This document shows positions 1 to 48,151 of a stretch of DNA of 48,151 bases, one piece after another; positions within the stretch are counted from its first letter, which is position 1; every line of letters begins with the position of its first letter. The notes below the pieces were generated by a model, which was given only the letters and a program-made list of their open reading frames with translations, did no database searches and had not been told where the DNA came from. Made by a program: the position numbers and the translations under genes. The stretch comes from Actinomycetota bacterium (GTDB lineage: Bacteria > Actinomycetota > Actinomycetes > S36-B12), in contig JAQCEO010000008.1 of NCBI GenBank assembly GCA_027729805.1, positions 1 to 48,151 of the forward strand, given 5' to 3'.

Positions 1-19
1 GGGTGTTTAAACCCTGTTA

Positions 20-51
20 CTGGCCCCTGACCGCTGTTGGTTGGGGGCCAG
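20..51. repeat. Inverted repeat (8-bp perfect arms) left of the IS element
   Basis: CTGGCCCC at 20-27 pairs perfectly with GGGGCCAG at 44-51 around a 16-base loop. It lies just outside the left end of the IS3 element. There is no T tract, so it is not a convincing terminator; it may be the end of an interrupted gene or another element. Nothing else is recognisable in bases 1-65. Confidence 0.5.
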
Positions 52-65
52 TTGTTTACGGAGAG

Positions 66-88
66 TGAATCGCCCTGGGTTTAGTTCC
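66..88. repeat. IS3 left terminal inverted repeat
   Basis: The 23 bases beginning TGAATCGCCCTGGG match the reverse complement of 1346-1368 at 21 positions. This end lies 23 bases before the OrfA start and probably overlaps its promoter and transposase binding site. Confidence 0.9.
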
Positions 89-111
89 GCCTTTTATAGG
101 AGGATGGGGCT

Positions 112-426
112 ATGCCACGTCAGTATCCGCAGCAATTTCGGGAGCGGGCTCTTCGCATGGTTGAAGAGTCGCTGCCTGAGCATGAAACAGAGTTCGCGGC
201 GATGAAGAAAGTCGCGACAAAGCTCGGGATTTCTCCCGAAGCGATCCGCCGGTGGAAACGTCAAAGTGAAGTCGATTCGGGTTTACGTCCTGGGTTGTCT
301 GCGCAGGAACATGATGAGATTCGACGGTTGAGGCGAGAGAATGCCGAATTACGAAGAGCGAACGAGATCTTGAAAAGCGCGTCAGCGTTTTTTGCAGCCG
401 AACTCGACCGCCCCACGACGAAATGA
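112..426 (+). CDS. IS3-family transposase OrfA (HTH protein)
   Basis: This 104-residue protein has the N-terminal helix-turn-helix of IS3 OrfA: an opening like PRQYPQQFRERALRMV, then GISPEAIRRWKRQ as the recognition region. A leucine-zipper-like helix with regularly spaced Leu/Arg (about residues 65-90) ends in the typical KSASAFFAAELDRP. A ribosome site (AGGAGG, about 99-104) precedes the ATG. OrfA binds the terminal repeats and forms the N-terminal half of the OrfAB transposase. Its stop overlaps the OrfB start in an ATGA. The OrfB frame is also open upstream of that point, so a -1 frameshift to an OrfAB fusion near the T-run at 388-393 is possible. Confidence 0.93.
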   Translation: MPRQYPQQFRERALRMVEESLPEHETEFAAMKKVATKLGISPEAIRRWKRQSEVDSGLRPGLSAQEHDEIRRLRRENAELRRANEILKSASAFFAAELDRPTTK

Positions 427-1346
427 TCAGTTTCATTGATGTCTTCAAAGATCGTTTCGGGGTCGAGCGGATCTGTGTCACTTTAGGTGCCACGGAGGGT
501 GGGTTTATCACGTCAAGGGGCTACCGGGCCGCGGAAAAGCGTCCAGCGTCGGCTCGAAGTGTTCGAGATGAACTTCTCATCGGTGAAGTTGCGCGCCTTC
601 ACGAATCCAACTATTCGGTCTATGGGGTTCGGAAAATGCATGCAGCGATGCGTCGAGCGGGTTGGGAAATTGGTCGGGACCAGGTGGGCAGATTGATGCG
701 CAAAGCTGGTCTGCGTGGCATGACACGTGGGAAAACGGTGCGCACGACCGTGTCATCGAAGTTGGATGTGAAGTTCCCTGACCTGGTCAAACGTAACTTC
801 ACCGCAACACGGCCCAACCAATTGTGGGTGGCTGATATTACGTTTGTTCCCACGTGGGCTGGCTTCTCCTACGTGGCTTTTGTTACCGATGTGTATAGCC
901 GCAAAATAGTTGGCTGGAATGTGTCATCACGACTCACGACTGAATCTCTACCCTTGCAAGCACTCGACATGGCCTCGTGGCTCACCCAAGGAAATCTAGA
1001 GGGACTGATCCATCACGCTGATCATGGGAGCCAATATTTATCATTGGCATACTCCAATCGGTTAACTGATCTGGGAATTCAAGCATCAACTGGTTCCGTC
1101 GGTGACAGCTATGACAATGCTTTGGCCGAGACAATCAACGGGCTTTACAAAAACGAATTGATCAAAGCCCGCAAACCCTGGCGCAGCATTGAAGAAGTCG
1201 AACTAGCCACCCTGGAATGGGTCTGGTGGTTCAACAACTCACGCCTGCATTCAGAGCTGAACTACCAAACCCCCGTCGAATACGAGAACGACTATTACAA
1301 TTCACAACAAGCGAGGACACCAACCGGTGCCCTCGTAAAACACTAG
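423..1346 (+). CDS. IS3-family transposase OrfB (DDE integrase core)
   Basis: This 307-residue protein carries the rve integrase core that cuts and joins IS ends. The catalytic acids are visible as LWVADITFV (first Asp), HHADHGSQY (second Asp) and ALAETINGLYKNEL (Glu). The N-terminal part has the HTH_21-like segment YSVYGVRKMHAAMRRAGWEIGRDQVGRLM. It is full length for the family. It lies in the -1 frame relative to OrfA and could be made as an OrfAB fusion or by translational coupling at the ATGA. The stop codon TAG lies inside the right terminal repeat. Confidence 0.95.
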   Translation: MISFIDVFKDRFGVERICVTLGATEGGFITSRGYRAAEKRPASARSVRDELLIGEVARLHESNYSVYGVRKMHAAMRRAGWEIGRDQVGRLMRKAGLRGMTRGKTVRTTVSSKLDVKFPDLVKRNFTATRPNQLWVADITFVPTWAGFSYVAFVTDVYSRKIVGWNVSSRLTTESLPLQALDMASWLTQGNLEGLIHHADHGSQYLSLAYSNRLTDLGIQASTGSVGDSYDNALAETINGLYKNELIKARKPWRSIEEVELATLEWVWWFNNSRLHSELNYQTPVEYENDYYNSQQARTPTGALVKH

Positions 1347-1368
1347 GAACAAAACCCAGAGCGATTCA
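1346..1368. repeat. IS3 right terminal inverted repeat
   Basis: The element ends ...GAGCGATTCA. The reverse complement matches the left end (66-88) at 21 of 23 bases. The OrfB stop codon overlaps its inner edge. Confidence 0.9.
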
Positions 1369-1917
1369 GGCCTTCGCAAAGGCTCAGGTGGGACACAACC
1401 GGGACACAACACGACCGGTCGGCTATAGGCCTCCCGTCCGTATTGTTTAACGAGGCCGTGGAGCCACAAGCGCAACGGCCCTTAAATGCAGCCAGTCGTC
1501 AATAACTCCTGTCTGCGCTCCACAAAGAGCGCCGCAGTATGGGACACCTACGGATACAACATCAACTTAAAGAACCCCAGAACACAATGACTATCGGGAG
1601 TCACCACTCACTACGTTCGTGGAAGTCTCCCGGACGTTTCCTCCAAGGCTTCTTCGCTACGACCCTTGGTCTTCACTGCATCAGCCGTCGGAAACGTTAA
1701 GGAGTTCACACAATCGACTTGCAGGCATAACAAGGTCCTGAACAGAGGCAATGCAGAAACCACGGGAGGGGAATCCGGCCCTACTAAATCCTTGAAAACG
1801 AAGAGAAGCGGGAGAGGCATCAGCCTCGCTTCAAGACTTCCGAGAGAAACAGGGCAAGCGCCCAGTTCCTCCTCCGTGGGCAACTACACTCAGAGCCACT
1901 AATGAGGGGGGTCAATT
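1369..1917. other. 549-bp stretch without a recognisable gene; one hairpin
   Basis: No frame here gives a protein I recognise; the open frames on both strands have unnatural composition. A two-step hairpin is visible: CGGGAG 1595-1600 with CTCCCG 1627-1632, and inside it CCAC 1604-1607 with GTGG 1619-1622. The stretch lies between the IS3 right end and the hsdM fragment and may hold regulatory or degraded mobile DNA. A strong ribosome site (GAGGGGGG, about 1903-1911) at its right end serves the hsdM start. Confidence 0.4.
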
Positions 1918-2117
1918 GTGTTCGAGAATGCTTTCAAAGCAGTCGATGACATCCTGCACAAAGACGCTGGTTGCTCCACCGAACTGGACTATGTGGAACA
2001 GTCCTCATGGATTCTGTTTCTCAAATACTTGGATGACCTTGAAGAAGAGCGAGCCTCAGCGGCTGCACTCACAGGATCCAAATACACACCCATCATTAGT
2101 GACGAGTACCGCTGGGG
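1918..2117 (+). pseudogene. hsdM: Truncated hsdM: N-terminal fragment of a type I restriction-system DNA methyltransferase
   Basis: Starting at GTG 1918, behind a strong GAGGGGGG ribosome site, the frame reads FENAFKAVDDILHK, then DAGCSTELDYVEQSSW, then FLKYLDDLEEERA. This is the conserved N-terminal helical domain of HsdM. Homology stops after ISDEYRW (about 2114). The frame continues only to a stop at 2166 with unrelated residues, so the SAM-binding and NPPF catalytic parts (over 400 residues) are missing, and no hsdS or hsdR is present. The remnant cannot methylate DNA. The break coincides with another fragment in a different frame, which suggests a deletion junction. Confidence 0.85.
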
Positions 2118-2288
2118 TCGTGGATCGACATATTGGTGTTTTTCTGGGTGGAAATTGCAACCATGATTTCGCTGGCGACCTTCGTGCTTTTCTGGGTAAG
2201 ACAGGCGCCAATGCAGGCTCAGCCAACTGAAGGAGAGCAAGCGCCGTCAAAAGAACAATCACGGGCAAATCGATCGGAAGATTTTTAA
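2103..2288 (+). pseudogene. Orphan C-terminal fragment of a membrane protein
   Basis: In the frame offset from hsdM, about 55 codons from about 2115 to the TAA at 2286-2288 encode one hydrophobic helix (like ILVFFWVEIATMISLATFV) followed by a polar tail rich in Gln, Glu and Ser. The frame has no start codon of its own before 2163 and begins just after a stop at 2100-2102. It looks like the tail of a membrane protein fused to the broken hsdM by a deletion. The family is not recognised. A new short start at ATG 2163 would give a 41-residue product. Confidence 0.45.
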
Positions 2289-2407
2289 ATCGCGGAACCC
2301 ACTTAACCGACCGAATTTCCGATGCTCATGACTTCTTCAGAAAAGTACGCTACTGTGCAGTGCCAGCAAAATGGCTCCCTGCGCTACCCCACTTCTGGAG
2401 GATTCAC

Positions 2408-3043
2408 GTGAACACATTGTCATTTGGCAAACGCATCATGGCCGTAACTTCGGGGGCGCTACTTGTGGGGGCATCGCTGACCTTTGCCCCCGGGGCGTTG
2501 GCTGCTGACCATCTAAGTGAACTTCAGACTGCAGCCGAGAAGGTACCGTTCACGCTGTACAACCCAACATTCACCGCAAGCCTACCGCTTGCGAAAGTGA
2601 CTCTAGGTAAGTTCCGGGATGCCGGCCCTAATCCAGGCGGGTGCACTTATTTTGTGACGAGTGAATTCGGCAAAGTGAAAAACCCGGCATTGGTGATCAC
2701 CCAGTCCGAGGCCTGCGATGATCCGTTGGAACCACAGCTTGTGGTTGCCACTTTCAACGTTAAGTTTGCCGGAGCGAAAAGGCAAAAAGTGACTATCACA
2801 ACTTTTTGCCCAAACGAGAATGCGGTGGGCGACAGCGATTGCCGAAGAGGTTCCACCGCCACACCTCGGCAAGTTTTGCGACAGTCCATGGGCGAAACGT
2901 GGGTTGTTCTACCGGCCAAAGGAGAGGCTGCCGAAACCACCACCGCCCAAATCGTCACCGGGGGTTTGACCGTGCGGCAGATTCAAAGAATCGTTCGCAG
3001 TTTGACAAGTGTGGGGTCGAACATGACAAAGGGAGATAAATGA
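2408..3043 (+). CDS. Secreted protein of unknown function
   Basis: I place the start at GTG 2408 because GGAGG (2397-2401) stands six bases before it; in-frame codons upstream lack a ribosome site. The product, about 211 residues, opens with a Sec signal peptide: FGKRIM, a hydrophobic core ending FAPGALAA, and cleavage after ALA near residue 32. The mature part has Cys residues in GGCTYF, EACDDP, FCPNE and DCRRG that could form two disulfides, and no domain I recognise. The next gene's start overlaps this stop (ATGA, 3040-3043), so the two secreted proteins were probably one translation-coupled unit. Confidence 0.7.
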   Translation: MNTLSFGKRIMAVTSGALLVGASLTFAPGALAADHLSELQTAAEKVPFTLYNPTFTASLPLAKVTLGKFRDAGPNPGGCTYFVTSEFGKVKNPALVITQSEACDDPLEPQLVVATFNVKFAGAKRQKVTITTFCPNENAVGDSDCRRGSTATPRQVLRQSMGETWVVLPAKGEAAETTTAQIVTGGLTVRQIQRIVRSLTSVGSNMTKGDK

Positions 3044-3590
3044 ACATGTGAGCCAAGAGAATTTCAATTGTGGCAATACCCGCAGCAGTTGTACTGGGGC
3101 TTGTCGGTTTTGCCCCGACTGCATCAGCCGCTCCTAGTGCTGAAGTGACATTGAACTTTGTTGGTGTTAACTATGAAGGTTGCACAATCTATTACATTCC
3201 AGACTCAGGCATATACACATTTCCGCCGGCCACAATTAAAAACGGTTCAGTCACATTCACGTCTAAAAGTGGTCCGCTGGAACCAGGATACTTTGAAATA
3301 GATGGTGACCAGTTTGCAAATCTCAATGCCCAGACCACGATATCTTTTTTGTACAAAGGGTCAAAGCCGGGTTCCAGGGTTTCCCGACCCCAAGCCATGA
3401 ATTCCAAGAAAGTTTTTCCCTGCTGGGCAGGAACTGACACCACCGCGGAGTTCACGGTTCGAGTGCGCACGGTGGTCGATGGAAGTGCAATTGGTAAAAA
3501 CAAGAGGGCTGTACTTGCCTGGGTGCAGCCAACACCAGCACTAGCTGATGTTTCCGGAACCAGTTATGCAGCGGATAAAGGCAGATTCAG
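3040..3590 (+). pseudogene. Second secreted-protein gene with early nonsense codon and lost 3' end
   Basis: ATG 3040 overlaps the previous stop and has GGGAG at 3031-3035, but the fourth codon is TGA (ATG AAC ATG TGA). Downstream the frame reads AKRISIVAIPAAVVLGLV ending FAPTASAA, a perfect signal peptide whose basic n-region lies just after the stop. A restart at GTG 3070 would lose those Lys/Arg residues. The mature part (EVTLNFVGVNYEGCTIYY onward) resembles its neighbour in style. From about 3590 the frame runs into an IS481 transposase fragment in another register, so the original C-terminus is gone; the frame ends at 3711. I call it a pseudogene, or a leaky secreted protein. Confidence 0.6.
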
Positions 3591-3596
3591 TCTTTG

Positions 3597-3773
3597 GTTA
3601 TCCATGATGGCGAGTCTGTTGTGGAGGTGGCGCGAAGGTTTGGGGTGTCGCGTCAGACGGTTCATTCCTGGTTGTCTCGGTATGAGGCGGGTGGGTTGTC
3701 TGCTTTGGTGAATCGTTCTCATCGTCCGAGGGGTTGTTCTCATCTAATGCCTGCTCAGGTGTCTCAGCGGTAA
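3597..3773 (+). pseudogene. IS481-type transposase, N-terminal HTH fragment
   Basis: This frame reads VIHDGESVVEVARRFGVS, then RQTVHSWLSRYEAGGLSAL and VNRSHRPRGCSH followed by MPAQ. That is the typical opening of IS481-family transposases (HTH, then SHRP...H.MP before the DDE core). It ends at TAA 3771 with no integrase core. The fragment interrupts the end of the preceding secreted-protein gene. No clear terminal repeats remain. Confidence 0.8.
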
Positions 3774-3849
3774 TTTTCCAACTGATGTCAGAATCAGCGT
3801 CCGTGAGAAGGGTGACTTCGAACTCTTCGGTGGTAAATGCTGCATGCAT
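3598..3849 (-). CDS. Doubtful small ORF, possibly the start of a broken gene
   Basis: From ATG 3849, with GGGAG eight bases upstream, the first 30 or so codons (MHAAFTTEEFEVTLLTDADS and on through DISWKITAET) look protein-like. The rest is antisense to the IS481 fragment and becomes low-complexity (Asp/Asn/Pro/Thr-rich). It could be the N-terminus of a gene cut by the IS481 element. Family unknown; it may not be expressed. Confidence 0.25.
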   Translation of the reverse strand: MHAAFTTEEFEVTLLTDADSDISWKITAETPEQALDENNPSDDENDSPKQTTHPPHTETTRNEPSDATPQTFAPPPQQTRHHG

Positions 3850-3958
3850 GGTTCTTGCTCCCGATCCTTGTCTCATTTGTATTTGTTTAGGTTAACCAAT
3901 AACACTGACTTTCATCTATTAATCTGGTGAAGATTTTCCCGGTGATACATACATCGAT

Positions 3959-3987
3959 ACCCGGGGCCGTTTAAACAAGGCCCGGGT
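3959..3987. repeat. GC-rich palindromic element 1
   Basis: ACCCGGGGCC at 3959-3968 pairs with GGCCCGGGT at 3979-3987, with one bulged G. The loop contains the palindrome GTTTAAAC. It resembles the element at 4084-4114. Either a terminator-like hairpin or a REP-type target of the nearby RAYT fragment; there is no T tract. Confidence 0.5.
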
Positions 3988-4083
3988 CGGTGTTTGTCAA
4001 GGTGTTTGAGGCCAGTTGGAGTTTAGGTGGCGCAACCACAGCGAAATATCACTCACGTTTATAGCAGCCTTACATATATATGT

Positions 4084-4114
4084 ACCCCGGGTCGGTTGTT
4101 AACAACCCCGGGTC
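4084..4114. repeat. GC-rich palindromic element 2
   Basis: The 14-bp perfect palindrome GGTTGTTAACAACC (4094-4107) is bracketed by two direct copies of ACCCCGGGTC (4084-4093 and 4105-4114), each itself almost palindromic. It stands beside the broken end of a REP-associated transposase fragment and shares the CCCGGGTCGGT string with element 1. Confidence 0.55.
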
Positions 4115-4189
4115 AAGTTGATTGTGTTTTGAAATTCGATTGATTGGATCATGATTCCAGACCTTTTGTATTGACCCTTACGACAATCC

Positions 4190-4353
4190 GTGCACACCCC
4201 ATGTACCTCAAAGTCATACCTGGCCTTAGCCCGAAAAACCGCACCAAGTAACACATCACGACACTGGCTGCGATGCAACAAAAAATCCCGATTATTACAA
4301 CGCACAGTCACATGATGACAATGCTCATCCGCCAATACCCGCGCCCGTCTACC
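4190..4353 (-). pseudogene. REP-associated (Y1, RAYT-type) transposase, N-terminal fragment
   Basis: Read on the minus strand: RRARVLADEHCHHVTVRCNN, then RDFLLHRSQCRDVLLGAV and a segment ending YDFEVHGVC. This matches the opening of the Y1 transposase domain (TnpA_REP), where HVT...RCNNR..L is the first conserved block. The family continues with a segment containing the catalytic NHVH (HUH) motif, but here homology stops after VHGVC. The metal-binding HUH and catalytic Tyr are therefore missing. The frame stays open from 4383 to 4099 with unrelated residues. The palindromes at 3959 and 4084 may be former targets. Recognition is from memory of the family pattern, so moderate confidence. Confidence 0.6.
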
Positions 4354-4513
4354 CACCACCAACCCCCAAAACCCAACTATCAAAAAACGACGAGATCTTC
4401 ATTGAGGTCCCTTGATCGCTTAAGCTCACGGATGTTTTGTGACGAAACTGACCGGCACCTATCCATCACCCCACACAGCTTGACAATGCCGCCTCAATGG
4501 GATTTCGGAGTGG

Positions 4514-5785
4514 CTAGTAGACGCGCGCGTACTCGCTTTGCTCCCAATCGGTGACGGCCGTTTCCCAGCGCGACCACTCTTTGCGCTTTAGTCCGACATA
4601 AACCTCGATGATGTCGGGCTCGAAGAATGCCCGAAGTTCAGTGTCAGCCTCAAGTGCATCCAGTGCGTTGGCCAGCGACGATGGCACATGTCGGTCGGTA
4701 TTCGGCTTTTGATCAGCATCCCCAACCTGCGGGTCAGCAAGTGGCATTTTCTCGCGCACGCCGTGCAAGCCGGCGGCAAAAAGTGCAGCGGCCAGCAGAT
4801 GCGGAGATGCCGTTCCGTCAGCCATGCGGTGTTCGACGCGCGTGCCTTCGCCGCGCTGCCCGGGCACCCGCACGGTGCAGATCCTGTTGTCCAAACCCCA
4901 GTTGGCCCAGTAACCACTGAGCATGCCGGGGGTGAGTCGCTTATATGAGTTGACGGTAGGCGCGGCAAATGCGGCGAGGGCTTCATGGTGATGAAGTAGG
5001 CCCGCAATGAAATGCCGCGATAGCGCTGAGATGCCGTGCTGATCACCGGCGTCAATGAAGGCATTGCGGCCGGCTACGTCAGTCAAGCTCATATTTAGGT
5101 GTAAGCCGCTACCAACCGCATCACCAAATGGTCGGGCCATAAAGGTGGTGTCGATACCGCGTGATGTTGCGATTTGCCTAACGAGTTCACGGAAGAGTGA
5201 CGCATTATCGGCGGCGGTAAGAGCTGGCTGGTAATGCAATGCCGCTTCTACCTGGCTGGGTGTGAACTCACTGTTGACGCCCTCGACCTGCAGCCCGGCG
5301 CGCTCTGCGGCGGCCGCAATTACTTCGAGGGTGCCGGTGGGGTCGGCGCCGGGACCGATGCCATAAACCCGGTGGTCGGGTACATCCAACTTAACCAATG
5401 GCTTACGTGAGCGGAGCAGGAAGAATTCCAGCTCGAACCCGGCAATTGGCTCAAGACCGAGGGCGCGCCACTGGTCACATATCCTTGCAAGCTGCCGCCT
5501 GGAATCCAGGGGGAGATCGCGACCGTCGGCGCGGTGCAGGTGCGCAAGGCCAATTCGCCGATCCCCGAGCCAAGGCCGCACCGTTTCATGGTCAAGTCTT
5601 GCTTCCATATCGGGGAACCCAGCACTTGTCGAATAGGTGTCGGTGTCCAAAAACTCAAGGTCAAGGCCCTGCACCATGACTGTGATCGCGTAATGGGTCG
5701 GGTGATCAGCACGATGGCTGGGCACCGTCTTGCCGTGCAACAGTCCGAGCAAATCAGGGAAGACCACATCAATTTGATCGGTCAC
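4514..5785 (-). CDS. Glutamine-synthetase-like gamma-glutamyl ligase (copy 1)
   Basis: This 423-residue protein of the GS family (PuuA/GlnA3-like) is expected to use ATP to join glutamate to an amine, not to ammonia. The GS catalytic core is present: the Glu-bearing FELEFF strand, NSEFTPSQVEAALHY, GSGLHLNMSL with the catalytic His, PTVNSYKRL, and RVEHRMADG with the substrate/ATP Arg residues. It is shorter than GlnA (about 470) and has no adenylylation-loop Tyr that I recognise. Its GTG start overlaps the previous stop (GTGA, 5782-5785), so it is the last gene of a minus-strand operon with the NicX-like and hydrolase genes. The amine substrate is unknown. Confidence 0.88.
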   Translation of the reverse strand: MTDQIDVVFPDLLGLLHGKTVPSHRADHPTHYAITVMVQGLDLEFLDTDTYSTSAGFPDMEARLDHETVRPWLGDRRIGLAHLHRADGRDLPLDSRRQLARICDQWRALGLEPIAGFELEFFLLRSRKPLVKLDVPDHRVYGIGPGADPTGTLEVIAAAAERAGLQVEGVNSEFTPSQVEAALHYQPALTAADNASLFRELVRQIATSRGIDTTFMARPFGDAVGSGLHLNMSLTDVAGRNAFIDAGDQHGISALSRHFIAGLLHHHEALAAFAAPTVNSYKRLTPGMLSGYWANWGLDNRICTVRVPGQRGEGTRVEHRMADGTASPHLLAAALFAAGLHGVREKMPLADPQVGDADQKPNTDRHVPSSLANALDALEADTELRAFFEPDIIEVYVGLKRKEWSRWETAVTDWEQSEYARVY

Positions 5786-6843
5786 GCTTTAGCGCCCTTC
5801 TTCGCGATTCCGCTCAGCGCACCCGCAGCGACCACTTGGTGATCGTCAAGATAAACATTGCAATTGCGCATCGGGATATCAAAGTGGCAAACACTGAACC
5901 TTTCGGCGTTCTCGTTGGCTCCAGTGCTGTACATGAAGTTGCCCTCGAAAGCCCTAGCCTCGGTGCCGTTGTGCTGGGCGCGATCGTACAACTCGAGGTA
6001 ATCCCAACGGGCCGCTGGGTTCATTCCCCAACCAACATGCGAGGTCGCGTATGCATCCTTATCGAAGGCTGACATGTACGACTTCAGCATGTCGGTTTGA
6101 TAACCGCTACCCGCAATATCGACCACGTAATCGTCTTCGATTGTGAAAGTGATTGGCGACTGCACATAGTGCTTGAAGGTCAGATTGACGTCGCCGGGTG
6201 CAAGGACCACGGTGCCGTTAACCCGGTTGCGGCCGGGGAAGGCAAGTACGAGCCCACCGGGCCAGTGCGCTATTGATCCAGGGCCGCTGACCACACCGGT
6301 AGAGCCGGCGGTGAACGCGTCCGCAAGTTCGACTGTGAGGTCAGTTCCAGCATCGCTGGTGGCGCGCATGATCTTCGAGCGAGTCATGAGATCGTGCGCC
6401 TCGGTGATGCGTTGGGCAACCTCAGGGTTATGACGTAACCGTTCGTATACCTCGGGGCTTTCATTGCTAATCATGAGAACGCGGCAACCGGCTGCAAGGA
6501 TCGGGCGCAATTCACGTGAGTGCAGCAAGCCTTCTTGGGTGATATCAATGACGAAGGACACCGAAGAAATCGCTGTCACTGCTGCTGACATTCCACCGAG
6601 TGCGAGTGAAGTCCCCGTGGACCGAAGCGCGACCGGCCCTTCATTGGCCGGGCTGCGCATGACAATCTCGAAGGGGCGGGCACCTAGTGACTCCGCTGCT
6701 AATACCGCAGTAGCCACCAACTCGGGTCGGCTTGAACTTTCAGAGAGCACCACGCATTCGTCACCGGCACCGAGCCCGGACAATTTGAATTGATCGGCAA
6801 AACGCGAGATCCAGCGCCATTCACTCGGGGCGTGACGGCTCAT
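5782..6843 (-). CDS. NicX-like protein (2,5-dihydroxypyridine dioxygenase / M29-like fold)
   Basis: This 353-residue protein resembles the NicX family, Fe(II) ring-cleaving dioxygenases structurally related to M29 aminopeptidases. Possible metal ligands are the His in TSHVGWGMNP and the His and Asp of CHFDIP, which fit the H...HxD pattern described for NicX. The FPGRNRVNGTVVLAPGD segment is the conserved beta core. I start it at ATG 6843, which overlaps the hydrolase stop (ATGA). With an alpha/beta hydrolase before it and a gamma-glutamyl ligase after it, a role in opening an N-containing ring or hydrolysing an amide is plausible. It may instead be a peptidase-like hydrolase. Confidence 0.65.
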   Translation of the reverse strand: MSRHAPSEWRWISRFADQFKLSGLGAGDECVVLSESSSRPELVATAVLAAESLGARPFEIVMRSPANEGPVALRSTGTSLALGGMSAAVTAISSVSFVIDITQEGLLHSRELRPILAAGCRVLMISNESPEVYERLRHNPEVAQRITEAHDLMTRSKIMRATSDAGTDLTVELADAFTAGSTGVVSGPGSIAHWPGGLVLAFPGRNRVNGTVVLAPGDVNLTFKHYVQSPITFTIEDDYVVDIAGSGYQTDMLKSYMSAFDKDAYATSHVGWGMNPAARWDYLELYDRAQHNGTEARAFEGNFMYSTGANENAERFSVCHFDIPMRNCNVYLDDHQVVAAGALSGIAKKGAKA

Positions 6844-7649
6844 ATCCGCTCCCAATGTTGAGCGATTACTGCATTGACTTCGGTTGGCGCTTCCAGATTG
6901 AGTAGGTGTCCGGCACCGTCGATAATTGCCAGGCGGGCACCAGGGATCCCATCGACGATGGCCTGACCATACGCGGGCGGGGTCTCGGTGTCATGCGCTC
7001 CGACTAGAACAACCGTCGGTGCCGTGATGCCCGACAAAATGGCCCTCGAATCATGCGCCACGATGGTTTCAAGCGCCGTGAGTAGGCCGGCCATCGGGAT
7101 CCGTGCCATTGACTCGATTGCCTCCGGCACCACGTGCGCACCACCGGGACCGGCCAAGCTGGGCAAAATAAATGGTGCGGCGGCACCGGGTGAGCCAGCG
7201 GTGTCAAGGCCTGCGAGTCGAGCGGCGCGCCACTGGACCGGGTCGGTGCCATCAAGTCCGAACTTCGGACTCGTGCACAACAAGGTCAAGGTGCGAACGA
7301 GTTGCGGATAAGTAGCGGCTACGTACTGCGCGATCATCCCACCGAAGGACATGCCGACTAAGTCAACCGGTGCACCGGGTGAGACTTCCGCGACTAGCTC
7401 AGCAGCCCGCTTGGCATAAGCGCTAAAAGTCGGCTCATCGACCGGAGCCGAAGCCCCGTAGCCGGGAGCGTCCCAAGCCACGCATCGGCGCAGGTCAGCG
7501 AGCTCGGCCAGTTGCGGCCGCCAGCCGGTGCGGCCACTGCCGAGTCCGTGCAAGAAGACGGCAACCGGGCCGCTACCGGCCTCGCGCCACGCGGTGGGGA
7601 GGTTGTCGACGTCCACGGGAATTTCCATCTCTAGGTCATCCTCGCGCAT
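6840..7649 (-). CDS. Alpha/beta hydrolase (enol-lactonase / NicD-like)
   Basis: This 269-residue alpha/beta-hydrolase has the oxyanion segment FLHGLGSGRTGW, nucleophile elbow GMSFGG (Ser), acid in VGAHDTETP (Asp) and GAGHLLNLE (His). It resembles 3-oxoadipate enol-lactonases (PcaD) and N-formylmaleamate deformylase (NicD). The latter acts right after NicX in nicotinate breakdown, and the gene order hydrolase then NicX-like is suggestive. I keep ATG 7649 because a promoter with -10 CTAGGT (7657-7662) ends seven bases before it, implying a leaderless mRNA. ATG 7628 is an alternative. First gene of the minus-strand operon. Confidence 0.8.
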   Translation of the reverse strand: MREDDLEMEIPVDVDNLPTAWREAGSGPVAVFLHGLGSGRTGWRPQLAELADLRRCVAWDAPGYGASAPVDEPTFSAYAKRAAELVAEVSPGAPVDLVGMSFGGMIAQYVAATYPQLVRTLTLLCTSPKFGLDGTDPVQWRAARLAGLDTAGSPGAAAPFILPSLAGPGGAHVVPEAIESMARIPMAGLLTALETIVAHDSRAILSGITAPTVVLVGAHDTETPPAYGQAIVDGIPGARLAIIDGAGHLLNLEAPTEVNAVIAQHWERI

Positions 7650-7685
7650 CCGCGAAACCTAGGGCACCCAAACTAATTATGTCAA
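7650..7685 (-). promoter_or_regulatory. Divergent promoter of the hydrolase/NicX-like/GS operon (leaderless)
   Basis: On the minus strand: TTGACA (7685-7680), 17-base spacer, -10 CTAGGT (7662-7657), seven bases to ATG 7649. The -10 is weaker than on the other side. The start again coincides with the predicted first transcribed base. Confidence 0.55.
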
Positions 7686-7696
7686 CAGTGTTGACA
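7680..7696. promoter_or_regulatory. Perfect 17-bp palindromic operator shared by two divergent promoters
   Basis: TGTCAACAGTGTTGACA is a perfect 8-1-8 inverted repeat. Each arm contains a TTGACA hexamer: 7691-7696 on the plus strand and 7680-7685 on the minus strand. A dimeric repressor bound here would cover both -35 elements at once. The island's FadR-type GntR regulator (18236) is the obvious candidate, but that is inference. Confidence 0.75.
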
Positions 7697-7724
7697 AATT
7701 GGGTTTGTGCCCTATTCTTTGTCC
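7691..7724 (+). promoter_or_regulatory. Promoter of the acyl-CoA-dehydrogenase-like gene (leaderless)
   Basis: -35 TTGACA (7691-7696), 16-base spacer, -10 TATTCT (7713-7718), then six bases to ATG 7725. Transcription would start at or next to the A of the ATG, so the mRNA should be leaderless; no ribosome site is present. Confidence 0.7.
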
Positions 7725-8969
7725 ATGTCCACAATTTCAACAATCGCCCCCCATGAGGGTGCCAGCGCCGCCACCGGAGCACCAAGTTCGGCTCCGTCCA
7801 ACCTGACTCGGGATCAGATGGTTGCCACCATCGCCGAACTGGGGCCAAGGTTTGCCGAACGGGCATTTGCCGTGGATCGAGATGCCGTCTTCCCCTTCGA
7901 GAATTTCGCTGACCTACGCGATGCCGGCTTCTTGGCACTGTGCGTGCCAAAGGAATACGGCGGCATGGGGGCCACCTACTCGGACTACGTGCGAGTATCG
8001 GAGGAGATTGGGCGACACTGCGGCGCAACCGCGCTGACATTTAATATGCATAACGCGACGATGCTGTGGGCCGGTCAGGTCAGCGATCTACTTGAGATGA
8101 GCACTGAGCAACGCGCGATCCATGAGCGGCGTCGTGCGCGCATGTTCCGCGATGTTGTTGAGAACCACATAATCCACTCCCAACCTTTCAGCGAGGGGCT
8201 AAACCCCAACGCACTTGCAGGTGTAGCGACCACGGCTGTGCCTGTGGAGGGTGGCGGATACCGCGTAACCGGGCGGAAGATCTTCGCATCGTTAAGTGGC
8301 GCGGCAAACAGGTACAACGTCACCTGCCAGGTGCCCGGCGAGGACTTCCTGCGCTTACTCTCGGTGCACACCGATGCCGAAGGTGTCGAGATCGTCGACG
8401 ACTGGGATCCACTTGGCATGCGTGGCACGGTTTCGCGCACCTTGCTCCTGAAGGATGTTTATGTTGATGCCGAGGATGAAGTGCTGCCCGGTGGTCTGTA
8501 CGACCAAGCCGCGAATCGATACCCGTTCCTCTTCATGTCCTTAGCGCCATCATATTTGGGTGTAACCAAAGGAATTCTTGATTTCACCCACCTTTATCTG
8601 CGCGGTGAACTTGCAGGGGCAGCCAAAGGTACGGGTCGTCGCGACAACCCAATCAAGCAGATTGGCTGGGCGGAAATGCAGATCAAGTTCGAACAAAGTC
8701 GCGCGCTGCTTTACAGCGCCGTCGACAGCGCGGTACTTGATCCAGATGAGTCAAAGATGATTTCGGCTTGGGCCGCGGTGTACACCACCATGGAGACGGC
8801 AAACGATGTAGCGCGGCTGGCGGTTCGAGTTTGTGGTGGTCAATCCATGCTTAAGCACCTAGCCCTAGAGCGCATGTACAGAGACTCCCGGCTAGGTTCA
8901 ACCATGCTCCCGTGGAGCGCCGAGGTGGCTTTGGAGCGCATTGGCAAGGCCCGGCTTTACGAAAACTAG
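7725..8969 (+). CDS. Acyl-CoA dehydrogenase-fold flavoprotein
   Basis: The 414-residue protein starts at ATG 7725 at the end of a clear promoter. It has the acyl-CoA dehydrogenase layout: N-terminal helices with GFLALCVPKEYGG, a middle beta domain (GYRVTGRKIFASLSGAA, then DDWDPLGMRGTVSRTL), and C-terminal helices with RVCGGQSMLKHLALERMYRD. The tail lacks the usual YEGT segment. The fold is shared with group D flavin monooxygenases (DszC/SfnC type), so hydroxylation is as possible as alpha,beta-dehydrogenation. It heads the plus-strand run that includes the permease and CoA ligase. Confidence 0.85.
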   Translation: MSTISTIAPHEGASAATGAPSSAPSNLTRDQMVATIAELGPRFAERAFAVDRDAVFPFENFADLRDAGFLALCVPKEYGGMGATYSDYVRVSEEIGRHCGATALTFNMHNATMLWAGQVSDLLEMSTEQRAIHERRRARMFRDVVENHIIHSQPFSEGLNPNALAGVATTAVPVEGGGYRVTGRKIFASLSGAANRYNVTCQVPGEDFLRLLSVHTDAEGVEIVDDWDPLGMRGTVSRTLLLKDVYVDAEDEVLPGGLYDQAANRYPFLFMSLAPSYLGVTKGILDFTHLYLRGELAGAAKGTGRRDNPIKQIGWAEMQIKFEQSRALLYSAVDSAVLDPDESKMISAWAAVYTTMETANDVARLAVRVCGGQSMLKHLALERMYRDSRLGSTMLPWSAEVALERIGKARLYEN

Positions 8970-9080
8970 GAAAAAATTCAGAAAACGCAGCCATGTCGCT
9001 TGACTCAGCAACCCGCAAGCCCAAAGATCAGTATATCGTTCGGCCCCGTATGACCGAATGCGGACATCATCGGAGGAAAC

Positions 9081-10622
9081 ATGTCCCAAAGAGATAACCT
9101 GCCGGAATCTGATAAGCATCTCGGTGCTGGCGACCCAGAGGCCAAGCAGACGAGTTTGAGGAAGGGCACCCTCGGACTCTGGGGAATCGTCTTCTTCGTC
9201 GTCGCCGCAGCTGCACCGCTGGCGGGAATGACGGGTGCGTTCCCGGTCGCCATCGGCATTGGTGACGGCGCAGGTGCGGCCGGCATGTACCTCGCCGTTG
9301 GCATCGTGCTGCTGCTCTTCAGTGTCGGCTACGCCACCATGAGCCAGTACGTCACCAACACCGGCGCCTTCTTTGCATACGTGGGCCGCGGGTTGGGCAT
9401 CGTGCCAGGTGTGGGATCCGCATTTGCGTCACTGGTTGCTTACCTCACGGTGCAGTGGGCGATCATCGGTTTCATCGCCGCTCAGATGAAGTTCCAGTTT
9501 GAGGCCAAGTTCGGCATATCGCTCGAGTGGTGGATCTACGCGATCGTCATCGTCGTGCTTATCTGGGCACTCTCAGTGGCATCGGTCGAGATCGGCGCCA
9601 AGGTTCTCGGCGTGCTGCTCACTGTCGAAGTTCTCGCCCTGCTCATCGTCGGCATCGCCTCACTCGCCGACGGCGGACCCGAGGGTGTCAACGTGGCTGC
9701 CTCGTTCAGCCCCGCAGCGATTATGGAGGGCGGTCTTACCGGCGGCGCGGGTATCGCCTTCGCGTTCGCCCTCGCATCCTTCATCGGCTTCGAGGCCACC
9801 GCGATCTACGGCGAGGAGTCCAAGGACCCCAAGCGCACGGTCCCCCGGGCCACCTATATCTCGGTCATCGCGATCACCGCGCTGTTCGCGATCGTCGGCT
9901 TCGGTCTGGTCACCTACCTCGGCGCCACGGACATTCAGAACAAGGTCTTCGAGATCACCGCGATCGACGGTGTTCCGCTGTCGGATCCGTCAGCGGTGCT
10001 GTTCGGTGCTGCCACCGATCTCGTGGGCGTATGGCTCGCAGATGTCTTCTCATGGGTCGTCATTACCTCGCTCTTCGCAGGTGGCTTGGCGATGCAGAAC
10101 TCCGCAGCCCGCTACTTCTTCGCGATGGGGCGCTCGGGTGTGCTGCCGAAGGCGCTGGATCGCACCAACAAGTTCCAGGCGCCGCATGTCTCCACCAGCC
10201 TCGTCACGGTGTTCGCTCTGCTCCTGATCATCGTGGGCATCATCTTCGCCTGGGATCCGATCCTGAACATCTTCTACTGGTTCGGCGGCGTGGCTGTCAT
10301 CGCGATCGTTCTGACGGAGATCCTCGTCAGCATTTCGGTGATCGTCTACTTCCAACGCACCAAGGAGGACACCCGGATTTGGCACACCAAGATCGCACCG
10401 GTCCTCGCGATCATCGGCCTCGCGGTCGGTGAGTACATGCTCATGAGCCGGTTCAACCTCTTCTCGGGCACTGCCTCGGGTGAGGGTGGCCCATGGGAGA
10501 TGAACGCGACCGGCTGGATTCTCGTCCTGTCGCCGTTCGTGCTCTTCGTGGTGGGCCTAATTGTGGGCGCACTGCGCAAGAAGAGCGAGAACTACGACGC
10601 GGTGCGAAACTTCGTTAGCTAA
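9081..10622 (+). CDS. APC-family amino acid/amine permease
   Basis: A 513-residue, very hydrophobic protein with about 12 membrane helices. The N-terminal LGLWGIVFFVVAAAAPLAGM and the helix segment FIGFEATAIYGEESKDPKRTVPRA (split: FIGFEA...YGEESKDP) are hallmarks of the amino acid-polyamine-organocation family. GGAGG stands four bases before the ATG. In this position it resembles PuuP-type importers and probably brings the amine or amino acid substrate of the island into the cell. Third codon positions are more strongly G/C than in the neighbours, and two long overlapping frames (9499-10227, 9527-10432) stay open because of this. The gene may have arrived separately. Confidence 0.9.
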   Translation: MSQRDNLPESDKHLGAGDPEAKQTSLRKGTLGLWGIVFFVVAAAAPLAGMTGAFPVAIGIGDGAGAAGMYLAVGIVLLLFSVGYATMSQYVTNTGAFFAYVGRGLGIVPGVGSAFASLVAYLTVQWAIIGFIAAQMKFQFEAKFGISLEWWIYAIVIVVLIWALSVASVEIGAKVLGVLLTVEVLALLIVGIASLADGGPEGVNVAASFSPAAIMEGGLTGGAGIAFAFALASFIGFEATAIYGEESKDPKRTVPRATYISVIAITALFAIVGFGLVTYLGATDIQNKVFEITAIDGVPLSDPSAVLFGAATDLVGVWLADVFSWVVITSLFAGGLAMQNSAARYFFAMGRSGVLPKALDRTNKFQAPHVSTSLVTVFALLLIIVGIIFAWDPILNIFYWFGGVAVIAIVLTEILVSISVIVYFQRTKEDTRIWHTKIAPVLAIIGLAVGEYMLMSRFNLFSGTASGEGGPWEMNATGWILVLSPFVLFVVGLIVGALRKKSENYDAVRNFVS

Positions 10623-10638
10623 TCACTAGCGAAACGGA

Positions 10639-10669
10639 AAGGGGCGGGCGCATGATGGGCCCGCCCCTT
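10639..10669 (+). terminator. Strong hairpin after the permease gene
   Basis: AAGGGGCGGGC (10639-10649) pairs perfectly with GCCCGCCCCTT (10659-10669) around a 9-base loop, 17 bases after the permease stop. There is no T run, as is common for actinobacterial terminators. It may attenuate read-through into the CoA ligase, which has its own strong ribosome site. Confidence 0.65.
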
Positions 10670-10700
10670 CCCTATGCCATTCTGAGGAGGTGATAACACC

Positions 10701-12299
10701 ATGACCTTGGCCCCGTCGGCGCATCTTGATTCATTTACCCGCGACAATCTTCCCCCTACTGACCAATGGCCCGAGCTCAACGAAACCTGGTTGACCGAGC
10801 GCTATCCGGCTCGACTTAATTGTGCGGCGGAGCTACTGGACGGATCGATAGCAAGATTCGGTGGCTTGAACTGCGCTCTCCTTGATGAGCAGCAGTCTTG
10901 GACCTATGACGAAATCGCTGACCGCGTGCAAAGAACCGCGAATGTGCTGGTGGGCCTGGGGGTAGTACCCGGCAACCGGGTTTTGCTGCGTGGGCCGAAT
11001 AACCCTTGGCTCGCAATCACCTGGCTGGCAGTAATTCGCGTCGGCGCCGTCGTGGTAACCACGATGCCATTACTGCGCACCGGGGAGCTGGAGAAGATTG
11101 TCGACATCGCGCGAGTGCAGTTCGCCCTGGTTGATCACCGTTTTGTCGATGACTGGGCCACTGTCTCCAACTTTCACGGGGTAACGGTGACCTATGGCGG
11201 TTGCCAGGCCAAGGACCTGGAGCAACTGGTAGTAGATGCAGCTGATGTCCACATACCCGTCGACACCGCAGCTGATGATGTTTGCATGCTGGCATTCACA
11301 TCCGGCACAACTGGCAAACCTAAGGCAACCATGCACTTTCATCGAGATGTGCTGGCGATTGCCGACTCTTTTTGCGCGTCAATAGTGCAACCAACTCCCG
11401 CAGATATCTTCGCGGGCAGCCCGCCGTTCGCCTTCACCTTCGGGCTGGGCGCATTGCTGATCTTCCCGTTGCGATTTGGCGCATGTGCTTTGTTACTTGA
11501 GTCAGCGGCCCCGCCACTGCTCCTGAAAGCCATTGAGCACCATCGCGTCACCTGCCTTTTCACGGCGCCGACCGCGTATCGGGCCATGTTGCCCAGTGTC
11601 GGGGACGTAGATCTATCCAGCCTTCGGGTCTGTGTTTCGGCCGGCGAAACCCTGCCGGAGCCAACTTGGCGGGCATGGCACGCGGCTACCGGGAAGTCAC
11701 TGGTCGACGGCATCGGTGCCACCGAGATGCTGCACGTGTTCATCTCGGCAACCGGGCAAGATATCGTGCCGGGGTCAACCGGTAAGGCGGTGCCAGGGTA
11801 TCTCGCGGATGTGGTCGATGACGATTTCAATTCGATGCTCCCTGGGCAGCCCGGGCGCCTTGTCGTCAAAGGGCCAACCGGCTGCCGGTATCTAAATGAC
11901 GATCGGCAACAAGACTATGTGAGTGCTGGCTGGAACGTGACCGGTGACGTCTACGTCAAGGATGAAAATGGGTACTTCTTCTACCAGGCCCGTGCCGACG
12001 ACATCATCGTCTCGGGTGGTTACAACATCGCGGCACCTGAAGTGGAGTCCGCGCTCCTGGCACATGCTGCTATTCAGGAGGTTGCGGTAGTTGGTAAGCC
12101 GGATGAGGCACGGGGGATGATCGTTAAAGCGTTCGTGGTACTTACCCCGACCGCTACCGCCTCCGAGGGGCTGGTGCACGAGTTGCAGGATTTCACAAAA
12201 GCCTCCATCGCACCTTATAAATACCCGCGGGAGATTGAATTCGTTGACGACCTACCGAAGACGGCGACCGGCAAGCTGCAGCGGTTCAGGTTGAAATAA
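10701..12299 (+). CDS. Acyl/aryl-CoA ligase (2-aminobenzoate-CoA ligase type)
   Basis: This 532-residue ANL-superfamily enzyme activates a carboxylate as acyl-AMP and then acyl-CoA. Motifs seen: P-loop-like LAFTSGTTGKPKATMHFHRD, VDGIGATEMLHVF, GDVYVKDENGYFFYQARADD, and the catalytic Lys near PKTATGKLQRF. The N-terminus (FTRDNLPPTDQWPE, then RLNCAAELLD and GNRVLLRGPNNPW) follows the 2-aminobenzoate/benzoate-CoA ligase subgroup. AGGAGGTGAT (10685-10694) precedes the ATG. An aromatic or cyclic acid is the likely substrate; anthranilate is one candidate, but no 2-aminobenzoyl-CoA monooxygenase is present. Confidence 0.87.
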   Translation: MTLAPSAHLDSFTRDNLPPTDQWPELNETWLTERYPARLNCAAELLDGSIARFGGLNCALLDEQQSWTYDEIADRVQRTANVLVGLGVVPGNRVLLRGPNNPWLAITWLAVIRVGAVVVTTMPLLRTGELEKIVDIARVQFALVDHRFVDDWATVSNFHGVTVTYGGCQAKDLEQLVVDAADVHIPVDTAADDVCMLAFTSGTTGKPKATMHFHRDVLAIADSFCASIVQPTPADIFAGSPPFAFTFGLGALLIFPLRFGACALLLESAAPPLLLKAIEHHRVTCLFTAPTAYRAMLPSVGDVDLSSLRVCVSAGETLPEPTWRAWHAATGKSLVDGIGATEMLHVFISATGQDIVPGSTGKAVPGYLADVVDDDFNSMLPGQPGRLVVKGPTGCRYLNDDRQQDYVSAGWNVTGDVYVKDENGYFFYQARADDIIVSGGYNIAAPEVESALLAHAAIQEVAVVGKPDEARGMIVKAFVVLTPTATASEGLVHELQDFTKASIAPYKYPREIEFVDDLPKTATGKLQRFRLK

Positions 12300-12325
12300 G
12301 GGCGGGCAACTTCATAAATCCGCCC
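12300..12325 (+). terminator. Weak hairpin after the CoA ligase gene
   Basis: GGGCGG (12300-12305) pairs with CCGCCC (12320-12325), followed by CAAAAACTT. The 6-bp stem with a 14-base loop starts at the ligase stop codon. A partial terminator at best. Confidence 0.35.
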
Positions 12326-12357
12326 CAAAAACTTATCAATTGATCGACGATTGGTCT

Positions 12358-13536
12358 ATGACCTCCTTTGCCGACACAATCACCGTCGAGGACCTCGATG
12401 CCGACCCTTACCCGATCTACGCTCGACTTCGTGCCGAGCAGCCAGTGGCCTGGGTGCCGGCCGTTAACTGTTGGCTCGTTACGCGGGCTGAAGACGTCGA
12501 GTTCGTCACGAAACGGACCGAGTTTTTCACTGCGGAAGCACCGGAGTCTCCCGTAGACAGGTCCTTCGGCGGGCGAACCCTCATGACGATGGATGGTTCG
12601 GACCATTTAGAACTGCGTCACACCTTGGACGAGAAGTTCCGTCCACGTAAGGTAGCCGAATATATAGATGACCTCGTGACCCCAATCGCAATGGGCTATC
12701 TGGAGAAGCTGCAGGCAAAGCCGACACGTGCTGCGGAGTTGGTTGTTGAGTACTTCGAACCGATCAGTGTGCTCGCCCTCGCTGAGGTTCTTGGGCTCGG
12801 CCATCTCTCGGCGGAGCGACTACAGCAATGGTTCCACGGACTCTCGCAGGGTGCTACGAACTTTGAGAGCGATCCGATAAAGCAGGCTGCGAACGACGAG
12901 GTCGCCGCTGACATCGACGAAGAGCTGCGCCCGATCATGCGACGGTGGCAGAGGCAGCCGGATGATTCTGCGATTTCATCGATGCTCACACACGGTTGCT
13001 CCGCGGGATCCTTCCGCGAGATTGATGCGCTGCTGCCGTCGATCAAAGTGATCCTGCTGGGCGGAATGCAGGAGCCAGGCCACGGCGCTGCATCGTGTCT
13101 TGCCGCACTGCTGATGAATCCAGATCAGTTGCACTATGTGCGCGAACACCCGAACGCTTGGGATGATGTTGTTCACGAGGCCCTGCGATGGATGGCTCCT
13201 ATCGGCACCATGCAGGCGACTGCGGTGAAGGACATCGAAATCGGTGGCGTTTTGATTCCCGAAGGGGACCTCGTGTCGGCGGTGGTTTCTAGTGCGAGCC
13301 ACGACGAGTCGCTCTTTGAGGATCCGGCTCGCTTCGATATTCGTCGGCCGAGGCAGTCCAATGCATCTTTCGGGTATGGCCCCCATTTTTGTGCGGGGCA
13401 CCAGTTCGCGCGCGACCTAGAGCGAATTAGCCTTCGCGTACTTGTTGATGCCATGCCCGATCTGGAGTTGACGGAGCCTGTCGTCTTCACCGGATGGGAG
13501 TTCCGTGCGCCCACCGCGCTTCAGGTGCGTTGGTAA
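12358..13536 (+). CDS. Cytochrome P450 monooxygenase
   Basis: The product has 392 residues when started at ATG 12358; a TTG at 12340 is an alternative and neither has a good ribosome site. The heme loop FGYGPHFCAG (Cys345) matches the P450 signature. The K-helix ExxR is EALR (274-277). The I-helix reads LLGGMQEPGHGAAS, with Glu239 followed by Pro at the position usually held by Thr; this variant occurs in some CYP families and may alter oxygen activation. No ferredoxin or reductase gene lies in the window, so electrons must come from elsewhere. P450s next to GS-like genes are known from morpholine/piperidine degraders, so a cyclic amine substrate is conceivable. Confidence 0.93.
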   Translation: MTSFADTITVEDLDADPYPIYARLRAEQPVAWVPAVNCWLVTRAEDVEFVTKRTEFFTAEAPESPVDRSFGGRTLMTMDGSDHLELRHTLDEKFRPRKVAEYIDDLVTPIAMGYLEKLQAKPTRAAELVVEYFEPISVLALAEVLGLGHLSAERLQQWFHGLSQGATNFESDPIKQAANDEVAADIDEELRPIMRRWQRQPDDSAISSMLTHGCSAGSFREIDALLPSIKVILLGGMQEPGHGAASCLAALLMNPDQLHYVREHPNAWDDVVHEALRWMAPIGTMQATAVKDIEIGGVLIPEGDLVSAVVSSASHDESLFEDPARFDIRRPRQSNASFGYGPHFCAGHQFARDLERISLRVLVDAMPDLELTEPVVFTGWEFRAPTALQVRW

Positions 13537-13597
13537 AAGTAGGCTGCGGGCGCGGCATGAGGCAGGTTCGATCCGACCCAGAGGAGACTGCAGCTGC

Positions 13598-13846
13598 TCA
13601 AGACAGACAGTGGTGGGGGCCCTGGGCGCCGAAAGCAACCTGCTTGGGTTGCACCGGACGCGATATATCGAAGGTCAGCGGATTAACAAATATCGCCTCA
13701 TTGAAGTTAGCCGACGAGTACCAGATGACGAACTTGTCACTGTCCCGGTAGTGAGTGATGGCCCAGTAGGGCTTGACGTCGTATTCGAGTTTGGCAACAG
13801 GTGACTGCCGCCTTAACCGAGTAAAAGTTGCTTGGGTATTCGGGAT
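13598..13846 (-). pseudogene. Relic of a second cytochrome P450 (C-terminal segment)
   Basis: The minus strand reads, without a start codon, a degraded K-helix (TRLRRQSPV), then DSDKFVIWYSSANFNEAIF, VNPLTFDISRPVQ and the heme-loop remnant VAFGAQGPHHCLS directly followed by TGA at 13598-13600. This is the meander and cysteine-ligand region of a P450, cut right after the Cys. The usual G and following helix (CLGxxLAR) are gone. An upstream in-frame TGA (about 13847-13849) closes the other side. It is on the opposite strand from the intact P450 and different in sequence, so it is not a simple duplication. It fills the otherwise empty gap between the P450 and alcohol dehydrogenase. Confidence 0.82.
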
Positions 13847-13861
13847 TCACAAATCTCCGGG

Positions 13862-14863
13862 TCAGTGATTTTGAGCAGGGTATCGAGCGTCACCGGGGAC
13901 ACCTGGGACGATAACGAAACGGCCGGAAACCTCACCTCGGTGCAGTCGGTCATGGGCCAACTGGGCGTCCTCGAGTGCGATAATCTCGATTTCGGAGTGC
14001 AGGTCGTGGTGCTGCGCCAAAGCTACCAAGTCAGCAAGTTGAGCTCGAGTGCCCCAAATCGATGACATGAACCGCGCCTCATGCGGCACCAAACCGAACC
14101 CGAAGGGAATCGACCCGCCGTAAAGTCCGACCACGACAGCTATCCCTTGGCGCGCCACGTGGTCACGTGCGGTCTGCAAGGTTTGCTCGGCTCCAACAAA
14201 GTCGAGCACCGCATTAAAGGTGCCCTCGACTTCACCGGGTGCGACGGCCACGTCCGCGCCTAGTGTCAATGCGAGCGCTCGCTTTTTTGGTGAGGCATCA
14301 ACAACAACAACCTGGGCAGCCGAGCGAATCTTGGCAAATTGGATGCCGAATTGGCCAAGGCCACCGGCTCCGATAACAAGTGCACGGGGATGTTGGGCCG
14401 CCGCTAAGGTGGTCAGGGTGTGGTCGACGGCTCGGTAAGCGGTGAGGCCACCGCATGCCAGAGGTGCAGTGCGCGCCGGGTCAAGGTCGCCGATGGGGAT
14501 GAGGTAGTACTCGTCTGGGACCACCATCTTGTCGGCATACCCGCCATCGCGAAAAAGCCCGGCTTCGGTGGCATTGGGGCAGATCATCTCTTGCTTTGAG
14601 GAACAGGCCCAGCAACCCGGTTTGCGGCAACCCCAGCAGGCATAAACCAAGACCGGGCCAAGTTTTGGATGCATTGCCGCAACCTCATGGCCCAAGGTAA
14701 TAGGCAGGGCGGTTTGGTAGTCACCGGCGGCTGCGTGCAGATCCGAATGGCAGATCCCACAGGCCAGTACGTCAACAACGACCCCGCCGGGATCAGGGGT
14801 CGGCGTGGGGATTTCGTGGATAGCCAACGGTGTGCCCGGTGCGGTCAAAATGGCGGCTCGCAT
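13862..14863 (-). CDS. Zinc-dependent alcohol dehydrogenase (MDR family)
   Basis: This 333-residue medium-chain dehydrogenase has catalytic zinc ligands in ACGICHSDLH and the GHE motif (LGHEVAAMH). A cysteine cluster for the structural zinc follows: WGCRKPGCWACSSKQEMIC. The Rossmann motif GAGGLGQFG binds NAD(P). It should oxidise a primary or secondary alcohol to an aldehyde or ketone, which the island's aldehyde dehydrogenase could take further. Transcribed divergently from the AtdA1-like operon; the 116-bp spacer holds two palindromes. Confidence 0.9.
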   Translation of the reverse strand: MRAAILTAPGTPLAIHEIPTPTPDPGGVVVDVLACGICHSDLHAAAGDYQTALPITLGHEVAAMHPKLGPVLVYACWGCRKPGCWACSSKQEMICPNATEAGLFRDGGYADKMVVPDEYYLIPIGDLDPARTAPLACGGLTAYRAVDHTLTTLAAAQHPRALVIGAGGLGQFGIQFAKIRSAAQVVVVDASPKKRALALTLGADVAVAPGEVEGTFNAVLDFVGAEQTLQTARDHVARQGIAVVVGLYGGSIPFGFGLVPHEARFMSSIWGTRAQLADLVALAQHHDLHSEIEIIALEDAQLAHDRLHRGEVSGRFVIVPGVPGDARYPAQNH

Positions 14864-14908
14864 TTGTCCCCCTATTCGGAAAATACGATGGAAGGGCCGC
14901 TACCGGCC

Positions 14909-14921
14909 TAGTGGAACACTA
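14909..14921. promoter_or_regulatory. Palindrome in the divergent ADH / GS spacer
   Basis: TAGTGGAACACTA is a perfect 5-3-5 inverted repeat, 45 bases above the ADH start and 58 above the GS start. Position and symmetry suit a dimeric regulator. Its sequence differs from the 7680 palindrome, so a second regulator may act here. Confidence 0.45.
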
Positions 14922-14950
14922 CATTTATCTCGGTATCAATGATCAATCAA

Positions 14951-14963
14951 GTGCAATTGGCAC
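14951..14963. promoter_or_regulatory. Second palindrome close to the GS start
   Basis: GTGC-AATTG-GCAC (14951-14963) is a perfect 4-5-4 repeat lying just before the GGAGG ribosome site (14971-14975). It could be an operator or a small 5' hairpin. Confidence 0.3.
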
Positions 14964-14979
14964 CTGAGATGGAGGTTTG

Positions 14980-16329
14980 ATGTCCGGCTGGGATGCGTCT
15001 GAGCGCGACCGTATTACTGCGCTCTGCGAGGAGTATCAGATTCACACGGTGGAGTGCGTGATCGTTGATACCTGGGGCATCCCGCGCGGAAAGCGAATCC
15101 CGGTCCGTCAGTTCCTGCGGGGCTCGGGGTACGCGATCGCCAATGTCGTCTACAGCTGGGATCCAACTTGCTTCATCTTCGCCACCCCTTGGGTAGATGA
15201 GGAGGATGGCTTTCCCGATATGCATGCTGTGCCGGATCTGTCGAGTTTTCGGGTGGCCGGCTGGGCCGATGGCGTGGCCATCGTCATGTGCGACACCGTG
15301 CACCCGGGTACCAATACGCCAACCCAGATGGACGCTCGCAACATGCTCAAGAAGCAATTGGCGAAGTTTGCGGCGGTCGGATTTGCGGTGAATGGCGCTA
15401 CCGAACTTGAGTGCCATTTCTTCAATTGTGAGTGGGAGCCGTTGTATGACGACATAAACTGCTACTCGATCGCACGTGGTGCTGAGATGAATTACTTCAT
15501 GTTCGACATTTGCGAATCCCTGCGCAAGACCGGTATTGAAGTTGAGGCCTGGAACGTGGAATATGGTCCGGGCCAGACCGAGATTAATCTGCGGTACGGG
15601 CCACTTCTTGAAATGGCGGATGCGACTGTCTATTTCAAGTACATAGTGCGCACGGTTGCCAAGAGACATGGAATAAACACGACTTTTATGGCTAAACCCT
15701 TTCTCCAAGAAGCCGGTAACGGAATGCACATACATCAGTCACTTGAGCGTGATGGTGTCAATGCGTTTGCGCTAGCTGATGAGGATTCGATTGTTGGTAA
15801 CTCGTTGATGCGCAAGTACCTAACCGGGCTGTTGAAACACCATATGGAATTGCAGTTGGTGATGACCCCGACAGTCAGCGGTTACAAGCGCTTGCAGGAC
15901 TACTCCTTCTCGCCGACCCAGGTCACCTGGGGCCTTGATCACCGGTTGGTCGGTGTTCGGTCCATCACTGGAGCGGGCGCTGCCAACCGACTTGAGTCCC
16001 GCTGGGCGGCGGCTGACGCTAACCCGTACCTAGTGTTGGCCGGGTGTCTGGCGGCCGGCATGGACGGGCTGGAAAATGATTACGTCTTGATGGACCAAGT
16101 TACTGGCGACCCGCATGCAGATGAAAAATGGCAACGGCTGCCAACTGATCTTTATGGTGCGATAGACAATTTCGATAGTGACTTCACCCGCAGCACCTAT
16201 GGGGATGTGTTCGTCGATAACTTTGTCTTCATGCAGCGCCGGGAGGCTGCCGAGTTCGCGGAGCACGGGCAGGGACCGCAGGATCAGGTAAGTGAGTGGG
16301 AGATCAAACGCTATCGAGGGGTTATCTAG
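14980..16329 (+). CDS. Glutamine-synthetase-like gamma-glutamyl ligase (copy 2, AtdA1-like position)
   Basis: I choose ATG 14980 (GGAGG four bases before) over TTG 14977. The 449-residue protein has the GS core: GATELECHFF, NVEYGPGQTEINLRYG, GNGMHIHQSL, TPTVSGYKRL and RLESRWAAADANPYL. The gene directly behind it, with zero bases between, encodes a class-I amidotransferase-fold protein. The same pair, ligase then gamma-glutamyl hydrolase, occurs in aniline operons (AtdA1-AtdA2), where aniline is carried as gamma-glutamylanilide. The window has no Rieske aniline dioxygenase, so the oxygenase step would fall to the P450 or a flavoprotein. Substrate unknown. Confidence 0.88.
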   Translation: MSGWDASERDRITALCEEYQIHTVECVIVDTWGIPRGKRIPVRQFLRGSGYAIANVVYSWDPTCFIFATPWVDEEDGFPDMHAVPDLSSFRVAGWADGVAIVMCDTVHPGTNTPTQMDARNMLKKQLAKFAAVGFAVNGATELECHFFNCEWEPLYDDINCYSIARGAEMNYFMFDICESLRKTGIEVEAWNVEYGPGQTEINLRYGPLLEMADATVYFKYIVRTVAKRHGINTTFMAKPFLQEAGNGMHIHQSLERDGVNAFALADEDSIVGNSLMRKYLTGLLKHHMELQLVMTPTVSGYKRLQDYSFSPTQVTWGLDHRLVGVRSITGAGAANRLESRWAAADANPYLVLAGCLAAGMDGLENDYVLMDQVTGDPHADEKWQRLPTDLYGAIDNFDSDFTRSTYGDVFVDNFVFMQRREAAEFAEHGQGPQDQVSEWEIKRYRGVI

Positions 16330-17049
16330 ATGGCGCGAGTGCTCCTAATCAGCCATGAGCCCGAAGCTGCTCCAGGAATGATCGGCGAACTATTGACCCT
16401 ACGCGGCGTCGAGACACACCAACACATAGTGCTTGCTGATCCGGCGGAGCCCAATCTTGACTTCCCCGACCCAGGTGAGTACGACGCGGTGATCGCTTTC
16501 GGTTCCTTCGCTAATGCCTACGAGGCATCGGCCCGCGCGTGGGTGGGCCCGGAGATCGAGCACATTGCGAAACTTGTGGACCAGGACATTCCATATCTGG
16601 GTGTCTGCTTTGGTGGCCAACTCCTTGCCGAAGCCCTCGGCGGCCAGGTCGAGCCGGCGCCGGTGGGTGAGGCTGAGATTGGGCTTATTTACTTGGATTC
16701 AGGAGCCGAAGTTTTGCCTATTCCGGCCGGGCCTTGGTTCACTTGGCATGAGGATCGCATGATCATCCCCGATACCGCCCAGTTGTTGGCAAGCACGCCA
16801 AGTGCCGTTCAACTATTTCGATCCGGCCGGGCGGTGGGAACCCAATTCCATCCCGAGGCTGATCTTGGGCTGGTAAGTGGCTGGGCGGCTATCGGTCCGG
16901 ACCACATACCAAGTCATACGTCGGCGGCTGAAGTCCTCGGGGACATCGGCGAGGCGGGGGCGAAACTTCGAGGAAATTGCGATGCCTTGGTTGAGTGGTT
17001 CATGCAAGATATCGCTGGCATCCAATTACTGGAAGTGGCCCGTGACTGA
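16330..17049 (+). CDS. Class-I glutamine-amidotransferase-like hydrolase (AtdA2-like)
   Basis: The 239-residue protein has the triad of class-I amidotransferases: Cys93 in GVCFGGQ, His174 and Glu176 in QFHPEAD. There is no attached synthetase domain, so it probably acts alone as a hydrolase. ATG follows the ligase TAG directly (16327-16329), so the two are translated together. In analogy to AtdA2 it may remove glutamate from a gamma-glutamyl amide, or release it at the wrong stage. The CoA-transferase start overlaps its last codons. Confidence 0.85.
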   Translation: MARVLLISHEPEAAPGMIGELLTLRGVETHQHIVLADPAEPNLDFPDPGEYDAVIAFGSFANAYEASARAWVGPEIEHIAKLVDQDIPYLGVCFGGQLLAEALGGQVEPAPVGEAEIGLIYLDSGAEVLPIPAGPWFTWHEDRMIIPDTAQLLASTPSAVQLFRSGRAVGTQFHPEADLGLVSGWAAIGPDHIPSHTSAAEVLGDIGEAGAKLRGNCDALVEWFMQDIAGIQLLEVARD

Positions 17050-18202
17050 ATTCTCTGCGCCCCTTGCAGGCATCGTGGTCGTCTCGGTCGAACAGGCAAT
17101 TTCGGCGCCATTCGCTACTCGGCAACTGGCAGATCTGGGTGCCACCGTCATCAAGATTGAGCGCCCTGAGGGTGATTTCGCGCGGCACTACGACTCCTTA
17201 GTCAAAGGCAACTCAGCCTTCTTCGTCTGGGCGAATGTCGGCAAGCAGTCGGTGGCGATAGATCTGCGCAACCCAGATGACGAACGCCTCCTTAAGGCAT
17301 TGATAGCCGGCGCCGATGTGTTTATTCACAATATGTCGCCGGCAGCGGCTAGCGGCCGAGGGATTGATGCTGGCACCTTGCGAGCTGAGTATCCGAACCT
17401 GATTGTGTGTGTGATTTCCGGTTACGGCCCTGATGGACCACGAAGTAATGACAAGGCCTATGACCTAGGGATTCAAGCTGAGGCCGGTGCCTTCTCGGTG
17501 ACGGGCGACGAAGTAATGAGCAAGGTTGGTTTCTCAGTCGCTGATATCGCTGCCGGCATGTATGCGCTGACCAGCGTCCTAGCCGCGATCGTGCGCCGTG
17601 ATCGCACCGGCGAGGGTGCATTGATCCATGTTTCAATGCTTGAGGCGCTAACAGAGTGGCTCTCGGCACCGCTTTATGCGGCGACCTACGGCACCGGGCA
17701 AGTGCCGCGGACTGGCCGTCGACATCATGCGATTGCACCCTATGGAACTTTTGCCTTAAGTGATGGGCGCACGATTTTGATTGCGGTACAAAGTGATGGT
17801 GAGTGGCAGTCTCTGGCAACGCATCTAATGGACGACCCGGGCCTAGGCTTTGATCAGCGATTTGTGACCAACAGTGATCGCCTGGCTAATGTGGTCGAAC
17901 TGGAAGCCTTGATAAGCGCGCGGCTGGCATTGATCTCTGGCGACGAAGCGATGGCACATCTGGCGGCTGGCCGCATTGCGGTCGCCCGGGTCAATGAGCT
18001 ATCGGGGGTTTGGGCGCATGAGCAGTTGCGGGCGCGCGGCCACTTTCACGAGGTACAGACCGAGAATGGTCCGGTCGAACTCCTGGATCCACCATTTGGT
18101 ATCAGCGGGTGGGTGCGCCCACCAAGTTCGGTTCCCGGGCTTAATGAACATGATCCGGAGGTACTTGGAGCCATCATGAATCGCGGGCGGAAAAGGGATT
18201 GA
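17042..18202 (+). CDS. CaiB/BaiF family (class III) CoA-transferase
   Basis: I place the start at GTG 17042, eight bases inside the preceding gene and seven after GGAAG, giving 386 residues, close to the family norm of about 400. The N-terminus (APLAGIVVVSVEQAISAPF, then RQLADLGATVIKIERPEGD) and the catalytic Asp141 in KAYDLGIQAEAG are typical. It would move CoA from an acyl donor to the pathway acid without ATP, complementing the CoA ligase. Same operon as the AtdA1/AtdA2-like pair. Confidence 0.9.
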   Translation: MTEFSAPLAGIVVVSVEQAISAPFATRQLADLGATVIKIERPEGDFARHYDSLVKGNSAFFVWANVGKQSVAIDLRNPDDERLLKALIAGADVFIHNMSPAAASGRGIDAGTLRAEYPNLIVCVISGYGPDGPRSNDKAYDLGIQAEAGAFSVTGDEVMSKVGFSVADIAAGMYALTSVLAAIVRRDRTGEGALIHVSMLEALTEWLSAPLYAATYGTGQVPRTGRRHHAIAPYGTFALSDGRTILIAVQSDGEWQSLATHLMDDPGLGFDQRFVTNSDRLANVVELEALISARLALISGDEAMAHLAAGRIAVARVNELSGVWAHEQLRARGHFHEVQTENGPVELLDPPFGISGWVRPPSSVPGLNEHDPEVLGAIMNRGRKRD

Positions 18203-18235
18203 CACCAGGAATTCAATGGTTCATAGTGCGTACCA

Positions 18236-18958
18236 ATGGACATGAGGCAGTTACAGTCGGTGCGGACGGGTCAAGAGGTGGCGGTCTATCTGCGGGAGCG
18301 CATTGCCTGCGGCGAATGGGGTGTTGGCCACCGGTTACCGGCCCAACGCCAGCTGGCAATTGAGTTGGGGGTTGGCCGGCAGGCCGTGCGCGAGGGGATT
18401 GCTCATCTGGAAGCCGAGGGCTACTTACTAACTCGTCGGGGCGCTCACGGCGGCAGCTTTGTAGCCGAGCCGAGTACCCCAGCTTCAGTTTGGCGGGAAC
18501 TTCTTCGAGAAAACCTGCCGGATATGGAGGAGTTAATCGACTTTCGATCGGCCATCGAGCAGCACATCTGCTCGTTGGCGGCACTGCGGCGCTCGGACTC
18601 GGATTTGCAGGCGATGCGAGATGCGATCGCAGCACTGCCAGATGCCGCGCTAATCAGTGGCGGGTTTTCATACAGTGCCTTTCGTGAAGCCGATGGGGAA
18701 TTCCATGCCGCGGTGTCAGCAGCGGCTCGCAATGAGCGGTTGACCGAATCCTCACGGCGGGCCCGCGCTGAATTGTTCCTGCCGACCGACAATTTGCCCT
18801 ATGAGCAGCGAGTTGAAGTAACCAGGCAGCAACATCACGCCATCTATAAAGCGATTGCTGATGGTGACGCGGTGGCTGCTGCCTTGGCGGCTCGGGCGCA
18901 CATAAACGAAACCCTGCGGAACCTACACGCAATAATTCGAGAGACGGGTGCCTCATGA
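18236..18958 (+). CDS. GntR-family regulator, FadR subfamily
   Basis: The 240-residue protein has an N-terminal winged HTH (about 10-75: YLRERIACGEWGVGHRLPAQ, then LGVGRQAVREGIAHLEAEGYL) and a helical FCD ligand domain with acidic and His residues (ADGEFHAAVS, QQHHAIYKAI, AARAHINETL) that could bind a metal and an organic acid. FadR-type regulators usually repress catabolic genes until a carboxylate inducer binds. It sits mid-operon, its stop overlapping the next start (ATGA). The 17-bp palindrome at 7680 is a candidate target. Confidence 0.88.
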   Translation: MDMRQLQSVRTGQEVAVYLRERIACGEWGVGHRLPAQRQLAIELGVGRQAVREGIAHLEAEGYLLTRRGAHGGSFVAEPSTPASVWRELLRENLPDMEELIDFRSAIEQHICSLAALRRSDSDLQAMRDAIAALPDAALISGGFSYSAFREADGEFHAAVSAAARNERLTESSRRARAELFLPTDNLPYEQRVEVTRQQHHAIYKAIADGDAVAAALAARAHINETLRNLHAIIRETGAS

Positions 18959-19698
18959 CGGCTCCTCTCATCGGGATCACCACGCGGGTAATTGAGGCCA
19001 GTAGTTTGGGGGCTATCCCAAAAGGTATTTATGGTGCGCACCTGTGGGGGGTGTTCGCTGACTATTGCGAGGCGGTGAGTAGCTCAGGCGGCATCCCGGT
19101 AATGATTCCGCGATCAGTGAACCCTGGCGACATCGTTGCGCACCTTGACGGATTACTACTCAGTGGCGGTGAGGATGTTGATCCAAACCGGTACAACATG
19201 GAGCCGGTACCTGAATCCACGCAGCATGACCCGGAGCGCGATGAATTTGAATTTGGATTGGTCTCAGCTGCGATTGAAAGCAGAATCCCGATTCTCGCCA
19301 TCTGTCGCGGCTGCCAGGTGGTAAACGTGGCGCGGGGCGGTACCTTGATCCAGCATCTGCCCGAGGTAGATGGTTTCTCACATGCTGAAACGCAGGAGCA
19401 TCGTTCGGCTCGAAGACACAGCGTCGCGGTTGCTGCGGAGTCGATGCTGAGGGCGGCCCTTGGCGCCGATGTTGATAACGAGGGCAATGCGGCGGTCAAC
19501 AGTTACCACCATCAAGCCATTGATGAACCGGGAAACGGGCTGCGAATTGTGGCCTGGGCGCCAGATGGCACGATCGAGGCCGTTGAATCCGCGCAGGACC
19601 GAGTGCTCGCCGTTCAGTGGCACCCGGAAATGCACTCAGGCGTCGATCCGATTTTCAACTGGCTTATTTCAGAATCGACAAATGGGAGCAGTTCATGA
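18955..19698 (+). CDS. Peptidase C26 gamma-glutamyl hydrolase (PuuD-like)
   Basis: The 247-residue amidotransferase-fold hydrolase has catalytic Cys117 (AICRGCQ), His223 and Glu225 (QWHPEMH), plus the family marks LLSGGEDVDP and HDPERDEFE. PuuD removes glutamate from gamma-glutamyl-GABA at the end of the Puu putrescine route. Start ATG overlaps the regulator stop, and its own stop overlaps the SDR start (ATGA), so regulator, hydrolase, SDR and GS are tightly coupled. The true amide is unknown. Confidence 0.9.
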   Translation: MTAPLIGITTRVIEASSLGAIPKGIYGAHLWGVFADYCEAVSSSGGIPVMIPRSVNPGDIVAHLDGLLLSGGEDVDPNRYNMEPVPESTQHDPERDEFEFGLVSAAIESRIPILAICRGCQVVNVARGGTLIQHLPEVDGFSHAETQEHRSARRHSVAVAAESMLRAALGADVDNEGNAAVNSYHHQAIDEPGNGLRIVAWAPDGTIEAVESAQDRVLAVQWHPEMHSGVDPIFNWLISESTNGSSS

Positions 19699-20456
19699 TC
19701 ATTGACCATCACGGCAAAGTTGCGTTCGTCACCGGTGCTGGCTCAGGTATCGGGCGGGCAATCGCAAGACAACTGGCTGACGATGGAGCATCCGTCGCCT
19801 GCGTCGATATCAAAATGGAACTTGCCGACGCGACAGCGAAGATCATCACTGATGCAGGCGGTTCCGCAGCCGCCTTAGTCGCGGATGTGCGTGATCGAGG
19901 TGCGGTTGAAAAGGCAGTAGCCGACGTCATTGACACCTTTGGGCGACTCGACCTGATCGTCAACAACGCTGGAGTTGTAACGATGTCCGGTCTTGACACC
20001 GTCACCGATGAGGAATGGGATTTTGTTGTCGACATCAACATGAAAGGCCCATTCATCGTGGCTCAGGCTGCGTCTCGGGTCATGCAAAATGGTGGCGCGA
20101 TGGTCAATATGACAACCGTTGAGGCCGAAGTGGTGGTCTCCTCAAGTGGTAATTGTCAGGTGCACTACAACGCGTCCAAGGGTGGCGTAAAGATGCTCAC
20201 CAAAGCTTTGGCCGTTGAGTTGGCAGCCAAGGGCATTCGGGTTAATGCCATTGCACCGGGACCGATCAACACACGCTTTACCGGAGGCGACATCACCGGA
20301 CCGGAGGCCATGGCCTTTATGAGTCAGCGACTATTAGTGCCACGCGTCGGCGAACCTGAAGATATAGCGCGAGCCGCCTCATTCCTGCTTTCGGATGCCG
20401 CATCGTATATAACGGGCACACAACTTGCGGTAGACGGCGGCTGGTTGACCCGATGA
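19695..20456 (+). CDS. Short-chain dehydrogenase/reductase (SDR)
   Basis: I start it at ATG 19695 (GGGAG at 19684-19688, ATGA overlap), giving 253 residues. The classical SDR marks are TGAGSGIG (13-20), NNAG (90-93) and YNASK (Tyr158, Lys162). The catalytic Ser is normally in an N-I-S-S stretch; here it reads NMTT, so Thr may replace it. Likely an NAD(P)-dependent oxidation of a hydroxyl in the gamma-glutamylated intermediate, the step PuuB does in the Puu pathway. Confidence 0.9.
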   Translation: MIIDHHGKVAFVTGAGSGIGRAIARQLADDGASVACVDIKMELADATAKIITDAGGSAAALVADVRDRGAVEKAVADVIDTFGRLDLIVNNAGVVTMSGLDTVTDEEWDFVVDINMKGPFIVAQAASRVMQNGGAMVNMTTVEAEVVVSSSGNCQVHYNASKGGVKMLTKALAVELAAKGIRVNAIAPGPINTRFTGGDITGPEAMAFMSQRLLVPRVGEPEDIARAASFLLSDAASYITGTQLAVDGGWLTR

Positions 20457-21823
20457 AGAATGTGTTGACGATGCAGGATCTGCAAACCGGAGATTTCGAC
20501 ACCGTAATTGTTGCCGCACCTGATATGCATGGACGTCTTATAGGCAAGCGACTGGCGCCGAAGCGGCTGGCCGAGTTCGCGGAGCGTGGTGTCGCGGTGT
20601 CTGCTTGCACATTTGGCTGGGATCTCCCACAAGACATTGGATACCAATCAGCGTATGCAGGTTGGCACACGGGTTGGCGGGATTTTCTGCTGATCCCGGA
20701 TATGGCGACTCTCATCAAGGCGGCGTGGCTCGACGGCACGGCGATCGTGCTAGCCGACATCGTCGAGGAGCACGATCGTTCCCCCGTGGAGATCACCCCT
20801 CGAAGGATCCTCCAACGGCAGGTCGCAGCCCTGGCTGAGCGTGGGTTAGCAGCAGGCGTTGGCACCGAATTAGAGTTTTATCTTTACCGGGAAAGCTACG
20901 ATCAATTAAGGCAAGCGGGGTATCACACACGAACCCCGAGCACCTTGATTCACTCCGACTACACCGTGCAGCAGGTCAACGCTTGGGAGCCATTCTTCCG
21001 GCGCCTGCGCAATGTTTTAGACGACTCCGGGATGAACGTCGAGATGAGCCAAGGTGAGTGGGGCTTGGGCCAATGGGAGATCAACCTCACCTACGGGGAT
21101 GCCTTGGATATGGCGGACCGCCACGTGTTGTTCAAGTTGGCCGTTAAGGATGTTGCAGCGCAGGCCGGCCTGTCGGCTACCTTCCTGCCGAAACCGCAGG
21201 CCGACGGCGTTGGGTCGTCCGGGCATATCCATTTGTCACTTCGCGATCTCGCGGCATCCGGGCCCGCAGCACAAGTAATGTGGTCCCATACGCAGCCCGC
21301 TCACATCAGCAACACGATGCGTCAGGTAATGGGTGGCATCCTCGAAACCGCACCGGATTTGATGGCCTGGTACGCGCCAACCGTTAATTCCTACCGGCGC
21401 ACTAACTCAGGTGATTTCGCCGGCCACGGAGCCACTTGGGCGGTGGATAACCGCACGGTCTCCTGTCGGGTGCTCGGCACCGACCCGGATTCAATGCGAG
21501 TTGAATGGCGGGTTCCAGGCGCCGACATCAACCCTTACCTCGCGATCGCCGGGCTCCTTGCCGCGGTTAGTGATGGCATCGAGCGCGATATTGATCCGGG
21601 CCCGGAGCGCACCGGTGACGCCTATCAGGTGAAGTCGGCCACCGAGCAGTTCCCTAAACATCTGGGCGCCGCTGCGGAGCGCTTTACCGCAAGTGATTTC
21701 ATTATGCGCCACTTTGGGCCTGCGGTTGTCGAGCAGTATGGGTCGGCGGCGGCGTGGGAGTGGGAGTGCTTTCAGCACGCGGTGACGGACTGGGAACTCG
21801 AGCGCTACTTTGAAAATATCTGA
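20453..21823 (+). CDS. Glutamine-synthetase-like gamma-glutamyl ligase (copy 3, PuuA-like)
   Basis: This 456-residue GS-family protein has GTELEFYLYRE, EMSQGEWGLGQWEINLTYG, SSGHIHLSL, APTVNSYRR and RVEWRVPGADINPYL. It is the most PuuA-like of the three ligases in both length and neighbourhood: hydrolase, SDR and aldehyde dehydrogenase flank it. PuuA gamma-glutamylates putrescine, which protects the amine while the other end is oxidised. ATG overlaps the SDR stop. The three GS proteins differ clearly from one another, so they probably serve different amines or steps. Confidence 0.9.
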   Translation: MKNVLTMQDLQTGDFDTVIVAAPDMHGRLIGKRLAPKRLAEFAERGVAVSACTFGWDLPQDIGYQSAYAGWHTGWRDFLLIPDMATLIKAAWLDGTAIVLADIVEEHDRSPVEITPRRILQRQVAALAERGLAAGVGTELEFYLYRESYDQLRQAGYHTRTPSTLIHSDYTVQQVNAWEPFFRRLRNVLDDSGMNVEMSQGEWGLGQWEINLTYGDALDMADRHVLFKLAVKDVAAQAGLSATFLPKPQADGVGSSGHIHLSLRDLAASGPAAQVMWSHTQPAHISNTMRQVMGGILETAPDLMAWYAPTVNSYRRTNSGDFAGHGATWAVDNRTVSCRVLGTDPDSMRVEWRVPGADINPYLAIAGLLAAVSDGIERDIDPGPERTGDAYQVKSATEQFPKHLGAAAERFTASDFIMRHFGPAVVEQYGSAAAWEWECFQHAVTDWELERYFENI

Positions 21824-21824
21824 G

Positions 21825-23267
21825 ATGGAACCCCAACTCGATCTAATCGATGGCGTGCGGTGTCCGCCTAGCCAGACACTGAATATCGAGTTGACCAACC
21901 CGTCCACCGGCGAATTCACCGTGAAAGCGGCGCAAACTGATCCGGCTGAGGTAGATCGTGCCATCGCGGCTGCGGATCAAATCGATAAATTCGGGTCATG
22001 GCGCCTGCTCAGCACTGTCGACCGCGCAACTGCTTTGCTGCGCGTGGCCGATGAGTTAGATCAACGCGGTGATCGCATCGGTGCAGCTGAGTCACTGGGG
22101 TCAGGTGTTGTCATTTCCATCGCACGACTTTTTGGCGGCTCGCTGGCTGGATCCTTCCGAGACGCGGTTGAACAGATGCAAAACGGTGCCTTGGTCGAGG
22201 AGGTCGGCGAAAGCGGACGGCCGGTTGAGATCCTGCGCATACCTTGGGGTCCGACCGCCGTATTGGTGCCGTGGAATGCGCCGGCCGCGATGGCTGCCAA
22301 AAAGTGCGCGTACGCTCTTGCCGCAGGGGCGCCAGTAATTCTCAAGCCCCCGGAGCGGGCACCATTTGGTTGTAATGTCCTCGCCGAAGCCATCGCGGCA
22401 GCTGGCCTGCCCAATGGTGTTTTCCAGATGGTGCATGGTGGTGCTGATGTCGGCGTCCAATTGACGACCGATCCGCGCATTAGGTGTATCTCGTTCACGG
22501 GTTCGGTTACTACGGGTCGGGCGATCGCTATTGCCGCGGCAGCGGATTTCAAGGCAGTCCAACTCGAACTCGGCGGAAACAATCCGGTGATCATTATGCC
22601 CGATGCGGATATCAGCCAAGCAGCAAAAAGTATTGCGACCGGCATGACGAAACTCAATGGGCAGTGGTGTGAAGGGCCGGGCAAAATCTTCGTGCCGCCA
22701 GCCCTTGAGCGCCAACTGGTAAGTGCCCTGCTGGCGGAACTCGAGGGCGTAGTGATCGGGGCCCACGATGATGCGGATGCGGTGATGGGGCCACTTGCAT
22801 ATCAAGAACACCGAGATCAGTTACAGGTGCGGGTAAATGATCTCGTGCACAGCGGCGCGACCGCACAGCAAGTACCGACCGCCCCGGATTTACCCGGGTG
22901 GTTCTGGCCGCCAGTGGTAGTAACCGACGCGCCTGAAGGACTCTGCGTTGATGAGCTATTCGGCCCGGTGGTCACCGTCCACGCCGTCACTTCCATCGAC
23001 GTGGCTATTGACCTCGCCAATGCCTCGCCTTATGGACTAGCCGGGTATGTCTTCGGCACTGATATCGACGCGGCTATGGCGGTGGCCCGCCGTATTAGAT
23101 TCGGTGAGGTGAAAGTCAATGGCACCAGTTTGTTAGACCTTTGCCCACAGTCAGTACAAAGTTTCTGGCGTGGCAGCGGGGTTGGTGGTCATGGTGATAG
23201 GGATGTGTTTCGGTTCTTTTGTGGAGCCCAAATAGTCGGAGTCGACCGGCCGGGTCTGCCGATCTGA
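21825..23267 (+). CDS. NAD(P)-dependent aldehyde dehydrogenase (PuuC-like role)
   Basis: About 480 residues from ATG 21825, one base after the GS stop; TTG 21810 is an alternative overlapping start. The ALDH catalytic set is present: Asn151 (VPWNAP), Lys174 (ILKPPE), the cofactor loop FTGSVTTG, Glu248 (LELGGNNP) and Cys282 (NGQWCEGPGK), followed by DELFGPVV. It should oxidise an aldehyde from the amine route to the acid, as PuuC does for gamma-glutamyl-aminobutyraldehyde. Last plus-strand gene of the operon; it converges on the acyl-CoA dehydrogenase. Confidence 0.92.
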   Translation: MEPQLDLIDGVRCPPSQTLNIELTNPSTGEFTVKAAQTDPAEVDRAIAAADQIDKFGSWRLLSTVDRATALLRVADELDQRGDRIGAAESLGSGVVISIARLFGGSLAGSFRDAVEQMQNGALVEEVGESGRPVEILRIPWGPTAVLVPWNAPAAMAAKKCAYALAAGAPVILKPPERAPFGCNVLAEAIAAAGLPNGVFQMVHGGADVGVQLTTDPRIRCISFTGSVTTGRAIAIAAAADFKAVQLELGGNNPVIIMPDADISQAAKSIATGMTKLNGQWCEGPGKIFVPPALERQLVSALLAELEGVVIGAHDDADAVMGPLAYQEHRDQLQVRVNDLVHSGATAQQVPTAPDLPGWFWPPVVVTDAPEGLCVDELFGPVVTVHAVTSIDVAIDLANASPYGLAGYVFGTDIDAAMAVARRIRFGEVKVNGTSLLDLCPQSVQSFWRGSGVGGHGDRDVFRFFCGAQIVGVDRPGLPI

Positions 23268-23297
23268 CTCTCACCACTGCACAAAAAGAGGGGTGGG

Positions 23298-24482
23298 CTA
23301 GTAGGACTTCGGCAGTCCAAGGGCATGCTGCCCGAGATAGGCGAGAACCAGGTTGTTGTTGATGGGTGCGACTTGGTAGAGCCGGGTCTCACGGAATTTG
23401 CGTTCGATGTCGTACTCGACGGCGAACCCGAACCCACCGTGGGTATCCATTGCCGCGTTCGCGGCGGCCCAGGAGGCATCGGAGGCAAGTAGCTTGGCCA
23501 TATTCGCTTCACTTGCGCAGGAGGATCCAGCATCGTATTTCGCGGCTGCGTCAAAGCGCACGAGATCGGCCGCACGTAATTGGGCATAAGCCTTGGCTAG
23601 TGGAAACTGAACCCCTTGATTCGAGCCGATTTGGCGATCGAAGACGATTCGCTGATTGGCGTAGTCGACGGCCTTTTCGAGTAAGTACCTGCCGTCGCCG
23701 ATGCATTCCGCTGCGATGAGGATGCGCTCGGCATTCATGCCGTCAAGGATGTAGCGAAAGCCTTTACCAGCCTGACCTACTAATGCCGCGTCGGGGATCA
23801 CAACATTATCGAAAAACACTTCGGTGGTGTTGTGATTGATCATGGTCTTAATCGGGTTAATGGTGATGCCTTTGACATTGCGCATGTCAACTAAGAAAGT
23901 CGAGAGACCGTCTGTGGGTTTTGCGCACTCCTCATAAGGGGTGGTTCGCGCCAATAGCAGCATCAGATCTGAATAAAGGGCCCGCGATGTCCAGATCTTC
24001 TGACCGTTGATGCGCCAGCCGTCGGTCACCTTCTCGGCTCGGGTGCTAATCCGCGTGGTCTCGGAGCCGGCCCCTGGCTCGGTAACTCCAAAGGCCTGCA
24101 AGCGCAGCCGACCGGCCGCGAGCTCCGGCAGGTATTGCAGTTTCTGCTCCGCGCTGCCGTGACGCAGCACGGTGCCCATGACGTACATCTGCGCATGGCA
24201 GGCGGCCGGGTTGCCGCCCGATGCGGAGATCTCCTCCAAGATCACCGAGGCTTGCGTCAATGTGGCGCCGCCGCCGCCGTACTCCTCGGGGATCAAGGCG
24301 CCGAGGAAGCCGGCCTGGGTGATGGCGTCAACGAACTGCGTCGGATAAGTGTCGGGTTCAAGATCGCGCCAGTAACTACCGGGGAAGCCAGAGCAGACTT
24401 GGCGGACGCCGGACCTGAGGTCATCATGCTGCGGATCTTCCACCCATTTCATGCCACCATTTGTACCACGACCTGAGTTCAC
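23298..24482 (-). CDS. Acyl-CoA dehydrogenase
   Basis: The protein has up to 394 residues; GTG 24482 and ATG 24452 (MKWVEDPQH) are both possible starts. Typical segments are FLGALIPEEYGGGGATL, AFGVTEPGAGSET with the FAD/acyl-CoA contacts, and the C-terminal MDTHGGFGFAVEYDIERKFR with Arg-rich ending, closing in GLPKSY, which is common in the family. It should introduce an alpha,beta double bond in an acyl-CoA, fitting with the CoA ligase and CoA-transferase. The DMT transporter gene lies three bases upstream on the same strand. Confidence 0.92.
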   Translation of the reverse strand: MNSGRGTNGGMKWVEDPQHDDLRSGVRQVCSGFPGSYWRDLEPDTYPTQFVDAITQAGFLGALIPEEYGGGGATLTQASVILEEISASGGNPAACHAQMYVMGTVLRHGSAEQKLQYLPELAAGRLRLQAFGVTEPGAGSETTRISTRAEKVTDGWRINGQKIWTSRALYSDLMLLLARTTPYEECAKPTDGLSTFLVDMRNVKGITINPIKTMINHNTTEVFFDNVVIPDAALVGQAGKGFRYILDGMNAERILIAAECIGDGRYLLEKAVDYANQRIVFDRQIGSNQGVQFPLAKAYAQLRAADLVRFDAAAKYDAGSSCASEANMAKLLASDASWAAANAAMDTHGGFGFAVEYDIERKFRETRLYQVAPINNNLVLAYLGQHALGLPKSY

Positions 24483-24485
24483 GAA

Positions 24486-25445
24486 CTATCTGGATCGTTC
24501 CGCCAGCACAACTCCGGTCAACACCACCAAGGCGCCAACTAGTTGCGCCGGCGTCATTACCTCACCTAGGGCAACCCAAGCGATGGCGATTGCGATGAGC
24601 GGTTCGGTCATACCGATAACCGAGGCTTGGGAGGCACGGATATGTTGCAAGGAATAGACCACGAGCAAAAAGGGCAAAGTGGTGCCGATAACAACTAAAT
24701 CGGTGACCAGTAGCCAGATTGGGATGGCGGCCCCGTCAGTCCCAAGCGGGAAGCCGGCGCCAGCAAGATTTGTCCACGGGAATGACCACCAAGGTTGCAC
24801 AATCGCCCAGAAGGCAGCGGACGCACCGAACCCCCACATGGTTAAAGAAATCGGATCACGTGGGTTGATCGAGCGTAATTGCTTGTCTGCGAGTATGTAA
24901 TAGATCGCGAGTGCAATGGCCGCACCGAACGCGGCGGTGACACCTAAGGCATTTAGGGTGAACCCGAGCCAGACCTGAGCCACCATAGCCAAGCCCGTCA
25001 ATGCCAAGACGAGTGCAACCCAGACTAGTTTTCGGGTTGCCTGCTTCATACCGAAGCGAAACCAGAGCGCGACCATGACCGGTGCCGTGAACTCAATTAG
25101 TAGGGTGACGCCGATTGGCAGTGTTTCGAGGGCGACGAAATACAGGTACTGGGTCATTCCAAGGCCCAGCACCCCGTAAGCGAGCAATGCGGGTAATTCT
25201 TTCTTGGTGATTCGCAGCGCCGTGGGATGCATAATTGCCACAACCACAACGAGGATTAAGAACGCACCGGTAACTCGTATTTGTGATAGCCGTGCGGCGT
25301 CAATGCCGGTCAATAAGAGTGACTTTGAAACAGTTGAATTCAAGGCGAAAAGGCAGGCCGCAGTAAGATAGAGCAGATAACCCGTCTTTGGATGTGGCTG
25401 CTTGGCAGGGGTGATACCGGTCAGATGTTCGGCAAGGTCACTCAT
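24486..25445 (-). CDS. EamA/DMT-family transporter
   Basis: I start it at ATG 25445, where AGGTG stands eight bases before; the longer frame to 25502 reads through a glgA relic. The 319-residue protein has ten hydrophobic helices in two EamA repeats, for example YLLYLTAACLFALNSTVSKS and the repeat opening LGVTAAFGAAIALAIYYILA. DMT proteins export or import metabolites such as amino acids. It may export an intermediate of the island, or it may be a survivor of the old glgA locus. Confidence 0.88.
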   Translation of the reverse strand: MSDLAEHLTGITPAKQPHPKTGYLLYLTAACLFALNSTVSKSLLLTGIDAARLSQIRVTGAFLILVVVVAIMHPTALRITKKELPALLAYGVLGLGMTQYLYFVALETLPIGVTLLIEFTAPVMVALWFRFGMKQATRKLVWVALVLALTGLAMVAQVWLGFTLNALGVTAAFGAAIALAIYYILADKQLRSINPRDPISLTMWGFGASAAFWAIVQPWWSFPWTNLAGAGFPLGTDGAAIPIWLLVTDLVVIGTTLPFLLVVYSLQHIRASQASVIGMTEPLIAIAIAWVALGEVMTPAQLVGALVVLTGVVLAERSR

Positions 25446-25626
25446 TTGTTTAGCACCTGCTGATAGATGGCGACGGTGCGCTCGGTGATGGGACGGGTCC
25501 AAAGCAGTGGACTTCTACAGTTACCAGCGGCCTTAGGTGGGCCACCAATTGCTCTACTTGGACCCCGGCGTAGCTCTCCAGTGGCCACTCCCGGGTCAAC
25601 CTGCCAACCATCATGGCTACGAGCAT
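25442..25626 (-). pseudogene. glgA: glgA relic: only the two ends of a glycogen synthase remain
   Basis: Minus strand from ATG 25626 reads VGRLTREWPLESYAG, then VQVEQLVAHLRPLVTVEVHCFG, the N-terminus of actinobacterial GlgA-type glycosyltransferases (compare TREWPPEVYGGAGVHV...VEVHCFG). Right after HCFG, in another frame (25501-25442), comes WTRPITERTVAIYQQVLNK and a stop, which looks like the C-terminus of the same family. So an internal deletion of about 1 kb has joined first and last exons of the protein. The stop (TGA 25444-25442) overlaps the DMT start as ATGA, showing the two genes were once coupled. Confidence 0.75.
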
Positions 25627-25780
25627 AGAGACGTACTCATGATTATCGTGCGATGGCATAGAAAGGTTAGGCTTCGTTCGTGACCGCCGGCCCGCATGTC
25701 CTCCTGACGGCTCTTGCGGGCGGCGCCGGCGTGGGACAATTCTTGTTAACCTGCGGGCCACCAGTTCGTGAGAGACTTCA

Positions 25781-27109
25781 ATGAGCACGAATAGTGGCGT
25801 TGGATTGCGGATGGCTGCGGTGCTTCTGACAGCGGCATTTTCGGTTGGAATTATTGGATCAATAAGTGCCTCCGGGGCTCCAGCCGCTGAGGTAAACTTA
25901 GCTCCTCGAATCGTCGGGGGTTCACCGACCACCATCACTGATGTGCCATGGCAGGTGTTGCTCACGGCTGGTGGCAAACAGTGTGGCGGCTCGATTATTT
26001 CAAGTACTTGGATTTTGACGGCGGCACATTGTGTTAACGGGCTCAGCCCGTCACAGGTGTTGGTGTACAGCGGGATCTCGAATAACTCCCAGCGCGCGTC
26101 GGTGACACCTATTGGTGCCGCGAGCATAGCGGTGCATCCAGACTATGCCTCACGGTCAAATGCCAACGACATTGCGCTGATCAACTTAACTACCCCGATC
26201 GCCCCCGGGCCTGGGGCGCAGGTAGTCGCGCTGCCAATCGGCCAAGATCCAGCGACTTGGCCGCCGGTCGGTACTGAGGCCACTATTAGTGGTTGGGGAG
26301 TCGCGAATTTCACGGGAAGCTCAACAAGTGATCCTCTGTTGAAAGGAACTGTGCAGATCTTGGCGCCGCCGACTGCCGCCTGCGGTGAGTACGGCAGCGG
26401 GTTTGATGGGTTTTTGTCCTTGTGCGCGGGTGCACCAGGTGGCGGTGTCGATACCTGTCAGGGTGATAGCGGTGGACCCTTGGTAATTAATGTCGCTGGA
26501 GTACCCCTATTGGCGGGTGTAACGAGCGTCGGATTCGAGTGTGCACGGGCGAATTATCCGGGTATTTATACTCGAACCAGCACCTTCATCCCGTGGATTC
26601 GAGGGTATTTTGATCTTCCGGTGACAGCACCCATAGCGCCTACTGGGGTACAGGCAACAGCGGTCGCGGGCGCCCAAGCGGTAGTTAGCTGGACGGCGTC
26701 GGTCAATAATGGCGGCGCGCCCGTTGCTTCCTATACCGCCCTGGCCTCTCCGGACGGCGCTACCTGCACTACCACCGAAATAACCTGCGCCGTGCCGGGT
26801 TTAACACCGGGTGTGCCCTATACCTTCACTGTTAGCGCCTCGAACTCCGTTGGGCAAGGGCAAGTATCAGTTGCGTCTACACCGATAGTAGCGGTTGATG
26901 GCACAGCAAATATTGGCCGGATAGTTAGGTCCAAGACTGTCGTTAAGTGGTCTGGTCTTAAGTATTCGGCAACTGCCAAGTTGAGTACCTCAACCCCCAA
27001 TATCTGCAAGGTGGTTAAGGCGGGGGTGCAAATAAGATCGGCCGGCACTTGCGCGGTCCTAGTGCGTTCGGCTGGCAAGCGGGCTAATGCATTTATCGGT
27101 ATTCTGTAG
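25781..27109 (+). CDS. Secreted trypsin-like serine protease with FN3 domain
   Basis: This 442-residue protein begins with a signal peptide (core about 10-30). A short propeptide ends at Arg43 before IVGG, the classic zymogen cut. The chymotrypsin-fold triad is His83 (LTAAHCV), Asp130 (NANDIAL) and Ser230 (CQGDSGGP), with paired cysteines. Residues about 283-375 form a fibronectin type III domain (APTGVQATAVAGAQAVVSW onward), and the rest is a small beta-rich tail that may attach to the surface. Likely an extracellular protease for scavenging peptides. Its stop lies five bases from the convergent mutT1 stop. Confidence 0.95.
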   Translation: MSTNSGVGLRMAAVLLTAAFSVGIIGSISASGAPAAEVNLAPRIVGGSPTTITDVPWQVLLTAGGKQCGGSIISSTWILTAAHCVNGLSPSQVLVYSGISNNSQRASVTPIGAASIAVHPDYASRSNANDIALINLTTPIAPGPGAQVVALPIGQDPATWPPVGTEATISGWGVANFTGSSTSDPLLKGTVQILAPPTAACGEYGSGFDGFLSLCAGAPGGGVDTCQGDSGGPLVINVAGVPLLAGVTSVGFECARANYPGIYTRTSTFIPWIRGYFDLPVTAPIAPTGVQATAVAGAQAVVSWTASVNNGGAPVASYTALASPDGATCTTTEITCAVPGLTPGVPYTFTVSASNSVGQGQVSVASTPIVAVDGTANIGRIVRSKTVVKWSGLKYSATAKLSTSTPNICKVVKAGVQIRSAGTCAVLVRSAGKRANAFIGIL

Positions 27110-27114
27110 TAGAT

Positions 27115-28035
27115 CTAGGGCCCATAAAGGTCGTGACGTTCGACAGCTACCACGCGCGGGCGCTCCTCTTCGTTAAATACCCGATGTACGACGATGAAGC
27201 TACCGGGTGAAAGTTTGGTATCCCAGATGTCTGGGGCAACTTCAACATCTAAGGTCGCTGTTACCGCCCTCACGAGTGCGGGTAGCACGGGCCGATGCGA
27301 GCAAACTACCAACGGCTGTTGGTGCCATGAGAGTTGCCGCATTCGCTTTCGTGCCTGTTTTGGGCCCTGCTCAAAGCCCGCTTCGCTGAGTTGGGGTTCA
27401 AGATGTACCTCGGTATCTAGGTATGCGACCAGTTCTGTAACCGTCTCAAGGCAACGGATTGCATCAGAGGAGTGCACCGATTTAATACCGAATGAATCGA
27501 GTAGCGGGATCAAGGTGTGGGCGTGTGACTTACCTTTGTTGGTAAGGGGGCGAGCAGCATCATTTGCGCCCTTGAAGTCAGCACGCTTCACCGCTTGGGT
27601 GTGGCGCAGGACTATCAGCGGTACGGTGGTCGGTGGTAGGGCGGTTGCCGATTCAACGGTGTCAGCATCGTGTTCATAAGTGAGTTGATGTCGAGCCTGC
27701 TCGACTGGTAGCCAGCGGATTTCATCAACTTCATCATTTGGAATGAACGTTTCATGGCTTCGCACCGACGCCGCCCAATACTGCACCTGCTTGGGACGGC
27801 CTAGTGCGGTATAGGTCAAAGTCGGCAGCGGAGCACCAAGTTGTGGTAAGTAGCTTGACTCTTCCATGCACTCACGGACGGCGGCCGCCAGTACGTGCTC
27901 ACCGGGATCAATCTTGCCCTTGGGGAGTGACCAGTCGCTGCGTCGCGGCCGATGCACAATGAGGACCTCACGATTTTCGGGGGTTCCGCGCAGCAGCACT
28001 ACCCCTGCTGCTCGGACTAAGTCACCACTAAACAT
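27115..28035 (-). CDS. mutT1: MutT1-type Nudix hydrolase / histidine phosphatase fusion
   Basis: I start it at ATG 28035 (306 residues), since codons upstream lie inside the CHAD gene. The N-terminal Nudix box is GKIDPGEHVLAAAVRECMEESS, with SS where EExG is usual. The C-terminal half is a phosphoglycerate-mutase-like histidine phosphatase starting at VLRHTQAVKR. Mycobacterial MutT1 (Rv2985) has the same two domains, cleans 8-oxo-(d)GTP and diadenosine polyphosphates, and is also a neighbour of ppk. Last gene of the glnR-mshD-ppk block. Confidence 0.92.
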   Translation of the reverse strand: MFSGDLVRAAGVVLLRGTPENREVLIVHRPRRSDWSLPKGKIDPGEHVLAAAVRECMEESSYLPQLGAPLPTLTYTALGRPKQVQYWAASVRSHETFIPNDEVDEIRWLPVEQARHQLTYEHDADTVESATALPPTTVPLIVLRHTQAVKRADFKGANDAARPLTNKGKSHAHTLIPLLDSFGIKSVHSSDAIRCLETVTELVAYLDTEVHLEPQLSEAGFEQGPKQARKRMRQLSWHQQPLVVCSHRPVLPALVRAVTATLDVEVAPDIWDTKLSPGSFIVVHRVFNEEERPRVVAVERHDLYGP

Positions 28036-28039
28036 TTGG

Positions 28040-29569
28040 TTACACCAAACCTGAGCGCTTGGCTGCCTTGCGAACTGTTGGCCAGAGCTTGACGAAGTCG
28101 TTGCGGTATGCCATTTCACGCTCAATTTCATAAGCGTAGAGGCGCCCGAGCCGGAATGCAGTTGGGCCATCGGATCTGTTAACCAACTCAACAAGCAGGT
28201 GCTGGGCAATGTAAGTATCTTGATGGTCACCGAGAACCTCGGTGACTTCCGCAAGTGCGCGCCCGAACGCCGTCACCGGGGGGCCGAAGATCGGTGCTAC
28301 GGCCTCGACCGCATAGCGCGCACGCTTGGCTTTGATGCGGGCTCGGTGCCAGACGGTGCTCGGTGTGGATTCTTGTAGTTCACTTACGGACTTGCGTAGG
28401 GCTGACCATTCCCGCGCAATGAGTTTTGGTAGCACCTCCTCGCAAGGTAAGTACGCTTCATCCCTTACTTTCGGCTCGCGTGCTGCGGTGACCAGATCTT
28501 CGAGTAGGTACTCGTGTCGGTCACTTCGAAGTCCGGCAAGAGCGCCAGCTCGGGCGCTGACTAACCGGGCCTGCAGCCATGAGGTAATTGCCGACGGCGC
28601 TAGTTGATCGTTGGGGTCAAGGACCTTCGCGTCCTTGACGAGCCGCTTAAGTAATACTTCGGTATCACGGATGGCTCCCATCTCCTGGGCCATCCACGCC
28701 AATTCTTCGGTCAGCGTTGTCGTCCACTCTTCATCAAGGAGGGGGCCAAAAGTGCGTAACGTGCTGCGGAGCCTACGTGCCGCGACTCGCATCTGATGTA
28801 CGGAGTCTTCGGCATCACGTCGCACGCCTACATCGGCAAAGAGTAGATGTCGAGCGTGCTCGGCGATTATTGAGCGAATTGCATCGACCGCGACTCCCTC
28901 ACGGGTAGTCATTGGAATAGCCGGGATGTCCGGTGGCCCGGTGGCGCGTGCACCAAATGCACTCGCGGCCTTACTTGTTGAACCGGGCACGGCCCCGGCA
29001 TTGATGAAGATACTAACGATTGAGCCCATTAAGGCGAGTGCGGTTTTGTCTTCGGCATCTAGCACCTCGACTTCGATCTCGCGGAAACTAGTTGTAGTTT
29101 GATTGGCAGTTTCCGAGACCTCAACTTGATCATCGACGATTTCAATAATGCCAGCGCCGTTCGCGTCTAAGACCAAATAAGGACTACGGCGCGTGGCTAC
29201 CGTGACCAAGGGTAGTAACTGCGCACCTCGCACGAGGGGTGAAATAATGTCAGCGAGGGTTGCTGGTACCACTCCGGGCGCACCAGCAGCAAGTGGTAGT
29301 TGAATTTCATCGCGCGTTGATTCGTCGGCCTTTGACACCGGCAGCTTTAGATGCCAGCCGGCATCTGTGCCACCAACTCGCCGGCGCATTGTTATCCGCC
29401 ACCGGAAGAGCCGAAGTTCGGGAGTGTCGTAGTAGACGGCCGTCATCTCGAATGGCTCACCGGCTTCCCATGCACTAATTACCGCGGTGGTGCTCAGATC
29501 GGGAAAAGCGAACTGGGCCGGCACCCGAAATTTGCGTTCTATTTCGCGGTGGACTTGCACAGGTGTCAC
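28040..29569 (-). CDS. CYTH-CHAD domain protein (polyphosphate-associated triphosphatase)
   Basis: I choose GTG 29569, which overlaps the ppk stop (GTGA) and has GGAG six bases before, giving 509 residues. Residues about 5-200 form a CYTH (triphosphate tunnel) domain that opens with REIERKFRV and has alternating acidic/basic strands such as [10 protein letters not shown]. Residues about 225-500 form a CHAD helical bundle with His and Arg rich helices ([37 protein letters not shown]) that binds polyphosphate. Directly coupled to ppk, it likely hydrolyses short polyphosphates or docks on polyphosphate granules. Confidence 0.93.
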
Positions 29570-31677
29570 AAAGTACTCCGGTTGCTCGCGATTAAAGTTT
29601 CTTGGAAATCGCGCAGTTGGGTACCGTCCGCGCCCTGGGTGCGACGAGTCCATGAGCCATCAGGCTTTAAGTCCCACGCTGATGTACCGGCATCGAAGGC
29701 TAGGTCAAATAACTCGTTGATCTCGCTGAGGTGTTGCGGGTCACGCAACTTCACCAATGCCTCGACCCGGCGATCAAGGTTACGGTGCATCATGTCGGCT
29801 GATCCGATCCAAACCTCTGGGACTCCGCCGTTGTTGAATCCGTAGCATCGTGAGTGCTCGAGGAATCGGCCAAGAATGCTGATCACGCGGATGCTCTCAC
29901 TAAGACCAGGTACACCCGGGCGCAGTGAACAAATACCGCGAACCCATATTTCTATCGGTATTCCGGCTGCTGACGCTCGGTAGAGGCCATCGATAACTCG
30001 TTCATCGACAAGCGCATTTACCTTGAATCGAATTCGCGCGGGCCGACCTTGAGCTTGGTGTGCGATTTCGCGATCGATGCGATCGAGTAACCCTGAGCGA
30101 ACTGAGTGAGGGGCAACAAGTAGTCGGTCATACTCGGTGTTCATTGAGTAGCCGGACAAGACATTGAATAGCATCGCGACGTCATCACCTACTGAAGTGC
30201 TACAGGTGAGCAGGCCGAAGTCTTCATAAAGACGAGCTGTCTTGGGGTGGTAGTTTCCGGTGCCGATATGGCAATAACGCCGGAGTTGATCGCCATCATT
30301 TCGAACCACCATTGACAACTTGCTGTGTGTCTTTAAGCCCACGAGCCCATAAACAACATGTACCCCGGATTCTTCGAGTTTTCGACTCCAAGCAATGTTG
30401 TTCTCTTCATCAAAGCGGGCCTTAATTTCTACGATTGCAAGCACCTGCTTGCCCTCCTGGGCGGCGGTGATGAGTGCATCCACGATGGGGGAGTCGCCGC
30501 TAGTGCGGTACAGGGTCTGCTTGATTGCGAGCACATTCGGGTCAATCGCTGCTTGCTCGAGAAATAACTGGACACTTGTGGAGAATGAGTCATACGGGTG
30601 GTGCAGTAAAATATCGCGTTCACGAATGCAGGCGAGAACATCAGGAGCCGAAGCCGACTCGACACCAGCAAGTTGTCGTGAGGTCTTTGAGACAAACTTT
30701 CGAAGTTTCAGGTCGTCGCGATCGAGTGCGTAAAAATCCCAGAGCCCGGTTAGGTCAAGTGGGCCAGGTATGCGGAAAACCTCGTGCTCGTTAACGTCAA
30801 GTTCGCTCATGAGTAATTCAAGTACGTGCGGGTCGATTGACTGTTCTACCTCTAGACGAACGGGTGGGCCGAACCGGCGGCGCATGAGTTCACGTTCTAG
30901 CGCAAGCAGTAGATTCTCGGCGTCGTCCTCTTCGACCTCAACATCCTCGTTGCGAGTGACCCGAAATGAGTGATTTTGCAGAATCTGCATTCCGGGAAAT
31001 AGGTCATCTAGGTGCGCGCCGATCACGTCTTCCAGAGGAACAAACCGCTGCGCTGCAACTTTGACGAATCGGGGCAATGACGGGGGAACCTTCACGCGGG
31101 CAAACAACTCCGTATCACTTACCGGATTGCGCACCACTACGGCAAGATTGAGCGAAAGTCCGCTGATGTAAGGGAACGGGTGTGATGGGTCCACCGCAAG
31201 CGGGGTGAGTACCGGGAACACCTGCGAATCGAAGAATCGGTCCATTTCGACACGTTCATTTTCAGTGAGGTCTTGCCAACGCAATAACTCGATGCCGACT
31301 TTGAGTAGTCCGGGTATGACATCTGAGTGAAAAACCTGGGATTGTTCGCGCTGCATCGCGTGGGCGCGCTCCCAGATATTTTCAAGAACTTCGCGAGGGG
31401 TGCTGCCGTTCGCGGCTCGAACCGCGATACCGGTGGCTATTCTGCGTTTGAGCCCGGCGACCCGCACCATGAAGAACTCATCTAGGTTGCTAGCAAAAAT
31501 CGCGAGGAACTTTGTGCGTTCTAGTACCGGCAGGCGGTCATCTTCGGCTAACTCGAGCACTCGCTGATTGAAGGCCAACCAGGACAATTCGCGGTCCAGG
31601 AAGCGGTCGACGCTAGTAGTTGGGTCCGGGCCCGCGGCACCGGGCTGATTGGTCGGAGTCTTCTGGCTGACGGTCAT
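29566..31677 (-). CDS. ppk: Polyphosphate kinase 1
   Basis: This 703-residue PPK1 is full length. It reversibly makes inorganic polyphosphate from ATP. Seen are the N-terminal domain ([19 protein letters not shown]), the autophosphorylated His region [26 protein letters not shown], the phospholipase-D-like second catalytic part ([18 protein letters not shown], then [10 protein letters not shown]), and [20 protein letters not shown] precedes ATG 31677. Downstream it is coupled to the CYTH-CHAD gene and MutT1, so synthesis, binding and clean-up of phosphate compounds are under one unit. With GlnR upstream and PhoU/SenX3-RegX3 elsewhere in the window, nutrient control is likely. Confidence 0.97.
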
Positions 31678-31707
31678 GGCCTGATGCTCCCATAGTTAGG
31701 TTTACAA

Positions 31708-32637
31708 CTAATGGCGAGCATCCAACAAATAGAGGACATCGGTTTCCCAGCGCGTAAAACCCAAGCTGGTGTAGAGGGAGATCGCAGGATCGTTGGTTGC
31801 ATCGACGTAGAGCATTGCTTGACCAAGACCAAGGTTTCGAAGGTATTGCAGCCCAACGATGGTGAGCGCCCGGCCGAGGCCGGTGCCCTGCCAGGCTGGA
31901 TCGACGCCGACCACGTAAACCTCACCGATGTCCTCGTGTGCATGGGATGCATGGCCGGTTACGCCGTGCACTTTTGTCCAGTGAAATCCGGCGATGTCGC
32001 CGGTGGCTTTTGCGATCGCCAGAATGAAGCCTTCGGTTGAAAACCAGGGCTCCTGCATCCGTCGCTGGAGATCAGTCAACTGCCACCCGCCCTGCTCGGG
32101 GTGGTCGACGAAGGCGCGTCTATTGAGAGCGAGCCACGAATCCATATCCAGTTCGGGATTAAAACTTCTCAGGGTGATACCGGCAGCCAAATTGGGTTGA
32201 CTAAGTGGCGCTCGCAGAGATCGACGCATTTGCCAGAGCACTCGCCTGTCAATGAAATTCATGGAGCGGGCCAGTGCAATTGCCGCGGGTTGTTTTCCAT
32301 GTGCCCACAGTCGAAGTTGCTGGTTTGGTATTTGGTCTAGCATCGACTGCACGAGGGCGCGTCCGATACCGGTTCGCCGATGTTGTGGATGAACTGCAAG
32401 TTCGGCGCTCGGGCCTGCTACCTCGTCAGTATTGTCGAGGTGTGCATAGCCGACGAGGATGCCCTCGCGGCGCATCAGGAAATGCTGATCACGCGAGTCG
32501 CCGCCGTGGCGCACATGGAGCCAAACGTGCTCGGACAGCGGATGCAGGCCATCAGCGTGCATGACGCGCTCTATGAGCTCGACGACTTCTTCGTTCTCAA
32601 CAACACCTAGATGTGAGGTTACTTCCAAATCGCTCAC
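31708..32637 (-). CDS. mshD: Mycothiol synthase (two GNAT domains)
   Basis: MshD acetylates Cys-GlcN-Ins to mycothiol. I choose GTG 32637, just after the glnR stop, giving 309 residues (the M. tuberculosis enzyme has 315); ATG 32700 or 32733 would overlap glnR. Two tandem GNAT folds are seen: AELAVHPQHRRTGIGRALV (first acetyl-CoA loop) and VYVVGVDPAWQGTGLGRALT (second, active), the latter ending in ATNDPAISLYTSLGF. The order glnR then mshD is conserved in mycobacteria (Rv0818-Rv0819). Confidence 0.92.
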   Translation of the reverse strand: MSDLEVTSHLGVVENEEVVELIERVMHADGLHPLSEHVWLHVRHGGDSRDQHFLMRREGILVGYAHLDNTDEVAGPSAELAVHPQHRRTGIGRALVQSMLDQIPNQQLRLWAHGKQPAAIALARSMNFIDRRVLWQMRRSLRAPLSQPNLAAGITLRSFNPELDMDSWLALNRRAFVDHPEQGGWQLTDLQRRMQEPWFSTEGFILAIAKATGDIAGFHWTKVHGVTGHASHAHEDIGEVYVVGVDPAWQGTGLGRALTIVGLQYLRNLGLGQAMLYVDATNDPAISLYTSLGFTRWETDVLYLLDARH

Positions 32638-32641
32638 TAGT

Positions 32642-33379
32642 TCAAGTGTTCGTCGAGCGGGCTTCAACCGGGGAGTCCAAAGTGGCAAGGGTTGAGTCAT
32701 CGGTGCGCTGGGGAACAAATCGGTATCCGACATTTCGAACGGTACCTATGAGTGCCTCGTCCTCTACACCGAGCTTCGCACGAAGTCGACGCACGTGAAC
32801 GTCAACGGTTCGCGTACCCCCGAAATAGTCATACCCCCAAACCTCTTGCAGGAGAAGCGCCCGGGTGAAGACCCGACCAGCGTGTTGGGCTAAGTACTTC
32901 AAGAGTTCAAACTCCTTGAAGGTTAGATCTAAGGTGCGGCCGCGCAGCTTGGCGGTGTATGTCGCCTCATCAATCATCAACTCTCCGCTGCGGATCTCCT
33001 CGGGCTCACCCGCTGGAACGCCTTTAACTTCCTGCACGCGCGATACCGCCAGACGAAGGCGGGCTTCGAGTTCAGCCGGTGAAATGGTGTCAACGAGGAC
33101 TTCGTCCATGCCCCAATCCCACTGAATGGCCGATAACCCACCTTCGGTGGTTACCAAGATCACGGGCACGTCTACTCCGGTTTGTCGGATCAGCCGGGTG
33201 AGGCCGCGGACGGCCGGGAGATCGCGGCGACCATCAACGATCAAGGCGTCACAGTCGGGTGCCGAGAGCAGGGCGGTGGGTTCGGCTGGCAGGGTCCGCA
33301 CATGGTGGGCCAGCAGGCTAAGGGCAGGCAGCACCTCAGAAGACGGCTCCATAGCTCGGGTTAGCAGGACCAGACGCAT
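32642..33379 (-). CDS. glnR: GlnR nitrogen regulator (atypical OmpR-family response regulator)
   Basis: The 245-residue protein has a degenerate receiver (1-115) with the GlnR-typical [20 protein letters not shown] and [25 protein letters not shown], including the conserved Asp49 but not the full acidic pocket. A winged-helix DNA domain follows ([35 protein letters not shown]). GlnR controls nitrogen assimilation genes in actinobacteria and works without a dedicated kinase. No histidine kinase lies nearby. It heads the minus-strand block with mshD and ppk. With an amine-breakdown island in the same window, it could sense the nitrogen released. Confidence 0.92.
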
Positions 33380-33411
33380 TCCCCCATCCTACCGTCAGCC
33401 AGACTACGTGG

Positions 33412-34221
33412 ATGTTCGCGGACCAGCAGGTGACTTTGTACACGGCTGATGGACAACGGATTAGCGCGTCCCATACCGCGGGGCCGGGTGCCGGTGACCA
33501 ACTCGCGTTCGTGGTTGTGCACGGGTTCGCCGGCGGTTGGCGGCAGGAACGGGTCCAAAAAGTAGTATCCGGACTGCGGGGATTCGGCGGTGTCATTGCA
33601 CTCGATATGCGAGGACACGGTCGATCCGGTGGTCAGTCCACACTGGGGATGGACGAAGTCCTTGACGTTGCCGCCGCTGTCACTTGGGCGCGGGATCTGG
33701 GTTATCAGCAGGTCGTATCCGTGGGTTTCTCGATGGGTGGATCGGTGGTGGTGCGCGAAGCAGCGCTGAACCGCCAGACGAGGGCACAGGTCGATGCGGT
33801 AGTGAGTGTTAGCGGCACCGCGTTCTGGTACTACCGAGGCACACCGATGATGCGCCTCGTGCATCGACTTGTTGAGACGCAACCTGGCCGAGCTGCAATG
33901 CACGCTCGTGGTGTGCGGATAGGTGCCACCCCATGGCCAACTCCACCACCGCTCGCTCCCGTTGAAGCAGCTGCTGAGTTGGGTGGGGTCCCGCTGCTCG
34001 TTGTCCACGGAACCGTCGATCGCTACTTTCCGGTTGAGCATGCGCATGCGCTGTATCGCGCGGCTATTGACGGCGGAAGTGCACAATCTGAGGAATGGAT
34101 AATTGATGGCTTCGGTCACGCTGAGTCAGCAATAGATCTCCAAACGATCGAGGACATCGGGCGATGGGCGGTCAAGCGTTGCGAGAGCGACCAGCGCTCG
34201 ATTCGAGGTGATGAAGCGTGA
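33412..34221 (+). CDS. Alpha/beta hydrolase
   Basis: This 269-residue hydrolase has HG at VVVHGFAGGW, nucleophile Ser in VGFSMGGS, Asp in VHGTVDRYFP and His in GFGHAES. The ester or amide substrate is unknown. It runs divergently from glnR with only 32 bases between starts. It ends in a GTGA overlap with the thioredoxin-like gene, so both are probably translated together. A gene of this type next to glnR/mshD is common in actinobacteria. Confidence 0.88.
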   Translation: MFADQQVTLYTADGQRISASHTAGPGAGDQLAFVVVHGFAGGWRQERVQKVVSGLRGFGGVIALDMRGHGRSGGQSTLGMDEVLDVAAAVTWARDLGYQQVVSVGFSMGGSVVVREAALNRQTRAQVDAVVSVSGTAFWYYRGTPMMRLVHRLVETQPGRAAMHARGVRIGATPWPTPPPLAPVEAAAELGGVPLLVVHGTVDRYFPVEHAHALYRAAIDGGSAQSEEWIIDGFGHAESAIDLQTIEDIGRWAVKRCESDQRSIRGDEA

Positions 34222-34652
34222 ATGGCATTATTATCGTGATTGCAATTCTGATTTTCGCGACCGCATTCGGCCTGTGGTACCGCACAAATAACGGCCGCAT
34301 GCAAACCGTCGCTATTCATACTGCCGGGGCTGCTGAGCACGGTGGTGAAATCCTTGACGCGCGGACCATTGGGGTAGACCTCGGCGCACGCGCCACCCTC
34401 GTGCAGTTTTCATCGGCTTTTTGCCAGCCCTGCCGAGCCACTCGGCAAATTCTGGACGAAGTAAGTGGCATGGTCGACGGAGTTGTGCACGTCGATATCG
34501 ATGCAGAAGCCAATCTGGATTTGGTGCGTGCGCTCGATATCAGGCGCACCCCCACGGTTTTGGTGCTCGATAAGGCGGGGCGCATTCGGGGGCGAGCAAG
34601 TGGCTTACCGCGAAAGGTCGATGTGATCGCGGCCCTGGGCGACCTCGACTAG
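34218..34652 (+). CDS. Membrane-anchored thioredoxin-like protein
   Basis: The 144-residue protein has an N-terminal transmembrane helix (IIIVIAILIFATAFGLWY) and a thioredoxin fold with active site SSAFCQPCRATR (Cys69, Cys72) and the cis-Pro in RRTPTVLV. It is likely a thiol-disulfide exchange protein on the outer membrane face or facing the cytoplasm; topology is not certain. GTG start overlaps the hydrolase stop. A DUF4395 gene follows, a common partner of such proteins in actinobacteria. Confidence 0.88.
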   Translation: MNGIIIVIAILIFATAFGLWYRTNNGRMQTVAIHTAGAAEHGGEILDARTIGVDLGARATLVQFSSAFCQPCRATRQILDEVSGMVDGVVHVDIDAEANLDLVRALDIRRTPTVLVLDKAGRIRGRASGLPRKVDVIAALGDLD

Positions 34653-34736
34653 CCTGCGAAACATTTGCAATTAGCCCGTGGATATAAGTACTGAAGGCGG
34701 CGTGGGACCTGCTGAACAGCCTTTTATCGTTAGAAC

Positions 34737-35192
34737 ATGACGACCGCAACCGAAGTCTGTACCCGGGTGTCCATTGATCCCAGGGGGCCAAGGTTCGGGG
34801 GAGCCATCACCACCGTGGTGCTGGCCATCGCACTGTTCACCATGGGTACCGCGGTTGGCACGGCAGTGCTTACCTGGCAAACAATCGTATTTGGCCTCGG
34901 CGCCTTCGTTGGGTTATGGGCCCAGCCCTATGGCTGGGTTTTCCGGACCTTCATCTCGCCCCGGATCCCGGTTCCGGCCGCGCTAGAGGAGGCGGCCCCG
35001 CCAAGATTTGCGCAACTAGTTGGGTTTTGTTTCTTGGCCATCGCGCTAGCCGCAATTTTGCTCGGCGGTACCTTGATCGCGACCATCGCGGTCGCCTTCG
35101 CGCTGGCGGCGGCCTTCTTAAATGCGGCTTTCAACTTCTGTTTGGGCTGTGAAGTATTTCTGCTATTTAAGCGCCTGGTGCGGTCCGGCTGA
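34737..35192 (+). CDS. DUF4395 membrane protein
   Basis: This 151-residue integral membrane protein has about four hydrophobic helices. The family pattern is visible: VSIDPRGPRFGGAITTVVLA at the start, PYGWVFRTFISPRI in the middle and AAFNFCLGCEVFLLFKRL at the end, with the C-x2-C-like LGCE. DUF4395 proteins often sit beside thioredoxin-like and DsrE/sulfur-relay genes, as here, and may handle thiol or sulfur traffic at the membrane. Function is unproven. Confidence 0.87.
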   Translation: MTTATEVCTRVSIDPRGPRFGGAITTVVLAIALFTMGTAVGTAVLTWQTIVFGLGAFVGLWAQPYGWVFRTFISPRIPVPAALEEAAPPRFAQLVGFCFLAIALAAILLGGTLIATIAVAFALAAAFLNAAFNFCLGCEVFLLFKRLVRSG

Positions 35193-35193
35193 G

Positions 35194-35568
35194 TTAGTAG
35201 GTGAGTGCCTGGACCCCGGGCTGGATGGCTTCCTCTACGAACACGGCCGCGCCAGCGATGCGGATTCCGGGAATCACATCGACAGCCTCAATGCCGCGTC
35301 GCTGTGCGCACTGAGTACAAACGGTGACCGTACCCGCAGCCAGAATGCCGGCGAGTAGATCCGATAGCGGTGCAGCGTGTTCAAGGACGAAGTCCTCAGC
35401 GCGCCCGGGCAAGGCGAACCAAGCGGCCTCACCGGTTAGCCAAAGCCCGACTCCGACACCGGAGGCAGCGGCCATCGCGGCAACGGTGAAGCCCTGGGAG
35501 CAGCGCTCGGGTGCATCAGCGCCGACCATCACTTTGACCAGTAAGCGACGAGGTTCAGATCCACTCAT
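35194..35568 (-). CDS. DsrE-family protein
   Basis: I start it at ATG 35568, giving 124 residues. The fold markers are RRLLVKVMVGADAPERCSQGF, VGLWLTGEAAWFALPG and a Cys pair in TVTVCTQCAQRRGI. DsrE-type proteins pass sulfur or bind small ligands. It converges on the DUF4395 gene (one base between stop codons). Its start faces a small membrane-protein gene on the other strand, 19 bases away. Confidence 0.82.
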   Translation of the reverse strand: MSGSEPRRLLVKVMVGADAPERCSQGFTVAAMAAASGVGVGLWLTGEAAWFALPGRAEDFVLEHAAPLSDLLAGILAAGTVTVCTQCAQRRGIEAVDVIPGIRIAGAAVFVEEAIQPGVQALTY

Positions 35569-35587
35569 AGGGAGTAGACTGCTGCAT

Positions 35588-35701
35588 ATGTTCGACGCTT
35601 TGATAGCCACCCTCCTAATCGGTGTCACCTTGCTACTGGCCGGCGGCTGCCTTTATCTCGTTTATCGCTTGGTCGATGCACCCGTGACAGGCGGTGAGTG
35701 A
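35588..35701 (+). CDS. Small membrane protein (37 residues)
   Basis: ATG 35588 opens MFDALIATLLIGVTLLLAGG and continues CLYLVYRLVDAPVTGGE. It is one transmembrane helix with a short tail. Its stop lies three bases before the nitrobindin start, and the reading is protein-like, so it is probably real. Small ORFs like this are common before nitrobindin/FABP genes in actinobacteria. Role unknown. Confidence 0.6.
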   Translation: MFDALIATLLIGVTLLLAGGCLYLVYRLVDAPVTGGE

Positions 35702-35704
35702 GTC

Positions 35705-36253
35705 GTGGGCATTACCGCGGTCGGGGTACTCCCGAAGGAGTTGCTACCGCTTTCTTGGTTGGTTGGACATTGGGTTGGGGTTGGCACCGGGCATTACCCA
35801 ACGATTGAGGATTTCCGGTTCGGGCAAGAAGTTTCATTTGTCTGTGACGGGCGACCATTTCTTGCCTACTGGTCGCGCAGTTGGTTACTTGACGATGACG
35901 GCAACCGCGTCCGTCCGCTGGGTACTGAAACTGGATTTTGGCGCCCCCGCCCGGATAACCACCTAGAGGTTCAACTTGCACACCCGACCGGTTACGCCGA
36001 AGTTTGGTACGGGCAAATTGAGGTTACCGGGATCGAGGATGCGGTCATCACTGGAGCGCGCGCGGAACTTCGCACAGATGTCGTAGCCCGCACCGAAAGC
36101 GCCAAGGAGTACACCGACGGTCATCGGCTCTATGGTTTAGTTGATGAGAGGCTGCTCTGGACCTTCGACATGGCTGCGATGGGTCAGCAGATGACTAATC
36201 ACCTCGCGGCTACCCTTACTCAAATTGTGGAGGGAGACCAAAGTGGCGAGTGA
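35705..36253 (+). CDS. Nitrobindin/FABP-like heme-binding protein
   Basis: The 182-residue beta-barrel protein carries the nitrobindin signature: LSWLVGHWVGVGTGHYPTI, then FGQEVSF, GTETGFWR, and a C-terminal NHLAATL whose His should coordinate heme. Mycobacterial Rv2717c is the same family; these ferric hemoproteins bind NO and isomerise peroxynitrite. GTG start. The Fur-family gene starts inside its last codons, which points to shared iron- or stress-linked expression. Confidence 0.9.
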   Translation: MGITAVGVLPKELLPLSWLVGHWVGVGTGHYPTIEDFRFGQEVSFVCDGRPFLAYWSRSWLLDDDGNRVRPLGTETGFWRPRPDNHLEVQLAHPTGYAEVWYGQIEVTGIEDAVITGARAELRTDVVARTESAKEYTDGHRLYGLVDERLLWTFDMAAMGQQMTNHLAATLTQIVEGDQSGE

Positions 36254-36692
36254 GGATTGGGATAGGCGACTGCACGAGCACGGTTTTCGTATAACTCCGC
36301 AACGCCAACTTGTACTTGAGGCTGTCGAGCGGTTGCAACATGGAACCCCCGAGACCATTTTGGTGGAAGTCCAGCGCACCGCGACGGGGGTGAACCTCTC
36401 CACGGTGTACCGCACCCTCGAGGTTCTTGAAAGTGTCGGCCTCGTTACCCACTCCCATATTGGGCACGGGGCCCCGACCTATCACGCGGTCGATGAAGAA
36501 CTCCACATCCATTTGGTCTGTGATCGTTGTTCCTCGGTCATGAGCGTCCCGGCTGGCGTCGCATCTACTTTTGTTGACCGCCTGAACGCGGACCAAGGCT
36601 TCACGACGGATATTTCACATATGGCCATCCACGGATATTGCTCAAAATGTGAGGGCAACTTGGGCGAGGACTTAACGGACGACGAATTGTGA
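36243..36692 (+). CDS. Fur-family metalloregulator
   Basis: I choose GTG 36243, with GGAGGGAG seven bases upstream, giving 149 residues. The winged helix reads GFRITPQRQLVLEAVE and VNLSTVYRTLEVL. The dimer domain has metal ligands HIHLVCDRC and, at the C-terminus, GYCSKCEGN (two CxxC pairs for structural zinc). Whether it senses Fe, Zn or Mn cannot be told. It overlaps nitrobindin upstream and YgfZ downstream (GTGA), so the three genes form an operon; the heme and Fe-S proteins suggest iron. Confidence 0.92.
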   Translation: MASEDWDRRLHEHGFRITPQRQLVLEAVERLQHGTPETILVEVQRTATGVNLSTVYRTLEVLESVGLVTHSHIGHGAPTYHAVDEELHIHLVCDRCSSVMSVPAGVASTFVDRLNADQGFTTDISHMAIHGYCSKCEGNLGEDLTDDEL

Positions 36693-37666
36693 CGTCTTTG
36701 GACTTACCGCTTGCGGTAGCCGGGCCCGCTGGATCCGTTGACGGGTCAATTGCTTGGCATTTTGGGGATCCGCACCGCGAACAGCGGTTTCTCGCTGACG
36801 GCCTGAGTGTCGTGGATATTTCTAATCGCGGGGTGGTCACAGTTACGGGCCCAGACCGGCTCACGTGGCTGCACACCTTGACAACCCAGCATCTAGAGAA
36901 TCTGCAGCCGAATGAGTCTGCCTTGGTATTGATACTGAGCCCGCACGGTCATGTGGAACATGAACTGCACCTTGTTGACGACGGTGAAACCACCTGGCTA
37001 ATTGTTGAGCCCGGCACGGCCGATGCCTTGGAAAAGTATCTGTTATCGATGCAGTTCATGTTGCGCGTGACAATTTCCAATGTCACTTCGAGGTTCGCGG
37101 TGGTTTGGGAGTCAATCTCAACAATTGACGCGGACTACCCGACCTGGTTGGTGCCCGAACCTTTTGCGAGCAGAGGTTTTCGCGGACGCGAGGTGATACT
37201 GCCGCGAGGAGAGTTAACCGCGCGACTTACTAGCGCCCCCGAGCTCAGCGGTAGTTGGGCCCTGGAAGCGCTAAGGGTTGCGGCCTCGATGCCGCGGCTG
37301 GGGTTCGAAACTGACCACAAGACCTTGCCGCACGAGGTGGGTTGGATTGGCTCGGCGGTCCACCTGCAAAAAGGCTGCTACCGCGGCCAGGAGACCGTGG
37401 CCCGGGTGCAGAATCTGGGCAAGCCGCCTAGGCGACTGGTCCTTTTGCACCTAGACGGCTCACCGGAGATCCTCCCCGGCCACGCTGCGCGCGTATTTGC
37501 GGGCGATGACGAGGTGGGCTGGGTCGGTTCGGCTGCCCGCCACTACGAACTCGGCCCGGTAGCCACGGCGATTGTTAAGCGCAAGGTGCCCGTTGACGCT
37601 GTGCTGACAGTTCGAACAGATGAGGGCGATGTGGCCGCGGCCCAGGAAAATACTTTGACGATTTAG
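36689..37666 (+). CDS. YgfZ/GcvT-domain folate-binding protein
   Basis: The 325-residue protein has the GcvT-like aminomethyltransferase fold and the YgfZ signature KGCYRGQETVARVQNLG. YgfZ uses tetrahydrofolate to help repair or build Fe-S clusters. The Cys of KGC is present. GTG overlaps the Fur stop. The gene order nitrobindin, Fur, YgfZ, dtd is a known actinobacterial arrangement. Confidence 0.93.
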   Translation: MTSLDLPLAVAGPAGSVDGSIAWHFGDPHREQRFLADGLSVVDISNRGVVTVTGPDRLTWLHTLTTQHLENLQPNESALVLILSPHGHVEHELHLVDDGETTWLIVEPGTADALEKYLLSMQFMLRVTISNVTSRFAVVWESISTIDADYPTWLVPEPFASRGFRGREVILPRGELTARLTSAPELSGSWALEALRVAASMPRLGFETDHKTLPHEVGWIGSAVHLQKGCYRGQETVARVQNLGKPPRRLVLLHLDGSPEILPGHAARVFAGDDEVGWVGSAARHYELGPVATAIVKRKVPVDAVLTVRTDEGDVAAAQENTLTI

Positions 37667-37682
37667 GTTTAGATCTGAGCCG

Positions 37683-38162
37683 TTAGCCGTCAACTTCGAC
37701 GGTGATAGTGACCGGACCGTCGTTGACCAGCGACACTTGCATGTCGGCACCAAATCGACCGGTGGCGACTTCGACTCCGCGCTCGCGGAGGGTTAGAACG
37801 ACGGCGTCAACGAGTGGCTCCGCCACCGGCCCAGGCGCAGCCTGATCCCAGGTCGGCCGGCGGCCTTTCTTGGTCTCCGCATATAAAGTGAATTGGCTGA
37901 TGACGAGCACCGGGAGATTTAGATCCGCAGCGGAGAGCTCGCGGCTGGCGTCATCTGAAAGCTCGACACCCACCTCCTTCGCGTGATCGTGTGAAAACAG
38001 CCGCATGTCATAGATCTTGTTTGCTAGTGCGGCTGCCGCCAGCACCGTGTCGGTATGGGTAACACCGACGAGGACAACGAGTCCTGGACCGGTGAATTCG
38101 CCCACTATCTCGCCGTCAATGCTGACTCTGCCACCTGCTGCACGTTGCACGACTGCCCTCAT
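37683..38162 (-). CDS. dtd: D-aminoacyl-tRNA deacylase
   Basis: I start it at ATG 38162 (159 residues). DTD removes D-amino acids and glycine wrongly attached to tRNA. Marks: MRAVVQRAAGGRVSIDG, SQFTLYAETKKGRRPTW and the cis-Gly-Pro motif in NDGPVTITVE, which reads the D-configuration. It converges on ygfZ and diverges from the asparaginase gene; the two starts are 26 bases apart. Confidence 0.95.
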   Translation of the reverse strand: MRAVVQRAAGGRVSIDGEIVGEFTGPGLVVLVGVTHTDTVLAAAALANKIYDMRLFSHDHAKEVGVELSDDASRELSAADLNLPVLVISQFTLYAETKKGRRPTWDQAAPGPVAEPLVDAVVLTLRERGVEVATGRFGADMQVSLVNDGPVTITVEVDG

Positions 38163-38188
38163 AGAGCCAAGCGTGCCATGATTCGTTG

Positions 38189-39151
38189 ATGGACTCGCAC
38201 CCGACCGATGCAGTAGTACTAGCGGAGGTAACCCGCAGTGGGTTTGTTGAGGGTGTGCACGTTGGCCACGCCGTAATTGTGAGCCCGCAAGGTGACATCG
38301 TCCAATCTTGGGGGGATCCAAATCGAGTTATCTTCCCGCGATCATCCAATAAGCCGGCGCAGGCGACGGCCATGGTCAATCTCGGGTTAGATCTACCGCC
38401 GCACCTGCTCGCGCTTTCTGCAGCCTCGCACAGTGGTGAACAGATGCATCTTGACGCGGTACGCGAAATCTTGGGGGGAGCGGGGCTCCCCGAAGCGGAT
38501 TTGCAGACTCCGCCTGACTTACCACTCGACGAGGTTGAGCGGGATTCATGGATTGTGGCTGGTCGAGGCGCAGTGCCGATTGCGATGAACTGTTCGGGCA
38601 AGCACGCATCCATGTTGGCGACTTGTGTAATTAATGGTTGGCCGATCAAGAACTATCGTGATCCTTCGCACCCGCTGCAACTTGAAATCGTCCGCGAGAT
38701 CGAGCGATGTGCGGGCGAGCCGATCAGCGCAACCGGGGTTGATGGCTGTGGTGCGCCGGTACTGGCAATCTCACTAGCCGGGTTGGCTCGGTCGGTATCC
38801 GTACTCGCCCAAGGCCAGGAGCAGTCCTCGGGTCGTCGGGTATTGGATGCGATGCGGGCGTGGCCCCAGCACGTGGGTGGCTCGCGGCGTGACGTCACCG
38901 AGTTCATGCGCGCGGTACCGGGCCTGGTCGCGAAGGATGGCGCCGAGGGGGTGTATGTCGGCGCGTTCTTAGATGGCCGCGCCTTTGCGGTCAAAATGGA
39001 AGACGGTGGCGATCGCGGGCGCACGGTGACGGTGGCTGCCCTGCTGACGCTCATGGGTTCAGATCCCCGGCCGCTGGCGCCACTGGCAACCTTGCCCCTG
39101 CTGGGGGGCGGGATGCCGGTCGGGCTGGTGTCCAGTGTTTTAGCCGGGTGA
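38189..39151 (+). CDS. Asparaginase (thermolabile/rhizobial type II family)
   Basis: The 320-residue protein belongs to the asparaginase family typified by the Rhizobium etli enzyme (not the E. coli AnsB fold). Visible are VEGVHVGHAVIVSPQGDI, NKPAQATAM, the SHSGEQMH segment, NCSGKHASMLATC and GVDGCGAPVLA with Ser-Lys and Cys groups thought to be catalytic/metal-binding in the family. ATG 38189 has no ribosome site, and TTG 38186 is in frame beside it. It frees ammonia from asparagine, a further link to nitrogen supply. Confidence 0.9.
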   Translation: MDSHPTDAVVLAEVTRSGFVEGVHVGHAVIVSPQGDIVQSWGDPNRVIFPRSSNKPAQATAMVNLGLDLPPHLLALSAASHSGEQMHLDAVREILGGAGLPEADLQTPPDLPLDEVERDSWIVAGRGAVPIAMNCSGKHASMLATCVINGWPIKNYRDPSHPLQLEIVREIERCAGEPISATGVDGCGAPVLAISLAGLARSVSVLAQGQEQSSGRRVLDAMRAWPQHVGGSRRDVTEFMRAVPGLVAKDGAEGVYVGAFLDGRAFAVKMEDGGDRGRTVTVAALLTLMGSDPRPLAPLATLPLLGGGMPVGLVSSVLAG

Positions 39152-39161
39152 CATAAGTCAC

Positions 39162-39197
39162 GCTAGCCACTGCTAGCACCTATGTTTGCAACTGCAA
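39162..39197. promoter_or_regulatory. Operator-like repeats before the XRE regulator
   Basis: Two copies of the palindrome GCTAGC (39162-39167, 39172-39177) are spaced by exactly ten bases, one DNA turn. Next comes TTGCAACTGCAA (39186-39197), a 5-2-5 palindrome. All lie within 60 bases before ATG 39221. Likely autoregulatory sites for the XRE protein. Confidence 0.5.
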
Positions 39198-39220
39198 GCA
39201 CCCGATGGCATACTGGATTT

Positions 39221-39595
39221 ATGGCAAGAATCGATGTGAGCGGGCTCGGCGGGTTCATCCGCGAGCAGCGCGACCAGGCGCAGATGTCCGTGCGCCAGTT
39301 GGCCAAGGCGGCGGAAGTTTCAAATCCGTACCTGAGCCAAGTCGAACGCGGTCTTCGCAAACCCAGCGCCGAAATCCTCGGCCGGATCGCGCATGGCCTG
39401 CGGATTTCCGCGGAGACCTTGTACGTACGGGCGGGCATTTTGGCGGAGCGGGAGGGGGATGAGGTCGTTACCACGGCCATCGCCTCGGACGCCACGCTCA
39501 CCGAACGGCAGCGAGCGACGCTGCTGCAGATTTACGCCGCATTTCAGTCTGAGAACAAGGCGCAGACAACAACACGAGAGGATGAGAAATCATGA
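39221..39595 (+). CDS. XRE-family HTH regulator
   Basis: I start it at ATG 39221 (124 residues); no ribosome site is seen, so the mRNA may be leaderless. The HTH lies at about residues 9-65: FIREQRDQAQMSVRQLAKAA, then VSNPYLSQVERGLRKPSAEIL. The C-terminal part is helical and polar. The order XRE, HbhA-like, DUF2516 matches Rv0474-Rv0475-Rv0476 of M. tuberculosis. Its stop overlaps the HbhA-like start (ATGA). Confidence 0.9.
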   Translation: MARIDVSGLGGFIREQRDQAQMSVRQLAKAAEVSNPYLSQVERGLRKPSAEILGRIAHGLRISAETLYVRAGILAEREGDEVVTTAIASDATLTERQRATLLQIYAAFQSENKAQTTTREDEKS

Positions 39596-39957
39596 CAAGC
39601 AAGGTGACCGCACCCACCAAGAAGGCCGCCGCTGCCGCGAGAGCCACCACCACCAAAGCAGCCGGTACGGCAAAGACCACCACGGCGAAGGTGGCTAACA
39701 CCGCTAAGGCGAGTTTGCCATTTGACCTGCCGAAGCTCGAATTGCCAAAGTTCGATCTGCCGAAGTTCAATTTGCCAAAGATTGATCTGCCAAAGATCGA
39801 TTTCCCGAAAGTTCAACTACCCAAAGTGGATCTGTTGAACCTCAATGTCAGTGCAATGATCAGCGGTGCTCGCACGCGGGTCGAAACCAGGACCACTGAT
39901 GTGCGCATCTCGGTAAATCACGGCGTGACTTTGCTACGTGAGGTAGTTGGTATCTAA
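39592..39957 (+). CDS. HbhA-like Lys/Ala-rich protein with LPKxD pentapeptide repeats
   Basis: The 121-residue protein opens with a Lys/Ala/Thr-rich, histone-like stretch (KVTAPTKKAAAAARATTTKA). Residues about 42-82 are nine pentapeptides of the form [LF]-P-[KF]-hydrophobic-[DENQ], such as LPKFD and LPKID. A short helix ends the protein. Position matches mycobacterial hbhA, whose Lys/Ala/Pro repeat is at the C-terminus and binds heparin and lipid. Here the basic part is N-terminal and the LPKxD repeat has no Coiled coil I can see, so the role may differ. Confidence 0.75.
   Translation: MTSKVTAPTKKAAAAARATTTKAAGTAKTTTAKVANTAKASLPFDLPKLELPKFDLPKFNLPKIDLPKIDFPKVQLPKVDLLNLNVSAMISGARTRVETRTTDVRISVNHGVTLLREVVGI
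39715..39837 (+). repeat. 15-bp tandem repeats coding LPKxD
   Basis: About eight to nine imperfect 15-base units of the type TTGCCAAAGTTCGAT / CTGCCGAAGTTCAAT run head to tail inside the HbhA-like gene. They alternate TTGCCAAAG and CTGCCGAAG at the DNA level, and third codon positions vary while the peptide stays constant, so the protein repeat seems to be under selection. Confidence 0.85.
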
Positions 39958-40115
39958 CGCTGATTGGAATTAGAGCAAGGATGGGCCCGTGCCAGTAGGG
40001 GCGGGCTGGAGATTGCGGGAGGGATCCCCCGTTCATGATTACCCTGATTGGTCCTCCAAAGCCCAGGGCAACGGCCGAATTGGCTATCTAACCGAACCGT
40101 TATAGCGTTAAGTCC

Positions 40116-40397
40116 ATGTTTGGAACCGTACAAGACCTCGTAATGCTTGCGCTTTGGGTGATAACCCTTGGGGTGAAGGCATTTGCATTCATCGACTGTC
40201 TGCGCCGCCGGCCCGAAGCCTTTCCCGCGGTCGGCCGCCAGACCAAAGTGCTTTGGCTGATTCTTACCGGCCTCGCGGCACTGACCGGCCTATTGCCGCA
40301 ACTAACGCTGTCGATTTTTGGCATCGCGGGAATTGTCATCGCTTTGATTTACCTTTTCGATATTCGCCCCCGCATCATCGACATCACCCGTCGCTAG
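40116..40397 (+). CDS. DUF2516 membrane protein
   Basis: This 93-residue protein has three hydrophobic helices (LVMLALWVITLGVKAFAFI; VLWLILTGLAALTGLL; FGIAGIVIALIYLFDI) with a basic patch DCLRRRPEAFPAVGRQTK after the first. It matches the DUF2516 family (Rv0476). A TATAG-like -10 lies about 15 bases before the ATG. It probably supports the cell-envelope function of its HbhA-like neighbour; unproven. Confidence 0.88.
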   Translation: MFGTVQDLVMLALWVITLGVKAFAFIDCLRRRPEAFPAVGRQTKVLWLILTGLAALTGLLPQLTLSIFGIAGIVIALIYLFDIRPRIIDITRR

Positions 40398-40400
40398 TTT

Positions 40401-40820
40401 GCGACGAGTGGCATTGAGGTAGTACGCGGGGACCTCACGAAAACCAAATGCGATGGGCTGGTCAATGCCGCGAACTCCGGGCTCCTAGGTGGTGGTGGGG
40501 TTGATGGCGCAATCCATCGCGCAGGCGGCCCTGGAATTATGCGTGAGTGCGAGGAGTTACGTGCCACGCATTACCCAGACGGGCTTCCGGCCGGTCGAGC
40601 TGTGGTAACGAATGCGGGTGCACTGCCGGCGAAGTGGGTGGTTCACACTGTCGGCCCAATGCTCTGGGAGCACGTCGGCGGCGGCGCCGACCTGTTGGCG
40701 GCATGCCACCTAAACGCCCTTGCGATCGCTGATCGGCTTGACGCGGCCTCGATCGCCTTTCCGGCCATCTAATGCGGGGTTTATGGCTGGTCAGATCACC
40801 AAGGTGCAGTTCGTACTCTT
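40401..40820 (+). pseudogene. Macro-domain (O-acetyl-ADP-ribose deacetylase-like) pseudogene
   Basis: Directly after the DUF2516 stop, the same frame reads IEVVRGDLTKTKCDGLVNAA, NSGLLGGGGVDGAIHRAGGP, RATHYPDGLPAGRAVVTNAG and VVHTVGPM, which are the core marks of an ADP-ribose-binding macro domain. No ATG or GTG begins it; the first ATG in frame (40539) is after the binding loops. After SIAFPAI a TAA (40770-40772) interrupts where the family has STGVYGW, and the following codons still read CGVYGW before a second stop. So both ends are lost. It could have been a YmdB-type deacetylase. Confidence 0.8.
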
Positions 40821-40854
40821 TAATTATGAGGCACTCGCAGCCTTCGAGGTTGCC

Positions 40855-41631
40855 CTACTTCTTGCCCTGGGCCGCCACCGCCGCGGCGGCAACGACAGCA
40901 GCTTCGGGGTCTAGGTACTCGCCACCGGGCACGATTGGTTTTAGGCTTTCGTCAAGTCGATAGACGAGCGGGATACCGGTTGGGATATTCAGCGCCGCGA
41001 TATCGTGATCGGAAATCCCATCAAGGTGCTTCACCAGGGCGCGCAGTGAGTTCCCGTGTGCCGCGACCAGTACTGTCATGCCCGCACGCAGGTGTTCAGC
41101 GACTATGACGTCTTGCCAATAAGGCATCAATCGATCAACCACATCGGCCAGGCATTCGGTTGCGGGCAGCGCCTCGGGGGATAGAGCGGCATATCGGGCA
41201 TCACCGGTTTGCGCCCACTTGTCATTAGCGTCAATTGGCGGTGGTGGGACGTCATAGGAACGGCGCCAAAGCTTGAACTGCTCTTCACCGTATTGCTCCA
41301 GGGTATCTTTCTTGTTCTTACCCTGAAGGGCACCATAGTGACGCTCGTTCAGGCGCCAATTTCGAGCGACCGGAATCCACAGGCGGTCGCAGGCCTCTAG
41401 TGCCAGTTGCGAAGTCTTGATGGCGCGCTGGAGCACCGAGGTATGAACGATGTCTGGGAGTAGCCCGGCCGCCGCCAGTAGTTCGCCACCGCGTGTTGCC
41501 TCGGCCCGACCTTTGTCGGTTAGATCGACATCAACCCAACCGGTAAAACGGTTCTCCGCATTCCAGACGCTTTCGCCGTGGCGGAGCAAGATCAAGGTGA
41601 ATGGCGCATTTTTCACGGGCGAAGTGCTCAT
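40855..41631 (-). CDS. gpmA: 2,3-bisphosphoglycerate-dependent phosphoglycerate mutase
   Basis: I start it at ATG 41631, giving 258 residues. Glycolytic dPGM interconverts 3- and 2-phosphoglycerate. The catalytic His is in [18 protein letters not shown], the acid in [11 protein letters not shown], the second His in [15 protein letters not shown]. In M. tuberculosis gpm1 (Rv0489) also lies in the mshA-YbjN-gpm-senX3 run. Confidence 0.96.
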
Positions 41632-41651
41632 GGGTACATCCTGCCCGATGC

Positions 41652-42161
41652 CTAGTTGGAGTCGGTCGCCTGATCGGCTTCGGCCAAGTGGGAGAAAGCT
41701 GCCAAATTTGCCGTTGACTCGCCCCGGGAGATACGCCATGCCCACTCCCGCTTAATTGCGGAGGCAAAACCAAGCTCGAGAATCGTGTTGAAGGCGCCGT
41801 CCGAGTACTCCAATACGGATCCGAAAACCCGGTCGAGTTCATCCGCGGTGATTGAGTCAAGGGGGAGTCGTCCGGTTAGGTAGATGTCACCTAGGTGATC
41901 GATGGCGAATGTGACCGCATACATGCGCCTATTGCGTTCAAGTAACCATCGATACACGGCTTCATGGTTTTCATCGGGGTTGCGGGAAACAAATGCGTTT
42001 ATGGTGATGGCGTGGGTGCCAAGCGTCAAAGACATATTGGTCTGCAGTTTATGTTCACCTGGCAAAGTGATTACGAAAGTGTCGTGGCTAACTTGTTCAT
42101 AAGGTAAGTCAGACGCGGCAAGGTATTTGGTGAGTACCGCATCAGCGTTTTGCTGGGTCAT
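41652..42161 (-). CDS. YbjN-domain protein
   Basis: A 169-residue protein with the YbjN fold (structurally like type III secretion chaperones): [36 protein letters not shown], a typical family core (quoted in part: [19 protein letters not shown]). It matches Rv0487, between mshA and gpm1. Function unknown; YbjN in E. coli modulates stress responses. It lies downstream of mshA on the same strand. Confidence 0.88.
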
Positions 42162-42192
42162 GATTTCAGCATCTAGGTCAACTTCTTGGCTG

Positions 42193-43479
42193 TCACAGTG
42201 TTGCGGCGAGTTTGGTGGTTGAGGTTCGGTTTGCCAGGGCTGCGCGATAGGTCGCGATCAAGCCAGCGGTTGTTACGCTCCAGCCGAAGGTTGCGGCATG
42301 CATTCGGGCACCTGCTGAAAGCTCATGTAAGCGCTCGGGTTTATTAATTAATGCGCCAATGGCGTGCGAATAGTCAAGTGGATCGTGGCTGCCGATTAGT
42401 ACCCCGCTTACGCCGTCGGCAACCGCGGTGCGAAGGCCGCCGACATTTGCTGCCACTACCGGGGTGGCGCACGCCTGGGCTTCGACAGCGACCAATCCGA
42501 AGGATTCGGAGTACGACGGAACGACGGCGAGGTCGGCGGCGCGGTACCAGTCGGCGAGGGTCTGCCTGTCACCTGGCGGCTCGAAGCGAACCAGGTTGGC
42601 GAGGCCTAACTGCGATACCAGGTCGGTTAGGGCGGTCGGCTGATCCAAGCCACTGCCTGATGGGCCACCGCAAATAGCTATTACGAGGCGATCGCGAAGG
42701 GTCGGGTCCGCCTGCACTAGGTGGGCCGCGGCTTTGATGAGGATGTCAGGAGCCTTGAGCGGTTGGATACGCCCTACGAACAGGAGCACAACTTGGTCAG
42801 CACGTAGCCCGAATCGAGCCCGCGCTTTTGCTTTTTCGCCGGGGGCGAAGACATCTAGATCAACGCCGGGGTGGACGACATCAATGCGCTGCGGATCCGC
42901 GTCGTACAGGTTTATTAGTTGATTGGCCTCATCGCTGGTGTTAGCAACGAGGCGATCGGCTGCCGCAATGACCTGCTCCTCGCCGATGACCCGCATTGCA
43001 GGCTCTGGTGTATCACCCTCAGCCAGTTCGGCATTCTTAACTTTGGCCATCGTGTGCATGGAATGCACGAGCGGCACCTGCCACCGGTCGGCGGCCAACC
43101 AACCAACTTGCCCCGATAGCCAATAGTGCGAGTGGATTAAGTCAAACCACCCTTCCGGGTGTGCTGCCTCAACTCGCATAACGCCGGCAGAGACGGCACA
43201 TAACTGGGCTGGGAGATCCTGCTTGAGTAGACCCTCGTATGGCCCAGCGGTAATATGTCGCACCCTAACGCCGGGCATGAAGTCAATTACGGGAGCCAAA
43301 CTCGACGAGGTGGCTCGGGTGAATATTTCCACCTCAACCCCGCTCTCCGCCAGCCTGCGGGCTGTCTCAACAACATAGACATTCATTCCGCCGGCATCGC
43401 CGGTACCGGGTTGATCGAGGGGTGAAGTGTGAATGGAGAGCACCGCGATGCGGCGTGGTACTGGCTTACGTCGTTGCAT
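42193..43479 (-). CDS. mshA: D-inositol-3-phosphate glycosyltransferase (mycothiol step 1)
   Basis: This 428-residue GT-B fold, GT4-family enzyme makes GlcNAc-inositol phosphate, the first step to mycothiol. The N-terminal domain has [20 protein letters not shown] and IHSHYWLSG; the C-terminal domain has [14 protein letters not shown] and the EX7E motif [18 protein letters not shown] that binds UDP-GlcNAc. Length is normal. With mshD at 31708 it shows that the organism makes mycothiol. Confidence 0.96.
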
Positions 43480-43519
43480 ACGGGTTCACTCCCTCCGGCA
43501 CTTGGTAGCTTTACGCTTA

Positions 43520-44179
43520 TTAGGTGATATCGACCGCTACGTACGGTTCGCCCGTCACCACATTGACCACGCGCCGTGTTACCGAAACAGCATGATCGGC
43601 ATAGCGCTCGTAGTATCTAGAAAGCAAGGTGACATCAATCGCTGCTTCGACCCCATGCTTCCAAGAAGGTGAAAGCACGATGGTGAAAAGTTCGCGATGC
43701 AGGTGATCCATCTCAGCATCATGGTGTGCGATATCGGTTGCGTGCGACACATCTCTAGTGGCGATCACTGAACCGGTTTTGGAAACAATGGCTTCGGCGA
43801 CACCGCCCATTATCGCGAAGGTGGCACGAAGCTCCTGTGGTACCGATGGTTTCGGGTAGCGCATCCGAGCCTGCTTGGCGATGTGCTCGGCGAGGTCGCC
43901 CATGCGTTCAAGCGAAGTGGCAATTCGCAAGGCACCAATGACCAAGCGCAGATCTGCTTCGGTTGGGCGCCCAATCTCGATGATGTCGAAGCAGCGCTCC
44001 TCAACCGAACTGCACAGGGTATCGATGCGAGCATCCGAATCAATTACCTTCTCGGCGGTTGAAAGGTCCGCTTCGAGCAATGATTGAGTTGCCTGGTTCA
44101 TGGCCGAGCCAACAAAGCGAGTAATTGCGACCAGGTCAGCGTTGATCTCATCGAGTTTGCCCTGATAGGAATTAGGCAT
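43520..44179 (-). CDS. phoU: PhoU phosphate signalling protein
   Basis: The 219-residue protein is two three-helix PhoU repeats, with the metal-binding E-x3-D motifs LERMGDLAEHIA and YERYADHAVSVT. PhoU links the Pst phosphate transporter to the sensor kinase and keeps the PHO regulon off in rich phosphate. It is divergent from senX3 across 199 bases, the classical layout in many actinobacteria. Confidence 0.95.
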   Translation of the reverse strand: MPNSYQGKLDEINADLVAITRFVGSAMNQATQSLLEADLSTAEKVIDSDARIDTLCSSVEERCFDIIEIGRPTEADLRLVIGALRIATSLERMGDLAEHIAKQARMRYPKPSVPQELRATFAIMGGVAEAIVSKTGSVIATRDVSHATDIAHHDAEMDHLHRELFTIVLSPSWKHGVEAAIDVTLLSRYYERYADHAVSVTRRVVNVVTGEPYVAVDIT

Positions 44180-44269
44180 TCTGACCTCACCTCACCCGCG
44201 GAAGGGCCCGCGCCTTCAGGACCAAAGCGTACGCGGTCCTCCATTTCGTCGCAGTGTCGATGTACGTAA

Positions 44270-44287
44270 GGTGGTCAAAAGGTTAAC
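44270..44287 (+). promoter_or_regulatory. PHO-box-like direct repeat between phoU and senX3
   Basis: GGTGGTC (44270-44276) and GGTTAAC (44281-44287) are 7-mers separated by AAAA, i.e. an 11-bp period. That fits the reverse complement of the Streptomyces PHO-box unit GTTCACC, with two and one mismatches. A likely RegX3 site, but weak. Confidence 0.4.
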
Positions 44288-44378
44288 AATGCGTGCTTAA
44301 AGTGAATCCTGTATGAAACCGCGACCCCCTGCCGCTGCCGTATTAGTGGCTTAGCCATTTACGGCCTATCCTTAGCGG

Positions 44379-45524
44379 GTGTCTGAACGACGGGTGAATC
44401 CGACGGCGGGTGTCGCGCGCCTGGCCTCGGTCTCACGCCGGAATTCAACGGCGGACGTGCCCGAGGAAATCATCCGGGTGCTAAGTGTGTTGCCGTCCGC
44501 CTCGCTCGTGATGGCCGCCGATGGCGAGGTGTTGCGGGCGAGTGCGCGCAGCATGGCACTTGGCTTGGTGAGTCGAAATATGGTGACGATCCCAGAGATC
44601 ACGCATCTCGTGGAACGCGTCTTTGAGGACGGCACGGCCCGCGAGCAGGAGATGCGAGTGCGTCGCCCCCCTCTTGGCCGCGAATTACTGGAGTTGCGGG
44701 TGCGAGTTGCAGCGCTGGGCACGGGTGCCCTGCTGGTCCTGATTGATGACCTAGCCGAAGAGCGCAAAGTCGACGCGGTGCGCCGTGACTTTGTCGCGAA
44801 TGTAAGTCACGAACTCAAGACACCGGTCGGCGCCTTAGCATTACTCGCCGAGGCCGTACTTTCGGCGAGTGATGACGAGGTGCAGGTGCGCCACTTCGCA
44901 GAACGTATGCAGATTGAAGCCGGCCGGCTAGGCAATTTGATCCAAGATGTAATTGACCTGTCGAGATTGCAAGGTGATGACCCCCTCACGCACGCGCAGG
45001 TGATCAGCGTGGATGAGTTGGTGAATCGCGCGATTGACGAGGTTCGCACCATAGCAACGAGCAGCGATATTGAGTTCATCGAATCCGTTGATAGTGGCGG
45101 TGCCGTTTATGGCGACCTGAACCAAATTCAAACCGCGGTGCGCAATTTACTTGCGAATGCAATCGCTTATTCACCCGAATCGACGAGAGTGGCGGTCGAT
45201 ACGAAAATCAGCGGCGGCTTGGTCGAGATTATCGTCAAGGATCAAGGGATAGGTATCCCTTCGCATGAGCTCGACCGAGTATTCGAGCGTTTCTATCGAG
45301 TCGATCCAGCGAGATCCCGATCAACCGGTGGCACCGGCCTGGGGCTAGCAATCGTCAAACATGTTTGCCAAAATCACGGTGGTGAATGCACGGTGTGGTC
45401 TGAAGTTGGCGTTGGTTCGAGCTTTACGCTCCGCTTACCCGCCTATGTAGTTCAAGAACCCGGAACATCCGATGATGTCACATGGGATGCTGTGACTATC
45501 CACGAGCAAGAGGTGCTGTCGTGA
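44379..45524 (+). CDS. senX3: SenX3-type sensor histidine kinase lacking membrane helices
   Basis: This 381-residue kinase senses phosphate state with PhoU. A PAS-like segment (about 30-125) precedes the H-box FVANVSHELKTPVGALALLAE (His144), the N-box NLLANAIAYSPE and the G-boxes DQGIGIP and GGTGLGLAIVKH. SenX3 normally has two N-terminal membrane helices; here the N-terminus is polar and basic (SERRVNPTAGVARLASVSRR), and a stop codon (TAG 44373-44375) sits two codons before GTG 44379, so no longer start is possible. The protein appears cytosolic. It overlaps regX3 (GTGA). Confidence 0.92.
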   Translation: MSERRVNPTAGVARLASVSRRNSTADVPEEIIRVLSVLPSASLVMAADGEVLRASARSMALGLVSRNMVTIPEITHLVERVFEDGTAREQEMRVRRPPLGRELLELRVRVAALGTGALLVLIDDLAEERKVDAVRRDFVANVSHELKTPVGALALLAEAVLSASDDEVQVRHFAERMQIEAGRLGNLIQDVIDLSRLQGDDPLTHAQVISVDELVNRAIDEVRTIATSSDIEFIESVDSGGAVYGDLNQIQTAVRNLLANAIAYSPESTRVAVDTKISGGLVEIIVKDQGIGIPSHELDRVFERFYRVDPARSRSTGGTGLGLAIVKHVCQNHGGECTVWSEVGVGSSFTLRLPAYVVQEPGTSDDVTWDAVTIHEQEVLS

Positions 45525-46201
45525 CCCGAATTTTGGTTGTTGAAGACGAAGAATCTTTCTCCGAGGCGCTCTCCTTCATGCTTCGCAAAGAGGGCTACGA
45601 AGTAGCGGTGGCCGGTGACGGCAGTAAGGCCCTGGAGGAGTTCGAGCAGAACGGCGCAGATTTAATCCTGCTTGATCTGATGCTTCCCGGTATCTCGGGC
45701 ACCGAGGTATGTCGGCAGATTCGAGCTAAGTCTGCAGTGCCGCTAATCATGGTCACTGCCAAAGACGGTGAGGTTGACAAGGTGGTGGGGCTCGAACTCG
45801 GCGCTGATGACTATGTGACTAAGCCATTTTCCTCGCGTGAACTACTTGCCAGAGTTCGAGCGGTGTTGCGCCGGCATGGTGACTTCGAGGAAGTCCTGCC
45901 ACTGGTGGTTGAGGCGGGTCCCGTGCGTCTGGATATTGACCGCCATATTGTTAGTGTGCGCGGTGAGGTAGTCGCGATGCCGCTGAAAGAGTTTGACCTA
46001 CTCGAGGTGCTTGTTCGTAACAGTGGTCGGGTGATTACTCGCTCGCAACTCATTGATCGTGTCTGGGGCCACGACTATGTTGGCGACACCAAGACACTTG
46101 ATGTGCATGTGAAAAGACTGCGCGCCAAGATCGAAGAGGATCCGGCGAACCCTGTGCACCTGCTAACGGTTCGTGGCCTCGGCTACAAAATGGAAAACTA
46201 G
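45521..46201 (+). CDS. regX3: RegX3-type phosphate response regulator
   Basis: I start it at GTG 45521, overlapping the senX3 stop, giving 226 residues. The receiver has the acidic pair VEDEE, phospho-acceptor Asp52 (LILLDLMLPG) and Lys in VTKPFSS; the OmpR-type winged helix has MPLKEFDLLEVLVRNSGRVI and TLDVHVKRLRAKIEED. It activates high-affinity phosphate uptake genes. Its stop overlaps the stop of the opposing lipoprotein gene in the shared bases CTAG. Confidence 0.96.
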   Translation: MTRILVVEDEESFSEALSFMLRKEGYEVAVAGDGSKALEEFEQNGADLILLDLMLPGISGTEVCRQIRAKSAVPLIMVTAKDGEVDKVVGLELGADDYVTKPFSSRELLARVRAVLRRHGDFEEVLPLVVEAGPVRLDIDRHIVSVRGEVVAMPLKEFDLLEVLVRNSGRVITRSQLIDRVWGHDYVGDTKTLDVHVKRLRAKIEEDPANPVHLLTVRGLGYKMEN

Positions 46202-46734
46202 TCAGTAGCCGGCAGGGTTGCCGGGTCGGGCGCAATGCCGGCGTTGATACCGGTTGGCGGAACGGTCAGCACACTTAGCTGCACTATCCCTGCACCCTGG
46301 AACTGAATCTTCACCGGCACGTAAGTGCTCACCGGCGCGGTGAATTCATATGAATTAATCCAATATGAGCTGTTGTAACCAAACGAAACGGCTGCGCCGG
46401 CGCCGAGTTCGCCGGCACCTGGTGTCACATATGCGGGCTTGTTATCGATCTCAAGGCCAATTATCGAATCCGGTGCTTGGCCTTGGTTGACGATCGTGGC
46501 CGCCAAGGTTGCGGTGCCCGAGGCTTCTGGTCCGAGCACCAAGGTGGCATTTTCGATGCGAATTTCCCCGATTTGCGCTTGGGTGCCGTTTCCGGAGTTC
46601 ATCAAGCTCTGTTCGTTGGTGTTTGACCGAAATCCGCTGTAGCACCCGCTTAAGGTGGCGGTCAGTGCGACCGCGATGGTCGCAAGTGCAAGGGCGGGGC
46701 GGGTGGCGCGCGGCCGGCGCAAGAGTCGGGTCAC
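46198..46734 (-). CDS. Putative lipoprotein
   Basis: I place the start at GTG 46734 (178 residues). The opening TRLLRRPRATRPALALATIA followed by LTATLSGC is a lipoprotein signal peptide with lipobox LSGC; the Cys (about residue 31) would be lipidated. The mature part is a beta-rich domain, with IENATLVLGPEASGTATLAA and VNQGQAPDSIIGLEI reminiscent of copper-chaperone-like or Ig-like exported domains of actinobacteria. Function unknown. No ribosome site, so possibly leaderless. Confidence 0.75.
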   Translation of the reverse strand: MTRLLRRPRATRPALALATIAVALTATLSGCYSGFRSNTNEQSLMNSGNGTQAQIGEIRIENATLVLGPEASGTATLAATIVNQGQAPDSIIGLEIDNKPAYVTPGAGELGAGAAVSFGYNSSYWINSYEFTAPVSTYVPVKIQFQGAGIVQLSVLTVPPTGINAGIAPDPATLPATD

Positions 46735-46865
46735 AGGCAGAAGGGTAGCGGAGCAAAACGCATCGTCACGAGCGGATCCCGTTCGCTCGGGCCGTGATCG
46801 GAATTGATCCGGTCCACCCGGCTGAATCTCGCTAGGAATCATGAAAGGGGGATATTGACACGGGG

Positions 46866-48151
46866 GTGGGAACCCATGACGATGATGGCGTGAAGTCGAG
46901 CCTTGATTTGAAATTGGTCAATGTTGGCTTGGGCCCGTATGGACCCGGATTGCATAAGATCACGATTCGCAATGGCGTCATTGTCGGGGTCGAGCCTTTA
47001 GCTGAGCGGGTTCGATCCGTTGAATCAGGTGCTATTGATTTGATGGGCTGCACGGTATTACCGGGTATTGATGACTCCCACCTGCACGCTTTCTATTTTG
47101 GACGGGCACTGATTTCGGTCGACTTGCAAAATGCCGAGACCTTGGGTGAGTTCAAAGGGATTCTACGCAGTGCTTGCGCGGATGAATCCGGATGGATCCG
47201 CGGGAATGGCTGGGATGCGGGCCGAATCCAAGGTACCGGGCCCGGCGGGACGGTCTGCGCGGCCGACATTGACGAAGTAAAGCCAGACGTCCCGGTGTTC
47301 CTAACAGATATGACCGGACATCAAGGGGTGGGAAATTCACTAGTGATGCGGCTCGCCGGGATCAGCGAGCAGACGGTTGATCCGGTGGGTGGATCCTTTA
47401 TCCGTGATGAGCATGGCGTGCCATCTGGGCTCATGTTGGAAGGTGCTGTTCGGTTAGTTAATGAGGTAGCACCTCGACTGTCACCAATCGCGGAGCGTGC
47501 AGCAATTCTCACAGCGCAGGAAAATCTCTTGTCTCGCGGGATTACCGCATTTACTGACCCGGGCTTGGGTCCGGGTGCGGTGAGCTTGATGGAAGGCAGT
47601 GGGTACCTAAGCGCGGTCCAGGCCTACCGCGATTTGGCTGACAGCGGTGAGTTATCCGTGCGAGTGAATGTGATGTTGCTGTTTGGCGGCCTCGGCGGTA
47701 CTTCAGCATCAGATGTGCGGGCGGGCTTGGCCAGTTTCGGTCCGCCAACTGCGATGAAGCCTTTTGGCCGGCTTGGTATTTCCCAATTGAAGATCTTTGC
47801 TGATGGAATCCCTAGATCCAAGACCGCATGGGTGACCGAGCCATACGACGACTGCTCCTGCGGGCACCTACAGGTAGCCGGGAGCACGGACTCCGAACGT
47901 GTTGACGAACTCACCCGCATGGTCGCCGACTCCGCGGGGAGCGGCTGGCAGGTTGGAGCACATGCGATCGGTGATCGAACCGTCTCGACTTACCTCGATG
48001 CTGTTGCTGCCACAACCAACTCTCAAGATATGCGGCACTATGTCATTCACGGTGATTTAGTGCGACATGACGAACTGGAGCTGATGGCTTCATTAGGTGT
48101 AACTATGAATTCAAACCCAAGTATTCGATGGGCGGTTGCAGCTGGTGCCGC
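46866..48151 (+). CDS. YtcJ-like amidohydrolase, partial (runs off the window)
   Basis: The frame is open from 46845 to the window end, giving over 425 residues. GTG 46866 and GTG 46890 are both possible starts, neither with a good ribosome site. The amidohydrolase-3 TIM-barrel marks are visible: the HxH in LPGIDDSHLHAFYFG, WIRGNGWDAGRI, TDMTGHQGVGNS, SQLKIFADGIPRSKTAW, VGAHAIGDRTVSTYLDAV and HYVIHGDLV, which supply the metal-binding His residues. Relatives hydrolyse amides or formyl groups of small compounds. The C-terminal part is beyond the window. Confidence 0.88.
   Translation, partial: MGTHDDDGVKSSLDLKLVNVGLGPYGPGLHKITIRNGVIVGVEPLAERVRSVESGAIDLMGCTVLPGIDDSHLHAFYFGRALISVDLQNAETLGEFKGILRSACADESGWIRGNGWDAGRIQGTGPGGTVCAADIDEVKPDVPVFLTDMTGHQGVGNSLVMRLAGISEQTVDPVGGSFIRDEHGVPSGLMLEGAVRLVNEVAPRLSPIAERAAILTAQENLLSRGITAFTDPGLGPGAVSLMEGSGYLSAVQAYRDLADSGELSVRVNVMLLFGGLGGTSASDVRAGLASFGPPTAMKPFGRLGISQLKIFADGIPRSKTAWVTEPYDDCSCGHLQVAGSTDSERVDELTRMVADSAGSGWQVGAHAIGDRTVSTYLDAVAATTNSQDMRHYVIHGDLVRHDELELMASLGVTMNSNPSIRWAVAAGA

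Follow-up and report, generated by a model that had tools for sequence, protein, structure and literature searches.

A new subfamily of NicX-type dioxygenase in a conserved gene set with a GS-like ligase

NicX of Pseudomonas putida KT2440 (PDB 7cn3, 7cup) is a 2,5-dihydroxypyridine 5,6-dioxygenase; it has been said to accept a single pyridine and to stand alone in type among the iron dioxygenases (PMC7910607). Its iron is held by H265, S302, H318 and D320, of which S302 is an unusual ligand, and its substrate is bound by H105, E177 and H189, with E177 making contacts to N1 and O1 of the pyridine ring (PMC7910607). Ring-oxygenation genes are linked to an organic-amine-type GS-like ligase in the aniline and 1-naphthylamine pathways (AtdA1/TdnQ and NpaA1, of the GoaS type), which use Rieske-type dioxygenases and continue along the classical catechol and naphthalene routes. 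In the AtdA1 and NpaA1 pathways the ring is oxidised only after the gamma-glutamyl amide has been made (PMC11335346). A related ligase is also found, with C26/GATase-type hydrolases, in the Puu pathway (PuuA, PuuD, PuuC), whose substrate is putrescine and which lacks a ring-cleavage enzyme. Here we describe a conserved gene set, somewhat larger than the initial annotation had reported, that contains a new subfamily of NicX-type dioxygenase; similar to the aniline and 1-naphthylamine pathways, it includes a GS-like ligase, but its oxygenation genes encode a flavoprotein and a NicX-type enzyme.

The window, i.e. the whole 48,151-nucleotide stretch of DNA that was analysed, belongs to a 2.03 Mb genome that is 96% complete and whose closest relatives are freshwater actinobacterial genomes. 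The following genes of the window are considered here:

4514..5785, minus strand: GS-like ligase, predicted to be a gamma-glutamyl-amine (GoaS-type) ligase (Pfam Gln-synt_C, 308.7 bits)
5782..6855, minus strand: NicX-like protein, predicted non-heme Fe(II) ring-cleavage dioxygenase (phmmer, structure model, own clade)
6840..7649, minus strand: alpha/beta hydrolase of the PcaD/esterase type with an S101/D220/H248 triad
7707..8969, plus strand: acyl-CoA-dehydrogenase-type flavoprotein, predicted flavin-dependent monooxygenase (PDB 5gj7, 5z8t)
9081..10622, plus strand: APC amino-acid/amine permease, predicted importer (Pfam AA_permease)
16330..17049, plus strand: class-I glutamine amidotransferase-type hydrolase, candidate gamma-glutamate remover (Pfam GATase)
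18955..19698, plus strand: PuuD-like Peptidase_C26 hydrolase, second candidate gamma-glutamate remover (Pfam Peptidase_C26, 215.8 bits)

The three minus-strand genes lie where the initial annotation had placed them, in the order hydrolase (7649-6840), NicX-like (6855-5782) and GS-like (5785-4514). The 4-base joins that it had described throughout hold for the NicX-like and GS-like genes (GTGA), while the hydrolase and NicX-like genes overlap by 4 bases (ATGA) only with a start at the ATG at 6843. The longest ORF begins at a TTG (6855) and would extend that overlap to 16 bases; the ATG at 6843 is the likely start and gives a protein of 353 aa. The flavoprotein and APC permease genes are divergent from these three genes and had been overlooked, although they belong to the conserved set. 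After the permease gene come an AMP-ligase and a P450.

In a search of the PDB with phmmer, NicX (7cn3) was the sole strong match of the NicX-like protein (E 7.8e-57, residues 18-347; next match not significant), so that the kinship is far above chance. AlphaFold, run with 15 relatives, gave a model of modest quality (pLDDT 65, pTM 0.67); pLDDT fell below 50 for much of the region around the iron site, which is too weak for a reading of the pocket. Overlaid on NicX 7cn3, this modest-confidence model nevertheless gave a Foldseek E of 1e-29 and a VIA Z of 31.4, compared to Z of about 17 or less for M29 aminopeptidases (AmpT, Z 17.2). An alternative explanation is an aminopeptidase of the M29 type, or a relative with no catalytic role, in line with this fold kinship (Z 17) and with the name ‘peptidase M29’ that RefSeq gives to the Ensifer and Aminobacter homologues. 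We consider it highly improbable, since NicX is by far the better match in both sequence and model, the NicX-specific Ser iron ligand is retained (see below), and the score for Pfam M29 (PF02073), 17.4 bits, falls below the curated cut-off of 27. A search of the genome for M29 returned zero matches. With the weak Pfam score and the poorer fold match, M29 aminopeptidase identity was ruled out, and the protein encoded at 5782-6855 on the minus strand is a true NicX relative; public homologues named ‘peptidase M29’ are probably wrongly labelled.

Alignment to NicX placed the following residues of the protein, all encoded on the minus strand:

5878..5886, minus strand: HxD motif H324-F-D326 (within CHFDIP), corresponding to NicX H318 and D320
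6037..6039, minus strand: H273, corresponding to NicX iron ligand H265
5926..5928, minus strand: S310, corresponding to NicX iron ligand S302
6301..6303, minus strand: S185, at the position of NicX E177

We confirmed by alignment that the HxD of CHFDIP and an upstream His correspond to NicX iron ligands, as had been proposed, and S310 does so as well. All four ligands (H273, S310, H324, D326) are retained in all complete clade members. The NicX-like label is borne out by the best PDB match, the model overlay and the kept iron ligands; grouping with M29 and a missing iron site were both checked, with the opposite outcome. In addition to the fold, the full-length homology and the His/Ser/His/Asp iron site, the protein shares with NicX the residues His105 (H112), His189 (H197) and Arg293. 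The one NicX residue that is lost is E177, replaced by S185.

To place this replacement among relatives, we sampled 21 relatives from public genomes, more from the window's family and phylum, and annotated plasmid-borne homologues. The tree of NicX-like proteins was built without the diagnostic columns, and neighbouring genes were found by HMMs on six-frame translations, including the high-GC Kineosporia loci. GS-linked NicX-like proteins formed their own branch (support 100/99), separate from the proteins of nicE/nicF loci. Residue 177 is Ser or Thr throughout the GS-linked side and Glu or Gln on the nic side, and the GS-linked side, including the window protein, further differs from NicX in having two extra residues before Leu104-His105 and lacking two residues after Ser302. 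The Ser/Thr branch occurs in Actinomycetota and on plasmids of Alphaproteobacteria, and some of its members are labelled Acidobacteriota.

Dereplication at 90% identity left 23 Ser/Thr loci and 12 Glu/Gln loci, and a partner was counted if within 6 kb of the NicX-like gene. Of the Ser/Thr loci, 18 had a GS-like gene, 16 the flavoprotein and none NicE or NicF; of the Glu/Gln loci, none had a GS-like gene or the flavoprotein and 9 had NicE or NicF. The loci behind these Fisher counts are phylogenetically dependent, and several of those counted as partner-less sit on short contigs. The operon linkage of the NicX-like gene with a gamma-glutamyl ligase, first read from the window, is upheld. Overall, the divergence of the partner proteins follows that of the NicX-like proteins (Spearman 0.88-0.93). 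The GS-like gene that neighbours the copies of Ensifer, Aminobacter and Sinorhizobium does not belong to the same branch of the GS-like family as its actinobacterial counterpart, and the hydrolase there has an identity of only about 32% and is fused to another domain. Because the plasmids have a GS-like gene from another branch, it seems that a function is conserved rather than one gene pair simply inherited. Two loci (L038, L039) have a NicX-like gene without a nearby GS-like gene; either some loci can do without the ligase, or it is encoded elsewhere.

The partners of the window protein, a GS-like ligase and an acyl-CoA-dehydrogenase-type flavoprotein, differ from those of NicX, which are NicC, NicD, NicE and NicF. 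Genes for NicC, NicE, NicF and nicotinate hydroxylase were not found adjoining the locus, in agreement with the initial annotation for nicotinate hydroxylase, NicE and NicF; on other contigs, the genome does encode one protein with 35% identity to NicF and one molybdopterin-hydroxylase domain. The hydrolase had been called NicD-like. A BLAST comparison to six NicD proteins of nic operons gave nothing significant (best E 0.11), and the hydrolase instead matched PcaD and esterase models; NicD identity was ruled out.

The protein could still be a true 2,5-dihydroxypyridine dioxygenase that works in a variant route for nicotinate or hydroxypyridine, with other enzymes having taken over the later steps. 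The iron ligands and the counterparts of NicX His189 and His105 are all retained, and the NicF-like protein elsewhere in the genome would fit such a route. However, Glu177, the holder of N1 and O1, is Ser or Thr across the whole clade, and an E177A/H189A mutant of NicX is inactive (PMC7910607). The clade was never linked to NicE or NicF, a NicE query of the 96% complete source genome returned zero matches, and the hydrolase differs from NicD, which together make a variant pathway of this kind distinctly unlikely. An enzyme with Ser for Glu177 should not hold 2,5-dihydroxypyridine as NicX does, and 2,5-dihydroxypyridine is disfavoured as the substrate because Glu177 is lost. A different ring substrate, as suggested initially, is probable given this exchange and the missing NicE and NicF partners; it is probably one that lacks the pyridone N-H at the Glu177 spot, or one that is bulkier and glutamylated.

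The flavoprotein had 5gj7 and 5z8t as its top PDB matches (E 2e-40). Both entries are without a functional name, and no paper on the function of 5gj7 was found in a literature search. It shares the acyl-CoA-dehydrogenase fold with two-component flavin monooxygenases of the HsaA, DszC and IacA-like type. In an ungapped extension of the alignment, the flavoprotein has YRDSRLGSTMLPWS at the site of SCAD YRDARITEIYEGTSE, which we take to be the position of the SCAD-type catalytic Glu, and this Glu is absent, as in the HsaA/DszC/IacA-like type. A flavin reductase, as expected of a two-component monooxygenase, shares the locus in many relatives (L015-L023, L063, L064, L077, L078). The flavoprotein is predicted to be a flavin-dependent monooxygenase. 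The source genome has zero PF01613 flavin reductases, and an FMN_red-family protein encoded on another contig might serve as the reductase.

The GS-like protein scored far under the cut-offs of all GS equivalog models, and the ammonium-site loop FDGSS of GS is aligned with VQGLD in this protein. It is predicted to be a gamma-glutamyl-amine (GoaS-type) ligase. The source genome has nine PF00120 matches, so that this copy is dispensable for ammonium assimilation and glutamine synthesis.

We propose that the locus serves as a module for the catabolism of a primary amine, aromatic or heteroaromatic, a reading that we give about an even chance. The APC permease would import the amine, and the GS-like ligase would join glutamate to it in an ATP-dependent step, giving a gamma-glutamyl amide. 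The flavoprotein, supplied with reduced flavin by a reductase, would hydroxylate the ring, and the NicX-like Fe(II) enzyme would insert O2 and open the hydroxylated ring via its His/Ser/His/Asp iron site. The alpha/beta hydrolase would cleave the ring-opened product by hydrolysis, and the class-I amidotransferase or the C26 hydrolase would release the glutamate. The latter hydrolases are related to those of the Puu pathway, and Puu-like genes occur further along the same window. In relatives, candidate gamma-glutamate hydrolase genes lie close to the set in L021 and L072, and APC permeases do so in L021, L022, L023, L077 and L078. By analogy with AtdA1 and NpaA1, gamma-glutamylation probably precedes ring cleavage and acts on the amine substrate. 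It is possible, if doubtful, that this is a new aerobic pathway in which the glutamate is kept as a handle through hydroxylation and opening, and that the NicX-type enzyme, of a type reported until now to act on 2,5-dihydroxypyridine alone, cleaves a gamma-glutamylated, maybe carbocyclic ring.

The initial annotation had suggested the reverse order, in which the NicX-like enzyme opens an N-heterocycle first and the ligase then gamma-glutamylates the amine or amide product. The overlapping genes in the order hydrolase, NicX-like, ligase could reflect such a series of reactions, but gene order varies among relatives, with the ligase after a TetR gene in L022 and L023. Moreover, an amino-acid/amine permease is part of the set, and those characterised members of the ligase family that are reviewed in PMC11335346 use the starting amine as their substrate. 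Opening of the ring before glutamylation is therefore less likely than a ligase that acts first, and we regard it as unlikely.

A further alternative explanation is that two pathways are adjacent here, one for an amine (GS-like ligases, amidotransferases, permease) and one for ring opening (flavoprotein, NicX-like protein, hydrolase). Three GS-like genes and two amidotransferase genes are spread over 4.5-22 kb of the window, and L038 has the ring-opening genes without a GS-like gene, in keeping with this explanation. Against such a split, the four-gene core was found again in distant lineages where its surroundings differ, and its plasmid copies include a GS-like gene of another branch. In Ornithinimicrobium (L021), moreover, NicX-like, GS-like, PuuD-type hydrolase, flavin reductase and APC permease genes stand in a row, with the PuuD-type hydrolase immediately downstream of the ligase. 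We consider two separate pathways a rather unlikely explanation of this locus.

In a literature search of open-licence papers, no described pathway had the same gene set; the enzyme types are known, and it appears that their combination in one gene set matches no pathway found. Returning to the proposed amine module, its relatives on alphaproteobacterial plasmids allow testing in culture. A sister subfamily that shares the iron site of NicX and has an altered pocket and a conserved gamma-glutamyl ligase would point to a wider chemistry for the NicX fold, and would indicate that an aromatic amine is a source of nitrogen and carbon for freshwater actinobacteria.

A Puu-like amine island (14977-23267 in the window) adjoins the genes for the NicX-like dioxygenase and GS-like ligase, and includes two additional ligase genes together with genes for a GATase, a C26/PuuD-like hydrolase, a CoA-transferase, an SDR, an ALDH and a GntR regulator:

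14977-16329, additional GS-like ligase, part of the Puu-like island
20453-21823, additional GS-like ligase, part of the Puu-like island

Overall, the genome contained nine matches to PF00120 across its 2.03 Mb. An IS3-type transposase pair (112-1346) was located upstream of the island, at the window edge.

Among the relatives compared with the window, a second cluster was repeated 3' of the GS-like gene in five loci (L002, L005, L010, L012 and L061), comprising genes for TetR, an acetoacetate-decarboxylase (ADC)-family protein, a luciferase-like monooxygenase, an additional GS-like protein, a GATase and a P450. The plasmid-borne loci L074 (Novosphingobium) and L076 (Streptomyces lunaelactis) also have GS-like genes near ADC-family and catechol 1,2-dioxygenase genes. 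In one actinobacterial relative (L038:7996-9072), a two-cupin protein gene occupies the position of the GS-like gene and adjoins a luciferase-like monooxygenase gene. A cupin gene (L023:8245-9363) is also located 5' of the Aminobacter set.

The dioxygenase homologues of Ensifer (L022) and Aminobacter (L023) are labelled 'peptidase M29' in RefSeq, while their sequences point to NicX-type dioxygenases instead. The Bifidobacterium breve names on five MAG records (L006, L007, L008, L013 and L014) are probably wrong, because their proteins are 78-96% identical to the window's freshwater actinobacterial set.

Two deep NicX relatives (L079 and L088) keep the iron ligands and carry Ser at position 177; their neighbourhoods lack both nic genes and a GS-like gene. 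They possibly represent additional substrate classes.
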